From Streptomyces sp. JB150 (lineage in GTDB: Bacteria > Actinomycetota > Actinomycetes > Streptomycetales > Streptomycetaceae), in contig NZ_CP049780.1 of NCBI RefSeq assembly GCF_011193355.1, forward strand, positions 134,072 through 198,071: a DNA stretch of 64,000 nt, written 5' to 3'. The notes below the pieces were generated by a model, which saw only the letters and a program-made list of their open reading frames with translations, searched no databases and had not been told where the DNA came from. Both the position numbers and the translations under genes were made by a program. Shown here in pieces: positions 1 to 64,000 of this stretch (position 1 is the first letter of the stretch; each line of letters opens with the position of its first letter).

Positions 1-1
1 C

Positions 2-1081
2 GTCGAGGCGCTGCGGCTGGTGGACGGCGCGACCGGGGAACTCCTGGCCGGTCTCCCGCTGAGCGGTGAGTACCGGCGCCGGTTCCGCGGCGGTTACGCG
101 GTGGTGGGGCGACGCGATCTGTACGGCCCGCTGCTCGCCGCCTGCCGGGCGGCGCCCGCGGTGACGCTGGTGACCGGCGCGTCCGTGGCCGACTACACCC
201 AGGGGCCGGGGGACGTCACGGTCCGTACCGCGGACGGCCGTGCCTTCCGCGGGGACCTCCTCGTCGGGGCCGACGGGCTGTGGTCGGCCGTCCGGGCACG
301 GCTGGTGGGCGACGGCCCGCCGAAGCCCTCCGGACACACCATCCACCGGGCCCTGGTCCCCGTCGCGCGGGTCCCCGAGCACCTGCGGTGGAACACGGTG
401 ACCCTGTGGGCGGGGACGGGACGCCATCTCGTCCACTATCTGATCGACGGCGGCCGGCACCTCAACGTGGCGCTGACCGTGGACGACGGCGCCCGGGAGC
501 TGGTCAGCGGCCGGCCGGTCCCGCGCGAGCACGTCCTGGACCGCCTCGACGGACTGCACCCGCTCGCGCGGAACGTGGCGGCCCTGGCCGACGCGTGGCG
601 GGAGTGGGTGCTGTGCGACCGTGACCCGGTCGCCACGTGGACCGACGGCCGGGTCGCCCTGCTGGGCGACGCCGCCCACCCCATGCTGCAGTACGCCGCT
701 CAGGGCGCCTGCCAGGCCCTGGAGGACGCGGTGGTCCTCGGCGGCCTGCTCGACTCGGCCGGTCCCGGCGCGGTGCCCGGACTCCTCGCGGCCTACCGGG
801 ACGCCCGCTGGAGCCGGGCGGGCAGCACCCAGCTCCTGGCGCGGGAGATGGGCGACCGGCTGTACCACCCGAGCGGCGCCCTGGCCCGGTCCCGCGACGC
901 GCTGCTGCGGTCCCTGTCGGAAGAGGACCTGTACGCGAAGGTCGCCTGGCTGCACGGCGCCCGCGACTTCACCGGCCCCGGCCCCGCCGCACTCACCCGG
1001 GAGCTGGTGGGACCACCGGCCACGGCGGAGGGCGGCCGACCCGTGCGGGCCACCGCGGGGAGCGGCCGAATCGCTCGGTGA
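2..1081 (+). CDS. FAD-dependent monooxygenase, 5' end outside window
   Basis: This is the C-terminal part of a class A flavoprotein hydroxylase (salicylate hydroxylase/UbiH-like fold), which uses NAD(P)H and O2 to hydroxylate an aromatic or similar substrate in the cytoplasm. The frame is open from the first base, and the N-terminal GxGxxG FAD motif must lie upstream. Visible are the RRDLYGPLL stretch, a GADGLWSAVR motif (the DG-type FAD/NADPH site) and GDAAHPM followed by QGACQALEDA (the ribose-binding GD motif). The GTG at 20 is probably internal. The substrate cannot be told from sequence, and the next gene is convergent. Confidence 0.85.
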   Translation, partial: VEALRLVDGATGELLAGLPLSGEYRRRFRGGYAVVGRRDLYGPLLAACRAAPAVTLVTGASVADYTQGPGDVTVRTADGRAFRGDLLVGADGLWSAVRARLVGDGPPKPSGHTIHRALVPVARVPEHLRWNTVTLWAGTGRHLVHYLIDGGRHLNVALTVDDGARELVSGRPVPREHVLDRLDGLHPLARNVAALADAWREWVLCDRDPVATWTDGRVALLGDAAHPMLQYAAQGACQALEDAVVLGGLLDSAGPGAVPGLLAAYRDARWSRAGSTQLLAREMGDRLYHPSGALARSRDALLRSLSEEDLYAKVAWLHGARDFTGPGPAALTRELVGPPATAEGGRPVRATAGSGRIAR

Positions 1082-1148
1082 TCCGGGAGGCCGGGAGCGT
1101 GAGGCCGTCCGCGCTACCGCGCCGAGGGCCCGCCGCCCCGCCGTCCCG

Positions 1149-2501
1149 TCACGGCCGTACCGGCTCGGGCCGGTGCCGGTCGCGGTTGCGCCGCAGCGCC
1201 GCCACCGCGCCGAGCAGCGCGCCGACGGCGAGGACGATCAGGCCCCGCAGCCACACCCGGCCCTCGATCTGGGTGGCGAGCAGGACGCAGGAGGCCGCGC
1301 CGAGCACGGGCAGTACGGCCGGGGCGCGGAAGTGCGGTTCCGTGCCGGGGTCGCGGCGCAGGACCAGCACGGCGGTGTTGACGATGAGGAAGACCACCAG
1401 CAGCAGGAGGACCAGGGTCGACGCCAGGACGGCGACGCTGCCGGTCAGCGCGAGGGCCATGGCCGGCACGGTGGTGGCGGCGATGGCGGCCCAGGGCGTG
1501 CGGCGGCCGGGCAGCACCCTGGCCAGGGGCGCGGGCAGCAGTCCGTCGCGGGCCATGCCGAAGGCGAGGCGGGACGCCATGATGCCGGTGAGCAGGGCGC
1601 CGTTGGCGACGGCGACGAGCGCGATGGCGCTGAAGAGCAGCAGGGGCACTCCGCCCGCTGCCTTGACGACCTCCAGGAGCGGGCCGCTGGAGGCGGCGAG
1701 CCGGTCCGTCGGCACGGCCGCCGAGGCGGCGATGCCCACCAGCACGTAGACGGCCCCGGCGGTGGCCAGCGCGCCGAACAGGGCGCGCGGGTAGGAGCGG
1801 CGGGGGTCGCGGGTCTCCTCGGCGACGTTCACGGACGTCTCGAATCCGACGAAGGAGTAGTACGCGAGGACGGAGCCGCTGAGCACGGCGGCGGCCGCGC
1901 CCTTCTCCGGGGTGCCGAGGCGGGTGAGCCGCCCGGGGTCCGCGTCGCCGCGCAGCAGCAGCCACGCGCCGAGGGCGACGACGATGAGCAGCCCGCCGAC
2001 CTCGATGACGGTGGCGACGACGTTCGCGCGCATCGACTCCTTGATGCCGCGCGCGTTGAGCAGGGCCAGCAGGGCGAGGAACACCACGGCGACCAGGCCG
2101 ACGGGCAGGGTCACGAAGGCCGAGAGGTAGTCGCCGCCGAAGCCGCGCGCCAGGGCGGCGACGGAGACGATCCCGGCGGCGAGCATGCAGAACCCCGCGA
2201 GGAAGCCCGCGAACGGGCCGAACGCCCGCGTCGCGTAGTGGGCGGCGCCGCCGGCCCGCGGGTACTTCGTGGCCAGCTCGGCGTAGGAGGCCGCGGTCAG
2301 CAGGGCCAGCAGCAGGGCGACGGCCAGCGGCACCCACACGGCTCCGCCCGCCTCCCCGGCGACCTGCCCCACCAGCACGTACACCCCGGCGCCCAGGACG
2401 TCCCCGAGGATGAAGAAGTACAGCAGTGGGGTGGTCAGGGCCTTCTTGAGCGCCGGGCCGCCCGAGGGGGCCGCGGGCTGCTGTTCTCTCACCGTCGACA
2501 T
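1149..2501 (-). CDS. APC-family amino acid permease
   Basis: This is a 450-aa polytopic membrane protein of the amino acid-polyamine-organocation superfamily, expected to import an amino acid by cation symport or exchange. About twelve hydrophobic helices are visible, beginning with TPLLYFFILGDVLGAGVYVL, whose GAGVY segment is the substrate-binding break in TM1; the YPRAGGAAHY loop after TM2 is also typical. I chose the ATG at 2501 (MSTVREQQ) over the GTG/ATG eleven codons upstream because a GGGGGA ribosome site lies about 11 nt before it. It stands alone, convergent with the FAD monooxygenase. The substrate is not evident. Confidence 0.88.
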   Translation of the reverse strand: MSTVREQQPAAPSGGPALKKALTTPLLYFFILGDVLGAGVYVLVGQVAGEAGGAVWVPLAVALLLALLTAASYAELATKYPRAGGAAHYATRAFGPFAGFLAGFCMLAAGIVSVAALARGFGGDYLSAFVTLPVGLVAVVFLALLALLNARGIKESMRANVVATVIEVGGLLIVVALGAWLLLRGDADPGRLTRLGTPEKGAAAAVLSGSVLAYYSFVGFETSVNVAEETRDPRRSYPRALFGALATAGAVYVLVGIAASAAVPTDRLAASSGPLLEVVKAAGGVPLLLFSAIALVAVANGALLTGIMASRLAFGMARDGLLPAPLARVLPGRRTPWAAIAATTVPAMALALTGSVAVLASTLVLLLLVVFLIVNTAVLVLRRDPGTEPHFRAPAVLPVLGAASCVLLATQIEGRVWLRGLIVLAVGALLGAVAALRRNRDRHRPEPVRP

Positions 2502-2580
2502 GTCGACTCGTATCCCCCGTGACGCGGGAGTCACGCATGACGCTCCGTGCGCGGGCGCACACGGGCGCCCCGGTCCCGGT

Positions 2581-3573
2581 TCAGACCTGGGCCGAGTGCG
2601 GCCGGGACGTCGGGGCGAAGGCCGCGCGGTAGGCGGTGGGGGTCGTGCCGAGGGTGCGCCGGAAGTGCAGCCGGAGGTTCGCGGAGCTGCCCAGACCGCA
2701 CCGGTCGGCGATGTGGTCGACGGTGAGTTCCGTGCTCTCCAGCAGCTCCCGGGCGCGGTCGAGCCGGGCGGCGAGCAGCCACCGCAGGGGCGTCGTGCCG
2801 GTCTCGGCGACGAAGCGCCGGGCGAAGGTCCGCGGTGCCATGTGGGCGTGCGCGGCGAGCCGGGTGACCGTCAGGGGTTCGTGCAGGCGGGACATCGCCC
2901 ACGCACGGGTGGGCGCGAGGGTGACGCCGTACGGATCGGGGGCCAGGGGCCGTTTGATGTACTGGGCCTGCCCGCCGTCGCGGTGGGGAGCGGAGACCAG
3001 GGTCCGCGCCACCTCGTTCGCCGTCCGGGAGCCGAGGTCGCGCCGTACCAGGTGCAGGCACAGGTCGATGCCGGCGGCGACTCCCGCCGAGGTCAGCACC
3101 TGTCCCTCGTCGACGTAGAGCACGCGAGGGTCCACCGACACCTTCGGGTACCGCGCCGCCAGTTCACCGGCGTGCTTCCAGTGGGTGGTGACCTTGCGGC
3201 CGTCCAGGACGCCGGCTGCCGCCAGCGCGAACGCCCCCGTGCAGATGGACACCAGCCGCTGCCCGCCGGCGTGCGCCGCGGCCAGCGCGGCGAGCACGTC
3301 CGCCGGAAGCTCGCGCAGGTGCGGCGCGTACCCCGGCACCACCACGGTGTCCGCGTCGCGCAGCACCTCCAGCCCGGCCCGCACCGTCACGGCGAACCCG
3401 GCCGCCGTCGGGACCGGCCCCGCGCTCCGGCCGCACAGGGTCAGCTCGTACGGGTCGCCGGGCACGCCGATGAAGACCTGGGCCGGGATGCCCAGGTCGA
3501 GGGGGAGCACGCCGTCCAGAACCAGTACCGCCACCCGCTGCGGCGCACGGGAGGTGGCCGTTTCCTCACGCAT
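2581..3573 (-). CDS. GlxA-family transcriptional regulator (DJ-1/PfpI + AraC HTH)
   Basis: This is a 330-aa one-component regulator. Residues about 12-185 form a DJ-1/PfpI-like domain with the nucleophile-elbow cysteine at C111 (SICTGAF), and residues about 225-325 carry the paired helix-turn-helix of AraC/XylS proteins. The family usually senses a small molecule through the DJ-1-like domain and activates neighbouring catabolic genes. It is divergent from the HD hydrolase at 3627 with only 53 bp between starts, so that operon is its obvious target (inference). The next rightward gene but one also encodes a DJ-1 protein. Confidence 0.88.
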   Translation of the reverse strand: MREETATSRAPQRVAVLVLDGVLPLDLGIPAQVFIGVPGDPYELTLCGRSAGPVPTAAGFAVTVRAGLEVLRDADTVVVPGYAPHLRELPADVLAALAAAHAGGQRLVSICTGAFALAAAGVLDGRKVTTHWKHAGELAARYPKVSVDPRVLYVDEGQVLTSAGVAAGIDLCLHLVRRDLGSRTANEVARTLVSAPHRDGGQAQYIKRPLAPDPYGVTLAPTRAWAMSRLHEPLTVTRLAAHAHMAPRTFARRFVAETGTTPLRWLLAARLDRARELLESTELTVDHIADRCGLGSSANLRLHFRRTLGTTPTAYRAAFAPTSRPHSAQV

Positions 3574-3626
3574 GGAGGCAAGTCTGCCACTGTCGTGGCC
3601 GGTTGCCGCAGCCGATCATCGATCCC

Positions 3627-4283
3627 ATGACCGATGTGACGACGACCGCCGGGCTTCCGCCGCTGCCCGACACTCCCCTCGCCCGCCGCGCGCTGGACCT
3701 GGTGCGTGAGACGGAGTCCACCGCGACCGCCAACCACAGCGTCCGCAGCGCGCTGTTCGCCCGTCTGCGCGCCGACCACCAGGGGGCCGAGCCGGGGCGT
3801 GACTACGATCCGGAGCTGCTGTTCCTGGCCTGCGTCCTGCACGACATCGGCCTGACGCGGGCGGGCGACCGCCACCAGCGGTTCGAGGTCGACGGCGCCG
3901 ACACGGCCGCGGAGTTCCTCACCGCGCAGGGCCTGCCCGCCGCCGGCGTCGACGCCGTGTGGGAGGCCATCGCGCTGCACACGTCGCCGGGCATCGCCGA
4001 GCGCCGCGGCATCCTGTGCGCCCTGGTGCACCAGGGGACCGGCATGGATTTCGGCTGGGACACGGACTGCGTCGACGACGCCACGGGGGCCGCGATCCAC
4101 GCCGCCTATCCGCGGCTGTCCATGGCCACCACCCTCACCGACGAGATCGTCGCGCAGGCACGGCACCGCCCGGAGAAAGCGCCGCTCTTCTCCATCGCCG
4201 CGGAACTGATGCGGGAGCGGTCCACGCCGCCGCACCGAACGCGGATGGAGACGATGGCCGAGGCCGCGCGCTGGGGCAACTGA
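3627..4283 (+). CDS. HD-domain hydrolase, cyanamide hydratase-like
   Basis: This 218-aa cytosolic protein has a compact HD domain: a possible metal-ligand H37, the HD pair H72-D73 (VLHDIGLT), H118 in ALHTSPG and acidic residues near 140-150. Its size and pattern match bacterial proteins annotated as cyanamide hydratase-like HD hydrolases, which bind a divalent metal. The ATG at 3627 is preferred to the in-frame TTG at 3603, since it starts directly before the conserved region. It is divergent from a GlxA-type regulator and followed by an exported DJ-1 protein. The true substrate is unknown; cyanamide, a nitrile or a phosphoester are all possible. Confidence 0.75.
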   Translation: MTDVTTTAGLPPLPDTPLARRALDLVRETESTATANHSVRSALFARLRADHQGAEPGRDYDPELLFLACVLHDIGLTRAGDRHQRFEVDGADTAAEFLTAQGLPAAGVDAVWEAIALHTSPGIAERRGILCALVHQGTGMDFGWDTDCVDDATGAAIHAAYPRLSMATTLTDEIVAQARHRPEKAPLFSIAAELMRERSTPPHRTRMETMAEAARWGN

Positions 4284-4370
4284 CCTCCAACCCGGCCCTC
4301 ACTGAACTTCCCTCCCGCCGGGCGCTGCGCGGCGGACGGCCACTGCCGCTCCCCCGCCCCGCACCCGACT

Positions 4371-4400
4371 GACCGACCGATCGATCGATCGACCGATCGA
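4371..4400 (+). repeat. GAYC tetranucleotide repeat in 5' leader
   Basis: Seven consecutive GACC/GATC units make a 30-bp microsatellite ending 20 bp before the DJ-1 start codon. It is self-complementary in part (GATCGATC), and a change in unit number would alter leader length. A role in expression is only conjecture. Confidence 0.8.
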
Positions 4401-4420
4401 GAAACGGAGTACCGACCGAC

Positions 4421-5140
4421 ATGAACCGCCGTACTCTCCTGCACGCCGGCACCGCCCTCGGCGCCGGTACGCTGACGGCCGGCGCCGCCACCCGGGCCGC
4501 TGCCGCGCCCGCCGCCGCTCCCCGGCGCGGCCGTCCGTTACGCGTGCACGTCGTCATGTTCGACGGCGTGGAGGAACTCGACTTCTGTGCCCCGTACGAG
4601 GTGTTCTCCGCCTCCGGCTACTTCGCCGACCGGGAGGTGGAGGTCCGCTATGTGACGCTCGACGGTCCGCGTACCGTCCAGGCCGCCTACGGCACGCGGC
4701 TGCGCGTCGACCACGGATGGGCCCCCGGCGAGGCGGACCTCCTCGTCGTCCCCGGCGGCGGCTACGCGCGCCGCGAGGATCCGGGCGTGTGGGCGGAGAT
4801 CAGGCGCGGCGCCCTGCCCCGGGCCCTGGCCGCCGCGACCCGGCCAGGCCTGACCGTCAGCGCCCTGTGCACGGGTGTGATGCTGCTGTCCGCGGCCGGG
4901 CTGACCCGGGGCCGCCCGTGCACCACCCATCACCGGGCGCGGGCCGACCTGGAGCAGCAGGGCGGCGTGCTGAAGAACGCCCGCGTGGTCGACGACGGTG
5001 ACCTGGTCACCGCGGGAGGGGTGACCTCCGGGCTGGATCTCGCCCTGTGGCTGGTACGCCGCGAACTCGGCGCGGACGCCGCGGTGGGACTGGAGCAGAT
5101 GCTCGAGTACGAGGCCCGCGGCACGGTGTGGACGGCCTGA
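4421..5140 (+). CDS. TAT-exported DJ-1/PfpI family protein
   Basis: This 239-aa protein begins with an apparent twin-arginine signal (MNRRTLLHAG, hydrophobic stretch, Ala-rich cleavage region near residue 30) followed by a single DJ-1/PfpI domain. The catalytic-type cysteine is C150 in SALCTGVML, with the preceding VVPGGGY strand-loop. Cytoplasmic relatives include isonitrile hydratases (isonitrile to N-substituted formamide) and the sensor domains of GlxA regulators; an exported version is less common. Codon 40 is TTA (4538-4540), so translation probably depends on the bldA tRNA. A CGGAG ribosome site lies about 11 nt upstream. The enzymatic activity is not proven. Confidence 0.8.
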   Translation: MNRRTLLHAGTALGAGTLTAGAATRAAAAPAAAPRRGRPLRVHVVMFDGVEELDFCAPYEVFSASGYFADREVEVRYVTLDGPRTVQAAYGTRLRVDHGWAPGEADLLVVPGGGYARREDPGVWAEIRRGALPRALAAATRPGLTVSALCTGVMLLSAAGLTRGRPCTTHHRARADLEQQGGVLKNARVVDDGDLVTAGGVTSGLDLALWLVRRELGADAAVGLEQMLEYEARGTVWTA

Positions 5141-5151
5141 AGCCTCGTTGT

Positions 5152-6234
5152 TCAGGAACCGGCGAGTTCGGCCAGCAGGTCGAAGGCCAGCGCGTCGAAC
5201 GAGGTCGCGCCGTCGCCGCTGAAGGTGTTCACCATCATCAGCGCCGCCGTCCCGCTCTTCCGGTGGAACACCGCGCAGGTGCTGAAGCCGTAGGTGCCGC
5301 CGTTGTGCCAGGTCACGGTCCGGCCGTCGGCCAGGGTGCCGAAGTGCCAGCCGAGTCCGAGCCGCAGCCCTGTGCCCGGGTCGGTGAAGTGGTGCCGCTG
5401 CGTCAGCTCGATCGCTTCCCGCAGGGGTGAGCGCTCCGGGCGCAGCTGGGCACTCAGGTAGCGGAGCATGTCGTCGGCGGTGCTGTACATCGAGGTGCCC
5501 GCGCCGCTGAGGACTCGGTCACGCCAGTCGGGTACGGCTTCCCCCTCCATGTGGCCGACGGCCTTGCGGGAGGCCATGTCCGGCCGCAGGGTCGTGGTGG
5601 TGTCCGGCAGGCGCAGCGGTGCGGTCACCCGGCGCCGCAGCATCACGTCGACGCCGTCGAAGGCGAGGGCCTGGCCGAGCAGTCCGAAGCCGAGGTTGGA
5701 GTAGGCGTACGCGCTTCCCGGCTCAGTCACCAGGGCGGTCCGGGGCAGCCCGGCGGCCAGGTCCCTCAGCGTGTAGTGCGCGTACGGGTTGTACGGGTCC
5801 GCGTCGTCCAGGAGGTTGGCCGGGAGGCGGGGCAGGCCGGAGGAGTGGGTCGCCAGGTCGCGCAGGGTGATGTGCCGGGTCTTCCCGCGCGGGACGGTGA
5901 ACCCGGGCGGCAGGGTGAGGGGCGTGTCCAGGCGTACCCTGCCGGCCCCGACGGCACGCGCGAGCGCGGTGGCGGTGAACGTCTTGCCGATCGAGCCGAG
6001 TTGGAAGACGGTGCGGCCGTCGGGGGCGGGGCCGTCCTTGGCGGCGCCGGCCACATACCGCCGGCCGTCGCGGATGACACCGAACACGGCGCTGGGCGCT
6101 CCGGCGGCCAGGGCCCGGTCGAGATAGGGGCGCACCCGCGCCGCCATGCCGTCCCCGGCTGCCGTGGCCCTGCCCGGTATCAGTGCCGTACCGGCCGCGG
6201 CCGCCACCGTGCCCATCAGTCTGCGTCGGTTCAC
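5152..6234 (-). CDS. Secreted serine hydrolase (beta-lactamase/DD-peptidase family)
   Basis: This 360-aa protein has an RR-containing signal (MNRRRLMGTVAAAAG) and the class C beta-lactamase/D-Ala-D-Ala carboxypeptidase fold. The acylation motif is S81-x-x-K84 (GSIGK), the second motif is Y178-S-N180, and a C-terminal HNGGTYG box replaces the usual KTG/HTG. It probably acts outside the membrane on peptidoglycan-like peptides or esters. Its GTG start overlaps the TGA of the winged-helix regulator at 6231 (GTGA junction), so the two are translationally coupled. The natural substrate is unknown. Confidence 0.85.
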   Translation of the reverse strand: MNRRRLMGTVAAAAGTALIPGRATAAGDGMAARVRPYLDRALAAGAPSAVFGVIRDGRRYVAGAAKDGPAPDGRTVFQLGSIGKTFTATALARAVGAGRVRLDTPLTLPPGFTVPRGKTRHITLRDLATHSSGLPRLPANLLDDADPYNPYAHYTLRDLAAGLPRTALVTEPGSAYAYSNLGFGLLGQALAFDGVDVMLRRRVTAPLRLPDTTTTLRPDMASRKAVGHMEGEAVPDWRDRVLSGAGTSMYSTADDMLRYLSAQLRPERSPLREAIELTQRHHFTDPGTGLRLGLGWHFGTLADGRTVTWHNGGTYGFSTCAVFHRKSGTAALMMVNTFSGDGATSFDALAFDLLAELAGS

Positions 6235-6758
6235 TGGTCATCCCTCGAGTCGTCGGTCGGCGTGGGGGCCACCGCGGACAGCAGCACGAGGAGCGGCACG
6301 ACCCTGCCCGCGGGCACCTGGTAGTGGCCACGCCCCCCGGCCTCCAGCCAGCCGGCGGCGGTGAGTTGCCTGAGGTGGTGGTAGAGCTGCCCGGTGGTGT
6401 TCAGCCCGGCGGTCTCCTGCAGGCCGGCCGCGGAGCGGGTGCCGCGCAGCACCGCCCGCAGCAGGGTGAGCCGCACCGGGTGCCCGAGCGCGGCGTAGGG
6501 CACGGCGTGGTCCGACCAGTCCGCGTCGAGCAGACCGCTGGTCTCCGCGGCCTGCTGCCACTCGTAGTGCTCCCCCGTGGGCAGGTCCACGGCGCCCGTG
6601 AACAGCACCTGCCCGTCCCCGGTCAGCCGTTCGCGCAGGCCTTCGAGGGCCCAGAACACCTCGTCGGAAGATGTCTGCCGTGTCTGCGGTGCCGCTTCCA
6701 GCCGCGCGACGCGTTCCTCGAGCGCGGCAAGCCGCTCGGACAGGGAGTCCTCAGCCAT
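6231..6758 (-). CDS. Winged-helix (ArsR-like) regulator with N-terminal coiled coil
   Basis: This 175-aa cytosolic regulator starts with a heptad-rich segment (SLSERLAALEERVARLEAA, likely dimerisation) and has a winged helix around residues 85-155 (ALGHPVRLTLLRAVL, then QLYHHLRQLTAAGWLE as recognition helix and wing). It is the first gene of a coupled pair with the secreted serine hydrolase. No good ribosome site precedes the ATG, and a near-perfect inverted repeat lies 14-31 bp upstream of it, so autoregulation is likely (inference). Confidence 0.82.
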   Translation of the reverse strand: MAEDSLSERLAALEERVARLEAAPQTRQTSSDEVFWALEGLRERLTGDGQVLFTGAVDLPTGEHYEWQQAAETSGLLDADWSDHAVPYAALGHPVRLTLLRAVLRGTRSAAGLQETAGLNTTGQLYHHLRQLTAAGWLEAGGRGHYQVPAGRVVPLLVLLSAVAPTPTDDSRDDQ

Positions 6759-6771
6759 GAACCGAAGATTA

Positions 6772-6789
6772 CGTTATTACGTAATTACG
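6772..6789. promoter_or_regulatory. Candidate operator of the winged-helix regulator
   Basis: The arms CGTTATTAC and GTAATTACG abut directly and pair with one mismatch. The run is AT-rich against a very GC-rich background and sits just before the start of the 6231-6758 regulator. This is the expected size and place for an ArsR-type operator. Binding is inferred, not shown. Confidence 0.55.
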
Positions 6790-7006
6790 AAACAAGCTTC
6801 GCCGCGCGCGGCCCGCAGGACGCGCACCGCGTCGGCGGCAGCCGGACAAGCGGCCACGACCGCGACGGCGGGCGTCGCGGTCGTGGCGATCGTGGCGGGC
6901 GGAGTTCGCGGAGGCGGAGTGCGGGGGCGGGCCGGCGCATGAGGTCACTCATGGGCCATGCCGTCAGGGGCATGACACCCAGCACCCCGCCCCCTGTGAC
7001 CCGCCG

Positions 7007-7897
7007 TCAGCAGTACAGGTTGCCGCCGGGGCTGACCCCCAGGATCTGCGTGAACCGCTGGTAGTTGTTCACGCGGCTCTGCACCTGCGCCGGATTCTTC
7101 CCGTCGCACTCCAGGGAGCCGTTGATGCTGCGGATGGTCTGGCCGAAGCCGGCGCCGTTCACCATGGCGTTGTGCGGGGTCATGCTGCCGGGCCCGCTCT
7201 GGGTGTTCCAGTACCACAGGGCCGTCTTCCAGGCGACGGCCGAGTCGTTCTGCACCAGCCAGGGGTTGTTGAGCAGGTCGATGCCGAGCGCGTCGCCCGC
7301 CGCCTTGTAGTTGAAGTTCCAGCTCAGCTGGATCGGGCCGCGTCCGTAGTAGGCGGCCTGGCCGGCCGGACAGCCGTAGGGCTGGCTCCAGTCGCAGTAG
7401 TGCGGGTAGTTGGCGGTGTTCTGCTCCACGACGTGGACCAGGCCGCCGGTCTCGTGGCTGACGTTGGCGAGGAAGGCGGCGGCCTCCTGCTTCTTCACCG
7501 TGTCGCTGCCGGTGTTGGCGAAGCCGGGGTAGGCGCTCAGGGCCGCCGTGAGGCCGCTGTAGCTGTAGAAGGGGTTCCTGTTGGGGAACATCTGGTTGAA
7601 CTGCGCCTCCGTCACGACGAAGCGCGCGTCGGGCGTGCCCGGCCCGCTGTCGCAGGCGTACGGCTCCCAGTACCAGGTGCTGATGACCGGGTCGTAACCC
7701 GGGTTGGCGTGCTCGGCGATGTACGCCTTGCCGTCGGTGTAGCGGACGATGTCACCGGCGTTGTACGCCTTGCCGGCCACCCAGTTGGGGTAGCTGGAGC
7801 ACGCCGCGGCGGCGGCGTTCGTGGCCGGGAGCAGCACGGGTGCGGTGCCGGCGAGGGCGAGGACGGCCAGGAGGGAGGAGACACGACGTCTCGACAC
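7007..7897 (-). CDS. Secreted GH19 chitinase with chitin-binding domain
   Basis: This 296-aa enzyme hydrolyses beta-1,4 bonds of chitin outside the cell. A Sec-type signal covers residues 1-31, a CBM5/12 chitin-binding module about 36-82 (YPNWVAGKAYNAGDIV and the aromatic STWYWEPY), and a GH19 domain about 90-296. The general acid is E149 (SHETGG) and the second carboxylate E158 (VEQN); the YYGRGPIQLSWNFNY substrate-binding stretch is intact. It resembles Streptomyces ChiC/ChiG-type chitinases. The GTG at 7897 is chosen because AAAGGAG lies 8 nt upstream. Two DasR-like boxes precede it. Confidence 0.93.
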   Translation of the reverse strand: MSRRRVSSLLAVLALAGTAPVLLPATNAAAAACSSYPNWVAGKAYNAGDIVRYTDGKAYIAEHANPGYDPVISTWYWEPYACDSGPGTPDARFVVTEAQFNQMFPNRNPFYSYSGLTAALSAYPGFANTGSDTVKKQEAAAFLANVSHETGGLVHVVEQNTANYPHYCDWSQPYGCPAGQAAYYGRGPIQLSWNFNYKAAGDALGIDLLNNPWLVQNDSAVAWKTALWYWNTQSGPGSMTPHNAMVNGAGFGQTIRSINGSLECDGKNPAQVQSRVNNYQRFTQILGVSPGGNLYC

Positions 7898-8025
7898 GGG
7901 ATCAACTCCTTTACGGGTCACGGCCATCACGCCGGGCAGGACGCAGCGGAGCGCGCACGCACCGGTGGACCGGGCACGGCGTGGGGGCGGCCGTGGTGGG
8001 GGGTTGTGGAGGCACACTCAACCGT

Positions 8026-8041
8026 GTTGGTCTGTACCAGT
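8026..8041. promoter_or_regulatory. DasR-responsive element (dre)-like site 1
   Basis: GTTGGTCTGTACCAGT matches 12 of 16 positions of the dre palindrome ACTGGTCTAGACCAGT, with intact TGGTCT and ACCAGT half-sites. DasR is the GntR-family N-acetylglucosamine sensor that represses chitin-degradation genes, so its place upstream of a chitinase fits. Confidence 0.7.
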
Positions 8042-8042
8042 C

Positions 8043-8058
8043 AAGGGTGTAGACCAGT
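8043..8058. promoter_or_regulatory. DasR-responsive element (dre)-like site 2
   Basis: AAGGGTGTAGACCAGT matches 13 of 16 positions of the dre consensus, with a perfect right half TAGACCAGT. It starts 17 bp after site 1, so both lie on nearly the same arrangement of DNA faces. The pair also forms the TGGTCT/AGACCA repeats long noted in Streptomyces chitinase promoters. Confidence 0.68.
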
Positions 8059-8370
8059 CACTCCCGGATGTCCCGGTCTGTGAGGTCCGGCGGAGGACGG
8101 CACGGCCCGACGACAGGTCCGGCAAGGCGGGCAAGGTCGGCAGGTGGGCAATCCGGCGGGCGCCCGCGGCGGCCACGGACAGTACGGGCAGTCCGACGGG
8201 AGGTGATGGCGACTGACGGCAGGCTTGCGCCGGTCCGCCGAGGGTACGGTGTCGGTCAGTACGCCGCCGGACCCGGTTCGAGGGCACAGCGGGGTACTCG
8301 GCACAGCAGATGCCGCCGGGCGGACGTGCCGTCGGCCCGCGCCGCAGCGACCGACGAGCAGGGGAAGGAC

Positions 8371-10089
8371 ATGGCAGGGCCTGGGCATACGCCCCACAGA
8401 GGACCGAGGTCCGGCACGGCAGCCACTGCCGCGCTGGCCGGCGCGCTGGAAGCCATCGGAACCGGCGCCTACGTGGTGGACGCCGAAGGCCGTATCATCA
8501 CCGTCAACTCCCGCGCCGAGGAGATGCTCGCCCGGCCCGCCGCGGAGCTCGCCGGCCGTGACGCGCACGACCTGCTGCACCGGGACGCCCACGGTCAGCG
8601 GCTGCCGAGGACCCAGTGCTCCATGCGGCACGCCTTCCACACCGGACGCGCCGCCCAGGGTGAGGCGGACCACTTCGCGCGCGGAGACGGCACCGTACTG
8701 CCCGTCTCCTGGCTGATCACCCCGTACGACCTCGGCGGCGACAAGGGCACGCTCGTCGTCTTCCACACCTGCGACCACCCGCAGGAAACCGGTCGGAGAC
8801 CGGGCGCGGCGGCCGCGTCGCTGTCGGAGCTGGAACGGCTCGCGCTGCTGGCCGAGACCACCACGCGGCTCACCTCCACCCTGAACGTCGACGAGGCACT
8901 GCGCCGGCTGGTGACGCTGGTGGTGCCCCGGCTGGCGGACTGGGTCGTCGTCGATCTGATCACCGAGCGCGACGAGGTGTGGCGGGCGCTCGTCGTCCAC
9001 TCCGACGGCGACACACTGGTGCACCGCGAGGACCTGCAAGGCCCCATGCCGCCGATTCCGGAGGAGTCCCCGATGCCGCTGTCCAAGGCCCTGCGCGGGG
9101 TCGCCTCCGCGGTCGCGGGGCCGGAGACCTACCAGCGGGAGCCGGACTCCGGGATCGCCGTCGAGCAGCGCCGTCTGTTCGAGGCGACCGGCATCCACTC
9201 GGCGGCCATCGCCCCCATCCGCAGCACCCGCGAGGTCCTCGGCGCGCTCACCCTGGGCCGCGCCGGGCACCAGGAGAAGTTCACGACCGCCGACCTGCCC
9301 CTGATCGAGGACATCGCACGCCGCGCCGGGCTGGCGGTGGACAACGCGCGTCTGTACGAGCGTCAGCGCAAGGTCGCCGAGACCATGCAGAACCACCTGC
9401 TGCCCCAGATGCCGCGCGTGCCCGGGCTGCAGATGACGGTCCGCTACCTGCCCGCGCCCGACGCCTCCCAGGTGGGCGGCGACTGGTACGACGCCTTCTC
9501 GCTGGCCGACGGCGCCACCGCGCTGGCGATCGGGGACGTCGTGGGCCACGACCTGGAGGCCGCGGCCGGCATGGCCCAGGTGCGCAACATGCTCCGCGCC
9601 TACGCCTGGGCGCTGCGGGAGCCGCCCAGCCGGATCGTCGAGCGGCTCGACGAGGCGGTCATGCACATCACCGAGGTCGCCATGGCCACCATGATCCTCG
9701 CGCGCATCGAGGAGACGGACCAGGGCCGCTGGAAGGTGTCCTGGACCAACGCCGGCCATCCCCCTCCCCTGCTCATCAGCCACGACGGCCTGGCCCACTA
9801 CCTCACCGACGGCCACGGCATCCTCCTGGGGACCGGGTCCGGCAGACCGCGCACCGACGCGACGGCCCTGCTGCCGCCCGGATCCACCCTCGTGCTGTAC
9901 ACCGACGGGCTGATCGAAGAACCCGGCCACACCCTGGACGAGGGCCTGTACCGGCTTCGGCGGCACGCCGCCGCCCTCGCCCACCGCCCCCTGACCTCCT
10001 TCACCGACCAGTTGCTGCGCCGAGTCCGCCCGGCCGCCAACGACGACGACGTGGCCCTCCTCGCCCTGCGGACACCCGCCCGGCCGTGA
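8371..10089 (+). CDS. PAS-GAF-PP2C (SpoIIE) serine phosphatase
   Basis: This is a 572-aa cytosolic signalling protein. A PAS domain covers about residues 20-130 (ALEAIGTGAYVVDAEGRIIT), a GAF domain about 150-325 (ending GLAVDNARLYERQ), and a PP2C/SpoIIE domain about 335-570 with metal-binding aspartates in VGGDWYDAF, GDVVGHD, YTDGLIE and the terminal NDDDVALL. Such proteins dephosphorylate anti-anti-sigma factors in partner-switching pathways. There is no attached HATPase, unlike the gene at 55860. The ATG at 8371 follows AGGGGAAGGAC; the longer upstream frame lacks recognisable domains. The ligand of the sensor domains is unknown. Confidence 0.9.
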   Translation: MAGPGHTPHRGPRSGTAATAALAGALEAIGTGAYVVDAEGRIITVNSRAEEMLARPAAELAGRDAHDLLHRDAHGQRLPRTQCSMRHAFHTGRAAQGEADHFARGDGTVLPVSWLITPYDLGGDKGTLVVFHTCDHPQETGRRPGAAAASLSELERLALLAETTTRLTSTLNVDEALRRLVTLVVPRLADWVVVDLITERDEVWRALVVHSDGDTLVHREDLQGPMPPIPEESPMPLSKALRGVASAVAGPETYQREPDSGIAVEQRRLFEATGIHSAAIAPIRSTREVLGALTLGRAGHQEKFTTADLPLIEDIARRAGLAVDNARLYERQRKVAETMQNHLLPQMPRVPGLQMTVRYLPAPDASQVGGDWYDAFSLADGATALAIGDVVGHDLEAAAGMAQVRNMLRAYAWALREPPSRIVERLDEAVMHITEVAMATMILARIEETDQGRWKVSWTNAGHPPPLLISHDGLAHYLTDGHGILLGTGSGRPRTDATALLPPGSTLVLYTDGLIEEPGHTLDEGLYRLRRHAAALAHRPLTSFTDQLLRRVRPAANDDDVALLALRTPARP

Positions 10090-10160
10090 CCGCGTCGAGA
10101 TGAGCCGCGACGGTCCGGCCGGCCCGGTGGATCCGGACCGAGCGGTGGAGGGAGCCGGCG

Positions 10161-10188
10161 GGGGCGCCCTCCCTCGGGAGGGCGCCCC
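10161..10188. terminator. Bidirectional hairpin terminator
   Basis: The arms GGGGCGCCCTCCC and GGGAGGGCGCCCC form a perfect 13-bp stem with a 2-nt loop (or 12 bp with 4 nt). It lies between two convergent gene ends (10089 and 10205) and would serve both. There is no U tract, as is usual in Streptomyces. Confidence 0.8.
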
Positions 10189-10204
10189 GGTGGTGCCGCG
10201 GGTT

Positions 10205-11434
10205 CTACTTGCCGGTCAGGCGCACGGGGAGTTCGTACAGGTCGTTCTGGGTGACCACGGGCTTGTTCCTGAGTTCGGCAGCGGGGACGGCGAGGTCGAG
10301 GGCGGGGAAGCGCTCGTACAGGGCGGGGAGGGCCACCCCGGCCTCCAGCCGGGACAGCGCGGCGCCGGGGCAGACGTGGGGGCCGTGGCCGAAGGAGATG
10401 TGCCGGGTGGCGGGGGTCCGGGTGATGTCGAACCGTCCGGCGGTGGGCCCGTGGGCCCGCTCGTCACGGCCGATGGCGCCGTAGGAGACGATGAGCGCGT
10501 CACCGGCGGGCAGGACGCGGTCACCGACCGGGATGTCCTCGGTGGCGAAGCGGATGAGGACGTGCGAGGTGGGGGTCGAGTAGCGCAGGGTCTCCTCGAT
10601 CACCGCGGACCAGTCCGCCGCGCCCGACAGCACCAGGGCGCGCTGGTCGGGGTGGGTGGACAGGTTGACCACCGCGTTCACGATCAGGGAGATGGTCGTC
10701 TCGTGCCCGGCGGCGACCATCAGCTGCAGGGTGGAGACGATCTCCTCGTCGGTGAGCCGGTCACCGCCGTCGGACGCGGCGATCAGCGCGCTGGTGAGGT
10801 CGTCGCCCGGCCGTTCCCGTTTGCCGGCGACCGTCTCGGCCATGATCGTGGCCAGTTCGGTGAGGGTGGCGACGACCTCGTGCGGCGGGGTCTGCGTGGA
10901 GAAGAACTTCTCGAACAGCACCTTCAGCCGGGGCAGCCGGGCCTCGTCGATGCCCATCAGGTCGGCGATCACGTACATCGGCAGCGGGTACGCGAACTCG
11001 GCCTTGAGGTCGACCACGTCACCGCCCGCCGGCAGCCGGTCCAGCAGGGTCCGGGTGAGGTGGGTGATGCGCTCCCGCATCTGTTCCACGCGGCGCGGGG
11101 TCAGTGCCTGGGCGACCAGGGTGCGCAGACGGCGGTGGTCGGCGCCGTCCACGGTGAGCATCGACCGGCCGGGGTTGACCAGCCCGATCAGCGGCCAGTC
11201 GGCGGGGATCTCGCCGCGCTGCCAGGCTCCCCAGACGTTGATGTCCTTCACGACGCGGGGATCGGTCAGCAGCTGCTTGGCCTCGGCGTGGTGGGTGACG
11301 GCCCACACCGGCACGCCCCCGGGCAGCTCGACCGCGGCGAGCGGGCCCGCCTCGCGCAGCCGCGCGCTCTCGCCGTCGAGGTCGGTGACGAAGGGGTCGA
11401 GGGCGATCCGTGTCTGTTCAATGCCGGTGGTCAT
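10205..11434 (-). CDS. Cytochrome P450, CYP154-like (conservon-linked)
   Basis: This 409-aa soluble P450 is the last gene of the conservon. All hallmarks are present: I-helix AGHETT (242-247), ExxR as E281-T-L-R284, and the haem-binding FGHGPHVCPG with C355. Its partner upstream is a CYP157-like P450, the pairing known from several Streptomyces conservons. The ATG at 11434 is preferred to upstream options because GGAGG lies 8 nt before it; it overlaps the end of the CYP157 gene by 17 bp, so they are co-expressed. The substrate is unknown. The assignment to CYP154 rests on context and general appearance. Confidence 0.88.
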   Translation of the reverse strand: MTTGIEQTRIALDPFVTDLDGESARLREAGPLAAVELPGGVPVWAVTHHAEAKQLLTDPRVVKDINVWGAWQRGEIPADWPLIGLVNPGRSMLTVDGADHRRLRTLVAQALTPRRVEQMRERITHLTRTLLDRLPAGGDVVDLKAEFAYPLPMYVIADLMGIDEARLPRLKVLFEKFFSTQTPPHEVVATLTELATIMAETVAGKRERPGDDLTSALIAASDGGDRLTDEEIVSTLQLMVAAGHETTISLIVNAVVNLSTHPDQRALVLSGAADWSAVIEETLRYSTPTSHVLIRFATEDIPVGDRVLPAGDALIVSYGAIGRDERAHGPTAGRFDITRTPATRHISFGHGPHVCPGAALSRLEAGVALPALYERFPALDLAVPAAELRNKPVVTQNDLYELPVRLTGK

Positions 11435-12653
11435 ACGGCGTGCCTCCAAGGGCAGGGGTCGGGGTGAACCGCACGGGCAGGGCCGTGAGTCCGCGCAGCC
11501 AGGGCGAGGGGCGGCGGGTCAGGGCGTCGGCGGGTACCGCCAAATCGATGTCCGGCAGCCGGTCCAGGACGACCTCGATGGCGGTACGGGCGATGACCTC
11601 GGCGATCTCCTGGGCGGGGAAGGGGCACCGGTGCTCGCCGTGGCCGAACGAGAAGTGGGCGTGGTTGCCGCCCGTGAGCGCGGCACCGTGGGTGCGCACC
11701 TGCGGGTCGTCGTTGGCGCCCTGCAGTCCGAGCAGCAGCAGGTCGCCGGCGCGGACGGGGCGCCCGCCGAGCCGGGTGTCGCGGGACGCCCAGCGGCCGG
11801 CCACGTTCTGGGTGGGGGTGTCCTCCCACAGGACTTCGCTCATCGCCTCGGCGACACTGTTGCGGCCGCCGAACAGCGACGCGGCGAACCGGGCGTCGGT
11901 GAGCATCAGCCGCAGGGAGTTGCCGATCCAGTCGGCGGTCGGCTGATGGCCGGCCGCCATCATCACCATGAGGTCCTGGGCGATCTCCTCCTCGGTGAAA
12001 CCGCTGCTGTCGGCGAGCATCCGGGAGACGACGTCGCGGTCGGGTGCGGCCTTGCGCGCGGCCAGCAGGGCGGCCATGGAGGCGGCCAGGTGCTGCTGGC
12101 CCGCGATCGCCCGCTCCCGGCCGTCGATCATGTCGTTCAGCGCGGTGACCAGCGCGGGCCCCTCCTCCTCGGAGAAGCCGTAGAGCCGGGCGAGCACGCG
12201 TACCGGCAGCAGCATGGCGTAGTCGGCGACCAGGTCCGCCTCCCCCTTGGCGCACACCGCGTCGATCAGTTCGTCCGCGAACCGCTCGCAGTGGCCGCGC
12301 AGTTCGAACGGATCGACGGCTTCCAGGGCGTCGCTGATCATCGCGGCGCGCTGCCGGTGCCGTTCCCCGACGGTGTAGAGGATGGACGGCTGCTTGCGGC
12401 CGATCATGGGCAGCAGCGGCCAGTCGTCGGGGATGTTCTCCCACTGGTTCCACAGGTCGGAGTCGCGGCTGAAGAGCACCGGGTCGCCGGTGACCTGGTG
12501 CAGTTCCCGGTAGCCGACGACGAGCCAGGCCGGGATGTCACCGTCGAGCAGCACCGGCACGACCGGGCCGTGATCGCGGCGCATCTCCCGGTACAGCCCG
12601 GCCGGATCGGTCTGGAACCGGGGCCCGCCCAGGGGGACGGGGGTGGTGTTCAC
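11418..12653 (-). CDS. cvnE: Atypical cytochrome P450, CYP157-like, lacking ExxR
   Basis: This 411-aa P450 keeps the I-helix motif (AGHQPT, 234-239) and haem cysteine C343 (FGHGEHRCPF), but the K-helix reads E273-V-L-W276, so the otherwise near-universal Arg of ExxR is absent. Loss of this Arg is a described property of the CYP157 family. The GTG start overlaps the TGA of cvnD (GTGA junction), giving tight coupling, and the CYP154-like gene follows. In conservons these P450s may act with the GTPase-like module rather than as simple biosynthetic enzymes; a catalytic role is unproven. The symbol cvnE is given by position. Confidence 0.85.
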   Translation of the reverse strand: MNTTPVPLGGPRFQTDPAGLYREMRRDHGPVVPVLLDGDIPAWLVVGYRELHQVTGDPVLFSRDSDLWNQWENIPDDWPLLPMIGRKQPSILYTVGERHRQRAAMISDALEAVDPFELRGHCERFADELIDAVCAKGEADLVADYAMLLPVRVLARLYGFSEEEGPALVTALNDMIDGRERAIAGQQHLAASMAALLAARKAAPDRDVVSRMLADSSGFTEEEIAQDLMVMMAAGHQPTADWIGNSLRLMLTDARFAASLFGGRNSVAEAMSEVLWEDTPTQNVAGRWASRDTRLGGRPVRAGDLLLLGLQGANDDPQVRTHGAALTGGNHAHFSFGHGEHRCPFPAQEIAEVIARTAIEVVLDRLPDIDLAVPADALTRRPSPWLRGLTALPVRFTPTPALGGTPYDHRH

Positions 12654-13270
12654 GGGACCAGCTCCTGGAAGGACTCGGCGTGCGGGGCGGCGTACCGGCT
12701 GCTGATGTGCTCGACGAGGGAGATCAGCACCTGCTTGCTGGACTCCCGCGAGCGGGCGTCGCAGTACAGCAGCGGGACGTGCGGGTCCAGGTCGAGGGCG
12801 GCACGGACCTCCGCCGGCGGGTGCGCGGTGCCGCCGAAGTCGTTGCACGCCACGACGAACGGGGTGCCGTGGTGTTCCAGACGGTCGATGGCGTACCAGG
12901 AGTCGTCGATCCGGCGGGTGTCGACGAGGACGACCGCGCCCAGCGTGCCGGAGAAGAGCCGGTCCCACAGGAACCAGAAGCGCTCCTGGCCCGGCGCTCC
13001 GAACAGGTACAGCACGTTGCGGGCGTCCAGGGTGATCCGGCCGAAGTCGAAGGCCACGGTGGTGGCGGTCTTGCCACGCACCTCGCGGATGTCGTCGACC
13101 GCCTCACCGGCCTGGGTCATGGTCTCCTCGGTGTTGAGCGGGCGGATCTCGCTCACCGAACGGACCATGGTCGTCTTGCCGACGCCGAAGCCGCCGACGA
13201 TCACGATCTTCAGACCGTTGTCGGCGGAGGCACCCAGCGGAGTGCGGGCGTCAGAGATTGCGGAGTCCAA
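12650..13270 (-). CDS. cvnD: Conservon ATP/GTP-binding protein CvnD
   Basis: This 206-aa Ras-like GTPase-type protein has a P-loop GGFGVGKTT (residues 26-34), a switch-type FGAPGQERFWF stretch corresponding to the DxxGQ region, and VACNDFGG in place of the NKxD base-recognition motif. CvnD proteins form membrane-associated complexes with CvnA-C, compared to eukaryotic G-protein signalling. It overlaps the end of cvnC by 20 bp and the start of the CYP157 gene by 4 bp, so the six-gene unit is one operon. Confidence 0.92.
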   Translation of the reverse strand: MDSAISDARTPLGASADNGLKIVIVGGFGVGKTTMVRSVSEIRPLNTEETMTQAGEAVDDIREVRGKTATTVAFDFGRITLDARNVLYLFGAPGQERFWFLWDRLFSGTLGAVVLVDTRRIDDSWYAIDRLEHHGTPFVVACNDFGGTAHPPAEVRAALDLDPHVPLLYCDARSRESSKQVLISLVEHISSRYAAPHAESFQELVP

Positions 13271-13607
13271 CGAGCACCTGTTCCAGGATGTCGGGGTCGG
13301 GAAGGCCGGAGGAGGCGGCCGTGCGGGGGTGGCGGGCGCTGACGCGGCCCTGGTCGTGCAGGTCGGTGAGCAGGATCTTGGTGATGCTCACCGGGAGGCG
13401 CAGTTCCGCGGCGAGCTCGACCACCGCCGTGGGGCGCTCGGCGAGCCGGAGGATCGCCGCGTGCTCGGACTGCATGCCCGGCACCGGGGCGGACTCGGCC
13501 ACGACCAGTGTCACCAGGTCGAACGGGGAGTCCGGTGCGGTCCGGCTCCGGCCACCGGTGACGGTGTAGAGCCGGTCGGGGGCATCGTCCCGGCCGGGGC
13601 GGCTCAT
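13251..13607 (-). CDS. cvnC: Conservon DUF742 protein CvnC
   Basis: This 118-aa protein belongs to the DUF742 family, with a winged-helix-like C-terminal half (AAILRLAERPTAVVELAAEL and ITKILLTDLHDQGRVSAR). CvnC proteins bind CvnB and CvnD in the conservon complex; DNA binding has not been established from sequence. It starts within the stop of cvnB (ATGA overlap, 13604-13607). Confidence 0.9.
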   Translation of the reverse strand: MSRPGRDDAPDRLYTVTGGRSRTAPDSPFDLVTLVVAESAPVPGMQSEHAAILRLAERPTAVVELAAELRLPVSITKILLTDLHDQGRVSARHPRTAASSGLPDPDILEQVLVGLRNL

Positions 13608-14008
13608 GAGGTCCGCGGCTCGGCGCGCAGGTGGTCGCCGAGCTGCTCCACCAGCTCGTTCATGTGGTGGCCGACCAGTCCGGGATCGGCGTCCTCGGTG
13701 GTGACGACCGCCAGGTGCGCTCCCTCACCGGCCTCGACGATGAACAGGACGCCGCCGTAGAACTCGGTCATGGCCGAACGGACGCCCCCGGTGCCGTCGC
13801 CGAACTCCACGGAGGCCCCTTGGGACAGCGACTGGATGCCGGCGGCGATCGCGGCGAGCTGGTCGGCCTGATCCGTGGAGAGGCCCGAGGTGCGGCACAG
13901 CTTCAGGCCGTCGCGGGAGAGCACGAGCGCGTGGCGTGCGCCGGGGGTGCGCTCCAGCAGGCCCTCGATGAGCCAGGAGAGCTTCTCGTCGGTGGTGGTG
14001 CCGGTCAT
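13604..14008 (-). CDS. cvnB: Conservon roadblock/LC7 protein CvnB
   Basis: This 134-aa single-domain Roadblock/LC7 protein (LVLSRDGLKLCRTSGL, then AAIAAGIQSLS and the GVLFIVEAGEGAHLAVVT strand) is of the type that regulates small GTPases in bacteria and eukaryotes. It is expected to bind CvnD and CvnA at the membrane. It is the second gene of the conservon, separated from cvnA by 150 bp that may hold its own promoter, and overlaps cvnC by 4 bp. Confidence 0.92.
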   Translation of the reverse strand: MTGTTTDEKLSWLIEGLLERTPGARHALVLSRDGLKLCRTSGLSTDQADQLAAIAAGIQSLSQGASVEFGDGTGGVRSAMTEFYGGVLFIVEAGEGAHLAVVTTEDADPGLVGHHMNELVEQLGDHLRAEPRTS

Positions 14009-14067
14009 GGGGTGGGATTGCCTTCCGGATACGAGGAGTGATCGGGCCCGCCGGTGGGGTCTCGGAT

Positions 14068-14096
14068 GGGTCTTGAGGGACTTGAAGGGTCTTGAT
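14068..14096 (-). repeat. GGGTCTTGA direct repeat between cvnA and cvnB
   Basis: Two exact 9-bp copies (14068-14076 and 14088-14096) lie 20 bp apart, with a degenerate GGGACTTGA between them, in the 150-bp gap upstream of cvnB. Possibly a regulator site, possibly slippage-derived sequence. Confidence 0.5.
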
Positions 14097-14158
14097 GGGT
14101 GTCGGTGGGTCCGAACGGGTCCCGGGTGAGGGATCAGCCCCGTGGCGGACGTTCCGGT

Positions 14159-15781
14159 CTATGCGGTGGGGGTGTCGGAGCCGGACTCTTGCGCCGGGGG
14201 CGGTGCGGGGTTCGGGCCGCCGTCGGGTCCGGGGCGGGGGGCCTCCCCGCGCACCGCCTGGCGGAAGCTCGTGAACCTGGCGGTCCGGGTCCGGATGTCG
14301 GTGGGCGCGGCGCTCGTCCGGTCCGGCTGGGACGACTGCCCCGGCCGGGTGAGCTGGGTCCGGGACCGCTCGGCCGCGGCGAGGGTGTGGCCACGGCGGC
14401 GCCGGGGCAGGCCGCCGGCCGTGGTGTGCGATGCCGCCGACCGGTCGGGGTCCGCCGCGGTGGCCCCGGCGCCGGAAGCGTCCGTGCCGCCGGTGGTACG
14501 TACGCCCCCGGGCGCCGCATCCTGCTCCGGCCCCGCGGAGGCCGTGGAAGCCGGGGAGGCGGCGGGCGCGCCCGACGCGGCGCCCCGCGACGCGGGCAGG
14601 GCCGCGCGCGACGCGGTCCTCTCGGACGCGGACGCGGCAGTATCCGACGCGGACCCGGCCGCGCCCTCCGTCGCCGACGGCCGCGTGTCGGCGACGGTCA
14701 GGATCTCCTGCGGGAGCAGCACGAGCACGCCCGTGCCGCCGCGGGCCGACGGCCGGAAGGACACCTTCAGACCATGCTTGCGGGAGAGCCGGCCCACGAC
14801 CGCCAGTCCCAGCCGGGTGCCGGTCAGACCGCCGAGTCCGGTGATGTCGCCGGAGACGGCCCGTTCGGCCCGCCGCAGCTGGACATCGCTCATCACGAGC
14901 CCGCTGTCCTCCACGGAGACGAGCACACCGGCCGGTACCTCCTCCACGTACACGTGGACCTCGGACGTCGGCGGGGAGAAGTTCGTGGCGTTGTCGAGGA
15001 GTTCGGCCAGGACGTGCATCACGCCCTCGGCGGCGTGTCCGGCGACCGCCGTCTCGCTCGTGGAGTGGACGCGCACCCGCCGGTAGCCGCCGATCCGGCC
15101 CATGGCGCCCCGCAGGATCGACTCCATGGGGATGGGGCGGGCCCAGCGCCGTCCCGAGCGGGCCCCGGAGAGGACGGCGATGGAGTCGGCGACGCGGCCG
15201 GCCTGGGCGGTGCGGTGGTCGAGGTGGAGCAGGTCGTCCAGGACCTCTTCGTCGCTGTGCTTCTCCTCCATGGCGCGCAGGTCGGCGAGGATGCCGTTGG
15301 CCAGGGCCTGCAGCCGCGCGGCGGCGTTGGCGGTGGCGGAGATCGCCGTGGCCCGCTCGGTCTCCGCCTGGCGGACCCGCTCGGCCAGGCGGGCGTTGTC
15401 GCCGCGGAGGTGTTCGAGGTCGTCGGCCAGGACGTGCCGTTCCCGCTCCGCCTCCTGGGCGAGGCGCTCCAGTTCGCGGGCGAACTCCGCCTGCATGCGG
15501 GTCTTGTCCTGGAGCAGCCGCCCGATGTCGCCGCCGGCGTCGTCCAGTTTGCCGCGCAGCACGCGGCTGGTGATGCGGTACCGGGCGGCGACGGCCACGG
15601 CGGCGCCCAGCAGCACGGCGAGCGTCCCCCCGCCGGAGGCGAACAGCAGGCGCGCGTCCGGCGGGACGATCGTCACCGCGGTACCGGCCACGAGCGTCAT
15701 GGTCGGCACGGCGGCGGCCAGGGCGGGCGGCAGCACCGTACGGAGGCCGGAACGTTCACCCGGCGGACTGGGCGCAGTCAT
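14159..15781 (-). CDS. cvnA: Conservon sensor histidine kinase-like protein CvnA
   Basis: This 540-aa membrane protein has two N-terminal hydrophobic helices (about 15-65), a coiled-coil section (about 75-135, LARELERLAQEAERERHVL), a dimerisation/phosphoacceptor-like segment (DLLHLDHRTAQAGR) and a GHKL ATPase domain with N-box ELLDNATNFSPP and G1-type EDSGLVMSD. A long Ala/Ser/Pro-rich tail (about 395-540) follows. CvnA heads conservons and recruits CvnB-D to the membrane. There is no linked response regulator, as usual for this group. A GAGG site lies about 10 nt before the ATG. Confidence 0.92.
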   Translation of the reverse strand: MTAPSPPGERSGLRTVLPPALAAAVPTMTLVAGTAVTIVPPDARLLFASGGGTLAVLLGAAVAVAARYRITSRVLRGKLDDAGGDIGRLLQDKTRMQAEFARELERLAQEAERERHVLADDLEHLRGDNARLAERVRQAETERATAISATANAAARLQALANGILADLRAMEEKHSDEEVLDDLLHLDHRTAQAGRVADSIAVLSGARSGRRWARPIPMESILRGAMGRIGGYRRVRVHSTSETAVAGHAAEGVMHVLAELLDNATNFSPPTSEVHVYVEEVPAGVLVSVEDSGLVMSDVQLRRAERAVSGDITGLGGLTGTRLGLAVVGRLSRKHGLKVSFRPSARGGTGVLVLLPQEILTVADTRPSATEGAAGSASDTAASASERTASRAALPASRGAASGAPAASPASTASAGPEQDAAPGGVRTTGGTDASGAGATAADPDRSAASHTTAGGLPRRRRGHTLAAAERSRTQLTRPGQSSQPDRTSAAPTDIRTRTARFTSFRQAVRGEAPRPGPDGGPNPAPPPAQESGSDTPTA

Positions 15782-15973
15782 GAAGAGCGATCCTCGACCG
15801 TGGCCCAGCCGGGATCGGCGGCGGGCTGCCGACCGGTCGTCAACTGGTTACCACTGTGCATGAGTTGGTGACAGAGGCCGTAAGGATTCTGTGTGGTTGC
15901 GATCACTTGTGTCAATCGGCGCCCGCAACCGAGATCATTTCTTCGGGAAGACCCCGTTTTTCCCAGCACGGCC

Positions 15974-16012
15974 GGCCCTTGCCCCTCACGGCAGCCGTGA
16001 GGGGCAAGGGCC
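15974..16012. terminator. Strong hairpin terminator after the ThuA/ricin gene
   Basis: The arms GGCCCTTGCCCCTCACGG and CCGTGAGGGGCAAGGGCC pair perfectly over 18 bp with a 3-nt loop. It lies 42 bp beyond the stop of the leftward ThuA gene and before the cvnA promoter, so it probably insulates the two operons. Confidence 0.88.
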
Positions 16013-16054
16013 TTGTCCGTCCGCGGCGGGACGGGGCGTGTGGGGAACGTCAGG

Positions 16055-17860
16055 TCAGGGCAGGGTCCACTTCTGGTTGGGTCCGGTGTGGCAGGTCCAC
16101 AGATGGACCGCCGTCCCGTCGTTCCACGTACCGCCCGACGCGTCCAGGCACTTGCCCGACTGCGGATTGCGCACCGTACCGTCGGACTGCGCCGCCCACT
16201 TCTGCGCACCCGTCCCGTTGCACGACCACAGCTGGATCCGCGTACCGTCCGCACTGCCCCCGCCGGAGACGTCCAGGCACTTGCCCAGCGCCTTCAGCGA
16301 GCCGTCACCACCGACCGTCCACCGCTGCGCGGCCGACCCGTTGCACGTCCACACCTGCACCTTCGTCCCGTCGGCCGACTGCCCGCCGTCCACGTCCAGA
16401 CACTTGCCGTTCACCCCCTTCACCTCGCCCGTGCGGGGCGCGGGCTCCTGGCCGCCGCCGCCCTGTCTGACGCGGATGCTGCGGAAGGACACCTCGTCAC
16501 CGTCGCCGTGGTTCTGGATGCCGATGTGGCCCTGTGCGAGGCTGCGTGCCGGGTCGGTGTTGGTGAAGTCGTTGATCTTGCGGCCGTTGAGGAAGACCTC
16601 CAGGCGTTCGCCGGTGACGCGCAGCTCGTAGGTGTTCCACTCCCCCGGCGGGTTCAGCGCGGCGTCGCGCGCGGTGATGTCGGCGGACTTGAAGCCGTAG
16701 ACGGCGCCCGTGGTGCGGTCGGCCGCGTCGGTGGCGTCGATCTGGATCTCGTAGCCGTTGCTCACCGCGGACCACGGGTCGTCGGAGGCCGGGAAGCCGA
16801 GGAAGACCCCGGAGTTGTCGTCGCCGGCCGCCTTCCAGTCGAGTTTGACGGAGTAGTCCCCGGTGAACTCCTTCGCGGAGTACCAGAGCAAGCCCAGCCC
16901 GCCGTGGGAGGTGAGGCTGCCGTCGGCGAGGGTGAACCCGCCGGGACCGGCCTGTTTCCAGCCGGTGGTGGAGGAGCCGTCGAACAGGGACGTGTAGCCG
17001 GTCTCGGGACGGCAGTCGGCGTCGGTCATGCCGGCCGCCCAGCGGATGCCGCCGAGGAGGTGCCGGCGGAAGGCGGGCTCGGTGTACGACTCGTCGGTGT
17101 GGCCGCCGCCGGTGTAGAAGGCCCGGCCGCCCTGGTAGTCCTTGCACCAGGCGATCGGGTGGTCGCCGGACATGTTCCCGCCCGAGTAGCTGGACTCGTC
17201 GAGCGAGGCGAGTACGTGGGCGCTGGTGCGCGGGTTGGTGCGGTAGTTGTACCACTCGTCGGTGCGCTGCCAGGTGCCGCCCAGGTGGGCGGTGGCGTCG
17301 TGCGCCCGGTCCTCCACCTTGACGGTGGCGGACTGGATGGCCGGGTGCGAGTGGAAGAGCGCCCCGGCGAGGCCCTCGTAGAAGGGCCAGTCGTACTCGG
17401 TGTCGGCGGCGGCGTGGATGCCGACGTATCCGCCGCCGCCCTGGATGTACTGCTCGAAGGCCGTCTGCTGGGCGGCGTTGAGCACGTCGCCCGTCGTCGA
17501 CAGGAAGACGACCGCCTTGTACTGGGCGAGGTTGCCGGTCGTGAAGGCCTGCGCGTCCTCGGTGGCGTCGACGGTGAAGTTGTTGGCCGTGCCCAGGCCG
17601 CGCAGGGCCGCGATGCCGTCGTCGATCGAGGAGTGCCGGAAGCCCGCCGTCTTGGAGAAGACGAGGATCTTGTACGCCGGGTCGGCGGCCGCGCGGTGCT
17701 CCGCGGTGACGGTGCCGGAGGGGCTGCCGGTCCCGGGCTGGGCCGCGGCCTGCGGGGTCAGGCAGAGCACGGCGGCGGCGAACAGGCCGAGGGCCGCTTT
17801 CAGGGGTGTGCGCGGTGCGAGGCGCGCACGGGGTGTACGGGTGGTCCGGGTGGTACGCAT
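16055..17860 (-). CDS. Secreted ThuA-DUF1080-ricin B protein
   Basis: This is a 601-aa secreted protein. A signal peptide (LKAALGLFAAAVLCLTPQAAAQ) ends near residue 41; a ThuA-like domain follows (about 50-270, with FRHSSIDDGIAAL and YVGIHAAADTEYDW); then a DUF1080/LamG-like beta domain (about 275-455, GGLGLLWYSAKEFTGDYSVKLDW); then a ricin B-type lectin (about 465-601, three QxW-like repeats). DUF1080 proteins include 3-keto-glycoside hydrolases. The ATG at 17860 has a GAAAGGAGG site. It follows the sugar dehydrogenase-like gene by 16 bp, so one pathway for extracellular sugar oxidation and cleavage is plausible. Activity on any given glycan is unproven. Confidence 0.88.
   Translation of the reverse strand: MRTTRTTRTPRARLAPRTPLKAALGLFAAAVLCLTPQAAAQPGTGSPSGTVTAEHRAAADPAYKILVFSKTAGFRHSSIDDGIAALRGLGTANNFTVDATEDAQAFTTGNLAQYKAVVFLSTTGDVLNAAQQTAFEQYIQGGGGYVGIHAAADTEYDWPFYEGLAGALFHSHPAIQSATVKVEDRAHDATAHLGGTWQRTDEWYNYRTNPRTSAHVLASLDESSYSGGNMSGDHPIAWCKDYQGGRAFYTGGGHTDESYTEPAFRRHLLGGIRWAAGMTDADCRPETGYTSLFDGSSTTGWKQAGPGGFTLADGSLTSHGGLGLLWYSAKEFTGDYSVKLDWKAAGDDNSGVFLGFPASDDPWSAVSNGYEIQIDATDAADRTTGAVYGFKSADITARDAALNPPGEWNTYELRVTGERLEVFLNGRKINDFTNTDPARSLAQGHIGIQNHGDGDEVSFRSIRVRQGGGGQEPAPRTGEVKGVNGKCLDVDGGQSADGTKVQVWTCNGSAAQRWTVGGDGSLKALGKCLDVSGGGSADGTRIQLWSCNGTGAQKWAAQSDGTVRNPQSGKCLDASGGTWNDGTAVHLWTCHTGPNQKWTLP
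16059..16429. repeat. Ricin-lectin DNA duplication, copy 1
   Basis: This 371-bp stretch, encoding the lectin of the ThuA protein, matches 17881-18251 at 370 positions. The only difference is G16271 against A18093, which is synonymous (Asp codon). Confidence 0.95.
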
Positions 17861-17876
17861 CAGGGTCGCCTCCTTT

Positions 17877-20729
17877 CTACGGCAGGGTCCACTTCTGGTT
17901 GGGTCCGGTGTGGCAGGTCCACAGATGGACCGCCGTCCCGTCGTTCCACGTACCGCCCGACGCGTCCAGGCACTTGCCCGACTGCGGATTGCGCACCGTA
18001 CCGTCGGACTGCGCCGCCCACTTCTGCGCACCCGTCCCGTTGCACGACCACAGCTGGATCCGCGTACCGTCCGCACTGCCCCCGCCGGAGACATCCAGGC
18101 ACTTGCCCAGCGCCTTCAGCGAGCCGTCACCACCGACCGTCCACCGCTGCGCGGCCGACCCGTTGCACGTCCACACCTGCACCTTCGTCCCGTCGGCCGA
18201 CTGCCCGCCGTCCACGTCCAGACACTTGCCGTTCACCCCCTTCACCTCGCCGGAGCGGGTTCCGCCGCCGGAGGTGGTGAAGGAGAACTCGTCGACGTCG
18301 AACAGTGAGCCGCTGCCCCCCTTGAAGACGAGGTGCAGGGTCGTCGAGCCGCCGGGCTGGTTGGCCAGGTCGGCCGACACGTCCTGGAAGGTCTCCCAGC
18401 CGCCGGTCACCGGTACGGTCGCGGTGCCGAGCAGGGTGCCGGCCGGCGATCCGGCGCGTACCTCGATGGTGCCGCCGACGCCCGCGGAGGAGACCCGGGC
18501 GGTGAACCGGGTGGCGTTGTCGAGGGCGTACGGCGTGAAGGAGATCCAGTCGCCGTTGTCGATGTGGCCGACGGTCCGGCCGCCGTGCGCGGGGGTGTGG
18601 GTGACGACCTGGACGCCGGCGGAGCCGCCGTAGTGCTCGGCCTGCCGGTGGCTGGGCTGGGTGATGTGCTGGTCGTGCGTGGTCAGCGCGGGCTGGCCGT
18701 TCGCGCCCTTGTCGGTGTACTCGGCGTCGATGACGCCGAAGATGTTGGCGTTGGGGTCGTGCTCGCCGTCCGCCAGGGTCTGGAGGGTGCCCTCGCAGCC
18801 GGTGGTGGAGGTCTGCGGGTGGCCGTGGCTGTCGTGTCCGACGATGAAGGTGACCTTCACCTTGGAGCAGTCGACCGTGCCGTCCTCGGGGTCGGTGACC
18901 GTCACCTTGAAGGGGATGGCGGCGCCGAAGTCGTAGATCCGTCCGTCCACGGGCAGGTCGAGCCTGACGGTGGGGGCGGTGTTGCCGACGGTGATCTGCA
19001 CCGAGGCCGTCGCGGACTTGCCGGTCGGGTCGGTGACCTTCAGGGTGGCCGTGTACCGGCCGTTGGCGGTGTAGGTGTGCGTGGGGTTGGCGGCGGTGGA
19101 GGTGGTGCCGTCGCCGAAGGTCCACGCGTAGCCGAGGGCGCCGCCGTCGGGGTCGGAGCTGCCGGCCGAGGAGAACGCGACGGTCAGGGGCGCCTTCCCG
19201 GAGGTGACGTCGGCCTTGGCCTGCGCGAGCGGCGCGAGACCGCCGGTGACGTGCTCGATGCGGTACAGGGCGGAGTTCTCGTCGCCGCTGAAGTAGCCGG
19301 TGCCGTAGTCGAGGACGTACAGGGCGCCGTCCGGGCCGAAGGCCATGTCCATCACCTGGGTGCCGCTCCAGGGGAAGGAGTTGATGGACTGCACCGTGCC
19401 GTCGCCGCCGGACTCGATCCGCTTGATCCAGCGGCGGCCGAACTCGCCGGCGAAGAAGTCGCCGTCGAACTCCTGCGGGAACTTCACCTCGGAGGACGAG
19501 GCGGCGTCGTAGCGGTAGACCGGGCCGCCCATCGGGGACTCCGACCCGGAGCCGAACTCGGGGACGGACCCGCCGTCGTACGGGATCCAGGCGGGCTGCG
19601 CGGGAGGCAGGTCGGTCAGGCCGGTGTTGCGGGGCGACGTGTTCTTCGGGGCCGCGCAGCTGAACGCGGACCCCGAGGCGCCGGTGGCGAAGTCGTAGTC
19701 GACGTAGGCGTCGTTGTCGCCCGTGCAGTACGGCCAGCCGTAGTTGCCCGCCTTGGTGATCCGGTTGAACTCCACCTGCCCGGCCGGTCCGCGGGTGGGG
19801 CTCGCGACACCGGAGTCGGGTCCGTAGTCACCGAGGTAGACGATGCCCGTGGCCTTGTCGACGCTCATCCGGAACGGGTTGCGGAAGCCCATGGCGTAGA
19901 TCTCGGGGCGGGTCTTCGCGGTGCCCGGCGGGAAGAGGTTGCCGCTCGGGATCGAGTACGACCCGTCGGCGTTGACCTTGATCCGCAGGACCTTGCCGCG
20001 CAGGTCGTTGGTGTTGCCCGAGGAACGCTGGGCGTCGAAGGCGGGGTTGCGGCTCGCGCGCTCGTCGATCGGGGTGAAGCCGTCCGAGGCGAACGGGTTG
20101 GTGTCGTCGCCGGTGGACAGGTACAGGTTGCCGGCCGCGTCGAAGTCGATGTCGCCGCCGACGTGGCAGCAGGTGCCCCGTGAGGCGGGCACGTCGAGGA
20201 TCTTCTTCTCGCTGGCGAGGTCCAGGGTGCCGTCGGTCTTCAGGACGAACCGGGACAGCCGGTTGACCCCGTCGAAGGGGGCGAAGTCGGCGGCGGTGCC
20301 GTCGGCCGGGGCGTCACCGCCGGGCGTGCTGAGCTTCGGCGCGTAGTAGAGGTACACGTACCGGTTGGACGAGAAGCCGGGGTCCACGGCGACGCCTTGC
20401 AGGCCTTCCTCGTCGTGGCTGTAGACGTCGAGCTTGCCCGCGACGCTGGTGGTCCCGGCGGCGTTGGTCAGCCGGAGGGTGCCGTCCCGCGAGGTGTGCA
20501 GGACCGAGCGGTCCGGCAGTACGGCCAGGGTCATGGGTTCGCCGGTCTCGGCCACGCCCTTGGCGAGCGTGACCTGCTGGAACTCCGGAGCGGCGGGCGC
20601 CTCGGCCCGCCCGGCCGGGGCCGCGGGCGCGGCGGTCGCGGGGGACGCCGGAAGGAGGAAGCCGAGGGCGCAGGCCACGGCGGTCAGTAAGGGGCGGACA
20701 CGTCTGTGTCCATACGGTCTCGTGCGCAC
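17877..20729 (-). CDS. Secreted glucose/sorbosone dehydrogenase-like protein with PKD, CBM6 and ricin domains
   Basis: This is a 950-aa secreted protein. After a signal peptide (about 1-33) comes a six-bladed propeller of the PQQ-dependent soluble sugar dehydrogenase (GSDH) type (about 50-480; HDEEGLQGVAVDPGF, TCCHVGGDIDFDAAG, GYGWPY-like AGNYGWPYCTGDND), a PKD domain (about 500-585; GYAWTFGDGTTS), a CBM6-type module (about 690-815; AEHYGGSAGVQVV) and a C-terminal ricin lectin. It probably oxidises a sugar while bound to polysaccharide. The GTG start has GGGAG 6 nt upstream. Codon 14 is TTA (20688-20690), implying bldA dependence. It is the first gene of a two-gene operon. Confidence 0.88.
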   Translation of the reverse strand: MRTRPYGHRRVRPLLTAVACALGFLLPASPATAAPAAPAGRAEAPAAPEFQQVTLAKGVAETGEPMTLAVLPDRSVLHTSRDGTLRLTNAAGTTSVAGKLDVYSHDEEGLQGVAVDPGFSSNRYVYLYYAPKLSTPGGDAPADGTAADFAPFDGVNRLSRFVLKTDGTLDLASEKKILDVPASRGTCCHVGGDIDFDAAGNLYLSTGDDTNPFASDGFTPIDERASRNPAFDAQRSSGNTNDLRGKVLRIKVNADGSYSIPSGNLFPPGTAKTRPEIYAMGFRNPFRMSVDKATGIVYLGDYGPDSGVASPTRGPAGQVEFNRITKAGNYGWPYCTGDNDAYVDYDFATGASGSAFSCAAPKNTSPRNTGLTDLPPAQPAWIPYDGGSVPEFGSGSESPMGGPVYRYDAASSSEVKFPQEFDGDFFAGEFGRRWIKRIESGGDGTVQSINSFPWSGTQVMDMAFGPDGALYVLDYGTGYFSGDENSALYRIEHVTGGLAPLAQAKADVTSGKAPLTVAFSSAGSSDPDGGALGYAWTFGDGTTSTAANPTHTYTANGRYTATLKVTDPTGKSATASVQITVGNTAPTVRLDLPVDGRIYDFGAAIPFKVTVTDPEDGTVDCSKVKVTFIVGHDSHGHPQTSTTGCEGTLQTLADGEHDPNANIFGVIDAEYTDKGANGQPALTTHDQHITQPSHRQAEHYGGSAGVQVVTHTPAHGGRTVGHIDNGDWISFTPYALDNATRFTARVSSAGVGGTIEVRAGSPAGTLLGTATVPVTGGWETFQDVSADLANQPGGSTTLHLVFKGGSGSLFDVDEFSFTTSGGGTRSGEVKGVNGKCLDVDGGQSADGTKVQVWTCNGSAAQRWTVGGDGSLKALGKCLDVSGGGSADGTRIQLWSCNGTGAQKWAAQSDGTVRNPQSGKCLDASGGTWNDGTAVHLWTCHTGPNQKWTLP
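17881..18251. repeat. Ricin-lectin DNA duplication, copy 2
   Basis: Second copy of the 371-bp lectin segment, at the 3' end of the sugar dehydrogenase-like gene. Identity stops abruptly at 18252, where the linkers to the preceding domains diverge. Confidence 0.95.
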
Positions 20730-20950
20730 AGAGGTCTCCCGATGTGGGGTGGGATGACGGCAGGCCTCAGCGGACTGCCAAGACGTTCATGGGCCTGTTC
20801 ACAGGCGCGCGCCGTCGCGCCGTCGAGACCGGCCGACGCTCTATGACCGGTTCATTTCAAGGAAGTTAGCGGGCTTCGTCGAACGGCGTAACCCGTTCGA
20901 CGCAAGTTCCCGATACTTTTTCCACGACAGAGACAAAGTGGTGAAGCATC
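20730..20950. other. Promoter region of the sugar dehydrogenase operon
   Basis: Non-coding leader and promoter of the leftward GSDH-ThuA operon. It holds the inverted repeat at 20877-20902 and an AT-richer patch near 20910-20940; no gene is seen. Confidence 0.6.
20877..20902. promoter_or_regulatory. Candidate operator upstream of the sugar dehydrogenase operon
   Basis: Perfect 10-bp arms CGTCGAACGG and CCGTTCGACG flank a 6-nt spacer, 148 bp upstream of the GTG start at 20729. The length and symmetry suit a LacI- or GntR-type sugar regulator; no such gene is adjacent, so the regulator would be encoded elsewhere. Confidence 0.5.
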
Positions 20951-20987
20951 GCGGGGCGTCGCACCGCGCGGGGGTGTGACGCCCCGC
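20951..20987 (-). terminator. Hairpin terminator after the SMP-30-like gene
   Basis: GCGGGGCGTC and GACGCCCCGC form a 10-bp stem, extended inside by CAC/GTG after one mismatch, with a 9-nt loop. It begins 10 bp after the leftward stop at 20997. Confidence 0.75.
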
Positions 20988-20996
20988 CGGCCCGTC

Positions 20997-22013
20997 TCAG
21001 GAGGCCGGGGGCAGGGGAGCGAGCACGACGATGTCGTCCTCGTGGAGGCTGGCGGCGACCACCGTGCCGTCGTGCTCGGCGACGCTGGTCACGAAGCCGT
21101 ACGCGCAGTCGTCCGACCGCAGGTCGTGGACGATCCGGCCGTCGAGGTCGAAGGCCATGACCCACGCGAGGGACGCGGGCCCGGGGCGCACGGCCCGCGG
21201 CAGGTTCCACAGCAGGGTCCGCCACAGACCCGGCCGGGGCAGCAGGCTGTCCAGCAGGGCGTTGCGGGGAGCGGCGAGCGACACCCAGACGAGTCCGCCG
21301 GTGCCGAGGCTCATGTTGTCGGGCAGGCCGGCCAGGTTCTCGGCGAACGGCTCGACCGTCCCGGCTCGGGGGCCGGTGAGCCAGTAGCGGCACACCCGGT
21401 ATCCGGCGGTCTCGGCGACGAGCAGATGTGAGGCGTCCGGAACGAGCACCAGTCCGTTCGCGAACTTGAGGTCGTCGAGCAGCACCGTGACGGTGCCGTC
21501 GGTGTCCCGGCGGACGAGCATCCCGGTGCAGGAGTGTTCGAGGATGTCGCCGAGGTAGTGGTCGAGGTCCCAGCGGCGGGTGGAGACGGTGAACCAGATG
21601 GTCCCGTCGGGGCCTCGCACCACGTTGCCGGCGAAGGTGAGCGGGCGGCCCGCGAGGGAGTCGACGAGGGTGTGGACCGATCCGTCTGCGCCGACGCGCA
21701 GCAGTCCCCGGTCGTGGTCGCAGACCAGGACGCCGCCGTCGGGGCAGGGTTCCAGCCCCAGTGGCCGGCCCCCGGTGCCGGCCAGCACGGTACGGGCGCC
21801 GGTGGTCGGGTTCATGCGCACCACGCTGCCGTCACCGAGACCGGTGAGCAGGGCGCCCCGGCGGTCGAAGACGACGTCCTCGGGGCCATGGCCACCGGTC
21901 GGCAGGCGACGGGCCACCACGAACCGGCGGGTGGCGTGGGTGCGGCCCTGGTCGGCCGGGGCAGGGGGCGGGGTCCAGCGGCGAGGTGAGATCAGGCGGC
22001 GGGTCGAGGTCAC
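20997..22013 (-). CDS. SMP-30/strictosidine synthase-like beta-propeller protein
   Basis: This 338-aa protein has the SMP-30/gluconolactonase/strictosidine synthase-like propeller pattern: repeated GxxxGLEPxPDGG-, GPDGTIWFTVSTRRWDL and LKFANGLVLVPDASHLLVAET segments, with a typical NM (LPDNMSLGTGGLVW) loop. Relatives hydrolyse lactones or are of unknown activity. There is no clear signal peptide. The GTG at 22013 is chosen for the GGGAG about 6 nt upstream; the ORF extends further but is Arg/Pro-rich there. It stands alone between a terminator and a small membrane-protein gene. Confidence 0.78.
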   Translation of the reverse strand: MTSTRRLISPRRWTPPPAPADQGRTHATRRFVVARRLPTGGHGPEDVVFDRRGALLTGLGDGSVVRMNPTTGARTVLAGTGGRPLGLEPCPDGGVLVCDHDRGLLRVGADGSVHTLVDSLAGRPLTFAGNVVRGPDGTIWFTVSTRRWDLDHYLGDILEHSCTGMLVRRDTDGTVTVLLDDLKFANGLVLVPDASHLLVAETAGYRVCRYWLTGPRAGTVEPFAENLAGLPDNMSLGTGGLVWVSLAAPRNALLDSLLPRPGLWRTLLWNLPRAVRPGPASLAWVMAFDLDGRIVHDLRSDDCAYGFVTSVAEHDGTVVAASLHEDDIVVLAPLPPAS

Positions 22014-22196
22014 GGCGGGCTCCCTGCTCGGGCGTCGGGGCGATGGACGGGGCCGGCGCCGCACCGCCACGTCCACGCGGTGCGCGCCGGCCGCGCGCTC
22101 ACCACTCCCCTACCCGCGGTCGGCGCGCAGTGACGCGGCGTCCGGTCAGTTCAGCGGGCGGCCTTGTGCGGTATGCCGGGTCTCCGGCCGCACGGA

Positions 22197-22412
22197 CTAC
22201 TCATCGGCTCCGCCCCCGATGGCCCGGTACAGGGCGGTCAGAGCCGCGCACACTCCCACGCTGCCCCCGAACGTGGAACCGGCGCGCTGGAAGACATCGG
22301 GCCAGTTGGCTCCCGCGGACCGCGTTCCCCAGGCGACGGCCAGGGCGACCAGGGCGGACAACACCACCACGAGACCGGTCGCCAGCAAACGGACCACCCT
22401 TGCGTTACCCAT
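22197..22412 (-). CDS. Small membrane protein, unknown
   Basis: I do not recognise this 71-aa protein. It has one strong N-terminal transmembrane helix (LLATGLVVVLSALVALAVAW) and a second weaker hydrophobic stretch (SVGVCAALTALYRAI). An AGGGG site 6-7 nt before the ATG supports translation. It is followed at 120 bp by the mapped-out end of the non-coding gap before the SMP-30-like gene, with no obvious operon partner. Confidence 0.6.
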   Translation of the reverse strand: MGNARVVRLLATGLVVVLSALVALAVAWGTRSAGANWPDVFQRAGSTFGGSVGVCAALTALYRAIGGGADE

Positions 22413-22725
22413 CTTTCACCCCTCTACCGCTCGGCTACCCACTCCCTTGGAAAGGTGATCTGCATCCGATGGAAACAACGACTAAATTCCGGACAGAATA
22501 TCAATTCCACCCAAAACTCCGCGATGGAACACGTACGATCACGCCCCTTTATGATCCGGCCAAGGCAAAGGCCCTCCGGTCGAAAACCGGGGGAGTTCCC
22601 TTTTTCTCAGGCCCGTGTGTGCCGTGCGGCTGGAACCGCGGGGTGCCGTGCGGGAGTCATCAGGGCGTACGCAGCGGGGCCGCTCGATCGCGGAGGCCCG
22701 CCCGACCGACTACCGGAAAGCGTTC
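22413..22725. other. Divergent intergenic region with an AT-rich island
   Basis: The 313 bp between the small membrane-protein gene and the DUF6882-like gene contain an unusually AT-rich stretch (about 22455-22560). This is clearly unlike the surrounding DNA and probably holds the promoters. No gene or clear repeat is seen. Confidence 0.55.
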
Positions 22726-24201
22726 ATGACCGCCTCCTTCAGTGACCAGCTCCTCGCTCTCGCGCGGCCGAACCTCGCCTGGGTGTGCGAGCAGCTCGAC
22801 CTCTTCGACTCCCTGGTGCCCGCCGGGGTCGTGTCCTTCGACCGGGACGAACCGTCCGTGACGCGCTCGGGCATCACCCTGCGCGCCCACGTCATCGGCA
22901 CCTACGCCGTGGACGGCACCTGGATGTGGGCGTGGGCCAACGAGTCGTACCGGGACAGCGCGATCGCGGCGCGTTCGCTGGAGCTGCGTGAGCTGGGTGA
23001 GCGGGAGGGTGTGCCGGAGCTGACCGAGCCGATGCCGGATCTCAACCACTTCCCCGACCCCCGGCTGGCGGCCGACCACCTGCTGCTGATGTGCATGGGT
23101 CTGCTCGACGCCCGCGGCGGGGTGATCTGCGCGGTGAACGAACGCGGCCGGCTCTTCATGGTCGTCGACGACCCCGCCGTACCGCGCGCCGAGCCGCGCG
23201 CCGCCCGGCTCGCCACGGCCCTGCGCAACGGCGCCGCGCTGCTGCCGGGTTCCGCGCTGCAGCCGGTGCGGAGCTGGTTCGCACGGCACGGGATCGAGCC
23301 GGTGTACGGGCCCGGCCGGGTGGAGGGCGTGCTGGACGGGGGCGACCGGGTCGTCGTGACCCTGGACGGCGAGGGGGTCACCGCTGTCGAGGTCACCGGA
23401 CCGGACGGGGGCGCGCCCGCCTGCGGCACGGCCGGGGAACAGGAGTTGAAGGGGGCGCGCCGCTCCCCCGACGCGCCGCACCGGACGTTCCCGCGGCCGC
23501 TGCTGGCCGTGGCGGCGCGGGAGCTGGCCTTCTCGATCCTGCGGACGCGGGCGATGGTCCAGTACGCGGACGACCACCTCGACTTCGCCGGGCGCGCCCC
23601 GCTGTGGGACGAGCGGGCCGGGGAGCTGCGGTTCCCCGGCGGGGGCCTGAAGGCGCGCCGTCTCGGCTCCTACGACACCGAGGAGGGCTGGTTCCGGTGG
23701 GCGCCTGGTACGGAGGACTTCCGCGACCGGTTCCGGGAGGCGGCCGGGCTCGGCCGGGCGGAGGCCGGGATGCTGCCCGAACTGTCTGGCGAGCAGGTGG
23801 ATCTGAGGGCATACGGACCGCGTGAGGCGGTCGCGGTCGCGCTGGCCCGCACGGCGGCGAGCGTGGCGGGCCACACCTTCACCTCGCTCGGCAACGACTT
23901 CTTCGCCGTCACCGACGACCGCCTGGGCGACACCGGGATCACCGACCTCGACGGGGCCGTCACGGACATCCGCGGGGGCGCGAGCTGGCTCCAGGGCCTG
24001 GTGGAGCAGTCGACCCGTGCCGAGACCATGCGGTCGCTCGCCCAGTCGTACTTCGAACGCGCCGGGTTGCAGGTGTGGCACTACGGGCAGCCGGACTTCA
24101 TCAGCGGCGTGATCGGGGTGTACGAGGTGCGGGTCCACTTCGCGCCGGACGGGACCATCACCGAGGTCACGCCCGGCATGCTGATGGGAGCGCCCATGTG
24201 A
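22726..24201 (+). CDS. Duplicated-domain protein, DUF6882-like
   Basis: This 491-aa soluble protein of unknown function appears to contain two copies of one fold: residues about 5-170 (ARPNLAWVCEQLDLFDSL... GTYAVDGTWMWAWAN) and about 265-480 (ARELAFSILRTRAMVQYADD... GSYDTEEGWFRWAP). The shared pattern is an N-terminal amphipathic helix, then a G-T/S-Y-D-x-E/D-x-T/G-W-x-W-A strand pair. This resembles DUF6882 proteins. The ATG at 22726 follows a weak GGAAAG. The gene is monocistronic and closed by a hairpin terminator. No catalytic motif is visible. Confidence 0.65.
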   Translation: MTASFSDQLLALARPNLAWVCEQLDLFDSLVPAGVVSFDRDEPSVTRSGITLRAHVIGTYAVDGTWMWAWANESYRDSAIAARSLELRELGEREGVPELTEPMPDLNHFPDPRLAADHLLLMCMGLLDARGGVICAVNERGRLFMVVDDPAVPRAEPRAARLATALRNGAALLPGSALQPVRSWFARHGIEPVYGPGRVEGVLDGGDRVVVTLDGEGVTAVEVTGPDGGAPACGTAGEQELKGARRSPDAPHRTFPRPLLAVAARELAFSILRTRAMVQYADDHLDFAGRAPLWDERAGELRFPGGGLKARRLGSYDTEEGWFRWAPGTEDFRDRFREAAGLGRAEAGMLPELSGEQVDLRAYGPREAVAVALARTAASVAGHTFTSLGNDFFAVTDDRLGDTGITDLDGAVTDIRGGASWLQGLVEQSTRAETMRSLAQSYFERAGLQVWHYGQPDFISGVIGVYEVRVHFAPDGTITEVTPGMLMGAPM

Positions 24202-24212
24202 CACGTCGTCCG

Positions 24213-24240
24213 TCCCCGTCGCTCCCCCGAGCGACGGGGA
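24213..24240. terminator. Bidirectional hairpin terminator
   Basis: TCCCCGTCGCTC and GAGCGACGGGGA form a perfect 12-bp stem with a CCCC loop, 12 bp after the stop at 24201 and between convergent genes. Confidence 0.82.
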
Positions 24241-24333
24241 GGGGTCACCGGGGTCCGGGCGGCACACCGGTGGTCGCGGTGCGCCGCCCGGAACTGGTGC
24301 GGAGCGGCCGTGCTCCGGCTCGGTCCTGGCGTG

Positions 24334-25215
24334 CTACGGGAGCGGCGTACCGCCCGTCGCGTTGACGATCTCCGCGGTGATGTACGACGCCTCCTGCGAG
24401 GCGAGGAAGACGTACGCGGGGGCCATCTCGGCGGGCTGGGCGGGGCGTCCGATCGGCGCCTGCTTGCCGAACTCCTGGGTGTCCGGCATGGTCGCCGGGA
24501 TCAGCGGTGTCCACACCGGGCCCGGTGCGACGGCGTTGACCCGGATCCCCCGCTCGATCACCATCTGCGCCAGTCCCTGGGTGAAGTTGACGATCGCGCC
24601 CTTCGTCATGGCGTAGTCCAGCAGATGCGGACTGGGCTTGTACGCCTGCACCGACGTCGAGTTGATGATGCTGCCGCCCTCCGGCATGTGCCGCAGGGCG
24701 AACTTGCACAGCCAGAACATGCCGTACAGGTTGGTCCGCACCACCCGGTCGAACTGCTCGGTGGAGATCGCCTCGATGCCGTCGGGCTGCGACATCTGGT
24801 AGGCCGCGTTGTTCACCAGGATGTCGATCCGGCCGAACTCCTGAACGGCGCGGTCCACCAGGGACCGGCAGTTCTCCTCCTCGCGTACGTCGCAGGAGAC
24901 GGCCACGGCCTGTCGCCCGGCCTCCTCGACCAGCCGTACGGTCTCGGCGGCGTCGTCCTTCTCGTCCTCCAGGTAGGTGAAGAGGACGTCTGCCCCCTCA
25001 CGGGCGAACGCCAGCGCGACCGCCCGTCCGATGCCCGAGTCGCCGCCGGTGATCACGGCCTTGCGGTCCGTCAGCCGGCCGCTGCCCCGGTACGACTCCT
25101 CCCCGTGGTCCGGGGGCGGGTCCATGGGCCCGGTCCAGCCGGGGTGCGGCTGGTCCTGGCCGGGGAAGTCCGGCTGCGGGTGCTGTTCGGTGGGGTCCTG
25201 CTGCTGCTCGGTCAC
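24334..25215 (-). CDS. SDR-family oxidoreductase (stress-type, N-terminally extended)
   Basis: This 293-aa NAD(P)-dependent short-chain dehydrogenase has the glycine motif GGDSGIGRA (57-65), NNAAY (136-140), catalytic S186/S188, Y201 and K205 (YAMTK). The hydrophilic Gln/Pro-rich extension (residues 1-45, ending GEESYRGSGRL) is typical of the YhdF/YghA group of general-stress SDRs. The substrate is unknown. The GTG at 25215 is set by a perfect AAGGAGG site. It is monocistronic and convergent with the DUF6882-like gene. Confidence 0.88.
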   Translation of the reverse strand: MTEQQQDPTEQHPQPDFPGQDQPHPGWTGPMDPPPDHGEESYRGSGRLTDRKAVITGGDSGIGRAVALAFAREGADVLFTYLEDEKDDAAETVRLVEEAGRQAVAVSCDVREEENCRSLVDRAVQEFGRIDILVNNAAYQMSQPDGIEAISTEQFDRVVRTNLYGMFWLCKFALRHMPEGGSIINSTSVQAYKPSPHLLDYAMTKGAIVNFTQGLAQMVIERGIRVNAVAPGPVWTPLIPATMPDTQEFGKQAPIGRPAQPAEMAPAYVFLASQEASYITAEIVNATGGTPLP

Positions 25216-25463
25216 GTGGTCAGCCTCCTTGTCGGCAGGTACGACCGGTGCGGTGCCCGGTGCTCTACGGCCTGCGGCACGGGTACCCACGACAGCGCGA
25301 TGTCGATCAGGTTCGCCGAGGCCGGTGCGCCGGGTCCGTCCGGTGCCGCCCGGCGCGTGGTGAAGCCAATCACCGCGGGCGTGCTTCGCGAGGACCGCCA
25401 CGCTGGCCGGCGCGGCCGGCGGAGTGAACGGCGCGGTCAGCGGCGAGTGTGCGGCGGATCGCC

Positions 25464-26171
25464 TCACACGGTGGCTTCGGGCCGCTGCGCGCTGAGGTGG
25501 ACCACGTGGGTGCGGGCGGCGTGCGGGGTGAGCAGGCCGCGCAGTTCCCCGGCCGCCGTCGTCAGAAGGTGGCCGTCGTGGCAGGCGCGGAGGGTTTCGA
25601 GGACGAAGGTGACGCGGGCGGAGTCCTCGGTGACGCGGGTGCGGTGGGCGTCGCGGTGGTTCCAGTGGCGGGTCAGGACGCCGTCGGTGTCGGCGTAGAC
25701 GACCTCGCCGGGCCTGGGGGTCTCCACGGTGCCGGGTTCGCCGAGCGGGGTGAACTCCTCGCTACCGTCCGCGTACCGGATGACGACGTCACCGGCGACG
25801 TGGTCGAGGTCGAAGGCGCCGGCCGGCAGGCCGTGGCGGACGGAGACGGTGTTGTAGGCGTCGACCGCGGGGTTGACGCGCGGCAGGGTGCCCTTCTTCG
25901 CCAGTCTCCGGCCGAGGGCGTCGACGCTGGGACGGATGCGGCGGGGGTTGGTGCCGAAGGAGCGGTAGGCGGTGTGCCAGGCCTCGATGCGCGGATCGGT
26001 CTCGTCGGCGGGCTGCCAGGTCCCGTCGGCGAGCTGCCGCTCCAGGTCCGCCACGGCGGCGGCGGTCTCCGGCCAGGGCCCGTGGCCGTCGAGGCCGGTG
26101 GCGGTGACGAGGGCGATGAGGGTGTCGGGGAAGGCGTCGGCGACTGCGGGGCTGAGACGGAACGTGGTCAT
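25464..26171 (-). CDS. B3/B4 (PheT-like) tRNA-binding domain protein
   Basis: This 235-aa protein is a stand-alone B3/B4 domain, the fold found in the beta subunit of phenylalanyl-tRNA synthetase (AWHTAYRSFGTNPRRIRPSVDALGRR, then NTVSVRHGLPAGAFDLDHVAG). Free-standing versions may act on misacylated tRNA or free amino acids, but this is not established. It follows the PaiB-family gene by 41 bp on the same strand and is probably co-transcribed with it. The start at 26171 has only a weak GGAAG site. Confidence 0.8.
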   Translation of the reverse strand: MTTFRLSPAVADAFPDTLIALVTATGLDGHGPWPETAAAVADLERQLADGTWQPADETDPRIEAWHTAYRSFGTNPRRIRPSVDALGRRLAKKGTLPRVNPAVDAYNTVSVRHGLPAGAFDLDHVAGDVVIRYADGSEEFTPLGEPGTVETPRPGEVVYADTDGVLTRHWNHRDAHRTRVTEDSARVTFVLETLRACHDGHLLTTAAGELRGLLTPHAARTHVVHLSAQRPEATV

Positions 26172-26212
26172 GGCTGGGGCTTCCAGGTCTGTCGGGTGGT
26201 CGTGGGGCGTGG

Positions 26213-26863
26213 TCAGGGCTGCTTGTAGGGGCCGATGCGGTCCAGGCGGCGGCGCTGCTGGGCCGCGGCGGCGAGGTCCAGGCCCTGGGCGCGCGCGGTG
26301 AGGTGGTCCGCGACGGCGGTGCGGTGTCCGACCGGTTTGTGGTCGTCGTACTTGAACTTGGCCCGCACCTCGGTGACGTCCAGGTACAGGCCTCGGATAC
26401 CGGACAGCATGCGCCCGTAAGGGGGGTGGCCGGCGACGATGCCGGCGTGGTCGCCGGCGGGCTGGAAGTGCGCCATCTGGACGCGCAGGAGTTCCGCCTT
26501 GGCCTCGGGGTCGTCGACGATCGTGGCGCGGCAGGTGAACTGGACGGCGGTGTAGTAGCTGGTGGGGACGCCGTCGGTGGGCGGGGTGTCCGGCTGGGCG
26601 CGCCAGGGGCCGGGGACGAAGGTGTAGTCGCCGAAGACGGTGAACAGGACGTTCGGGTCGTTCTCGAGCGCCCTCCAGACGGGGTTCGGCCGGGCGAGGT
26701 GGATCAGGAGCCGGCCGTTGCCGCCGGCGAAGTGGGTGGGCACGGCCATGGGCGGCCGGCCCGGCGGGCCGTTGACGCTGAGCAGGCCGAAATCGTGACC
26801 GTCGGCGATCCAGGACCGCCATTCGGCTTCGTCCAGACTCGCGTCCCAGGGGTGGATCAGCAT
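26213..26863 (-). CDS. FMN-binding split-barrel protein, PaiB family
   Basis: This 216-aa protein matches the PaiB-type FMN-binding negative regulator family: MLIHPWDASLDEAEW, PTHFAGGNGRLLIHLARPNPVWRAL, FGDYTFVPGPW and SYYTAVQFTCRATIV. In Bacillus, PaiB affects sporulation and protease expression; the fold is that of flavin reductases, so an enzymatic role is also possible. The AAGGAG site 8 nt before the ATG fixes the start. It is the first gene of a pair with the B3/B4 protein and is divergent from an XRE-cupin regulator. Confidence 0.85.
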   Translation of the reverse strand: MLIHPWDASLDEAEWRSWIADGHDFGLLSVNGPPGRPPMAVPTHFAGGNGRLLIHLARPNPVWRALENDPNVLFTVFGDYTFVPGPWRAQPDTPPTDGVPTSYYTAVQFTCRATIVDDPEAKAELLRVQMAHFQPAGDHAGIVAGHPPYGRMLSGIRGLYLDVTEVRAKFKYDDHKPVGHRTAVADHLTARAQGLDLAAAAQQRRRLDRIGPYKQP

Positions 26864-27093
26864 GGGGGAACTCCTTGCGCGGAGGGGCAGAGCGAGGCGG
26901 AGACGGTGTCCGTGGCCGACGCCCTCGGCGGCCAGGCGGAGGTGCCCGCTGGGGGCGGCTCGGTACGTACACCCCTTACGATGCACTGGAACGACCAGAC
27001 CGTACATCGAACCGACCGACCCGTGTCAACCGAGCGACCGCGCGGTGCAATGGAGTGGGTCGGGAATCACTCAGGAACGAGGACGGTGATCAG

Positions 27094-27672
27094 GTGGCCG
27101 AGACAGAGGCGGCCTTGCGCACCCTCGCGCACAACGTCAGAACCGCCCGCACCCGCGCGGGCCTGTCCCTCGACGAACTCGGCCGGCGCGCCGGTGTCAG
27201 CAAGGGGGCCCTGGTCGCCCTGGAGAAGGCCCAGGGCAACCCGAACTTCGCCACGCTCGTCCGGCTCGCCGACACCCTCGGCGTCTCCGTGTCCGCCCTC
27301 CTGGAAGGGCCGCCCGAGGAGCGCGTCCGCGTCGTGACCGCCGACGACGTCAAGCCGCTGTGGGTGGGCGAGCGGGGCAGCGAGGCCCGGCTCATGCTGA
27401 CCACCTCGGGCCCAGCGCCCGTCGAGGTCTGGCGCTGGCGGCTCCAGCCCGGCGAGGAGTACCCCAGCCACCCCCACCAGGCGGGAGTCGTCGAAACCGT
27501 CAGTGTCACCTCGGGGCGGATGGTCCTCGTCGCCGACGGCGTCGAGCACCCGCTGCACGCCGGACAGACCGCCACGTTCGACGCCACGGTCCCTCACACC
27601 TACCGCGGGGCGGGCGAGCGGACCTGCCACCTCGTCATGACCGTCCACCTGCCGCCCGGCCCCACGCCCTGA
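27094..27672 (+). CDS. XRE-family regulator with cupin sensor
   Basis: This 192-aa regulator has an N-terminal Cro/CI helix-turn-helix (about 8-62: LSLDELGRRAGVSKGALVALE, the recognition helix after VSKG) and a C-terminal small cupin (about 110-185: GEEYPSHPHQAGVVETVSV, GQTATFDATVPHTYR) able to bind a metal and small ligand. The GTG at 27094 follows GAGG at about 11 nt. It is divergent from the PaiB-B3/B4 pair across about 230 bp and is its likely regulator; PaiB and B3/B4 proteins are often neighbours of such regulators. Confidence 0.86.
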   Translation: MAETEAALRTLAHNVRTARTRAGLSLDELGRRAGVSKGALVALEKAQGNPNFATLVRLADTLGVSVSALLEGPPEERVRVVTADDVKPLWVGERGSEARLMLTTSGPAPVEVWRWRLQPGEEYPSHPHQAGVVETVSVTSGRMVLVADGVEHPLHAGQTATFDATVPHTYRGAGERTCHLVMTVHLPPGPTP

Positions 27673-27728
27673 CCCCGCTGGACCGCGAGAGGGCTGCCGC
27701 CAAGGGCCGTGCGCCGCGTTCGGGTGAT

Positions 27729-28504
27729 TCAGACGCACTCCCCCTTGGCGTTCACCGGGGTCCAGCCCGACGGGCCCACGTCGTTGACCGCGCGCACCTG
27801 GAAGCACTGCTGCCCGAGGGGCAGGTCGGGCCAGGTGAAGCTCTTGCTGTCTGTGGGCAGGCTCTTGGTCTGGTTGAGCGTGGTGTTGCGGATCTCCATG
27901 CGCGTCTCGTCGGTGGCGGGGTTCTCCCACGCCACGCGCACGCTCGAGGGCTGCCCGGCGACCCTGGTGGCGACCACGGCCGACGGCTCGGCCGGCCGGC
28001 CGATGCCGGTCCCGGAGCCGGCGGCGTGTTTCAGGGTGAACGTCGCCCTGGCGTGGTCGGGGGAGCCCAGTTCGTCGTTGCGGGCATCCAGCCGCCACTT
28101 CAGGCTTTTGCGCGGGGCGAACGCCGTCTGGATGCCCTCGTCCTGGGCGTCGAGGTCGTCCGAGCCGCAGCTCGATCCCTCGAAGAGCCGGAGCGTGGGC
28201 GAGACGACGACCGATTCGTTGGACCTGAGCTCGAAGAGGATGGTCAAAACGCCCCGCGCCTGGTCCCCCGCGCACACCGACCGGGTGAGCGTGGTGCGTG
28301 TCCTGTCGTGGCTCAGCGCGGTCGTCATGTCCAGCTTGAGTGTCCGGGAGGCCCTGGAGGAACCGATGCCGGGCGGGCTCGTGACGAACAGCTCACCCGT
28401 CACGGTGATGGTGTGGTACTGGCCGCGGTGGCCGGCGGCGCCACCCACACGCAGAGCAGAGGCACCGGGAGAGCCGCCGCAACGGCGACGCGTCGCAGCC
28501 TCAT
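27729..28504 (-). pseudogene. Secreted FN3-domain protein with apparent frameshift
   Basis: Two frames together make a plausible secreted protein. From ATG 28504 (GAGGTGGGG upstream) the frame encodes a classic Sec signal, MRLRRVAVAAALPVPLLCVW then APPATAAS, but stops at 28400. The body, in the next frame, begins within the same stretch (YHTITVTGELFV) and runs to 27729: a beta-rich region with C-x-G pairs and then a fibronectin III-like domain (VRVAWENPATDETRMEIRN, CFQVRAVNDVGPSGW). A one-base indel near 28405-28430 would join them. It could be a mutation, a sequencing error, or translational coupling through the GTGA overlap at 28400-28403. The body alone would be cytosolic. Confidence 0.6.
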
Positions 28505-28575
28505 CACCCCACCTCGCAATCGCCTCGTCGGGTTTCGGTGGACGGAGGGGCTCAGCGGAAGAGTGGTGGTTCCTC

Positions 28576-29112
28576 TCATCGTCCCGCCCTCCCCCGGATG
28601 CGTCCACCGCAGGGCGGTGAGTTCGGGGACCGGCCGTTGTCAGCCGTCCTGGCCCAGGTGGTGCCGGGCCAGTCCGATACACCGGCCAGACGGGCGGCGG
28701 CCCGGGCGGGGTCGCCGGTCCGCGTGGGCTGGTCCACCTCGAAGTCGTAACCGGTCAGGCCGCTTTCGTCCTCGACGATGCGGGCGACGCGGCAGGCCCG
28801 CTCCATGAGGTCCCGTGCCGCTCGCCCGGAGTGGCGGTAGGCGACTTCGATGTCGGCCGTGTCCGCGCGGTGGTCGAGCTGGATGCGGCCCGGCGGGCCG
28901 GTCGTCTCCAGGGTCGGGCTGGACGGGTACTCCTCGGACGCGACCGGGCCGGCCTCCCGCGCGACCCGGTCGACGATGCGCTCCCAGGCGGCCCGCTGTG
29001 CGGTGGTCAGCCGCAGGGGTGGCAGGTCGGCGTCGGCGTCGGCGTCGGCGTCGAAACCGGCGTTGAGGTGGTCGAGGGTCTCGTGGAGGGTCAGGCCGGG
29101 TCGTACCCGCAC
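28576..29112 (-). CDS. Hypothetical protein
   Basis: I do not recognise this 178-aa protein. It has an acidic (DA)n run coded by a GTCGGC hexamer microsatellite (about 29029-29053), a helical RLTTAQRAAWERIVDRVAR segment and a strand-like IQLDHRADTADIEVAYRH. The GTG at 29112 has a poor ribosome site. The in-frame residues just upstream (LTYEITLVRVRPG) look like the natural N-terminus, but their first codon is CTG, so the start may be CTG at 29133 or the gene may have lost its start. The C-terminal 20 residues look unstructured. Confidence 0.5.
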   Translation of the reverse strand: MRVRPGLTLHETLDHLNAGFDADADADADLPPLRLTTAQRAAWERIVDRVAREAGPVASEEYPSSPTLETTGPPGRIQLDHRADTADIEVAYRHSGRAARDLMERACRVARIVEDESGLTGYDFEVDQPTRTGDPARAAARLAGVSDWPGTTWARTADNGRSPNSPPCGGRIRGRAGR

Positions 29113-29190
29113 CAGGGTGATCTCGTAGGTCAGCCGGTGAATCCACGCAACGCCCGGAGACGGCTGTGGGATTCGGCGGGGGCGGTCACG

Positions 29191-29232
29191 CGCGGGGCCC
29201 GCAGCCGGTGCTGTGCGGCTGCGGGCCCCGCG
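29191..29232 (-). terminator. Long hairpin terminator after the PAP2 gene
   Basis: The arms CGCGGGGCCCGCAGCCG and CGGCTGCGGGCCCCGCG pair perfectly over 17 bp around an 8-nt loop, 11 bp beyond the stop at 29243. Confidence 0.85.
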
Positions 29233-29242
29233 GTGTCGGGTG

Positions 29243-30724
29243 TCACAGGAGGGTGATGGGCTTCTGGTCGTCCGCGGCCGGCGCCGCCGGCGGTTCGGGG
29301 ACCGGTGGCTGGGGCGTCGGTGACTCGGCGGGCGTCTGCCGGGGAGCGGGGACTCGCTCGGCCGGGACGGGCGCGGCTTCCGGTTCTGGCGGGGCCGCGG
29401 TGCGTACGTAGCCGTAGATCACCGAGGCCATCGCCAGCAGGAGCAGCGGGCCGTAGAGCCACGGATGCCTGGCCATCTGCGTCGGGAGGTAGTAGTACGA
29501 CGCCAGGAGCGCGGCGAAGACGGCCGTGCCGTACGCGACCAGCTGAAGTCCCGGCCGGTCCCAGCCGCGGTCGAAGGAGCGCAGGGCCGCCTCGATGGTG
29601 AGGACGAAGACGACGCCGGCGACGAGGTCGGCGCCGTAGTGGTAACCGAACCCGAGCGTCGCGCACAGCGTGGCCACCAGCCAGAAGGTGCCTGCGTGGC
29701 GCAGGACGCGCGGACCGCGGCGGGTGTGGAGGAAGATCGCGGTGGCCCAGGCGGTGTGCAGGCTGGGCATGCAGTTGCGCGGGGTGATCTCGTCGAAGGG
29801 GATGGAGTGGGGGGTGGTGAGCGGCGGTGGTGTGGCCGGCCAGATCTCGGCCACCGCCCACTGGCGGGTGGGCCAGGTGTCCGACCAGATGCTGACCGAG
29901 GCCCAGTGTTCGGTGCCGGTGCCGTAGGCGAAGATCGGCCCGACGACGGGGTAGATCATGTACACGGCAGGACCGAGGAGGCCGATCAGCAGGAAGCTGC
30001 GCACCAGGTGGTGGCGGGGGAAGCGGCGCGCGGTCGCGACGTGGCGCAGCTGGTAGAGGGCGACGATGACGGCGGCGACGGGGAGCTGGCCGTAGACGAA
30101 GTCGAGGAGGTTGTAGCCGAAGGCTCCGGTGGCCTCGACGATCCGGCCCGCCACCCAGGACGGGTTGCCCAGCGCCTGGTCGGCGGTCGCCACGTACGGG
30201 TCGAGGACGTCGGGGCGGGTCTCGGCGGTGATCAGCAGCCAGGTGTCACCGGTCTTGCGGCCGGTGATCAGGAGCAGGCCCAGGCCGACACCCTTGAGCA
30301 GCAGGGCGCGCTCGGGGCCGGTGCGGCGGGTGAGGGCGACGACCGCGCAGCCCAGCATCACCCACAGCGCGCCGTTGCCGAAGGGGTGGCCCCCGGTGAC
30401 CTCGGTGTCGGTGGCCCAGCGGACGAGGAGGAAGGCGAGGTCGACGCCGATCGCGGCGGCGAGGGCGAGGAAGCGCTGCCGCCAGGTGAGGACCACCATC
30501 ATCAGCGCCATGCTGGCGTACAGCAGACCACCCGATTTGGGCGGGTACATCACCTCTCGTACTTGGTTGGTGATCGGCCCGGGTACGCCGTAGCGGCGGG
30601 CGGCGATCTCCAGGGCGACGAGAAATCCGAGGGTCACCACACCGGCGGCGACCCACAGAAGGGTGCGGGGCCGACGCGGGGCGGGGAAGGTGTTTCTGCC
30701 CTGTCTGCGCGAGAACACCCGCAT
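29243..30724 (-). CDS. PAP2-family membrane phosphatase/lipid phosphotransferase
   Basis: This 493-aa polytopic membrane protein belongs to the PAP2 (type 2 phosphatidic acid phosphatase) superfamily, inositol-phosphorylceramide-synthase-like branch. The C2 motif is PSLH (320-323, CMPSLHTAW) and the C3 motif HYGADLVAG (362-370); about ten hydrophobic helices are visible. It would dephosphorylate a lipid phosphate or transfer a phospho-head group at the outer face of the membrane. A Pro/Glu-rich hydrophilic tail (about 440-493) is probably cytosolic. The ATG at 30724 lacks a strong ribosome site; a TTG five codons upstream is an alternative. Confidence 0.82.
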   Translation of the reverse strand: MRVFSRRQGRNTFPAPRRPRTLLWVAAGVVTLGFLVALEIAARRYGVPGPITNQVREVMYPPKSGGLLYASMALMMVVLTWRQRFLALAAAIGVDLAFLLVRWATDTEVTGGHPFGNGALWVMLGCAVVALTRRTGPERALLLKGVGLGLLLITGRKTGDTWLLITAETRPDVLDPYVATADQALGNPSWVAGRIVEATGAFGYNLLDFVYGQLPVAAVIVALYQLRHVATARRFPRHHLVRSFLLIGLLGPAVYMIYPVVGPIFAYGTGTEHWASVSIWSDTWPTRQWAVAEIWPATPPPLTTPHSIPFDEITPRNCMPSLHTAWATAIFLHTRRGPRVLRHAGTFWLVATLCATLGFGYHYGADLVAGVVFVLTIEAALRSFDRGWDRPGLQLVAYGTAVFAALLASYYYLPTQMARHPWLYGPLLLLAMASVIYGYVRTAAPPEPEAAPVPAERVPAPRQTPAESPTPQPPVPEPPAAPAADDQKPITLL

Positions 30725-30947
30725 TGCTCTGGATATCAATTCTTCGGCCAATTTTTTTCCGTTGGGTGATGGGCAATTGGGGTGTCCTCGCAGGCTCGAA
30801 CATGTTAACGGAGCGGTGCGGGGAGCGACCCGGCGCGTTACGGTCAACGGTCCGGGCCACCGGAAAAGACGCATCCTGGGCCTGGAAGGTGCCGTGGTGG
30901 GCAAAATCGGAAGGCGGCCGGACCGGCTCCCCTGCTACCGTGCGCCG

Positions 30948-31382
30948 ATGTCATCGGTCAGGAAGTTCCAAGTCACCTTCGACTGCGCGGAACCCGAGCG
31001 TCTCGCTCGCTTCTGGTGCGAGGTGCTGGGGTACGACCCGGCGCCGCCGCCGCGGGGGTTCGCCAGCTGGGACGCGTTCGACCGCACTCTGCCGCCCGAG
31101 CAGCGGGGAGGGGCGTTCGCCTGCGTCGATCCCTCGGGTGAGGGGCCGCGGCTCTACTTCCAGCGCGTCCCCGAGGGCAAGGTCGTCAAGAACCGGGTCC
31201 ATCTCTGCGTGCGGGTCGGCACCGGGTTGGTGGGGGAAGAGCGCCTCGCCGCACTCCGGGCCGAGTGCGCGCGGCTGGAGGCGCTCGGCGCCAGGTGCCA
31301 GCGCGTGCTGCTCGCCGACGAGCACAACGAGTCGTGCATCGTGATGCAGGACATCGAGGGGAACGAGTTCTGTCTCGACTGA
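30948..31382 (+). CDS. VOC-family (glyoxalase-like) protein
   Basis: This 144-aa single-domain vicinal-oxygen-chelate protein has the glyoxalase-6-like pattern: FQVTFDCAEPERLARFWCEVLGY at the N-terminus, RLYFQRVPEGKVVKNRVHLCVRV in the middle and DIEGNEFCLD at the end. Members bind metals or small hydrophobic ligands and include antibiotic-binding and isomerase types. It is divergent from the PAP2 gene and convergent with the biosynthetic operon, so a link to the latter is not indicated by transcription. Confidence 0.82.
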   Translation: MSSVRKFQVTFDCAEPERLARFWCEVLGYDPAPPPRGFASWDAFDRTLPPEQRGGAFACVDPSGEGPRLYFQRVPEGKVVKNRVHLCVRVGTGLVGEERLAALRAECARLEALGARCQRVLLADEHNESCIVMQDIEGNEFCLD

Positions 31383-31403
31383 GCGCCGGCGCGGGAGCAC
31401 CCG

Positions 31404-31434
31404 GCGTCGGCGCGGGACCACCCGGCGCCGACGC
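31404..31434. terminator. Hairpin between convergent VOC gene and biosynthetic operon
   Basis: GCGTCGGCGC and GCGCCGACGC form a 10-bp stem, continued inward by GGG/CCC after a one-base bulge. It lies between the stops at 31382 and 31504. Confidence 0.6.
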
Positions 31435-31503
31435 GGCCGGTTCCGCGCCCGTGTCCGCTCCCGCGCCCGTTCCGGGGCGCGTTTCCGGGCGGGCGGCTGG
31501 GCC

Positions 31504-32565
31504 TCAGTCGCCCACTGCGGCCTTGTCCAGCGCCTCCGCCAGGGTGCGCAGAGTCGCGATGCCCTGTTCGGCGTGGTCTGCGAAGATCATGGCCGAGAGG
31601 GTGGTGACTCCCGCTCCGGCGTAGGCCTGCAGCCGGTCGGCGATGCGGTCGGTGGGACCGAGCAGGGCGGTGCGGTCGAGGAACTCCCGCGGTACGGCCT
31701 CGGCGGCCGCTCGCGGTTCCCCGGCCAGGTAGAGCCGCTGCACCTGTTCGGCCTCGCCGGGGAAGCCGGTGCGGGCCATGAGCCGGTTGTAGAAGTTGTG
31801 CTCGCGTGAGCCCATCCCGCCCACGTAGTGGGTGGTGAACGCGCGCACCCGGTCGGCGCAGTCGGCGAGATCGTCCCCGGTCGCGACCGGCACCGCCGCC
31901 ACCACGTCGAAGCCCCGCAGATCCGCCCCCGTGCGCTCCCGGCCGGCGCGCAGTTCCGTCAGGAACTCCTGTCCGGACTCGGGCTGGAAGAAGACGGAGA
32001 GCCAGCCGTCCGCGATCTCGCCCGCCAGGCGGACGTTGGCCGGGCCGATGGCCGCCAGGTAGACCGGCACCTGCCTGCGCCGGGGGCGCATGCCCAGCTG
32101 GAGGGCCTTTCCGGGGCCGTCCGGGAGCGGCAGGCGGTAGTGCTCCCCGTCGTAGGTGACGGTCTCGCGCTGCAGGACCATCCGGACGATGTCGACGTAC
32201 TCGCGGGTGCGTGCCAGCGGTTTCTCGAACCGGGAGCCGTGCCAGCCCTCGGCGACCTGCGGCCCGGACACGCCGAGTCCGAGGCGGAAGCGGCCCTCGC
32301 AGAGCAGGTCGAGGGTCGCGGCGGTCATCGCCGTCATGGCGGGGGTGCGGGCGGGGATCTGCATCGCCGCGGTGCCCAGGTCGATGCGCGAGGTCTGCGC
32401 GGCGAGCCAGCCGAGCAGCGAGACGGCGTCCGAGCTGAACGCCTCGGCGGTCCAGGCCACCGAGAAGCCCAGGCGCTCGGCCTCGCGGACGTACCGGGCG
32501 GATTCCTGCGGGCGGGCTCCGGCGCCCAGGGGGCCGAGGTAGCGGAGGTTGAGTCCGAGTCTCAC
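31504..32565 (-). CDS. LLM-class (F420/FMN) oxidoreductase
   Basis: This 353-aa luciferase-like monooxygenase-fold protein has LGLNLRYLGP at the start, AAQTSRIDLGTAAMQIPARTP (the classic TS/T-R-I-xLGT strand), RFRLGLGVSGPQVAEGWHG and VPVYLAAIGPANVRLAGEIADGW. The form of the motif favours F420 as cofactor, though FMN is possible. It is 76 bp downstream of fabG on the same strand and is probably the last gene of the dialkylresorcinol-type operon, acting as a tailoring redox enzyme. The start is a GTG with GGAAGG about 13 nt upstream. Confidence 0.85.
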   Translation of the reverse strand: MRLGLNLRYLGPLGAGARPQESARYVREAERLGFSVAWTAEAFSSDAVSLLGWLAAQTSRIDLGTAAMQIPARTPAMTAMTAATLDLLCEGRFRLGLGVSGPQVAEGWHGSRFEKPLARTREYVDIVRMVLQRETVTYDGEHYRLPLPDGPGKALQLGMRPRRRQVPVYLAAIGPANVRLAGEIADGWLSVFFQPESGQEFLTELRAGRERTGADLRGFDVVAAVPVATGDDLADCADRVRAFTTHYVGGMGSREHNFYNRLMARTGFPGEAEQVQRLYLAGEPRAAAEAVPREFLDRTALLGPTDRIADRLQAYAGAGVTTLSAMIFADHAEQGIATLRTLAEALDKAAVGD

Positions 32566-32641
32566 CGGTCCGGGTGTCCTTCCTCTGTGGTCGAAGAGCG
32601 ATCGAGGACTACCGAGACTGCCGGATCGCGCGGCGGCGTGC

Positions 32642-33388
32642 TCAGACGACCAGGCCGCCGTCCACGCCCAGTACCTGGCCGGAGATGTAGCGGGCGCGGT
32701 CGGAGACGAGGAAGGAGACCAGGTCGGCGACGTCGTCGGGGGTGCCGAGGCGGCCGAGCGGAACGCGGTCGAGGACGTCCTTCCGGGTCGCCTCGGTCAG
32801 GCCGGCGGTCATGTCGGTCTCGATGAGGCCGGGCGCCACGACGTTGGCGCGCACCCCGTACTTCCCGCACTCCTTGGCCAGGGACTTGGTGAAGCCGATG
32901 ATCGCCGCCTTGGAGGCCGCGTAGTTGGCCTGCGTGGCGTTGCCGTGCACCCCGGCGATGGACGACAGCGTCACCACGCAGCCGGCGCGGCGCTTCATGA
33001 ACGAGAAGATGACCGAGCGGCACATGTGGTAGGTGCCGTCGAGGTTGGTCGCCATGACCTCGCTCCACTCCTCGCCGGTCATCCTGACCAGCGGATTGTC
33101 CCGTACGACCCCCGCGGAGGTCACGACGGCGTCGACCGGGCCGAGCTCGCTTTCCGCGGCGTCGGCGAACGCCCGGACCTCCTCCGATGAGGTCACGTCG
33201 ACGCGGTGGGGGACGACACGGGCTCCGGTGCCGGCGACCGACCTGACGACCTCGTCGGCCGCGGCGGCGTCCGAGCGGTAGCAGAACGCGACATCGAATC
33301 CGTCGTGCGCCAGGCGGGACACGACGGCGCGGCCGATGCCGCGGGAGCCGCCCGAGACGAGCGCCACCGGGCGCTGGGTGTCTGGCAT
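32642..33388 (-). CDS. fabG: 3-oxoacyl-ACP reductase, FabG-like
   Basis: This 248-aa NADPH-dependent SDR reduces beta-ketoacyl-ACP to beta-hydroxyacyl-ACP. It has GGSRGIG (13-19), SSIAG with S142/S143, Y156 and K160 (YAASK), and the C-terminal ISGQVLGVDGGLVV that is the FabG signature. The ATG at 33388 has AGGAG 7 nt upstream. In this operon it would serve chain-building on the linked ACPs; no dehydratase or enoyl reductase is present, so those steps may come from primary metabolism. Confidence 0.9.
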   Translation of the reverse strand: MPDTQRPVALVSGGSRGIGRAVVSRLAHDGFDVAFCYRSDAAAADEVVRSVAGTGARVVPHRVDVTSSEEVRAFADAAESELGPVDAVVTSAGVVRDNPLVRMTGEEWSEVMATNLDGTYHMCRSVIFSFMKRRAGCVVTLSSIAGVHGNATQANYAASKAAIIGFTKSLAKECGKYGVRANVVAPGLIETDMTAGLTEATRKDVLDRVPLGRLGTPDDVADLVSFLVSDRARYISGQVLGVDGGLVV

Positions 33389-33486
33389 GTGCTTCTCCTG
33401 GAAGGCCATGGCGAGCGGGGGTGGTGAGGGTGCGGCCGGCCGTGCGCCACCGGGGGCAGGGGGCCGGCCGCTGTGCCGCGGGTGTT

Positions 33487-33756
33487 TCAGGACGCGGCCT
33501 GGGCGGCGCGCTTGTCCCCGATCAGCCGGTGGACCTGGGTGAGCGACGAGACCCGCTTGAAGTCGTCCTCCTTCAGCTTGACGCCGTAGTGCCGCTCCAG
33601 CCGGGCGACGATCGCCAGCGCCATCAGGGAGTCGACCTCCAGCTCCTGCACGAAGTCGGCGTCGTCCGTGACCTCCTCCACGTCCAGTTCGAGGACGTCG
33701 GCGATGAGGAAGCGCAGGTCTTCTTTGTCGAGTGCGATCCCGGTGTGGGTGGACAT
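33487..33756 (-). CDS. Acyl carrier protein (second of the operon)
   Basis: This is an 89-aa ACP. The phosphopantetheine serine is S43 in LEVDSLMALAIVARLE, within the usual four-helix frame starting EDLRFLIADVLEL. AAGGGAA precedes the ATG. It sits between the P450 and fabG, and could carry the growing acyl chain or a P450 substrate. It differs clearly from the ACP at 41021, so the two probably have separate partners. Confidence 0.92.
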   Translation of the reverse strand: MSTHTGIALDKEDLRFLIADVLELDVEEVTDDADFVQELEVDSLMALAIVARLERHYGVKLKEDDFKRVSSLTQVHRLIGDKRAAQAAS

Positions 33757-33809
33757 GGGTGTTCCCTTCGCAGGTGGGTGTCGGTGATGTCGGCCTCGCG
33801 CGGGGAGGC

Positions 33810-35225
33810 TCAGCGGCGCCTGGCGGTCACCGGCAGGCCGTGGCGCGGCCGGACCGTGATGCGGGCCAGGTGGTCGACCGTGAATCCGGGAACGGGCTCG
33901 AACTCCCAGTCGCGTCCCAGGGTGGCCAGCGCCATGACGCCCTCCATCCGCGCAAAGGCGGTGCCGATGCACTGCCGCGGGCCGCCGCCGAAGGGGAGGT
34001 AGGCGAGGCGCGGCCGGCCGGGTGCCACCGCGTGACCGGTGAGCTCGTCCGCCGCGTCGGCGGGGCGCGGGTCCTTGAGCCAGCGCTGCGGGGCGAAGCG
34101 CTCGGGCTGCGGCCACCACTGGGAATCGCGGTGGAGCACCCACGGAACGATCCCGACGAAGCTGTCCTTGGGGATGCGGTAGCCGTGGAGTTCGAAGTCC
34201 TCCAGGGACCGGCGGGCCATGCCCATGATCGGCGGGTAGAGGCGCATCGCCTCGGAGAACACCGCGTCGGTCCAGGTGAGGCGGGGCAGGTCCGCGATGG
34301 TGGGCAGCCGGTCACCGAGCACCTCGTCGATCTCCTCGTGCATCCGCTCCCGCGCCTCGGGGTGGTTGCCGAGCAGGTGGTAGGACCAGGTGAGCGCGTT
34401 GGCCGTGGTCTCGTGGCCGACCATGAGCATGCTGATCGCCTCGTCGCGCACCTGGCGGTCGTCCATCGGCTCCCCGGTGTCGGCGTCCCGCGCCGCGAGC
34501 AGCATGGAGAGCAGGTCGGCGCCCTGTCCGTCGCCCTGCCTGCGCTCCGCCATGAGGCGGTAGACGATGGCGTCGAGCCGGTCCCGGCCCGCGAAGAAGC
34601 GCTTGTTGCCGGGCAGCGGCAGCTTCGCCAGATAGCGGGCGAAGGGCAGGGAGTCCCAGCGCATCGGACCCTCGTCGCGCGGGATGGCGGTGCGGACGGT
34701 CTGGGCCACATCGCTGTCCAGCGAGACGTCGAAGATCGTACGGGCCACGACGGCGAGGGTCAGCTCGGTCATCTCGACCGACAGGTCGAGCCGGTCCCCG
34801 TCCTTCCAGCCGGCCTGGATGTCGTCCGACAGCTCGGCGAAGGCACGGCCGTAGCCCGCGATGCGCTCGTGGTGGAACATCGGCTGGATCAGCCTGCGCT
34901 GCTTGCGGTGGAACTCGCCGTCGCTGGTGATCAGGCTGTTGCCGAAGATCACCGAGAGCGGGGCCTCCCACGTGCCGCGTCCGGCGCCCATGGTGGCCTT
35001 GGTGAAGTGGCGGTGCGAGGTCACCAGGACCTCGTGGACCGCCTCCGGGTCGCTGACCAGGAACATGTCCCGCATGCCGAGCGGGACGCGGACCACAGGA
35101 CCGTACTGGTCGCGCAGACCGGTGAAGTAGTCCATCGGATCGCCGGACATCGTGAGCAGCGCGCGCAGCCGGCCGGTCGGACCGGGCGCGGCCGTGGCCA
35201 GGGGCCGGGTGGAGAGCTGGGTCAT
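33810..35225 (-). CDS. Cytochrome P450 of the biosynthetic operon
   Basis: This 471-aa P450 has I-helix GHETT (270-274), ExxR as E325-A-M-R328 and the haem loop PFGGGPRQCIG with C419. Its length and PERFxPxRW motif (PERFAPQRW) resemble the CYP102/CYP4-type clan of fatty-acyl and terpenoid oxidases rather than short actinobacterial class I P450s; no reductase domain is fused. AGGAAGG precedes the ATG. By context it hydroxylates or desaturates the lipid product, free or ACP-bound. The exact reaction is unknown. Confidence 0.9.
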   Translation of the reverse strand: MTQLSTRPLATAAPGPTGRLRALLTMSGDPMDYFTGLRDQYGPVVRVPLGMRDMFLVSDPEAVHEVLVTSHRHFTKATMGAGRGTWEAPLSVIFGNSLITSDGEFHRKQRRLIQPMFHHERIAGYGRAFAELSDDIQAGWKDGDRLDLSVEMTELTLAVVARTIFDVSLDSDVAQTVRTAIPRDEGPMRWDSLPFARYLAKLPLPGNKRFFAGRDRLDAIVYRLMAERRQGDGQGADLLSMLLAARDADTGEPMDDRQVRDEAISMLMVGHETTANALTWSYHLLGNHPEARERMHEEIDEVLGDRLPTIADLPRLTWTDAVFSEAMRLYPPIMGMARRSLEDFELHGYRIPKDSFVGIVPWVLHRDSQWWPQPERFAPQRWLKDPRPADAADELTGHAVAPGRPRLAYLPFGGGPRQCIGTAFARMEGVMALATLGRDWEFEPVPGFTVDHLARITVRPRHGLPVTARRR

Positions 35226-35308
35226 CGAGGTGCCTTCCTGGGATGTGGGTCACGGGAGACCCCGCGGGCTCGGCCCGGCTCGGCGTGAGCCCGTGCACAG
35301 GGGCGGGG

Positions 35309-36559
35309 TCACTCCCTGACGAAGCGTTGGAGGGCGAGCGCGACGTTCTGCCCGCCGAAGGCGAAGGAGTTGGACAGGGCCGCCCGGACCTCGTACGGCC
35401 GGGCGGTGTTCGGCACGTAGTCGAGGTCGCACTCGGGGTCGGCCGCGTCCTGGTTGATGGTGGGCGGGATGACGCCGCGGTCGATGGACAGGGCGCAGAA
35501 TGCCGTCTCGGTCGCGCCGGACGCGCCCAGCAGGTGGCCGGTCATCGACTTGGTGGAGCTGACGGCCAGGTTCCCGCTGTGGCTGCCGAAGGCGGACTTG
35601 ATCGCCTTCGTCTCGGCGGCGTCGGAGAACGGGGTCGAGGTGCCGTGGGCGTTGATGTGGTCGATCTCGTCGGGCTTGAGGCCGGCCTCGCGCAGCGCGG
35701 CCAGCATGGCGCGGGCGGCGCCCCGCCCGGTGGGATCGGGGGCGGTGACGTGGTACGCGTCGCTGGTCTGGCCGTAGCCGCAGATCTCGGCGTAGACGTA
35801 CGCGCCCCGTGCCTCGGCCGACTCCGCGGTCTCCAGGAGCAGCATGGTGGCCCCCTCCCCCATGACGAAGCCGTCCCGGTCCGCGGTGAACGGGCGGGAG
35901 GCCCGCTGGGGTTCGTCGTTGCGGCGGGACAGCGCGCGCAGGTTCGCGAAGCCCGCGACGAGCGGTGAGGCGATGCAGGCCTCGGAGCCGCCGGCCAGCG
36001 CGGCCCCGGCGTAGCCGTCACGGACCAGGCGGTAGGCCTGCCCGATCGCGTCGGCCGAGGAGGCGCAGGCGGTGACCGGGGCGGCGCCGGGGCCGCGGAA
36101 GCCGAAGCGCTGGGCGACGGTGCCCGCGCCCATGTTGACGATGGAGCTGGGCACGAAGAACGGGGAGACCATGTGAGGCGCCGTCGCGTCCTTCAGCACC
36201 CCCGCCCGCATGGTGCCGGCGCCGCCGATGGCGCTGCCGATCACGGTGGCGGCGCCGTCCCGGTCGATGCCGTCGAGGCCCGCGCGCTCCACCGCGAGTT
36301 CGGCCGCGGCGATCGCGAAGTGGCAGAACCGGTCGAGGCGTCTGACCTCCTTGCTGGTCAGCCAGTCGGCCGGGTCGAAGTCCGTCACCTCGGCGGCGAT
36401 GCGCACCGGCAGCCGCCCGGCGTCGAAGGCCTGGATCGGTCCCACTCCGGAGGTTCCGGCGAGCAGCCGCGTCCAGACCGTCTCGGTGCCGGTGCCGAGC
36501 GGGTTGACCATGCCGATGCCCGTCACCACCACGCGGTGGCGCCCCGGCGGGGTGGTCAT
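35309..36559 (-). CDS. Beta-ketoacyl-ACP synthase II (FabF-like KS)
   Basis: This 416-aa decarboxylating condensing enzyme has the full KAS II triad: C165 (VTACASSADA), the first His in HGTSTPFSDAAE and the second in STKSMTGHLLGASG. It would extend acyl-ACP with malonyl-ACP. No chain-length factor accompanies it, so this is a homodimeric FabF type and not a KSalpha/KSbeta pair. It overlaps the SCP2-like gene by 4 bp (ATGA). A role in making the beta-ketoacyl precursors of the DarB reaction is inferred. Confidence 0.92.
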   Translation of the reverse strand: MTTPPGRHRVVVTGIGMVNPLGTGTETVWTRLLAGTSGVGPIQAFDAGRLPVRIAAEVTDFDPADWLTSKEVRRLDRFCHFAIAAAELAVERAGLDGIDRDGAATVIGSAIGGAGTMRAGVLKDATAPHMVSPFFVPSSIVNMGAGTVAQRFGFRGPGAAPVTACASSADAIGQAYRLVRDGYAGAALAGGSEACIASPLVAGFANLRALSRRNDEPQRASRPFTADRDGFVMGEGATMLLLETAESAEARGAYVYAEICGYGQTSDAYHVTAPDPTGRGAARAMLAALREAGLKPDEIDHINAHGTSTPFSDAAETKAIKSAFGSHSGNLAVSSTKSMTGHLLGASGATETAFCALSIDRGVIPPTINQDAADPECDLDYVPNTARPYEVRAALSNSFAFGGQNVALALQRFVRE

Positions 36560-37035
36560 CCGGGCTCACCCGGCTCGGCGAGCCGGAAGAGGGACTCCAT
36601 GCGCATCGCGAGGTGCACGTCACCTTGGATGTGCAGCCGGCCCTTGAGCAGCAGGTCCAGGCCCTGGGCGGCGGCGGAGGCCATCTCCACGAAGCTGACC
36701 GCGTCGAGGGCGAGGGTGACCGCCGGGGCGCCCGAGGTCCCCGTCTCGCGTACGTCGCAGGAGTCCGCGGTCAGGACGAGGTCGTACGCGAGGGTGCCGG
36801 TCGGGGGCCTCGCGATCTCCCAGCGGACGGTTTGCGGTCCGCCCGTGAGGCCGCCGGTGTAGCGCTCGGGCATCTGCGCGAAGACCGTGCGCAGTACGTC
36901 CGCGCCGTCCTGGGTGGCCAGCCAGGCCGCCAGGGCCTCGCGGGGCAGCCCGGTGAGGGCGGCGCGGACTTCGGCGAGACGGCCGGAGCGCAGTCCCTCG
37001 ACTCGCTCCGGGGAGAGGACGGGTCCGGCGGTCAT
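36556..37035 (-). CDS. SCP2 sterol-transfer-like lipid-binding protein
   Basis: This 159-aa protein resembles bacterial SCP-2-like domains: TVRWEIARPPTGTLAYDLVLTADSCDV, then APAVTLALDAVSFVEMASAAAQGLDLLLKGRLHIQGDVHLAMRM, the last part being the typical G-k-l-x-I-x-G-d-x-x-L-A segment. It would bind a lipid or acyl intermediate in a hydrophobic cavity. It is sandwiched with 4-bp overlaps between the hydroxylase and KS genes, so it is a dedicated pathway component, perhaps presenting the insoluble product to the oxygenases. Confidence 0.72.
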   Translation of the reverse strand: MTAGPVLSPERVEGLRSGRLAEVRAALTGLPREALAAWLATQDGADVLRTVFAQMPERYTGGLTGGPQTVRWEIARPPTGTLAYDLVLTADSCDVRETGTSGAPAVTLALDAVSFVEMASAAAQGLDLLLKGRLHIQGDVHLAMRMESLFRLAEPGEPG

Positions 37036-38726
37036 GAGGTGCCTTCCGCTCGTGCGGGCGCCAGCCCGCTGTGGGCTATCCGGTCGACGGCCTGCCGCAG
37101 TTCCCGCCGTGGTGCCCGTCCGGGCAGCCGGGCGAGGACGTGGCCGTCGGGCCGTACGAGAACCGCTTCCGGCCCGTGCAGGGCGTACGTGTCGGCGAAG
37201 GATCCGTCGGCGTCGCGCGGGCCTGGCCCGTCCGAGGTGATCACGGCCGCGGTGAGGGGCAGGCCGACGACGGTCGGGGTCTCCTGGGCCACTTGCTCCC
37301 AGACGGCCCCCTCGGCCCCGGTGAGCAGGGCGAAGCCGGTGCGGGTCAGGTCGATCGCGGAGATCCGGTCGCCGCCCTGGTCGAGCCAGGCGTGCGGGGC
37401 CCGGTGGCCGGCCCGGGCGGTCGGCCGGTAGGTCACGATGTCCTGCACCACCGGCTCGCCGGGACCCGGTTCATAGGTGAACCCCAGTGTCTGCCCTTCG
37501 AAGTCGAAGTGCGGCCGGTGCTCTTCGATGTTGCGGGCGAACTCCGCCGGGTCGCCGTCGGACTGGAGCAGCGCCCGCTTCTGGAGGGCGTTGCGCTCAC
37601 TGTGCCGGGCGTTGAACTCGGCGACCGGGCGCCGCTCACGCTCGTAGGAGTCGAGCAGCGAGTCGGAGGCGCCGCCGCGCAGTACCGCGGCCAGCTTCCA
37701 GGCGAGGTTGTGCGCGTCCTGGATGCCGGTGTTCATGCCGAAGCCGCCGGTGGGCGGGAAGGTGTGGGCGGCGTCCCCGGCGGCGAGGACCCGGCCGTCG
37801 GCGCTGCGCCAGGAGGCGAGTCCGGTGGAGCCCATCACCCAGTTCCGTACGGAGTGGATGCGCAGCCCCGCGATCGCCTCGCCCGGCTCGCCGATGGCGG
37901 CCTCGATCAGCTTGTGGTGATCGACGCCCTGCTCGAAGTAGGTGTGTTCCTCGTCGGCGGTGAGGGCGGGTATCTCCAGGAGCCATTCGCCGCGCTTGGG
38001 GTCCACGGTGACGAGGACGCCGCGCACGGTGTCGTTGAGCACCCAGTACAGGGCGCTCTCCCGGCCGGCCGTCCAGGGCGAGAGGTCGGCGCTGAAGTGG
38101 ATGTCGAGGAGCCTGCCGAGCGGTGGGGCCGCGGTCCGCCGCAGGCCCACCGCCTCGCGCAGGGAACCGTGCAGTCCCTCGGCCAGGACGGCGTAGCGGG
38201 CGTCGACGACGGTGGGGTGCTCGCCCCCGGCCGTCACCCTGACCCCGGACGGCGTGCGGTACAGTTCCTCGGCCCGGACGCCACGGATGACCCGCGCGTT
38301 CTCGGGGAGCCGGTCGACGAGCAGCGCTTCCACCCGGTTCTGCGAGCAGATGACGGGGAGGGCCGGGCTGTTGACCGCGCGCTGCATCAGGGCGTCCGCC
38401 GAGGCGATGATGTCGAGGGCGGCGAGTTCGGTGCCGGCGAGCTGGGTGCACCAGGTGATGCGCGCCGTGTTCTCCAGGGGTACGCCGGCCCGGCGGACCT
38501 CGGCGTCGACGCCCAGGTGCCGGAGCAGTTCCATGGTGCGGGAGTTGATCACCGTGGCGCGCGGATGGCCGGACGGTGAGGTGCGCTGTTCGAGGACGAC
38601 CGTGCGGACGCCGAGTGCGGCGAGGAAGTGGGCTGCGGCGAGGCCGGTGGGCCCGCCGCCGATCACCACGACATCGGTCTCCACCCGCGTGGCGGTCTCC
38701 GGCGGCTGCGGCGGGGCCGTGGTCAT
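37032..38726 (-). CDS. Aromatic-ring FAD hydroxylase (PheA/TetX-type)
   Basis: This 564-aa class A flavin monooxygenase has GGGPTG (23-28, FAD), ATVINSRTMELLRHLGV, the GD motif GDAAHTFPPTGGFGMNTGIQ, and a C-terminal thioredoxin-like domain (about 420-555) as in phenol hydroxylase and polyketide hydroxylases such as RdmE/MtmO. It would add a hydroxyl group to a phenolic ring. Placed directly after the DarA-like gene with a 4-bp overlap, its likely substrate is the resorcinol or cyclohexanedione product. Confidence 0.9.
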   Translation of the reverse strand: MTTAPPQPPETATRVETDVVVIGGGPTGLAAAHFLAALGVRTVVLEQRTSPSGHPRATVINSRTMELLRHLGVDAEVRRAGVPLENTARITWCTQLAGTELAALDIIASADALMQRAVNSPALPVICSQNRVEALLVDRLPENARVIRGVRAEELYRTPSGVRVTAGGEHPTVVDARYAVLAEGLHGSLREAVGLRRTAAPPLGRLLDIHFSADLSPWTAGRESALYWVLNDTVRGVLVTVDPKRGEWLLEIPALTADEEHTYFEQGVDHHKLIEAAIGEPGEAIAGLRIHSVRNWVMGSTGLASWRSADGRVLAAGDAAHTFPPTGGFGMNTGIQDAHNLAWKLAAVLRGGASDSLLDSYERERRPVAEFNARHSERNALQKRALLQSDGDPAEFARNIEEHRPHFDFEGQTLGFTYEPGPGEPVVQDIVTYRPTARAGHRAPHAWLDQGGDRISAIDLTRTGFALLTGAEGAVWEQVAQETPTVVGLPLTAAVITSDGPGPRDADGSFADTYALHGPEAVLVRPDGHVLARLPGRAPRRELRQAVDRIAHSGLAPARAEGTS

Positions 38727-39859
38727 CGGCGCACCTCCCCGAGCCGGGCGACGACCGGTGCCAGGCGCCGGGCCACCGCGGCGTCGAAGCCGGCCTTGAA
38801 CAGGACGCGGGCCACGACGACGGTGGGCAGGCCGGCCAGGATGGCGCCGGTCAGCCAGAGCACGAACACCCAGGTGAGCGCGGTGCGCCGGACCTCGCCG
38901 GGCCGGCCGGCGGCCCGGATGGCCCGGCCCCAGACCCGGAAGGCCTTTCCGGCCAGGAGGTCGGCCGCGGCCAGCGGGGCGTGCACGGGGGCCGCGTCAT
39001 GGGCGGCGAGGACGTCGCGGACCCGGTCGGCCAGGGTCTCCTCGGAGTCGGCGCGGGAGGCGGGGTCGGGCCGGTCCGGGGAGAGTTCGGTCCGCTCCGG
39101 GGCGGGGCCGGTTGAGGCCAGGGCCAATCCGGGTCGTACTGGCGCGAGTTCGGTCTGCGCCGGGGCGGGACCGGCTGGCGGCGGGGCGGGTACGGCTGGT
39201 TGTGGGGCGAGTTCGGTCTGCGCAGGGACGGGACCGGCTGGTGGTGGGGCGAGTTCGGCGAGGCGCTCGCCGAGGAGGGCGAGCCGGTCCAGCTCGTCCG
39301 TGCCGACGCCGGCACGCGGGAACCCCCAGGAGGCCTCTCGCTTGCCGGCCAGCAGCCAGCGCAGCGTGGTGACGAAGGTGATCGCGGCGGAGGCGGTGTC
39401 CACCGCGGAGATCGTGCCCAGGTAGCGGCCGCCCGCCGCCTGGATGAGCCGCCGCACTTCGATGGCGGCCGAGTACCACATGTTCCGGCAGGCCACCAGG
39501 CCGACGACGGCACGCCCGTCGAACGCCTTGGGCCGCTCCCCGGCGAGCGCGCGCATCGGCAGCGCCGGAGCCAGGTACCAGACGGGGAAGGCGAAGACGA
39601 CCAGGTCCGCGTCGTCGTCCTCGGCCACCGGCGGCCGGGCGGTGATCCCGGGCGCCCCGTCGGGGTCGACGGAGGCGGGGAAGACACCGAAGAAGCGGCG
39701 TAAGGGCCAGGGGAAGGGGAAGGCCTGGCGCGGTCTGATCTCGACCTTGCGGATGTCCCAGCCCGCCTTCTCCAGCGGGTCGGTGACGGCGGAGACGGCT
39801 TCGAGGAGCTGACCGGTCTGCGAGTACCAGTAGACCGTCACGCGGGGCTGTGCGCTCAT
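38723..39859 (-). CDS. darA: DarA-like dialkylresorcinol aromatase/condensing enzyme
   Basis: The N-terminal about 200 residues match the DarA family: VTVYWYSQTGQLLEAV, RPRQAFPFPWPLRRFF, FPVWYLAPALPMRAL, GLVACRNMWYSA and IQAAGGRYLGTISAVD. DarA is a flavodoxin-fold enzyme that aromatises the cyclohexanedione made by DarB into a 2,5-dialkylresorcinol. Here a Pro/Ala-rich imperfect repeat (residues about 203-270, PPPAGPVPAQTELAP twice) separates this from a C-terminal part with a membrane helix (TWVFVLWLTGAILAGLPTVV). Codon 53 is TTA (39701-39703). The gene is 4 bp from darB. At 378 aa it is longer than typical DarA. Confidence 0.78.
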   Translation of the reverse strand: MSAQPRVTVYWYSQTGQLLEAVSAVTDPLEKAGWDIRKVEIRPRQAFPFPWPLRRFFGVFPASVDPDGAPGITARPPVAEDDDADLVVFAFPVWYLAPALPMRALAGERPKAFDGRAVVGLVACRNMWYSAAIEVRRLIQAAGGRYLGTISAVDTASAAITFVTTLRWLLAGKREASWGFPRAGVGTDELDRLALLGERLAELAPPPAGPVPAQTELAPQPAVPAPPPAGPAPAQTELAPVRPGLALASTGPAPERTELSPDRPDPASRADSEETLADRVRDVLAAHDAAPVHAPLAAADLLAGKAFRVWGRAIRAAGRPGEVRRTALTWVFVLWLTGAILAGLPTVVVARVLFKAGFDAAVARRLAPVVARLGEVRR

Positions 39860-39863
39860 GGTG

Positions 39864-41000
39864 TCAGACCTCCCCGGCGGAGACGGCGGTCAGATGCGCG
39901 AAGGACACCGCGAACCGACCGGACTCGGGGACCATCACCAGCAGCTTGTCGCCGGCGGACACCAGACCCTCGGTCAGCATCTCCTCGAGGATCACGTAGA
40001 TGCTGGCGGAGCCCATGTTCCCGACCCGCGGCAGATTGCTGTACCACTTCTCGGGGGACGGCCCCCTGACCTTCTTCTTGTCGATCTCCTTGAGCACCAT
40101 GGACTTCATGCGCTCGCTGGAGTAGTGCGCGGGGAACCAGGTGAGCTCGTCCGGGTCGAAGCGGCCCTCGTCGAGCAGTCGCTGGTACTCCTTGACCCCG
40201 ATGCGTACGAGGTGCGGCAGCAGGCCCAGATTCTGGCGCAGCGCCAGCGCGCCGTCGGCGGCGGCCTCGGCGGCGGAGGCGTAGTCCCACCAGGTCTGCT
40301 CCGCCGAGTTGTCCGCCGAGCCCAGGTACATGCAGGTCTTCTCGGTGTTGGCGTAGGAGGTGAGCGTGATCCAGTCGATCCGCAGGCTCACTCCGTCGGC
40401 CGCCGGGCGGTCCTGTACGACGGCGGCGCCGGCTCCGTCCGAGAGCATGTAGCGCAGGAACGCCATCTCCATGGCGATGGCACCGTCGTCCGAGACGGGC
40501 CGGACGTCGGCGAACCGGCCGCTCCTCATGAAACGCGAGGCCAGTTCGGACGCGGAGGCGATCGCGTTCTTCTTCTCCCCGGCCGCCACCTGGAGGTAGG
40601 CGTTCTTCAGCGCCATCATCCCGGAGCTGCAGATGCCGTGGGTGGTGACGATCTCGCAGGGCGGGCTGCCCAGTTCGCCGTGGATGCCGCTGGCGATGCC
40701 GGGCGCGACGAGGTCCGGAACGGCGGTGGCCGCGGCGATGAGGTCGATGTCGTCCAGGGTGATGTCCGAGCGGTCCACCGCCTGGCGAATGGCCGCGACC
40801 GCCATGTCGGTGTTGGAGAACAGCGTCTTCTGCTGCTTGTCGATGGCGTAGTGCCGTGACTTGATGCCGCAGTTGGCGAGGATCTGCTCGCGCAGCTCGG
40901 AACTCGCCCGGCCGACGCTGCCGATGTAGTCCTCGATCTCCTCGTTGGGCACCGGTTCGCCGGGCAGGAAACGTCCCATGGCGGTGATATAGGCAGGCAT
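39864..41000 (-). CDS. darB: DarB-like KAS III ketosynthase
   Basis: This 378-aa thiolase-fold condensing enzyme has the KAS III triad C124 (HGICSSGMMAL), H292 (WFPAHYSSERMKS) and N328 (GNMGSASIYV), plus the long insertions and AGIKSRHYA-like start seen in DarB/flexirubin-type synthases. DarB joins a beta-ketoacyl thioester to a second acyl unit and cyclises it to a cyclohexanedione. The GGGGGAG site before ATG 41000 fixes the start. It follows the first ACP by 20 bp, and darA follows it by 4 bp. Assignment to DarB rather than another KAS III rests strongly on the darA neighbour. Confidence 0.82.
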   Translation of the reverse strand: MPAYITAMGRFLPGEPVPNEEIEDYIGSVGRASSELREQILANCGIKSRHYAIDKQQKTLFSNTDMAVAAIRQAVDRSDITLDDIDLIAAATAVPDLVAPGIASGIHGELGSPPCEIVTTHGICSSGMMALKNAYLQVAAGEKKNAIASASELASRFMRSGRFADVRPVSDDGAIAMEMAFLRYMLSDGAGAAVVQDRPAADGVSLRIDWITLTSYANTEKTCMYLGSADNSAEQTWWDYASAAEAAADGALALRQNLGLLPHLVRIGVKEYQRLLDEGRFDPDELTWFPAHYSSERMKSMVLKEIDKKKVRGPSPEKWYSNLPRVGNMGSASIYVILEEMLTEGLVSAGDKLLVMVPESGRFAVSFAHLTAVSAGEV

Positions 41001-41020
41001 TGCGGAATCTCCCCCGTGCT

Positions 41021-41281
41021 CTAGGCGGTTGCCTTGGCTTCGACCTTCGAGACGGCGAAGTCCAGGACGTCGCCGACGGTGCGGAGCGAACCGATGCGCT
41101 CGTCGTCCATCGAGATGCCGTACGCACCCTGAAGGGTCTGCGCCATGGCGACGAGGTCGAGTGAGTCGATGCCGATGTCGTCGTAGAGATCGGATGTCAC
41201 GGAGAGGTCGTCCGGGTCGGCATCGCACTTGGCCACCAGGAATTCCGCGATATCCGTGTAGAGGTCGGTCCTCAGAGACAT
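41021..41281 (-). CDS. Acyl carrier protein (first gene of biosynthetic operon)
   Basis: This is an 86-aa ACP with the phosphopantetheine serine S40 in IGIDSLDLVAMAQTLQ. GGGAGG lies 5 nt before the ATG at 41281, which is better than the GTG two codons upstream. As the first gene of the leftward operon it probably carries the beta-ketoacyl chain used by the DarB-like enzyme. Confidence 0.92.
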   Translation of the reverse strand: MSLRTDLYTDIAEFLVAKCDADPDDLSVTSDLYDDIGIDSLDLVAMAQTLQGAYGISMDDERIGSLRTVGDVLDFAVSKVEAKATA

Positions 41282-41442
41282 GTTCACCTCCCGTGCCCCA
41301 CCCCCTGTGCGGCACGCATGTCACTCTGGCTCACGCCGCGGGAGGGGGGCATCAGAGAGGTTCACGCAGCCGCTCTGAATTTTTCCCGGCCCTTGGGGGC
41401 CGGCCGGGAGGGGGGTGGCTGCCTGGCACCACCACCCCGTCA

Positions 41443-41470
41443 CCGTGTGGCCGTGTGGCCGTGTGGCCGG
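41443..41470. repeat. Short GTGTGGCCG tandem repeat
   Basis: Three 9-bp units in a row lie between the CAP-domain gene and the biosynthetic operon promoter. It is probably replication slippage and could contribute to a terminator-like structure. Confidence 0.6.
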
Positions 41471-41486
41471 GGCTACCGGCCCGGGC

Positions 41487-42338
41487 TCACCGGGCGGTTC
41501 CGAAGTCCTGCGTCCAGTAGTTGCCGGGCTGGGCGAGGCCGACGCCGATCTCCTTGAAACCGCAGTTCAGGATGTTGGCCTTGTGTCCGGGGCTGGACAT
41601 CCAGCCCGCCATGACCTGCTCGGGAGTGGAGTAGCCGTAGGCGACGTTCTCGCCGTAGGTGCTCCAGTTGTAGCCGGCGCGCGTGATGCGGTCGCCCGGG
41701 GAGGATCCGTCGGAGCCGGTGTGCGACATGGTGCGGTGGCTCGCCATGTCCTCGCTGTGCGCCTGCGCGGCCTTGGTCAGGATCGCGTTCGACTTCACGG
41801 GCGAGCAGCCGGCCTTGGCGCGCTCGGCGTTGACGAGTTCCACGACGCGCGCGACGGCCCCGGACGCCGTGGGCGTGGACTGCGCGGTGGGGGCGGTGGA
41901 GGGGGTCGCCGAGGCGGTGGGCTTCGGGGTGCTGGGGACGGTGCTGGTCTTCCCAGCGCTGGGGGCGGTGCCGGTCTTCGGAGCGCTGGGGGCGGTGCCG
42001 GTTTTCGGGGCGCCGGCGGCGGCGGTCGCGGTGGACTTCGGCGCCGTGGGCCGGGTGGTGCTCGGGGAGGGCGTCGGGGTCTGCGACGGCGTGCCGGTGG
42101 GCTCGCCGTCGTGCCGGTGGCCCGTCCACCGGCCGTCCCGGTCGCTGTCCTTCCGCCAGGTGTCGCCGGCGTGGTTCCACTCGCCGGCCGTGGTCCTCGC
42201 GGCGCTGCGGAGCGCGTTCTCCTCACTGCTCTGCCAGTCGCCGCAAGCCACGGCCACCGACGGAACGGTCACAGCGCTCATGGCGACGATGCCGATCACT
42301 ATTCGCCGGTTGTGCCTCTTCTTGCGATGCTTGCCCAT
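41487..42338 (-). CDS. Secreted CAP (SCP/PR-1) domain protein
   Basis: This 283-aa secreted protein has a positively charged signal (MGKHRKKRHNRRIVIGIVAM), a Thr/Pro/Ala-rich linker (about 75-160, with repeated PKTGTAPSA) and a C-terminal CAP domain (about 165-283: VVELVNAERAKAGCSPV, HSEDMASHRTMSHTG, YGENVAYGYSTPEQVMAGWMSSPGHKANILN, the canonical H/E/H set). Bacterial CAP proteins occur at the cell surface in development and spores, function mostly unknown. GAGG lies 7 nt before the ATG. There is no indication it belongs to the neighbouring operon. Confidence 0.88.
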   Translation of the reverse strand: MGKHRKKRHNRRIVIGIVAMSAVTVPSVAVACGDWQSSEENALRSAARTTAGEWNHAGDTWRKDSDRDGRWTGHRHDGEPTGTPSQTPTPSPSTTRPTAPKSTATAAAGAPKTGTAPSAPKTGTAPSAGKTSTVPSTPKPTASATPSTAPTAQSTPTASGAVARVVELVNAERAKAGCSPVKSNAILTKAAQAHSEDMASHRTMSHTGSDGSSPGDRITRAGYNWSTYGENVAYGYSTPEQVMAGWMSSPGHKANILNCGFKEIGVGLAQPGNYWTQDFGTAR

Positions 42339-42918
42339 GCGAGACCTCACTCGGTATGCGCGGAGCGCCCCCGGTGCGGTGGCCGGGTCGCTCACGCTTG
42401 CGCCGACTCCGCTCCTGAGCTGCGGAGACGTCCTGCGGGTCGTCATTCTTAGGAGGGCTGCTTCGCTAGGGCAAAGGTCCGTTCTCCTATCCGACGTCGT
42501 AGTCACGGCCGCCCTTGCCTGGCGCGCCACGGTGTGCTGGCGCAGCCGCCGCGGCCGTAGCGCCGTCCGGACACCCCGTCAGAAGCCTTTCTCTGCCAGT
42601 TGGCGACTGTGCATCGCGGGGGTGCACCACGTCCGCTCCGACCGGCGCGGACCAGGTCGGCATCAAAACGGACAAGTCCCTTATGTCGTACCGAGCGGTA
42701 TCTACTATCGGACGGGGTCATTACCTCTGAGTCATGTGACGGATGTCACGGAACCATCTGTCTCGCCCCGGAACCCCCGCCCCCTCGGCCCTCGCCGTCG
42801 CGGCGCTCCTCGGCCGGTCACCCCGACGACTTCCGTTTCCGGTGTTCGACGTACGTATGAAAGGTATGTGAATCGGGCGACGGGGCAGACGCAGGGTCAG
42901 GAACGGGGAGTGTGGGCG
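42339..42918. other. Intergenic region between CAP gene and anti-sigma-like gene
   Basis: This 580-bp divergent gap holds the two promoters. The frame on the plus strand is open throughout but shows no domain and no ribosome site before 42919. There is an AT-richer stretch near 42660-42730 and another near 42840-42880. I see no RNA gene or clear repeat. Confidence 0.5.
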
Positions 42919-43404
42919 ATGAACGCAGCGCAATCGGTCCCGGACGGTCAAGGCGTCACCTTCGGCGCCACGCCGATACAGCTCACGGTCGCCCTCGACG
43001 GCGACGGGTCCTGCATCGCCGAGGCGCGTCGGCACGCCGTCGGCTTCCTCACGCGGGTCCAGGCCGAGCACGGTCTGCCCGTCTCGGCCCGTGCGATGGA
43101 CCTGACCCGGCTGGTGGTGAGCGAGCTGGTCACCAACGCCCGCAAGTACGCGCCCGGCCCGGTCCTCATGGAACTGCGCGTGACCGGGGACCTGGTGGAA
43201 GTGACCGTGTGGGACAGCGATCCGGTCCTGCCGATCGCCCGCGCCGCCGATCCGGGGCGGGTGGGCCAGCACGGCCTGGAGATCGTCATGGCCGTCGCTC
43301 AGGGCTTCCAGGTGCAGCGCGAGCCGGTCGGCAAACGCGTCACCGCCCGCATCGCGCTGCCCGACGACCCCGGCGGAGCGCCTTCCGGCCGCAGACCCCA
43401 GTAG
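42919..43404 (+). CDS. RsbW-like ATP-binding regulator (HATPase_c_2)
   Basis: This 161-aa GHKL ATPase is of the anti-sigma/serine kinase type: N-box VVSELVTNARKYAPG, G1 VTVWDSDPVLP, G2 GQHGLEIVMAVAQGF and RVTARI. Such proteins bind sigma factors or phosphorylate anti-anti-sigma factors; Streptomyces has dozens, mostly orphan. GGGGAG lies 8 nt before the ATG. No sigma factor is adjacent; SpoIIE-type phosphatases are encoded elsewhere in this window and could belong to similar partner-switching circuits. Confidence 0.88.
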   Translation: MNAAQSVPDGQGVTFGATPIQLTVALDGDGSCIAEARRHAVGFLTRVQAEHGLPVSARAMDLTRLVVSELVTNARKYAPGPVLMELRVTGDLVEVTVWDSDPVLPIARAADPGRVGQHGLEIVMAVAQGFQVQREPVGKRVTARIALPDDPGGAPSGRRPQ

Positions 43405-43456
43405 GACACCGCACCGGAGCCAGCGCGTCCAGCTTCGGCGACGCCCGACCTCGACG

Positions 43457-43567
43457 GCTCGACCGGTAGCACCCGCCCTTGACGCTCGACCGCGACGGCC
43501 CGCCCGTGACCGCTTGACCGCGACGGCTCGGCCCCGGTGGCTCGACCGGCTCAGAGGCGCCCGCACG
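43457..43567. repeat. Degenerate 28-bp tandem repeat, four units
   Basis: GCTCGACCG (once GCTTGACCG) recurs at 43457, 43484, 43512 and 43540, a period of 27-28 bp, with partly conserved CGACGGC and GCCC between. It lies between convergent genes. No palindromic repeat unit or spacer variation like a CRISPR is present. Confidence 0.65.
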
Positions 43568-43592
43568 CGGATCACGCACGCGGTACGGGGGC

Positions 43593-44381
43593 TCAGAGGG
43601 CGGCCTGGTCGGTGTCGACGGCCGGTCCGGGCGCCCAGGGCGGTGCCAGCAGGCCGCCGCTCCAGGCGCGCAGAAGCTCGTGGTTCACGCACACGATGCC
43701 GCACTGCGCGGCGTATTCCTCGGCCGGTGCGGTGAAGTCGCTGGTCGTGACGATGACGGCCACATCGGCCCCGTGCACGGTGTAGCAGGTGCCGCCGAAG
43801 CGCTGGAGTTCCTGCGAGCCGACCTTGTTGTCGTCCCCGTACCGCTTGCACTGGATGACGACGCGCCGCCCGTCGGGGGCGAGCGCCAGCACGTCGGCGC
43901 CCAGGTCACCCGCCCCGCCCACGACGCGTACCTGGGAGCAGCCGTCCCGTATGCACAGGTCCGCTATGGCCTGTTCGAAGTCGTCGGCGCTCAGGGCGGC
44001 GTAGTCGAGGACGACGGTCGCCTCACCGCCGCCGGACACGTCGACCCGGCGGTCCTCCTCCACGGCCTCGAGCGTGGTCGCCGTGGCCTCCTCCAGCGCC
44101 TCGGTGGTACGGCGTGCGAGGCGTGCCACCGTCATGCGTCTCCTCTTGCGCCACCAGGCCGGCAATAGCGCGACGGCGAGCAGGGACAGGACGACCACCC
44201 AGGCGGGCCTGCGTTCGGCCACGTCCATGGCCGTACGGGCCAGCAGCCCCACGATCACCAGAAGCAGAGCGGTCAGGCCGAAGAAGACGGCGGTCGCTCG
44301 CAGGTCGAAGGGGCGCTCACGGTAGGAAAAGCGCCTGGGGCGCTCGGACAGGGCCACCGACCTCAGTCCTCCCTCGAACAT
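43593..44381 (-). CDS. Membrane-anchored Mrr-type restriction endonuclease-like protein
   Basis: This 262-aa protein has two N-terminal transmembrane helices (about 32-50 and 61-77), a helical linker and a PD-(D/E)xK nuclease domain of the Mrr_cat type (about 128-245). The nuclease core is D163 (DLGADVLAL) and Q177-C-K179 (RRVVIQCKRY), followed by LQRFGGTCYTVHGADVAVIVTTSDFTAPA, which is characteristic of Mrr. Mrr-like enzymes cleave modified or foreign DNA; the membrane anchor suggests action at the cell surface on incoming DNA. It is adjacent to RNA-binding and STAND genes. Confidence 0.82.
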   Translation of the reverse strand: MFEGGLRSVALSERPRRFSYRERPFDLRATAVFFGLTALLLVIVGLLARTAMDVAERRPAWVVVLSLLAVALLPAWWRKRRRMTVARLARRTTEALEEATATTLEAVEEDRRVDVSGGGEATVVLDYAALSADDFEQAIADLCIRDGCSQVRVVGGAGDLGADVLALAPDGRRVVIQCKRYGDDNKVGSQELQRFGGTCYTVHGADVAVIVTTSDFTAPAEEYAAQCGIVCVNHELLRAWSGGLLAPPWAPGPAVDTDQAAL

Positions 44382-44510
44382 CGAAACGAACCAACCACTC
44401 CCGGCGTGTGCCCGCGATTTGATCGTTTACCGCCGGACGGGTGAACTCGACGTACGGCGGCTGCAGGTGGCGCGCCGTCAGGTCGCGTGCGCCCGGCTTT
44501 CCGTCCCGTC

Positions 44511-46100
44511 TCACGTCCATGGCCACGCGGCAGCGCGGCCCGCCTCGATGAGGCCGACCATCCGGAACGCGGCGTCCGTGAGGCCGCCGAAGGTGTGACG
44601 CTGAGGGCCCGTCGGGCCGTGGGCGGGCTGATAACCCGCCAGGTTCCAGGTGTAGACCGGGATATGGGACGGGACCGGTTCCGCCGGCCCGCCGGGGCCG
44701 TAGGGCGCGGTCTGCTCGTCGGTGACGATGAGGACGCGGTCGTGGTCGCGGTAGTGGGTCCGTACCGCGTGCGCGGTATGGGTGCCGCCGAGGTCGTGGA
44801 ACCGTTTCAGCACCTCCAGCACCGGCTCGCCCGGCTCGAACGGCACCGCCGCGCTGCGCCAGCCGTACTCCACCAGGTCCGCCCGCTCGGCGCGCAGGGC
44901 CAGCGCGGTGCCGAACACGGCGGCGGCGTCCGCCCGGGTCAGCTTGGAGCGCTCGGAGACGGTGTCCCAGAACATGGAGTCGGAGCGGTCGACCAGGATC
45001 AGCGTCCGGCCCGGAAGGGTCGGGACGTTGGCCAGGGAGTGCCCCAGTGCCCGCTCCAGCGCGGCCGCCCAGCGCGGCGAGGGCGCGTGCTGGTGGGCGG
45101 CCAGGTAGCGGAAGGGGAACTGCCGGGACCGGGCGACCTCGGCGGGGGCCGCCAGGCGCGCGGCGACCTGGGCCGCGACCTCGTCCGAGACCCCCGCCTC
45201 GTCGAAGTTGCGCAGGTTCCGCAGGAGCGCCATCGGTCCCATCGAGGGGATGACGGCCTCCCAGACGGCGGCGTCCATCGGCCCGTGCAGCCAGCCCGCC
45301 AGCGCCTCCCACGTCATGCCCGCCGCGGCCAGCCGCTCGGCGCCGCCGGGCCCGGTCACCACGGCCCGCCGCTCCTCGACGGCCGTCTGCATCAGCGCCC
45401 GGTGGGCGGTGAGCACGGGGTCGGAGGCCGGCGGAACCGCCCGCTCGGGGTGGTGGCGCCGGTCCAGGGCGTACCGGAACAGCGCGCCCTGCCAGGGCTT
45501 GTCCGGATCGGGCGAGGCGTGCACCAGGTTGAGTACGTCGCCGAAGCGCCAGCCCTTGGAGGCGGTGTCGTACTTGAGCAGGGAGCGGGTGGTGTAGAGC
45601 CTGCGCACGGCGTCGGCGATGCCCCGCTTGACGGGCTGCGGCACGTTCCGCCCGTACACCGTCATCCAGTGGGCGAGCAGTTCGCCGGGCTCGTCGGCGC
45701 GTTGCAGCACCGAGTCGATCACGGACCGGTTGGAGGGGCCTTCGGACGCTCCGGCCGCCAGGCGGGCGCGCACGTACGTGGCGGCGCCGACCAGGGACGC
45801 CGTGCGCATGTTGCCCTCGGTGCGCAGCCAGCGCAGCAGGCCGGCCGTCCAGGCGGGGTCCTCGACGGCGAGCCGGCCGACGAGCCGCCCGTACCGGTCG
45901 TCTCGGTCCTCACCGCTCTCGTAGAAGGTCCGCTGGGTGACGAAGTTGGCGACCGCGAGGAGGAAGAGCTCCTCGCGCGGCTCCCGGACGAAGGCCGGAC
46001 CGCCCTCGTACGTGAGCGACGCCGGCAGGACGGGCGCGTGCTGGAGCCGGGGCGGAGGCAGGGAGCGGGCGGCCGCCGAGACCGGCGGGGCCACGAGCAT
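44511..46100 (-). CDS. TROVE-vWA protein (Ro60/Rsr-like RNA-binding)
   Basis: This 529-aa protein has the TROVE HEAT-repeat ring (about 30-355: EELFLLAVANFVTQRTFYE, TAGLLRWLRTEGNMRTASLV, FRYLAAH) and a C-terminal von Willebrand A domain with an intact MIDAS D371-R-S-D-S375. Ro60 and bacterial Rsr bind Y RNAs and misfolded RNA, and guide exoribonucleases. The ATG at 46100 lacks a good ribosome site; in-frame residues before it (RVSKIWSE) could belong to the protein, but no ATG/GTG/TTG fits nearby. No RtcB or PNPase gene is adjacent. Confidence 0.85.
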   Translation of the reverse strand: MLVAPPVSAAARSLPPPRLQHAPVLPASLTYEGGPAFVREPREELFLLAVANFVTQRTFYESGEDRDDRYGRLVGRLAVEDPAWTAGLLRWLRTEGNMRTASLVGAATYVRARLAAGASEGPSNRSVIDSVLQRADEPGELLAHWMTVYGRNVPQPVKRGIADAVRRLYTTRSLLKYDTASKGWRFGDVLNLVHASPDPDKPWQGALFRYALDRRHHPERAVPPASDPVLTAHRALMQTAVEERRAVVTGPGGAERLAAAGMTWEALAGWLHGPMDAAVWEAVIPSMGPMALLRNLRNFDEAGVSDEVAAQVAARLAAPAEVARSRQFPFRYLAAHQHAPSPRWAAALERALGHSLANVPTLPGRTLILVDRSDSMFWDTVSERSKLTRADAAAVFGTALALRAERADLVEYGWRSAAVPFEPGEPVLEVLKRFHDLGGTHTAHAVRTHYRDHDRVLIVTDEQTAPYGPGGPAEPVPSHIPVYTWNLAGYQPAHGPTGPQRHTFGGLTDAAFRMVGLIEAGRAAAWPWT

Positions 46101-46523
46101 CTCGGACCAGATCTTGGAGACGCGTGGAGCGTGACGAGGCAGCGAATCCCCCGGATGCGAAGGCGAAAGAACGGATGGGCCCCGGCCGGCACGTCCGGCG
46201 CGGCGGAGTCGCCCGCGCCTTCCGAGATCGGAAGTGGCGGCGGCGTCACTTGTTGTCGAAGGAAGTAGCCGCAGCCGAGCGCATCGGAAGGCGCGGTCGC
46301 GCCGCCAACGTACATGGGCGGTCGGAGCACACACCAGCGAATATCACCCGTCCCCTGGGCGCGGCCGGATGACCGGCACGCCGACCTCGTGCAGGGACCG
46401 CAGGACATGGTCCCAGGGCAAGGACCGCGGGGCAGGCGCCGCTGGGCCGGGGCCGCAGGCCAGGGACCGCAGGGCAGGCCCCCAGGACAGGCGCCGGTCC
46501 GGGGGCGCGCAGCGTGCGGACGC
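46101..46523. other. Intergenic region upstream of the TROVE gene
   Basis: This 423-bp gap between the NACHT gene and the TROVE gene has an exact 13-bp direct repeat CAGGGACCGCAGG at 46392 and 46461, and related GGCAGGCGCC blocks. Y RNA genes often lie next to Rsr genes, so this is where one might be, but I cannot identify a Y RNA fold by eye. Confidence 0.4.
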
Positions 46524-49496
46524 CTACTGGTCTCCGTCCGGCGAGGGCCCGCCGTCGCGTGCGGTGAGCAGTCGCCGGATACGGGCCCGGACCTCGGGTG
46601 GGAGATCGCGCAGCCCGCCCAGCACCCGGGCCCGGACGGCGTCCTCTTCGCCGGGCGGCAGCTCCGGGGCGCCGAGCAGCAGCGTCAGGACGTCGTGCGC
46701 GAGGGAGGTGGCCGGGCCGCCCGGTGAGGTGAGGAAGGTGGTCACGGCGGGCCCCAGCCAGGTGTAGACCGGGTCCATGACGTGGCGTACCACGCCGTCG
46801 TTCGTGCCGTCGGAGACGTCCGCCTTGTGCCGCAGTTCATGCCAGTAGGTGCGGGACCAGCCCGGGCCGTCGTTGCCCTGCGGGAACCGGTAGAGCCAGT
46901 TCATGTCCAGCGGCTGCGGCGGGTCCGGCGGGGTGCCGCCCCGCAGGGAGATGTGCAACTCCCTGCCCTGTTCGTTCCAGCCGCGGCTCAGCGAGAGGGA
47001 GAGGGCGAAGTCGGTCCACTGCTCCTCGTCAAACGAGGAGCGCCACAGCAGTACGTGCCGGTGCCAGGCGCCGGCGTGATCGTCCCAGGACGGGAACAGC
47101 TCGCCGGCGGTGACACGGCCTTTGAACAGCAGGATCACCAGGACGAGGTTGGCGCCGTAGATGCCGTGGCGGGCGGAGGTCCGCAGGCCGGGTGAGGCGG
47201 CATACCGGGTGGGCCGGTAGGCGCGGTGGGGTTCGTGCGTGCGTTGCCCGTGCTGGTGCAGTACGGCGGTGAGGAGGCCCGCCAGCCGTTCCCGCTCGGC
47301 GGCGGGGATCCGGCGGACCATCGAGGCCGCGAACCGCAGCATCTGCCGGGAGGACAGCGGCGCGTACGAGAGCAGGGTGTACGCGAGATCGTCGTCGACG
47401 CTGCGCTCGGCCACGGACAGGGACGGGCGGTGGGCCACCAGGCTCGTCAGCACGTGCAGGGTGAGACGTACGACCAGGTACTCGCCGAAGGTGGCGTGCA
47501 GGAACTCGTACGTGGCCAGCACCCGCCCGTCCCGCACGGACTGTGCGCGCTGGACGAAGAAGAAGCGGCCGAGCGTCACTTCGGCGGCGCCAAGTGGGGT
47601 GCGGAACCCGGATGCCTCGGCGGACGCCCGGCCCAGCAACGCCGTGAGGTCTTCGTCGAGTTCGGCGACCGACACCCATTGGCGGCGGCGGTTGTGCAGC
47701 GCGAAGGCGACCAGGGACAGCCGTTGCAGTTCGCGTTCGGCGCGGTCGCGTGCCTCGTCCTCCGTCACGGCGGCGAGGGCCGGGGCGGTCTTGTCGGTCT
47801 CGCGGCGGGCGAAGGAGGTGAGCAGTTCCTCGTACAGCTCGGCCTCGTCGAGCGGACTGTCGCTGTCGCGGCGCAGGGCGTTGCCGGTCGCGTCGTACAT
47901 CGCGAGCATCGTCAGCAGCAGCGGTTGTTCGGCGAGCGACCGGTGGCGGGCGACGGCCGCCCAGTCCAGTGGCCGCAGTCCGCGTGCGGCGAAGCCGTCG
48001 GCGTTCGCCTCGTTCCACAGGGCGAGCCACTGGCGGATCTGGTCCTCGCGGAACGGTTCCAGGCGCAGGGCGACCAGCCCTTCGGGGTAACGGGCCCGGT
48101 CCGCCACGGCGATACGGCTGGTGACGAGGGCCCTGAGAGGGCGGCCCTGGTCCGCCTCGCGCTGCTGGAAGTGCGCGACGCGGGTGAGGAAGTCGCTGTG
48201 GTGGACCCCGGTGGTCTGCAGCAGCTCGTCGAAGCCGTCCAGGAGCAGGACGGGCACGGCGTCTCCGGCCGCGCGCACCAGGTCCGGCCAGGAAGCCCGT
48301 TCCCCGGTCGCGGCCCGCACCGCCTGCTCGATCTGGGTCTGCAGGTCGTCCTCCGCGTGCACGTCCCGCAGGGGCACGCGTACGGGCAGGAAGCCCGCCG
48401 CCGGGAGCCGGGCGGCCAGCACGCGCGTCAGCACGGACTTCCCGGCCCCCGGCTGGCCGAGGACGAGCAGGGGCGACGCGGCCGATCCGGCCGATGTGAG
48501 GGCTCCGGCGAGGTAGCCGGTGATGTCCCCGCGTACCGGAACCTCCTCCCACCACGACTCGTTGGCCGGTCCGCTGGGTCCGGCCACCTCACGCACCCGG
48601 AAGTCCGGGTCGAGGTACATCTCCCGCAGAGTCGGGACGCGGATGCCCGCCGGCCCGGAGGAGGCGTCCAGGACGGAACGGGTGAGCACGGCCTCCGCCG
48701 CGCGGACCAGGGCGGCGGCGACGTCCACGGGCGGACGCGCGGCTCGGGCGAGGCCGCCCAGCAGCTCGGTCACCCCCGCGAGGGACCGGCGCACCTCGGC
48801 CCGCGTCGCCTGGTGCTCGATCCGCGTGACCCACAGGTCGAACTCAGGCGCTTCCTGCGCGAGTTGTGAGTAGAGCGACGCGTACTGCTCGACGGCGTCG
48901 CGCGGCAGATCGGCGCGGATCACCCGCCCGGCCTCCTCCCGGGCCGCGTCACTCTGCGCGTGCCACACCCGCAAACCCTCGGCGAAGTCGAGAAACCTCG
49001 CGGACAGGCCCTCGTACCAGCGGTGCAGCTCGGCCATGACCGCCTCGACCGGCCGGTGGGGCGCGGGGCTGGGCGCGTCGGCGGCCGCGAGCGACCGGGC
49101 GAACGCGTACCCGCGCTCCACCGCCGGCGACACACCCGCCAGGGTGAGCTGTTCGCCGCGCGTCAGCTCCAAGTCCGCCAGCCTCAGCGGGAGTCGCCGA
49201 TCCTCCAGCGCCTGGAACCAGGCGACCACGACGATCACCGTGTGGGCGGCGTGCAGCAGTTCGGTCCGCTGCGCGCGGCCTTCCGCGTGCGCCAGACGCC
49301 GCCCGATCCCCCGCACGGCGCCCCGGCCCAGCGTAAGCACGCTGCCGCGGGCGTCGGCGATCCGGAGCAGCCCGTCGGACACACCGCCGGTCGCCGCGTT
49401 CAGCGCCCCGCCGAGCGCCCGGTCCAGGGCGGCGACGGCGGGCGGGTCACAGCCCAGCAGCGCCAGCGCGTCCGAGAAGGACAGCAGTCTCCGCAT
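46524..49496 (-). CDS. NACHT-domain STAND NTPase
   Basis: This large (990-aa) STAND protein has an N-terminal about 300-residue helical region found in actinobacterial NACHT proteins (conserved LLRIADARG, AWFQALEDRRLPL), a NACHT domain with Walker A GQPGAGKS (347-354), Walker B VLLLDGFDELL (416-426) and sensor segment RALVTSRIAV, then a winged-helix/helical region (FLHATFGEYLVVRL) and a C-terminal helical part without classic repeats. Related NACHT proteins (Avs and bacterial NLR-like groups) protect against phages. GGAG precedes the ATG. It is divergent from a DUF1963 gene. Confidence 0.88.
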   Translation of the reverse strand: MRRLLSFSDALALLGCDPPAVAALDRALGGALNAATGGVSDGLLRIADARGSVLTLGRGAVRGIGRRLAHAEGRAQRTELLHAAHTVIVVVAWFQALEDRRLPLRLADLELTRGEQLTLAGVSPAVERGYAFARSLAAADAPSPAPHRPVEAVMAELHRWYEGLSARFLDFAEGLRVWHAQSDAAREEAGRVIRADLPRDAVEQYASLYSQLAQEAPEFDLWVTRIEHQATRAEVRRSLAGVTELLGGLARAARPPVDVAAALVRAAEAVLTRSVLDASSGPAGIRVPTLREMYLDPDFRVREVAGPSGPANESWWEEVPVRGDITGYLAGALTSAGSAASPLLVLGQPGAGKSVLTRVLAARLPAAGFLPVRVPLRDVHAEDDLQTQIEQAVRAATGERASWPDLVRAAGDAVPVLLLDGFDELLQTTGVHHSDFLTRVAHFQQREADQGRPLRALVTSRIAVADRARYPEGLVALRLEPFREDQIRQWLALWNEANADGFAARGLRPLDWAAVARHRSLAEQPLLLTMLAMYDATGNALRRDSDSPLDEAELYEELLTSFARRETDKTAPALAAVTEDEARDRAERELQRLSLVAFALHNRRRQWVSVAELDEDLTALLGRASAEASGFRTPLGAAEVTLGRFFFVQRAQSVRDGRVLATYEFLHATFGEYLVVRLTLHVLTSLVAHRPSLSVAERSVDDDLAYTLLSYAPLSSRQMLRFAASMVRRIPAAERERLAGLLTAVLHQHGQRTHEPHRAYRPTRYAASPGLRTSARHGIYGANLVLVILLFKGRVTAGELFPSWDDHAGAWHRHVLLWRSSFDEEQWTDFALSLSLSRGWNEQGRELHISLRGGTPPDPPQPLDMNWLYRFPQGNDGPGWSRTYWHELRHKADVSDGTNDGVVRHVMDPVYTWLGPAVTTFLTSPGGPATSLAHDVLTLLLGAPELPPGEEDAVRARVLGGLRDLPPEVRARIRRLLTARDGGPSPDGDQ

Positions 49497-49796
49497 CGCC
49501 ACTCCGCCCCCAGCGTCCCCGTCGCCCCACACCGCCCGCCGCCCGCCATTCACCGGCTGTCGGCTGTCGCCATGGCTGCCCGCGCCGTACGACAGTCCCG
49601 TACCGCACTGTGGCACATCCGGGGCGGGCCGGCCCGGGGTTCCGCTCGGCGGGTGACCATGATGGTCCACGCCCACCACGCTCCGCCCCACGCCCGACCC
49701 GAGGAGCCCCCGACCCGAGGAGCCCCCGACCCGAGGAGCCCCCGGCCCGAGGAGCCCCCGGCCCGAGGGGCCCGCTGCCCGAGGAGGACTCGCCCC
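49497..49796. other. Divergent intergenic region, NACHT / DUF1963
   Basis: This 300-bp divergent region holds both promoters and the 16-bp tandem array at 49696-49775. No gene is seen. Confidence 0.55.
49696..49775 (+). repeat. Five-unit 16-bp tandem repeat in the DUF1963 leader
   Basis: Three exact copies of GACCCGAGGAGCCCCC are followed by GGCCCGAGGAGCCCCC and a degenerate fifth unit, ending 21 bp before the start codon. Each unit carries a GAGGAG, so the leader offers several ribosome-site-like sequences before the real GAGGAGG. Confidence 0.88.
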
Positions 49797-50825
49797 ATGC
49801 CCCGCACCACCCCGCCCCGCCCCCTCGACGTGGAGGCGGTCTTCCCGGAACTGACCGCGTTGCGCCGCACCGCGACCCGGCTGCACCCGCGGCGCGGCAC
49901 GCCCACGGTCCGGGACAGCTCGGTGGGGGGACCGATGCTGTGGCCGGCCGACGAGCCCTGGCCCGCCTGCGCTCACGCACACCAGCGCGGCAGCGGTCAT
50001 CGGTACGCCGAGGTGGTGCGCGCGCGGGAGATCCTGGAGCGGGCCTGGCGGCGTGATCCGCGATCGGGCCCGAACGCCGGGGAGGCCGACGAGCTCTCCC
50101 GCTTCAAGCGTGGCCGGCACGCACCGCACCTGGCCGACACCGACCCCATCCCCCTGATCGGCGTGGCCCAGCTGTACCGGCGGGACGTACCCGGTCTGCC
50201 CGACACGGGAGCGGGGGACGTGCTCCAGGTGTTCTGGTGCCCCTTCGAACGGCATGGGGAGAGCGGCCACGAAATGCACGTCGAACTCAGGTGGCGACAC
50301 TCGCGGGGCATCGGCACGCCGCTCGCGGAGCAGCCGTTCCCCGAGGTCGTCGGCCGCCCGGAACTCGTCCCGTCGCCGTGCGTTCTCCACCCCGAAGCAG
50401 TCGTCGAGTACCCGTGGTTCGAAGACCTTCCCGAGGATCTGCGGGAGCGTATCGAAGCGTGGGAGACGCCGCGGGAGGACGGCCACGACCAGGCCGGGGA
50501 GGAGGGCGAGGGCGGGGTCGAGCGGTACGCCTTCGACCTGTCCACGGCCCCCGGCTGGAAGGTCGGCGGCTGCATCGCCTGGAACCTCACCGGACCCACG
50601 CGCCTGACCTGCCCGGTGTGCGCAGCGCGGCTGACCCCGCTGCTCACCGTGGACCGGCGCGAGTGGGACGCGGGCACCACCGGCTGGATACCCGATCAGG
50701 ACCGGGACGCCGTCCACGTCATGGATGCCAACGTGCCGACGGGCGTCTCACCGGGGCGGGGCCGGCTGATCATCGCCGTGTGCCCCCGCGACCCGCACCA
50801 CCCGTTCCGCCTGGTCACCCAATGA
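49797..50825 (+). CDS. DUF1963 (YwqG-like) family protein
   Basis: This 342-aa soluble protein has features of DUF1963: TPTVRDSSVGGPMLWPADEPWP near the N-terminus, PLIGVAQLYRRDVPGLP, DVLQVFWCPFERHG, KVGGCIAWNLTGPTRLTCPVCAARLTPLLTVD (with a CxxC pair) and RLIIAVCPRDPHHPF at the end. The function of the family is unknown; many members lie near toxin or immunity-like genes. GAGGAGG lies 9 nt before the ATG. It precedes the NB-ARC gene by 106 bp and may be transcribed with it. Confidence 0.8.
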   Translation: MPRTTPPRPLDVEAVFPELTALRRTATRLHPRRGTPTVRDSSVGGPMLWPADEPWPACAHAHQRGSGHRYAEVVRAREILERAWRRDPRSGPNAGEADELSRFKRGRHAPHLADTDPIPLIGVAQLYRRDVPGLPDTGAGDVLQVFWCPFERHGESGHEMHVELRWRHSRGIGTPLAEQPFPEVVGRPELVPSPCVLHPEAVVEYPWFEDLPEDLRERIEAWETPREDGHDQAGEEGEGGVERYAFDLSTAPGWKVGGCIAWNLTGPTRLTCPVCAARLTPLLTVDRREWDAGTTGWIPDQDRDAVHVMDANVPTGVSPGRGRLIIAVCPRDPHHPFRLVTQ

Positions 50826-50931
50826 GAGCGCCGGGTTCACTCAATGAGAGCGCCGCGTGCTTGCTCGCCCACACCGTGCGGCAGGCACCGCATACCTGTC
50901 GGGGCGTCACGTTTCAGGGCACGATGGTCGT

Positions 50932-53304
50932 GTGAGCCGGGACACGTACGGTGGGGATCGGATCGACTTCAGTAATGGGACATTCCGGGGTGAGGCGATC
51001 GGGAAGAAGGTGGAGCACCACCACTACGGACCCATGCCGCGCGTAGAGGACGCGCTTCCGCCGTCGGCGGTCGGGTTCACCGGGCGGGAGGAGGAACTCG
51101 CCTCGCTGCTGGCGGCGTTGGCACCCGCCGGTGCCGGACGGACCGCGGTCCCGGTCCTCGCAGTGACCGGGCTGGGGGGTGTGGGGAAGACCGCGCTGGC
51201 GGTGCGCGCCGCTCACGTGGCGCGGGAGCATGGCTGGTTCCCGGGCGGCGCGCTGTTCGTCGACTGTCACGGCTACGACGAGACACCCGCCGGGCCCGAA
51301 CAGTTGCTGGAGGCCCTGCTGCGTGCCCTGGGGGTGGCGGCCGCGCATGTGCCGGGCACGCTGGACGAGCGGGCGGGGCTGTACCGCTCGGTGCTGGCCG
51401 AGCGGGGTCGCACGAGCGGCCCGGTGCTGGTCCTGGTCGACAACGCCTCGCATCCGGGGCAGGTCAGGCCACTGCTGCCCGGCCACACCGCGCACCGGGT
51501 ACTGGTCACCTCGCGTGACACCATGCCTCAGCTCGGCGCCCACCTGTTCCGTCTGGACGTACTCCGGCCGGAGGCGGCGCGGGACGTCCTGCACCGCGCG
51601 CTGCACACGGCCGGTCCCGGTGACCGACGCGTCGCGGACGATCCCGACGCAAGCGGGCGGCTGTGCGAACTGTGCGGGCGGCTGCCCCTGGCTCTGCAGA
51701 TCGCCGCCGCCCTGCTGGTCGCCGATCCGGGCAAGCCGGTGGCGGAACTCGTGTCGGAGCTGGTCGGTTCCACCACACTGCTCGATCACCTGGACGACGG
51801 CGAGCGAGGCGTGCGGGCCGCCTTCGACCTGTCGTACCGCCGCCTGGATCCGCAGGCCGCCCGGCTTTTCCGGCTCCTGGCGCTCGCGCCGGGATCGGAG
51901 ACGAGCGACGAAGCGATCACCGTGCTCTCCGGAGCCCGAGCTGGAGACGAGCCCGGAGCCGGAGACGAGGCCGGGGCCGGAGACGGGGCCGGAGACGGAG
52001 ACGGATCGCGGCTGCCCTCGGAATCGGGTCCGGAACCGGGAGCCGGTGCCGTGCCCCGCCGGGAGCTGAACGTGCTGGTCCGCGCCCACCTGGTCGCACC
52101 AGGCAGTGTGCGGGGCTGCTGGACCCTGCACGACCTGGTCCGGGCCTACGCGCTGGACCAGGTGTCCCGGCAGGAGTCGCTGCGGGAGGAGGGCGGGCGG
52201 GCGCGGGCCCGGCTCCTCGCCCACTACCAGCGGCGGGCCGAGGCGGCCGACTGGTTCCTGCAGGCCCGGGCCGGCCGGGCCCCGACGTCCGGCTTCGGCG
52301 GACACGAGGACGCGCTGCGCTGGCTCGACCGCGAGCGCACCGGCCTCGTCTCCGCCGCGCTGTGGGCGGCCGACCCCGCCCACGCCCGGGACGGACTGGA
52401 GCTGGCACTGCGCCTGCACGGATACCTCAACTGGCGGCGGTACTTCGACGACGCCGTGACCGTCTTCCGGTGTGCCGCGCGGACGGCGGACGCGCTGCGC
52501 GACGGCCTCAGCGCGGGCAAGGCGTGGAACCGTCTCGGTCTGGCACTGCGCAACAACCGCAGAATCGAGGAGGCCGTCGCGGCGCACACACGAGCCTGCG
52601 AGATCCACCGCACGCGCGGCGACCGGCTCGAGGAGGGCCTCTCCTGGGACATGCTGGGGATCGCCCTGACCGAGGCGCGCGCCTACGACGAGGCGCTCGC
52701 GGCCCATGAACGCGCCCGTGAGCTGGTACGCGCGTGCGGGCAGCCCCAGGCGGAGGCGTCGGCCTGGAACAACCTCGGGCGCACCCTGTTCCTGCTCGGC
52801 CGCTTCGACGAGTCGATCGTCGCCCTGAGCCGAGCCCGTGACATGTTCCACGCGGTCGGCGACCGGTTGCGCGAGACCACCGCGACGAACAACCTCGGGC
52901 GCTCCTTCCGCGAGACCGGGCGCCTGGAGGAGGCCCTCGCGGCGCACACCGCCGCCCGGGCGGTCTTCGAGGAGCTGGGCACCCGTGAACGTCTCGCCAC
53001 GGCGTGGAACGACTCCGGGACCGCGCTGGCCGCGCTGGGCCGGTGCGGCGAGGCCGTCGACGCGCATCTGACCGCCGTACGGGAGTACGAGGACCTGCGC
53101 GACCGGCATCGGCAGGCGCAGGCGGACAACGACCTGGGGATCACCCTCCGGCGTGCCGGCCGCCACGCGGAGGCGCGCGACGCGCATCTCGAAGCCCTGC
53201 GCCTGTTCCGGGAGCTCGCCGACCTGCACGGGGAGAGGGAGACGCTCGAACTCCTCGGCGTCGTGGAGCGCGGCGAACGGCTCGGGACCGCGGAGCACCG
53301 GTGA
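50932..53304 (+). CDS. NB-ARC STAND NTPase with TPR array
   Basis: This 790-aa protein has a short leader (GDRIDFSNGTFRGEAIGK) seen in many Streptomyces NB-ARC proteins, an NB-ARC ATPase with P-loop GLGGVGKTA (80-88), RNBS-like VLVLVDNAS, TSRDT and GLPLAL-like GRLPLALQIA, a winged-helix region interrupted by a Gly/Asp/Glu repeat (about 350-365), and at least six tetratricopeptide units (about 520-780; AWNRLGLALRNNRRIEEAVAAHTRA pattern). No ribosome site precedes the GTG; a CACGAT box about 10 nt upstream suggests a leaderless transcript. It overlaps the radical SAM gene by 4 bp. NB-ARC/TPR proteins are regular partners of FxSxx-COOH peptide systems. Confidence 0.88.
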   Translation: MSRDTYGGDRIDFSNGTFRGEAIGKKVEHHHYGPMPRVEDALPPSAVGFTGREEELASLLAALAPAGAGRTAVPVLAVTGLGGVGKTALAVRAAHVAREHGWFPGGALFVDCHGYDETPAGPEQLLEALLRALGVAAAHVPGTLDERAGLYRSVLAERGRTSGPVLVLVDNASHPGQVRPLLPGHTAHRVLVTSRDTMPQLGAHLFRLDVLRPEAARDVLHRALHTAGPGDRRVADDPDASGRLCELCGRLPLALQIAAALLVADPGKPVAELVSELVGSTTLLDHLDDGERGVRAAFDLSYRRLDPQAARLFRLLALAPGSETSDEAITVLSGARAGDEPGAGDEAGAGDGAGDGDGSRLPSESGPEPGAGAVPRRELNVLVRAHLVAPGSVRGCWTLHDLVRAYALDQVSRQESLREEGGRARARLLAHYQRRAEAADWFLQARAGRAPTSGFGGHEDALRWLDRERTGLVSAALWAADPAHARDGLELALRLHGYLNWRRYFDDAVTVFRCAARTADALRDGLSAGKAWNRLGLALRNNRRIEEAVAAHTRACEIHRTRGDRLEEGLSWDMLGIALTEARAYDEALAAHERARELVRACGQPQAEASAWNNLGRTLFLLGRFDESIVALSRARDMFHAVGDRLRETTATNNLGRSFRETGRLEEALAAHTAARAVFEELGTRERLATAWNDSGTALAALGRCGEAVDAHLTAVREYEDLRDRHRQAQADNDLGITLRRAGRHAEARDAHLEALRLFRELADLHGERETLELLGVVERGERLGTAEHR

Positions 53305-54431
53305 GGCGGCCACCGCACCGGGCGCGGCTGGCGAGGACCAGCTCCCTGGTGCTGCTCCAGCCGACCCCGCTGTGCAACCTCGACTGCCGTTACTGCTACC
53401 TGCCCTCCCGCGGGCTCGCCCGCGTCATGTCCCACGAGGTCGCCGACGCCGTCGCGGACACCGTCGGCGCGTGGTCGGAGCACCACCCGGTGACGGTGCT
53501 GTGGCACGGCGGCGAGCCGCTCACCGCGGGCGTGTCCCGCCTGCGGGGGCTGCTGGACCGCTTTCCCCCCGGCCGCGAGCACCCCGTGCGGCACTCCGTG
53601 CAGACCAATGCCTCGCTGATCGACGAGGCCTGGTGCCGGCTGTTCGCGGAGCGCCGGATCAGGGTCTCCGTCAGTGTCGACGGTCCGGGCCCCGGTTCCG
53701 CACGGCGCGACCGCGCCGGGCGGGACGCCACCGACCGCGCGCTGCGCGGCATCGCGCTGCTCAGGGAACACGGCATCGCGTTCGGTGCCATCGCCGTCGT
53801 GAGCGACCCCTCCCCGCACAAGGCGGCCGAGCTGCATGAGTGGTTCGCCGCTCTCGGCTGCCGGGTGCTGGGAGTCAACCTGGTGGAACGCAAGGGCGTG
53901 AACGCCTCGGCCGTGCGCGACGACGAGAACGTCGCGGAGTTCTGGGCCACGCTGGCCGCCCGCGGGCGCGCCGACCGCTCCCTGTCCCTGCGCGACCTCG
54001 AGCACGCCTGGCGGTACGTCAGGGCGGAGCTGGCCGGCGTGGCCCGGCGGTGGGCCGATCAGCCGCTCGATCCGCTGCCGATGGTCACCTGGGACGGGCA
54101 GGTGGTCGTCCTCAGTCCGGACCTCGCGGGTTTCTCCTCCGCGCGCCACGGGCCGTTCACGGTCGGCGACGTACAGGAGCGGGGGCTGGCCGGCTGCCTG
54201 GCCCGCGCCGAGGAGACGCCCTGGGTCGCCGAGGCCCTCGACGGGGTCGACGCCTGTCGCGCAGGGTGCGGCCTGTTCGCGTACTGCCGTGGCGGGCAGG
54301 CTGCCAACAAGCATTTCGAGACCGGCCGGCTGGACGCCACCGAGACCGTCTTCTGCCGGAACAGCAGGAAGCTCCTGATGGAGGGACTGATACGCGATGC
54401 GGAACGAGTCGCCGGAACCGGCCCGGGCTGA
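53301..54431 (+). CDS. Radical SAM/SPASM peptide maturase, FxsB/GrrM-like
   Basis: This 376-aa enzyme has the 4Fe-4S radical SAM site C25-x3-C29-x2-C32 (PTPLCNLDCRYCYLPS), GGEPL for SAM binding, and a C-terminal SPASM-like Cys set: DACRAGCGLFAYCRGG then NKHFETGRLDATETVFCR. That tail pattern (C..GC..F..C.GG...NK..E.G....TET..C) is shared by FxsB, GrrM and OscB, which form cyclophane or related crosslinks in ribosomal peptides. Here one residue of the usual CGGG is changed to CRGG. The GTG start overlaps the NB-ARC stop, and the small peptide gene overlaps its 3' end by 35 bp. The modification is unknown. Confidence 0.88.
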   Translation: MRRPPHRARLARTSSLVLLQPTPLCNLDCRYCYLPSRGLARVMSHEVADAVADTVGAWSEHHPVTVLWHGGEPLTAGVSRLRGLLDRFPPGREHPVRHSVQTNASLIDEAWCRLFAERRIRVSVSVDGPGPGSARRDRAGRDATDRALRGIALLREHGIAFGAIAVVSDPSPHKAAELHEWFAALGCRVLGVNLVERKGVNASAVRDDENVAEFWATLAARGRADRSLSLRDLEHAWRYVRAELAGVARRWADQPLDPLPMVTWDGQVVVLSPDLAGFSSARHGPFTVGDVQERGLAGCLARAEETPWVAEALDGVDACRAGCGLFAYCRGGQAANKHFETGRLDATETVFCRNSRKLLMEGLIRDAERVAGTGPG

Positions 54432-54615
54432 GGACCGCGTACGGTCCCCGGGCGCCGGCCTGTTCGCCCTGTTCCCGCTGCCGGACGCCGAGGTGTGCGA
54501 GGAGTGCGGCGACACCGCGTGCGCGCACGCCTCCACGCTCTACTCGGGTGCCACCGAACCTCCGATCCGGGGCCACCTCGATGACACCGTGACCGGACAG
54601 GACGGGCTGGAGTGA
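54397..54615 (+). CDS. Small Cys/His peptide, candidate substrate of the radical SAM enzyme
   Basis: This 72-aa peptide starts inside the radical SAM gene (GAGGGA about 10 nt upstream) and is the last gene of the triplet. It has an acidic leader-like N-terminus, a hydrophobic GAGLFALFPLPD segment, a CxxCx4CxH cluster (C34, C37, C42, H44) and a polar tail with Y49, H60 and TVTGQDGLE. It lacks the FxSxx C-terminus of FxsA. It may be a RiPP precursor, or a small metal-binding partner protein. I do not recognise a family. Confidence 0.65.
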   Translation: MRNESPEPARAEDRVRSPGAGLFALFPLPDAEVCEECGDTACAHASTLYSGATEPPIRGHLDDTVTGQDGLE

Positions 54616-55037
54616 CCTGACACCGGGGGATGCGGACGGCCACGCCCCGCCCGGCCGGAGCACGCCTGCGCGAACGTCGTCGTACGCGCGGCCGCGCGCT
54701 GCCCATCCGCCCCGGGACCGCGCTCTGGAGCATGAGCCGAGGAAGGGGCCAGGACCAGGTCCGGGGCCCTCCGGCCGGCACGGGCGAACGCATGCGGGCC
54801 GACGGAGTTACCGTTGAGGAACCGGGAGTTTTCCGTACGCCGCCTCCCAGGTCGACGTCGGTCCCGGCGCATCACGCAACCGGGCCGCGCACGATGGCCC
54901 GGGGACAGGGGACGCGACATGACGGCGCCCATCGATCCGCCCGGCCGCACCCGGACGAGCCCCCTTCACGACGAGAGCCGCCCGCTCCCCTTGCCGGGCG
55001 TCGCGCGGTGTCCGGCCGATCGACCGAGGTGATCGCC
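54616..55037. other. Intergenic region before the Asp23 gene
   Basis: In these 422 bp the reading frames are open because of the high GC content but are Arg/Pro-rich and lack ribosome sites or domains. I see no gene, repeat or clear hairpin. The promoter of the Asp23-DUF6131 unit should be here. Confidence 0.5.
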
Positions 55038-55520
55038 ATGACGGAGAACAGCACCGGCACCGGTCCGGGCAACCGGTCCGACACCGGCGTGAGCGCGCTG
55101 CAGGGGCGCACCGGGGCCGGCGCTCCGGCGGAGACCCGGGGGAAGACCAGCATCGCGGACGGCGTGGTGGCCAAGATCGCGGGCCTGGCCGCCCGCGAGG
55201 TGCCGGGCATCCACAGCCTCGGCGGAGGCATGACCCGCGCTCTGGGAGCCATGCGCGACCGCGTGCCCGGCGGGAGCGGGGGTGTCACCCGGGGCGTGAG
55301 CGTGGAGGTCGGGGAACGGCAGGCCGCCGTCGACCTGGACATGGTCGTCGAGTACGGGGTCTCGATCGTCGACGTGGCCGGTGACGTGCGCTCCAACGTG
55401 ATCGACGCGGTGGAGCGGATGACGGGCCTGGAGGTCGTCGAGGTGAACGTCGCCGTGGGCGACGTGCACCTCCCCGACGAGGAGGAGGAGACCGCACCGG
55501 ACGAGGGGCGTGTGAGGTGA
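55038..55520 (+). CDS. Asp23/Gls24 family envelope stress protein
   Basis: This 160-aa protein has a typical Asp23 core: KTSIADGVVAKIAGLAAREVPGIHSLG, then VSVEVGERQAAVDLDMVVEYGVSIVDVAGDVRSNVIDAVERMTGLEVVEVNVAVGDVHL. The protein lies at the membrane in Staphylococcus through an anchor partner and is induced by alkaline or osmotic stress. GAGGTGATC lies before the ATG. The tiny membrane protein 85 bp downstream could be its anchor (inference). Confidence 0.92.
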   Translation: MTENSTGTGPGNRSDTGVSALQGRTGAGAPAETRGKTSIADGVVAKIAGLAAREVPGIHSLGGGMTRALGAMRDRVPGGSGGVTRGVSVEVGERQAAVDLDMVVEYGVSIVDVAGDVRSNVIDAVERMTGLEVVEVNVAVGDVHLPDEEEETAPDEGRVR

Positions 55521-55605
55521 GCCGCCAGGGTGCGCACCGGGCCCCGCCCGCCTCGTCGATCACCGCTGTCAGCGGGGGAAACCACAGCCCGCAAAGGGAG
55601 ACATC

Positions 55606-55761
55606 ATGATCATCTTGGGCGTCATTCTGCTCATTGTCGGCTTCGTGACCGGCATCTCGATCCTGTGGACCATAGGCATCGTCCTGGTGGTCATCGGCGC
55701 GATCCTGTGGATCCTCGGCGGCATGGGGCACGCCGTCGCCGGCCGCCGCCACTATTGGTGA
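55606..55761 (+). CDS. DUF6131 small membrane protein
   Basis: This 51-aa protein is almost wholly hydrophobic: two transmembrane helices (IILGVILLIVGFVTGISIL and WTIGIVLVVIGAILWILGG) and a basic HAVAGRRHYW tail. It matches the DUF6131 pattern common in actinobacteria, often next to stress genes. AAAGGGAG lies about 6 nt before the ATG. Its function is unknown. Confidence 0.85.
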   Translation: MIILGVILLIVGFVTGISILWTIGIVLVVIGAILWILGGMGHAVAGRRHYW

Positions 55762-55859
55762 ACGACCACGTCCGGGCCCGCGGCCGTGGAGGGTTCGCTC
55801 CCCGCCGCGGGCCGCGCGCTGGTGCGCGCGGGACTCGTGAGCGGCCCACCCCGGAGCAG

Positions 55860-58800
55860 ATGTCCGATTTGCCCGACTATCCTGGTTCTGTGGAGCCGTA
55901 CCCCCCTCCTTCGGGCAGCGGTCGCGACGACGGGGCGCTGCCGGAGACCGGCGTGCGCCCGGAGATCCTCGCTTCCTGGCAGCGCTCGCAGACTCTCGGC
56001 ATCGACCGGGAGCGGGCCGACCTGCCCATCGAGAGCGACCTGGATCCCGACTCCCGGCTGATCAGGGCCGCGACGCCGGTCCTGGACCACCTCTACGAAC
56101 GGTTCTTCGGCATCCCGGTGACCGTGGCGCTGGCCGACTCCCGGGCCAACATCGTCGACCGGTGGGGCGACCCGGCGGGGCTGCGGCTGATGGACGCCGC
56201 CTCCCTGGTGCCGGGCGCCAATGTCGACGAGCGGTTCATGGGGACCAGCAGCGTCAGCATGGTGCTGAGCACCAGGGCGCCGTTCGTGGTCGTCGGTCAC
56301 GAACACTTCCTGCACGAGCTGAAGGAGCTCACCTGTATGGCCGCGCCGGTGCGCGACCCGGTGGGCGGCACCGTGCGCGGTGCGGTCAACCTGTCCGTGC
56401 CACGCGAGCTGGCCAACCCCGCGATGGCCCTGGTGCTCCAGGACGCCACCGAGCGCATCGAGGAACGACTGCTGGAGCTGAGCACGGCCCGTGAGCGCCA
56501 GCTCATGCACTCCTTCCGCCAGGCCAGGGAGCGCGGCGGGCGCGCCGAGCTGAAGGTCGGTTCGGGGCAGCTGTTCCGGTCCGGCGCACCGGCGCCCCGG
56601 CTGACCCCGCAGGAGCGGCTGATCCTGCTGGAGCGTGCCGTCGAGCTGATCTCCTCCACGGACGAGACGTTCGCCGAGGTGCCCCTCGCGGGCAGCCGCA
56701 CGGCCGTACTGCGCCGCCGGGAGCTGCACCACGGCGACGCGGAGGGCGCGGCGGTCGAGGTCAGCTTCGAGGACACCCGTGCCAGGAGTTCAGCGGGCGG
56801 GGGCACACGGCCGGGGACGGGTGCGGGGGCGGGACCGGGGACCGGGCAGCCGGGCCGGGCCACCGCCGCCGCTCCCGACGGGCGGCATGTGCCCCTCCTC
56901 GGACGTCCCGCCGAGGCGGCCGGGACGACGGTTTCCGGTACGACGGCGGAAGCGCCGGCCGCGGAAGCGCAGGCCACCCGTCCGCCCGCCGAACGCCCGC
57001 ACACCGCCGAGCCGCACACCGCGCACCCGCCCACCACCGAAGGAAATGGGCCCACCGCAGAAGGGCACACCCCGCAAGCGCACACCGCAGAAGGACAGGC
57101 CCCGCAAACACCCACCCCGGAAGCCCAGGCGCCGGCACAACCGGCTGCCGGGGAGTCCGCGGACGCGGAAGCCTCCCTCGCCGCTCCTGCCGACGCCTGG
57201 CTGCTGCTCGTGGGGGAGCCCGGCGTCGGCCGGCTGGCGGCCGAGGCGCGCGGGCGGCTGTCCCTGCTGAACGAGGCGGGCGCCCGGCTCGGCACCACCC
57301 TGGACATGCGGCGCACCGCCGAGGAACTGGCGGAGATCGCCGTGCCGCGCTTCGCCGACCTGGTCGTCGTCGACCTGGTGGAGGGCGTCCTGGCGGGCGA
57401 GGAGCCACCGCGCGGACGGCTGGGCCCGGACGTGGCGCTGCGCCGGGTGGCCGCCCGGACGGACATGGACCCCCGCACCTCCCCCACTGCGCTCAGCTCC
57501 CCCACCCCGCCCACCTCCCCGTCCGCCCTCGCCTCACCGTCTTCCCCCGGCACCCCGGCCTCCGCCCACACCGCGGCCTCCCCCCACGCCCGGATCGCCT
57601 CCGCCGCGGCGATCGACGGCGTGGACGAGCCCGTCGGCTACCCCGCAGGCACGCCCCAGGCCCGGTGCCTGGAGACGGGTGTGCCGGTCACGGACTCGGT
57701 GGTGACCGCCGCCCTGGCCGGGCACCCGGGCGACCAAGTGCACCCCGTCGGCCTGCTGGGCGAGGGCGAGCACTCGTTCCTGTGCGCTCCGCTGTCCGCG
57801 CGCGGGTCGGTCCTGGGCCTGGCGGGGTTCTACCGCCGCGGCAGGTCGAGGCCGTTCGAGCAGGACGACCTGACGCTGGCGGGCGAGCTGGCGGCGCGTG
57901 CCGCCATCAGCGTGGACAACGCGCGCCGCTACCGCCGGGAGCACCAGGCCTCGCTCACCCTGCAGCGCAGCCTGCTGCCGCGCGCCCTCCCCCGGCTGAC
58001 GGCGGTCGACCTCGCTTCCCGTTATCTGCCCGCGGACGTCAGGGCCGGGGTGGGCGGGGACTGGTTCGACGTGATCCCGCTGTCCGGGATGCGCGTGGCG
58101 CTGGTCGTCGGGGACGTGCCCGGCAACGGCCTCCAGGCGGCGGCCACCATGGGCCGGCTGCGTACGGCGGTGCGGACGCTGGCCGGGCTCGACCTGCTGC
58201 CCGAGGAGGTACTGGCGCACCTGGACGACCTGGTCAGCCGTACCCCCGGCGATTCGGCGGACGAGCTGGACCCGGCGACCGGGGCGACCTGCCTGTACGC
58301 GATCTTCGACCCGGTGTCCTGCCGGTGCACGGCCGCACGGGCCGGCCATCCGCCGCCCGCGGTGCTGACACCGGACGGGACGGCGCGGCTGATGGACCTT
58401 CCGGTCGGTCCCCCGCTCGGGCTCGGCGGGATCCAGCCGTACGAGTCCGCCGGCGTCGACCTGCCCGACGGCAGCCTGCTGACGATGTACACCGATGGCC
58501 TGCTCAAGGAGGGCCGCGGGTACGGCGACACCGACGCGCGCACCGGGCGGCTGCTGGCCTCGCTGAGTGAGGCGGGGCCGGCGCTGGAGGACATCTGCGA
58601 CCGGGTCGCCGGCACCCTCCCGCCGGGCGGTCCGTACGATGACGTGGCTCTGCTGCTGGCCCGGGTGCACGCGCTGCCCGAGGACCGCGTGGCGTCGTGG
58701 GAGTTCCCGTCGGAGCCCTCCGCCGTGGCGCGGGCGCGGGAGGTCACGCGTGCCCAACTCGCCGCCTGGGGCATGTCGGAGCTGGACTTCAACACCGGAC

Positions 58801-59117
58801 TGGTGGTCAGCGAGCTGGTCACCAACGCCGTGCGGTACGGCGGTCAGGGGCCGGTGGGCCTGCGGTTGCTGCGCGACGACTCGCTGATCTGCGAGGTCTC
58901 GGACCGCAGCAACACCTCCCCGCGGATCCGGCGGGCGGCCACGACCGAGGAGGGCGGGCGGGGCCTGTTCCTCGTCGCGCAGTTCACCAAGAGCTGGGGC
59001 GCCCGCTTCATGCCGCAGGGCAAGACGGTGTGGGCCGAGCAGATTCCGCAGCCGGAGCAGGCCGCGCCGGAGCCGGACGAGCAGACGCTGCTGGACATGT
59101 TCGACGACCTGGACTGA
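55860..59117 (+). CDS. GAF-GAF-PP2C-HATPase stress regulator (SpoIIE/RsbU-RsbW type)
   Basis: This 1085-aa regulator combines an N-terminal GAF-type sensor (about 30-180; RPEILASWQRSQTLGI start as in GAF/Fis-type activators), a very long Pro/Thr/Glu-rich linker (about 305-435, repeating TAEGHTPQAHTAEGQAPQ-like units), a second GAF (about 480-690), a PP2C/SpoIIE domain (about 700-945; GVGGDWFDV, GDVPGNG, MYTDGLLKEGRG, PYDDVALLLARV) and a C-terminal HATPase (about 955-1065; VVSELVTNAVRYGGQG). It thus joins the phosphatase and kinase/anti-sigma halves of a partner switch. GGAG precedes the ATG. It is in line with Asp23 and DUF6131, suggesting a stress locus. Confidence 0.9.
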   Translation: MSDLPDYPGSVEPYPPPSGSGRDDGALPETGVRPEILASWQRSQTLGIDRERADLPIESDLDPDSRLIRAATPVLDHLYERFFGIPVTVALADSRANIVDRWGDPAGLRLMDAASLVPGANVDERFMGTSSVSMVLSTRAPFVVVGHEHFLHELKELTCMAAPVRDPVGGTVRGAVNLSVPRELANPAMALVLQDATERIEERLLELSTARERQLMHSFRQARERGGRAELKVGSGQLFRSGAPAPRLTPQERLILLERAVELISSTDETFAEVPLAGSRTAVLRRRELHHGDAEGAAVEVSFEDTRARSSAGGGTRPGTGAGAGPGTGQPGRATAAAPDGRHVPLLGRPAEAAGTTVSGTTAEAPAAEAQATRPPAERPHTAEPHTAHPPTTEGNGPTAEGHTPQAHTAEGQAPQTPTPEAQAPAQPAAGESADAEASLAAPADAWLLLVGEPGVGRLAAEARGRLSLLNEAGARLGTTLDMRRTAEELAEIAVPRFADLVVVDLVEGVLAGEEPPRGRLGPDVALRRVAARTDMDPRTSPTALSSPTPPTSPSALASPSSPGTPASAHTAASPHARIASAAAIDGVDEPVGYPAGTPQARCLETGVPVTDSVVTAALAGHPGDQVHPVGLLGEGEHSFLCAPLSARGSVLGLAGFYRRGRSRPFEQDDLTLAGELAARAAISVDNARRYRREHQASLTLQRSLLPRALPRLTAVDLASRYLPADVRAGVGGDWFDVIPLSGMRVALVVGDVPGNGLQAAATMGRLRTAVRTLAGLDLLPEEVLAHLDDLVSRTPGDSADELDPATGATCLYAIFDPVSCRCTAARAGHPPPAVLTPDGTARLMDLPVGPPLGLGGIQPYESAGVDLPDGSLLTMYTDGLLKEGRGYGDTDARTGRLLASLSEAGPALEDICDRVAGTLPPGGPYDDVALLLARVHALPEDRVASWEFPSEPSAVARAREVTRAQLAAWGMSELDFNTGLVVSELVTNAVRYGGQGPVGLRLLRDDSLICEVSDRSNTSPRIRRAATTEEGGRGLFLVAQFTKSWGARFMPQGKTVWAEQIPQPEQAAPEPDEQTLLDMFDDLD

Positions 59118-59258
59118 GCCATTCGACGTGCCTGCCGTGCCGTGCCAGGCCGTGCCGTGCCGTGCCAAACCGTGTCGCAAGTGGACCCCGGTGGCCGGAT
59201 GTTGTCGTACCGGCGGCGTTCGGAGGAGCACGCGGGCGGTCCCCATAGGGTTACCGTC

Positions 59259-60368
59259 ATGTCTGCTTCCCTGAGTTCCACGAAAACCGCCGCAGCGTTG
59301 CGCACATCGGCACGCGTCTCCCTCGACCTGCTGCTGGTCGCCTTGGCCACCTCGGTCGTCCTCTGGCTGGTGGGGCGGATGTGGTCGGTTGTCTGGCCTC
59401 TGATAGTGGGCTTGCTCCTCACCACGCTGACCTGGCCGATGGCTCGTTTCCTGCGTCGGCGGGGGTGGCCTCCGGCCCTGGCCGCGTCGGCGGTGACCGT
59501 GGCGTTCCTGGTCGTGCTGGTGGGCATCGTGACGCTGATCGCGGTGCCGGTCGCCTCCCAGTCCGGCCAGCTGGCCGACGGCGCGGTCTCCGGCATCCAG
59601 AGAATCCGTGAGTGGGTCGCCGGGCCGCCCCTGAACATCGGCGACGAGCAGATCACCGACGGCTTCGACAAGGCCGTGGCCCGCGTCCAGGACAGCGTCG
59701 GCAGCCTGCTCACCGCCGTGGTCTCGGGGGTCAGCACGGTCGTCAACGGCCTGGTCACCGCCGTCCTCGCGCTCTTCCTGATGTTCTTCTTCCTCAAGGA
59801 CGGGCCGCGGTTCCTGCCCTGGCTGACGCGTCAGCTTCCCGGCCGGCTGGCCACGGACATCCCGGTCGTCGCCGAACGCAGCTGGGAGACCCTCGGCGCG
59901 TTCGTGCGGTCACAGGCGTTCGTCGGTCTGCTGGACGCCGTGCTCATCGGGATCGGCCTGTGGATCCTGAAGGTTCCGCTGGTCCTGCCGCTCGCGGTGC
60001 TGACCTTCGTGTCCGCGTTCGTCCCGATCGTCGGCGCCCTCTTCGCGGGTCTGGTCGCGGTCCTCATCGCGCTGGTCTCGAACGGCCTGACGGACGCCCT
60101 GATCGTGCTGGCCATCATCGTCGTGGTGCAGCAGCTGGAGGGCAACGTCTTCCAGCCCATGATCCAGAGCCGCGGGCTCGGGCTGCACGCCGCGGTGGTC
60201 CTCCTCGCGGTCACCCTGGGAGGCAGCTTGGCCGGCATCGTGGGCAGCCTGCTGGCGGTGCCGGTGGCCGCGCTGATCGCCGTGGTCTGGAACTACGTAC
60301 GCGAACAGCTGCGGGAGCCGGACCCGGAGCCCGACGAGTCGCCGTCCGGGGCAGCCGTACCTTCGTGA
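59259..60368 (+). CDS. AI-2E family (TqsA/PerM-like) transporter
   Basis: This 369-aa membrane protein has about eight helices and the family's GLLLTTLTWPMARFLRRRGWPPALAA start, central cytoplasmic loop, FLKDGPRFLPWL and the conserved C-terminal half (VSAFVPIVGALFAGLVAVLIAL, LEGNVFQPMIQSRGLGLHAAVVLLAV, GSLLAVPVAALIAVV). Members export AI-2, sodium or other solutes; the substrate here is unknown. No ribosome site is present, but TAGGGT lies 6 nt before the ATG, so the transcript is probably leaderless or nearly so. Confidence 0.88.
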   Translation: MSASLSSTKTAAALRTSARVSLDLLLVALATSVVLWLVGRMWSVVWPLIVGLLLTTLTWPMARFLRRRGWPPALAASAVTVAFLVVLVGIVTLIAVPVASQSGQLADGAVSGIQRIREWVAGPPLNIGDEQITDGFDKAVARVQDSVGSLLTAVVSGVSTVVNGLVTAVLALFLMFFFLKDGPRFLPWLTRQLPGRLATDIPVVAERSWETLGAFVRSQAFVGLLDAVLIGIGLWILKVPLVLPLAVLTFVSAFVPIVGALFAGLVAVLIALVSNGLTDALIVLAIIVVVQQLEGNVFQPMIQSRGLGLHAAVVLLAVTLGGSLAGIVGSLLAVPVAALIAVVWNYVREQLREPDPEPDESPSGAAVPS

Positions 60369-60387
60369 CGCCGTGTGCCGCCGACGC

Positions 60388-60412
60388 GGTCACCGGCCGA
60401 AGGCCGGTGACC
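60388..60412 (+). terminator. Hairpin terminator after the AI-2E gene
   Basis: GGTCACCGGCC and GGCCGGTGACC pair over 11 bp with a GAA loop, 19 bp after the stop. It lies directly before the RecB relic, which therefore has no promoter of its own that I can see. Confidence 0.78.
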
Positions 60413-60416
60413 CGAC

Positions 60417-60698
60417 GTGCTGACGTACGACCCGGTGCGGGCGGATCTGGAGCGGGTGGAGCGCAAGCTGCTCGCGCTGTGGGAGGCGAGCCGGCGGGCG
60501 ACCGAGACCGGGGACTGGCGGCCGCGCCCCACGAAGCTGGGCGGCTGGTGCGACCACCAGGCGCACTGCCCGGAGTTCGGCGGCGAAAACCAGACCGATG
60601 CCCCTGCGGTCGTCCTTTCACTACCTGACATGACGTGCCGGCTGGTCGAGGCCTGCCACCTGCTCGTCGCCGCGCCGACGGGTCCAGGGCGCTTGTAA
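60417..60698 (+). pseudogene. C-terminal relic of a RecB-family exonuclease
   Basis: The 93-codon frame encodes LTYDPVRADLERVERKLLAL, then RATETGDWRPRPTKLGGWCDHQAHCPEFGG, which is the C-terminal end of actinobacterial RecB-family/Cas4-like exonucleases (the Cys-rich 4Fe-4S tail). Those proteins are about 280 aa, so some two-thirds including the PD-(D/E)xK core is missing. The first Cys of the usual C-x2-C...C tail is replaced by Gly. After EFGG the frame runs into unrelated sequence. This is a deletion remnant. Confidence 0.75.
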
Positions 60699-60921
60699 CT
60701 GTTCAACCGTCACCTCAGTCTTTCAGCAGCGCAGGTCGCTCGTCCTCGCAGGTGGCGACCGGTCCGGTGACTGACGTGACCCGCCTGACCGGAAGACTGA
60801 CCGCCGTGTTGCACCGTCCGGAACCCCAGTCGATTCTTTCGGCTTGTGAAGGCAGAACGCCACACCGGACGGAACTGCCTTCAGAAATCGACGTGTTGCT
60901 CAACGGAAAAGGTGCCCAACC

Positions 60922-61305
60922 ATGCTGACCTTCGGACGACTTCGGAAGCGCGCCCGCGCGGGAGCGGCCGCGGCGCTCGCCCTCTCGGCCGTGACGGCCG
61001 GCACGGCCTCCGCCTCCACCGCGGCCTCCGCGCCCTCCGCCTATGCGGCCGAGCCCGCGCCTTCCTGCGTCACCCTGTACCAGAGCTGGCGGTACACCCA
61101 GGCCGGGAACGGCTGCGGCGCCACGATGACCGTCAAGGTCGTCTACCAGGACGGCGCCGAGGGGCTGTGCCGCACGGCGGCACCCAACGAGACCGTGACC
61201 CTCGGCGACGGGTACGCCGGCCCGCACGGGCAGGCCCGGTACATCGCCCTCTGCGACCAGACGCTGAGCGGCACCGGCTTCGCTCAGGAGCCCGCGGACG
61301 CTTGA
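60922..61305 (+). CDS. Secreted alpha-amylase inhibitor, tendamistat family
   Basis: This 127-aa precursor has a Sec signal (about 1-43) and a mature domain matching tendamistat/Haim proteins. Cysteines at 49, 65, 83 and 111 have spacings of 16, 18 and 28, the same as the disulfide pairs 11-27 and 45-73 of tendamistat, and the inhibitory Trp-Arg-Tyr triad is W56-R57-Y58, seven residues after the first Cys as in tendamistat. It should bind animal alpha-amylases tightly. The tail is longer than usual by about 14 residues (TLSGTGFAQEPADA). GGAAAAGG precedes the ATG. The gene is monocistronic. Confidence 0.93.
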   Translation: MLTFGRLRKRARAGAAAALALSAVTAGTASASTAASAPSAYAAEPAPSCVTLYQSWRYTQAGNGCGATMTVKVVYQDGAEGLCRTAAPNETVTLGDGYAGPHGQARYIALCDQTLSGTGFAQEPADA

Positions 61306-61487
61306 GCCAGTGGGTAGTCGTACCGCACGAACCCGTTGAAGCTCGCCACCTTGTCGCCTTCCGCGCCACGCCCCGGCCGCGCACCGTCTCCGCGACGAAG
61401 AGGTCCTGGAGACTGCAGCTGTCGTCCATCCGGAACGTCTTCCCAGGCGGCGCGGTCCTCCTCGCGAAGCGGACCCGTGTCGGCCAT
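61284..61487 (-). pseudogene. Decayed GNAT acetyltransferase gene
   Basis: Pieces of one GNAT protein appear in different frames: the start MADTGPLREEDRAAWE (frame of 61487), then SLQDLFVAETVRGRGVAR, the acetyl-CoA-binding motif A, in another frame (about 61390-61430), then KVASFNGFVRYDYPL, a typical C-terminus, back in the first frame. The whole covers only 204 bp against about 450-500 for an intact gene. At least two frameshifts and a large internal deletion are needed. It overlaps the end of the amylase inhibitor gene tail-to-tail. Confidence 0.75.
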
Positions 61488-61569
61488 GGTCGCGATCCTG
61501 GCACGGGGCGCGCCCGCCCGACGCGTCTTCCCGTGTTTCTCCTACGGTCATTGGTCATAGAGTCGGTGC

Positions 61570-62202
61570 GTGACTGATGAAGACTCCACGTTCGACGTAC
61601 TGGGTGTGCTGAGCGATCCGGTGCGGCGCCGGCTCTACCGGCATGTCGCCGCCGCTCCGGAGGAGGTGAGCCGCGACGCGGCCGCCGAGGCGGCCGGGGT
61701 CTCCCGGTCGCTCGCCGCCTTCCATCTGGACAAGCTGGTCGAGGCGGGGCTGCTGGTGGTGTCCTTCCGGCGGCTGTCCGGGCGCAGCGGGCCCGGGGCC
61801 GGGCGGCCGGCGAAGGTGTACCGGCGCGCCGAGGGCGAGCACGCCGTGTCGGTTCCGCCGCGGTCGTACGACGCCGCGGCCCGGCTGCTCGCCGAGGTGC
61901 TGGAGAACGCCGGGCTGGACCGGGAGTTGCAGGCCGCGGCGAAGGCGGCGGGCGCGGCGCAGCCGGGCGCCGGCGACGTGGAGGCGGCGCTGCGCGCTCG
62001 CGGTTACGAGCCCTTCCGGGACGGCGAGACGCTGCGGCTGCGCAACTGCCCCTTCCACGCGCTGGCTTCGGAGTTCCCCGCGCTGATCTGCGGGATGAAC
62101 CTGGCGCTCATCGAGGGTCTGGCGCCCGAGGAGTGGTCGCCGGCGATGGACCCGTGTCCGGGCGGCTGCTGCGTCTCGCTCTCTAAAAACAAAACTGATT
62201 GA
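61570..62202 (+). CDS. ArsR/SufR-like winged-helix regulator with Cys-rich C-terminus
   Basis: This 210-aa regulator has an N-terminal winged helix (about 8-85: LSDPVRRRLYRHVAAAP, AGVSRSLAAFHLDKLVEAGLL, wing GPGAGRPAKVYRR) and a C-terminal domain with C160 (RNCPFHALA), C174 (ICGMNLAL), C196 and C200/C201 (DPCPGGCC). The C-x13-C spacing recalls SufR, whose cysteines hold an Fe-S cluster. The GTG start has no ribosome site, suggesting a leaderless mRNA. DUF3291 follows 33 bp downstream and is probably its target. Confidence 0.85.
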   Translation: MTDEDSTFDVLGVLSDPVRRRLYRHVAAAPEEVSRDAAAEAAGVSRSLAAFHLDKLVEAGLLVVSFRRLSGRSGPGAGRPAKVYRRAEGEHAVSVPPRSYDAAARLLAEVLENAGLDRELQAAAKAAGAAQPGAGDVEAALRARGYEPFRDGETLRLRNCPFHALASEFPALICGMNLALIEGLAPEEWSPAMDPCPGGCCVSLSKNKTD

Positions 62203-62211
62203 CTATAGAGA
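62180..62211. promoter_or_regulatory. AT-rich inverted repeat between regulator and DUF3291 genes
   Basis: TCTCTA (62180-62185) and TAGAGA (62206-62211) flank an A-rich run and a TTGACT box. It is sharply AT-rich against its surroundings and may be an operator or internal promoter for the DUF3291 gene. Confidence 0.45.
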
Positions 62212-62235
62212 TGGGGCCGGGCCATGCTGTGCCGC

Positions 62236-62706
62236 ATGACTCAGTCCCATCTGGCGCAGGTCAACATCGGCCGCATCGTCGCCCCGCTGGACAGCCCCGA
62301 GCTGGCCGACTTCGTCGCCCAGCAGCCCGAGATCAACGCGCTCGCCGACCGCAGCCCCGGCTTCGTCTGGCGTCTCGTCGACGACGACGGCGCGGACGCG
62401 ACCGGCATCCGCCCCGACGGGAACGACGCCTTCCTCCTGATCAACTGCTCGGTCTGGGAGTCCGTGGAAGCCCTGCGGAACTTCACGTACCACAGCGGCC
62501 ATCTGCGGGTACTGAGCCGCCGCCGCGAGTGGTTCCACCGCATGGCCGAGGCCCACCAGGCCCTGTGGTGGATCCCGGCCGGCCACCGCCCGACCGTCGC
62601 CGAGGCGATGGAACGCGTCGCCCTGCTCCGCGAACACGGCCCCGGCCCGCAGGCGTTCACCTTCCGCGACCCCTACCCGGCCCCGACGGGCGCGGTGCTG
62701 CTCTGA
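62236..62706 (+). CDS. DUF3291 family protein
   Basis: This 156-aa protein has the DUF3291 pattern: LAQVNIGRIVAPLDSPELADFV, SPGFVWRLVDDDG, LLINCSVWESVEALRNFTYHSGHLRVL, RREWFHRM and ALWWIPAGHRPTVAEAMERV. It has a dimeric alpha-beta barrel-like fold related to ABM monooxygenases; the function is unknown. It lies directly downstream of a Cys-rich winged-helix regulator, so it may take part in a redox or metal response. Confidence 0.85.
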   Translation: MTQSHLAQVNIGRIVAPLDSPELADFVAQQPEINALADRSPGFVWRLVDDDGADATGIRPDGNDAFLLINCSVWESVEALRNFTYHSGHLRVLSRRREWFHRMAEAHQALWWIPAGHRPTVAEAMERVALLREHGPGPQAFTFRDPYPAPTGAVLL

Positions 62707-62800
62707 CCGCGGCCCGCGGGCCGCGGCCGGCCCGCCCGGGCCCCGGCAGGGGACGGTCCTCTGCTGGAACCCGGACGGGATCAGGACGGTCCGGGGTGTC

Positions 62801-64000
62801 TCAACCGCCGGAGCAGACCGCGCCGTTGAGGCGGAAGACCGTCGGCTCGGGGTTGGGGCCGTCGTTGGCGCCGACGAAGCCGAAGGAGGCGGTCGAGGCG
62901 CCGTCGGGGGCGAGCGGGCCGGCGCCGTCGGGGGCGGTCACGCGCACGTGGCGGCCGGTCTGGTGGAACGTGGCGTTCCAGCCGGAGGACACCGACTGCC
63001 GGTCGGTCGGCCAGTCCCAGTCCACGGTCCAGCCGGTGATCGGGGTGCTGGAGAGGTTCCGGACGGTCACCGTCGCGACGAAGCCGTTGCCCCAGCTGGT
63101 GTCGCGGTGGTACGTCACCGCGCACGGGGCGTCCGCCGGGGTGCCGGTGGTGAACGTCAGCGGGTCGGACGGGGCGGACAGGCGGCCCGCGGCGTCGGCG
63201 GCCAGGACGTTGACCGTGTGGGTGCTGCCCGCGGGCAGGTTCCGCAGCGTGACGGACGTGCCGGTGGTCTCGCCGACCACGCGGGTGTGCGCGCCCTCGC
63301 GTGCCTGGACCAGGTACCGCGCGGCGCCCTGTGCGCCCGCCCAGGACAGGCGCGCGGTGGTGTCGGTCACCGACTCGAGCTTCGGGGTGCCGGGGGTCGC
63401 GGCACCGGAGGCGGCCGGGCCGGTTCCCGCTCGCGGCGTCAGGGTGACGGTGAGCATCCCGTACGGCTCCACGGTGACTTGGGAGGCGGACGTGCCGTCG
63501 CCGTTCACGTCGGTGATGTCGGTGTCCCCGCGCGCGTAGCGGCTCAGCTCCGGCGCGGCACCGGACGGGGTGAAGCCCGCGTACTCGAGGTCGACGGTCC
63601 GGGCGGCGTCCGGGTTCTTGTTGATGAGCAGGACGCTCAGGCGCCCGTCGCGCCGCTGGACGGCGTGTGCGGAGACGTCCCGCGCGGAGGAGGCGGTGGC
63701 GACCATGGTGTCGCCGGCGGTGCCCAGTTCGCGGGTCATCTTCATGCCGTAGTAAGGGTGGAACGGGGTGTTCGCCGGCGGTTGACAGACGTCTCCGGTG
63801 CAGGCACCGCTGGAGAGCATGCCCATGTCGCCGTAGTCGGTCTCGCCGTCGACGGTGGTGATCTGTCCGGGGCCGTTGTGGGTGTTCCACCAGTCGACGG
63901 TGAAGACGCCGTTCTCCAGCGCCGTCATGAAGGCGTCGGCGGCGAACAGGGCGTTGGGGCGGGCCGTGAGGCGGGCACCGCCGGTGTTGGTGTTGATCTC
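62801..64000 (-). CDS. Secreted glycoside hydrolase with FN3 and CBM2, 5' end outside window
   Basis: The frame is open to the window edge, giving the last about 400 residues of a modular secreted enzyme. From the N-side it shows EINTNTGGARLTARPNALFAADAFMTALENGV and DWWNTHNG of a clan GH-A-like catalytic domain (the E in EIN may be catalytic), its beta-sandwich (LSVLLINKNPDAARTVDLEYAGF), a fibronectin III domain (KLESVTDTTARLSWAGAQGAARYLVQA) and a CBM2 cellulose-binding module (CAVTYHRDTSWGNGFVATVTVRN ... GWNATFHQTGRHVRV). It acts on plant cell-wall glycan; the exact GH family cannot be fixed from this part. Confidence 0.85.
   Translation of the reverse strand, partial: EINTNTGGARLTARPNALFAADAFMTALENGVFTVDWWNTHNGPGQITTVDGETDYGDMGMLSSGACTGDVCQPPANTPFHPYYGMKMTRELGTAGDTMVATASSARDVSAHAVQRRDGRLSVLLINKNPDAARTVDLEYAGFTPSGAAPELSRYARGDTDITDVNGDGTSASQVTVEPYGMLTVTLTPRAGTGPAASGAATPGTPKLESVTDTTARLSWAGAQGAARYLVQAREGAHTRVVGETTGTSVTLRNLPAGSTHTVNVLAADAAGRLSAPSDPLTFTTGTPADAPCAVTYHRDTSWGNGFVATVTVRNLSSTPITGWTVDWDWPTDRQSVSSGWNATFHQTGRHVRVTAPDGAGPLAPDGASTASFGFVGANDGPNPEPTVFRLNGAVCSGG

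Follow-up and report, generated by a model that had tools for sequence, protein, structure and literature searches.

We identified in Streptomyces sp. JB150 a cassette of three genes encoding an NB-ARC/TPR ATPase, a radical SAM/SPASM maturase of the AmcB family and a 72-aa Cys/His peptide. From sequence comparison, we read it as a variant of published NB-ARC/TPR-coupled radical-SAM peptide systems, with the variant itself being new. We tentatively favour, without holding it as probable, the interpretation that the three genes belong together as a unit: the AmcB enzyme probably introduces a crosslink into the C-terminal portion of the peptide, and the product would be the intracellular output of the ATPase. 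If this reading of the peptide is true, the cassette ties an unusual modified peptide to a switch of the NLR type.

Cassette structure and conservation

The three genes lie on the + strand of the window, the whole 64,000-nucleotide stretch of DNA that was analysed, and neighbouring ORFs overlap by exactly 4 and 35 nt. An earlier note on this DNA had described three rightward genes with these overlaps, and its positions proved correct. Groups A to F are labels of our own, group A being the close AmcB group around the window maturase. Features of the cassette are as follows.

50932..53304, + strand: NB-ARC (AP-ATPase/STAND) and TPR protein, 790 aa, GTG start (Pfam; AfsR, 8k60)
50956..51009, + strand: N-terminal motif DRIDFSNGTFRGEAIGKK (residues 9-26) of the NB-ARC protein, kept in 6/6 group-A loci
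51169..51192, + strand: Walker A GLGGVGKT of the NB-ARC domain (from sequence)
53301..54431, + strand: AmcB-family radical SAM/SPASM peptide maturase, 376 aa, GTG start (NF041718; fold model)
53373..53396, + strand: radical SAM CxxxCxxC (C25, C29, C32), in 60/60 aligned maturases
54255..54356, + strand: auxiliary-cluster cysteines C319, C323, C329 and C352, in 60, 60, 60 and 59 of 60 aligned maturases
54397..54615, + strand: 72-aa peptide, likely maturase substrate, ATG start (conservation beside the maturase, pN/pS, invariant residues)
54430..54471, + strand: candidate leader motif EDRVRSPGAGLFAL (residues 12-25), resembling leader sites of other AmcB precursors
54496..54528, + strand: C34-x2-C37-x4-C42-x-H44, candidate core or metal site, invariant in 15/15 peptides
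54535..54555, + strand: TLYSGAT (residues 47-53), core motif, doubled in some relatives

The full triplet was present in 6/6 distinct group-A loci, and the earlier view of it as one unit held. The ATPase and maturase genes overlapped by 4 nt in all six distinct loci, while the overlap of the peptide gene with the maturase end was 35 nt (four loci), 47 nt (one) or 107 nt (one). In L040, L042 and L043, the triplet alone sits between SbcD-type and UPF0029/IMPACT-type genes, as assigned by a Pfam run on the L042 pair and by matching sequence in the other two. In L058, the same pair lies only 42 nt apart, without the triplet between. Because its flanking genes in three genomes adjoin elsewhere, the triplet looks like a self-contained cassette, and within the extent bounded in these three loci it holds no exporter/transporter or protease gene. 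With only three genes and clear borders, it is a minimal example of the association of an NLR with a modified peptide, compact enough for transfer as a whole into a laboratory strain. Comparison with L166, L167 and the 14-kb L177 established no empty site for the window's own insertion; these loci have only the upstream gene in common with the window, and that gene was found in 54/199 genomes.

The maturase and its family

By its profile scores, the maturase is a member of AmcB, a cyclophane/triceptide maturase family, and not of FxsB. It scored 502.2 bits against the AmcB model NF041718, above the NCBIfam cut-off of 425, and 83.1 bits against the FxsB model TIGR04269, far under the cut-off of 370. 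The sequence pieces quoted in the earlier note, ACRAGCGLFAYCRGG and TETVFCR, were confirmed in the window, but the FxsB identity suggested there by an FxsB/GrrM/OscB-type tail did not survive the comparison (AmcB 502 bits, FxsB 83 bits). Residues C25, C29, C32, C112, C319, C323, C329 and C352 are all present, and each is kept in at least 59 of the 60 aligned rows. The structure model had a pLDDT of 93.6, and its best fold matches were anSME and then ChlB with bound leader. ChlB (PDB 9gm3, 9gmc), the second-best match, is likewise a radical SAM RiPP enzyme and was solved leader-bound, but it has 22% identity to the maturase and another substrate.

Groups A, B and E formed one clade in the maturase tree (support 100/99), nested among FDN/WDN AmcBs; support for A and B alone was 93/76, under the program's star. 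Since group A nests among canonical AmcBs, the core of its putative substrate was probably replaced. Related AmcB enzymes accompany at least five cores (FDN/WDN, WNHFENIPTFFNWNN, ECHDIASIFGW, WEG and Cys3His-TLYSG), which amounts to a natural experiment in substrate change. This variety makes both core specificity and the role of the NB-ARC/TPR partner directly testable. Group-E maturases, which share the clade with group A, had no NB-ARC neighbour in 5/5 loci, so AmcB-type enzymes do not require the ATPase.

An initial list of residues specific to group A seemed promising and was the source of the idea that the enzyme co-diverged near its Fe-S sites. We rejected this idea, as such residues were not enriched in an eight-group control (3/25, P 0.455). 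Cys299 is private to group A among the 60 maturases (6/60) and also occurs in 15/121 database rows; it was given no weight as a group-A signature, since groups C and D likewise have private cysteines.

The NB-ARC/TPR ATPase and its relatives

The ATPase has the architecture of an NB-ARC/TPR protein, with a predicted P-loop NTPase followed by TPRs, although the Pfam NB-ARC model itself was sub-threshold (16.8 bits, cut-off 23.5). The AAA_16 model passes, as do several TPR models, including TPR_12. Residues G80, L81, G82, G83, G85, K86 and T87 were invariant in the eight NB-ARC proteins compared. Its best solved relatives were AfsR (8k60, 1e-50) and TPR proteins, and the Pfam search of all 790 aa found no recognisable effector domain and no DNA-binding domain. 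The NB-ARC gene lies immediately 5' of the maturase in 6/6 group-A and 3/3 group-B loci.

The closest NB kin found outside group A lie in Streptomyces loci that pair an NB-ARC/TPR gene with a phosphorylase. In a search of eight genomes, the four closest relatives outside group A (L158-L161) reached 61-63% over the NB domain, and their NB genes adjoin PNP_UDP_1 (phosphorylase-superfamily) genes. Two of these phosphorylase-linked relatives, L158 and L161, contain DHVDFRGGTFYGPVTG and DHVDFGDGTFFGQVVG, which are akin to the N-terminal motif of the window protein. These loci differ from the cassette in carrying the phosphorylase gene where it has AmcB and the peptide. PNPase is a predicted effector of such conflict systems, according to PMC8195603. 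No phosphorylase-like gene was listed at two further NB-ARC loci (L162 and L163, 48-52%). Group-B NB-ARC proteins reached 54-59% over the NB domain, below the 61-63% of the phosphorylase-linked proteins, and therefore give no support for co-descent of NB-ARC and maturase in groups A and B.

The small Cys/His peptide

Conservation indicates that the 72-aa peptide gene is real and more than a chance reading frame. It is encoded beside 6/6 distinct close (group-A) maturase loci, and it was found as 12 database proteins, the window's own included. Outside the gene overlap, pN/pS was below 1 in 15/15 pairs, which are not independent of one another. The earlier note had called the third gene a Cys/His peptide without an FxSxx C-terminus, and this was accurate: three cysteines and one histidine are invariant in 15/15 peptide sequences (CxxCx4CxH; C34, C37, C42, H44), and the window peptide ends in TGQDGLE, with no FxSxx. 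Conservation of the peptide beside maturase homologues, which the earlier note put up for testing, held for the close ones (78-100% maturase identity) and did not extend to other AmcBs, which have other cores. A second TL[YH]SG copy, as would be expected for a core, occurs in 3/15 peptides (P0126, P0131 and L040, of which P0126 and L040 are near-identical).

The peptide does not fit existing precursor families. None of the NCBIfam families matched it, nor did any match P0123 or P0132. We rejected a standard AmcA identity, as no AmcA model matched and the FDN/WDN core is absent; three canonical precursors tested as a control all passed the AmcA models. A search for a canonical AmcA elsewhere in the same genome, run without a positive control, found none. 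Among the matches listed from open-licence literature, there was no paper on this peptide type, and the only AmcB match concerns another compound.

Likeness of the peptide's putative leader to those of other AmcB substrates was only moderate. With a refined motif built from group B, E and F sites only, the score of the window peptide was equalled by 8/3176 decoys and that of P0132 by 1/3176; a first motif, which mixed two leader types, was weaker, with 60/3187 decoys scoring as high as the window. L041 and P0125 were equalled by 285/3176 and 245/3176 decoys, and P0129 and P0130, whose listed sequences begin at residue 15, by 1610 and 975 of 3176. The best site in P0122 falls in its core (42 decoys of 3176). 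Leader profile comparison gave P 0.0017 with group-F precursors, one of which passes AmcA_3a, and P 0.28, 0.30 and 0.27 with groups E, B and C.

We infer that a crosslink would lie in the segment C34-T53, where three candidate bonds can be drawn. One, of the HaaB type, would join the His44 ring to the Ser46 C-beta; another would be a thioether at any of the three cysteines; and the last would close a larger ring between Tyr49 and Thr53. Since the residue at i+2 of the conserved Tyr49 is Gly in 15/15 peptides, a standard triceptide bond is impossible there. For His44, a C-beta partner at i+2 is possible in 14/15 peptides, counting Pro in P0125, and the group-A peptides P0132 and L041 have His-Ala-Ala. 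The occurrence of Gly (P0122) or Pro (P0125) as residue 46 speaks against a conserved His44-X46 bond. Phe26 is kept in 12/15 peptides.

Comparison with known systems

The cassette shares with Amc triceptide systems (AmcB NF041718; AmcA NF041721, NF041722 and NF041723) the maturase family, a small precursor directly 3' and a partly similar leader. It differs in its peptide, which has a Cys3His and TLYSG core in place of an AmcA match or FDN/WDN, and in the NB-ARC/TPR gene 5' of the maturase, which was seen beside none of the canonical AmcBs examined. Haa systems (HaaA/HaaB/HaaT) also combine a cyclophane maturase with a TPR protein, and a His-based bond is possible in both; HaaB joins His to Ala, according to PMC11002830. 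The cassette ATPase, in contrast, falls under the HaaT cut-off (266.1 bits, cut-off 1125), and its peptide matches no NCBIfam model. We rejected assignment to a known defence system, as PADLOC gave only weak TPR, pVip and mad8 matches.

A coupling of AP-ATPase/TPR proteins with radical-SAM/SPASM enzymes has been proposed, with a toxin or signal role for the peptide (PMC7159879), and the earlier note was right to treat this partnership as a known theme. Like the FxS (FxSxx-COOH) systems described there, the cassette has a radical SAM/SPASM enzyme, a small fast-evolving peptide and an AP-ATPase with TPRs. Unlike them, it has AmcB rather than FxsB, a peptide without the FxSxx C-terminus, and no metallopeptidase, vWA-MoxR core or TIR domain; the ATPase reached 116 bits against the FxSxx_TPR model (cut-off 300). 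Within 20 kb of the triplet, upstream or downstream, no ORF ends in FxSxx, matching the earlier remark that no FxsA-type peptide is visible; the sole such ORF in the scanned stretch starts slightly more than 20 kb away on the upstream side and looks like a chance frame (255 aa). An FxS system with its FxsA elsewhere in the genome could draw on one match to the FxSxx-COOH model (22.9, cut-off 28) among the 150/547 candidates scored. This sub-cut-off match, at G000:C1:2373955, is 2.2 Mb off and only 5.4 kb from another radical SAM gene. With the maturase far under the FxsB cut-off (83.1 versus 370) and no FxSxx peptide inside the 20-kb range, we rejected FxsB/FxS membership and regard a distant FxsA as extremely improbable.

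Possible workings of the cassette

In the interpretation that we favour, the AmcB-family enzyme would modify the C-terminal stretch of the peptide whose gene follows its own, and the product would stay inside the cell, since the cassette has no transporter or protease. There it would fill the effector place that a phosphorylase may hold in sister systems. A more specific version, which we consider unlikely, has an AmcB re-tooled to make, in place of aromatic-Asn cyclophanes, a new bond on the Cys3His/TLYSGGT core, with the metal-binding or crosslinked peptide replacing a nucleoside phosphorylase as the ATPase effector. Placing the modified peptide at the output of the ATPase, rather than at its input, is our own choice and not something that the results show. 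The TPR part could instead bind it as a ligand or a guarded self peptide, with the ATPase itself as the output. TPR superhelices bind peptides, and the best TPR matches include structures of G-protein-signaling modulator 2 (LGN). The ATPase is also without a recognisable effector domain, so the action must come from a partner or from the ATPase itself. We find the input role possible but doubtful, as the ATPase has no known output domain of its own, whereas in its kin the likely output is a phosphorylase encoded by a separate gene.

It seems quite unlikely that the cassette makes a secreted natural product of the ordinary triceptide-like kind, regulated by the NB-ARC/TPR protein, as the Pfam search of that 790-aa protein gave no DNA-binding domain and the cassette bounded in L040, L042 and L043 has no exporter or protease. 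Such a product would nevertheless suit a maturase named as cyclophane-forming, and NCBIfam names the TPR protein HaaT in Haa RiPP biosynthesis. AfsR, the closest solved NB-ARC relative, is a regulatory protein whose extra N-terminal part binds DNA. The peptide might also be a small zinc- or metal-binding Cys3His protein that acts unmodified with AmcB or the ATPase. Its CxxCx4CxH is invariant in 15/15 sequences, above any possible aromatic crosslink site, but the repeated TLYSG, a gene position immediately after the maturase and the likeness of the leader fit a precursor better, which makes an unmodified metal protein decidedly improbable in our view. Metal binding and modification of the peptide could both be true together.

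Maturase identity and spread

The cassette encodes an NB-ARC/TPR ATPase, a radical SAM/SPASM maturase, and a 72-aa peptide. Gene positions and overlaps (4 nt between ATPase and maturase, 35 nt between maturase and peptide) were as the earlier note described. The genome is a single 7.32-Mb contig, in which the window occupies 134–198 kb, and its nearest loci point to Streptomyces as the genus.

50932–53304: NB-ARC/TPR ATPase gene
53301–54431: AmcB-family maturase gene
54397–54615: small peptide gene
55038–55520: Asp23-family gene, downstream of the triplet
46524–49442, minus strand: second STAND-type gene, start estimated, 1.5 kb from the triplet

The STAND-type gene encodes an NNH7 helical domain (187 bits), then a sub-threshold NACHT/AAA region, and matched only mad8, weakly, in PADLOC.

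NCBIfam assigns the maturase, at 502 bits against a cut-off of 425, to AmcB, a family it describes as "cyclophane-forming radical SAM peptide maturase". The models of the FxsB/GrrM/OscB type proposed from sequence reading both scored under cut-off (FxsB, 83 against 370; GrrM/OscB, 207 against 310). All eight Fe-S-type cysteines are present. The AlphaFold model (mean pLDDT 93.6) best matched the sulfatase-maturating enzyme anSMEcpe and ChlB in Foldseek, the latter in a structure solved with the leader of its precursor. A database search gave 270 homologues, and among the 120 matches listed, source names other than "uncharacterized" were mostly AmcB.

AmcB exceeded its cut-off in 26 of 392 genomes of the genus, three of which (the window's own, G016, and G306) carry the window's close maturase group, which we call group A. 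A scan of named genomes, keeping the best 80 of 182 loci, included five of group A (L039–L043). Since G016 and G306 look identical in sequence to L039 and L042, we count six distinct group A loci, including the window.

At L040, L042, and L043, the triplet stands alone between SbcD-type and UPF0029/DUF1949 genes, flanks identified by Pfam in the two genes of L042. No protease or exporter was found within the cassette so bounded. In locus L058, the two flanking genes adjoin, 42 nt apart, and the stretch ahead of SbcD matches that of L040. Comparison with L166, L167, and L177 revealed no empty site for the window's own triplet.

The peptide and its predicted leader

Conservation of the peptide beside maturase homologues, the check named in the earlier note, was confirmed within group A, where an ORF of 60–87 aa starting inside the maturase gene follows 6/6 maturases, but not beyond it, as other AmcB groups carry other precursors. 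When 5.8 billion proteins were searched with a profile, 12 relatives emerged, all of the same type and one being the window's own. At an E value of 0.1, neither NCBIfam nor Pfam gave a family for the window peptide. Across 15 distinct peptides, C34, C37, C42, H44, L48, G51, R16, and P27 are invariant, Ser/Thr at 53 is kept in 15/15, Tyr49 in 14/15, and Phe26 in 12/15; three (P0126, P0131, and L040) contain a second TL[YH]SG[GD]T copy. pN/pS was 0.18–0.79 in 15/15 non-independent pairs, for codons 13–53, outside the 35-nt overlap, although the maturase overlap in L040 and L041 is longer than the 35 nt excluded.

Searching 23 precursors from other groups for motifs, and retaining the 12 sites of groups B, E, and F, gave a leader motif resembling [DE]R[IV]xxxRxxL. 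Of 3176 decoy ORFs, 8 scored as high as the window peptide, as did 75 of 10,000 of its own shuffles; an earlier mixed motif had given 60 of 3187 decoys. P0132 was equalled by one decoy of the 3176, and P0123 and P0131 by three each. L041 and P0125 were unremarkable (285 and 245 decoys as high), the best site of P0122 falls in the core (42 decoys), and P0129 and P0130, listed with a later start, fail the motif. Profile-profile P for the group A peptide was 0.0017 against group F; comparisons with groups E, B, and C each gave about 0.3. This likeness lends moderate support to the peptide as a putative AmcB-type precursor.

Substrates of other AmcB groups

The precursors at canonical AmcB loci are of the FDNRPTWDN type or, in the loci of group F (Micromonosporaceae plus one further genome), WNHFENIPTFFNWNN-like; of three tested, two exceeded the AmcA_1 cut-off and one that of AmcA_3a. 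Group B precursors have a WEG stretch, group C FHKFxSMxQxW, and group E the core ECHDIASIFGW (16 database relatives). Precursors from groups A (n = 2), B, C, and E (n = 1 each) matched no NCBIfam family.

Of the 67 distinct maturases, 64 entered a tree, in which groups A (6 rows), B (3), C (5), E (5), and F (4) each formed a single clade. A, B, and E were joined at 100/99 and nested within the FDN/WDN set, which makes a derived origin of the Cys3His core probable. A and B were joined at 93/76, below the program's star.

L048, L053, L058, L035, and L122 encode AmcB-like enzymes; their precursors have FHKFxSMxQxW-like cores at the end, and an NB-ARC/TPR gene is divergent or nearby. The two enzymes of this type scored (L035, L036) were sub-cut-off for AmcB. 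L122 also encodes a MinD-TIR-NB-ARC-TPR protein over the FxSxx_TPR cut-off (817 against 300). L119, L120, and L121 combine AmcB and NB-ARC/TPR with acidic precursors containing a WEG stretch (one tested, no NCBIfam match). Most AmcB precursors of L049, L123–L125, and P0133–P0148 have ECH[DE]xA[SG]IFGW or a close variant. These precursors, which have no NB-ARC neighbor at the loci viewed, are another unmodelled substrate type.

Candidate bonds

Reviewed triceptide bonds join an aromatic ring to C-beta of residue i+2 (PMC11002830). Such a bond is impossible at Tyr49, because i+2 is Gly in 15/15 peptides. At His44, it would be possible except in P0122 (Gly) and doubtful in P0125 (Pro), and group E keeps a His in 14/16, with Ile, Thr, Ser, or Val at i+2. 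From these patterns, we put forward His44–Ser46, a Cys thioether, and Tyr49–Thr53 as candidate bonds.

The ATPase and the role of the cassette

The ATPase combines an NB-ARC-type P-loop with TPRs. Its closest solved relative is AfsR, whose N-terminal 280 residues have no counterpart in the window protein. An NB-ARC/TPR gene lies directly upstream of the maturase in 6/6 A and 3/3 B loci, and in group C it is divergent in 4/5 and downstream in the fifth (match 3.9–5.8 kb past the maturase start). The remaining 53 of the 67 loci showed no copy next to the maturase, with upstream flanks of 0.16–9.2 kb, those of L044, L046, and L071 (<0.7 kb) being too short to judge.

An AP-ATPase with TPRs has been proposed to act together with a radical-SAM-modified peptide that serves as a toxin or signal (PMC7159879, section 24), and the cassette is a variant of this idea. 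Compared with the FxS system, it has AmcB in place of FxsB and a Cys3His/TLYSG peptide in place of FxSxx, with nothing further in the cassette. The peptide would be an intracellular output of the ATPase, a tentative reading to which we give slightly less than an even chance. The strongest rival reverses the direction, with the peptide as the input to the ATPase.

The best ATPase relatives outside group A (61–63% over the NB domain, in eight chosen genomes) lie away from AmcB. A PNP_UDP_1 gene stands beside the NB-ARC gene in 4/4 such loci (L158–L161), and PNPases are among the predicted effectors of bacterial conflict systems (PMC8195603). L158, L160, and L161 also encode a small unassigned protein containing a hydrophobic stretch; in L159, this protein lies 3.4 kb off. 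The weaker relatives L162 and L163 showed no phosphorylase-like gene among the genes listed. L158 belongs to the window's own genome (G000:C1:5234000-5247000), where a divergent NB-ARC/TPR pair, one gene apparently interrupted, flanks a phosphorylase-superfamily gene and the small protein; L159–L161 resemble it. The same genome has a possible, separate FxS-like locus at G000:C1:2368062-2374074, where a sub-cut-off FxSxx-COOH match lies 5.4 kb from a radical SAM gene with a 730-aa frame.

The window ATPase has an N-terminal motif, IDFxNGTFRGExxGKK (50956–51009), whose form resembles the motif in two phosphorylase-linked relatives. Signalling motifs are described for bacterial NLRs (PMC7889193), and this motif could be one of that kind.
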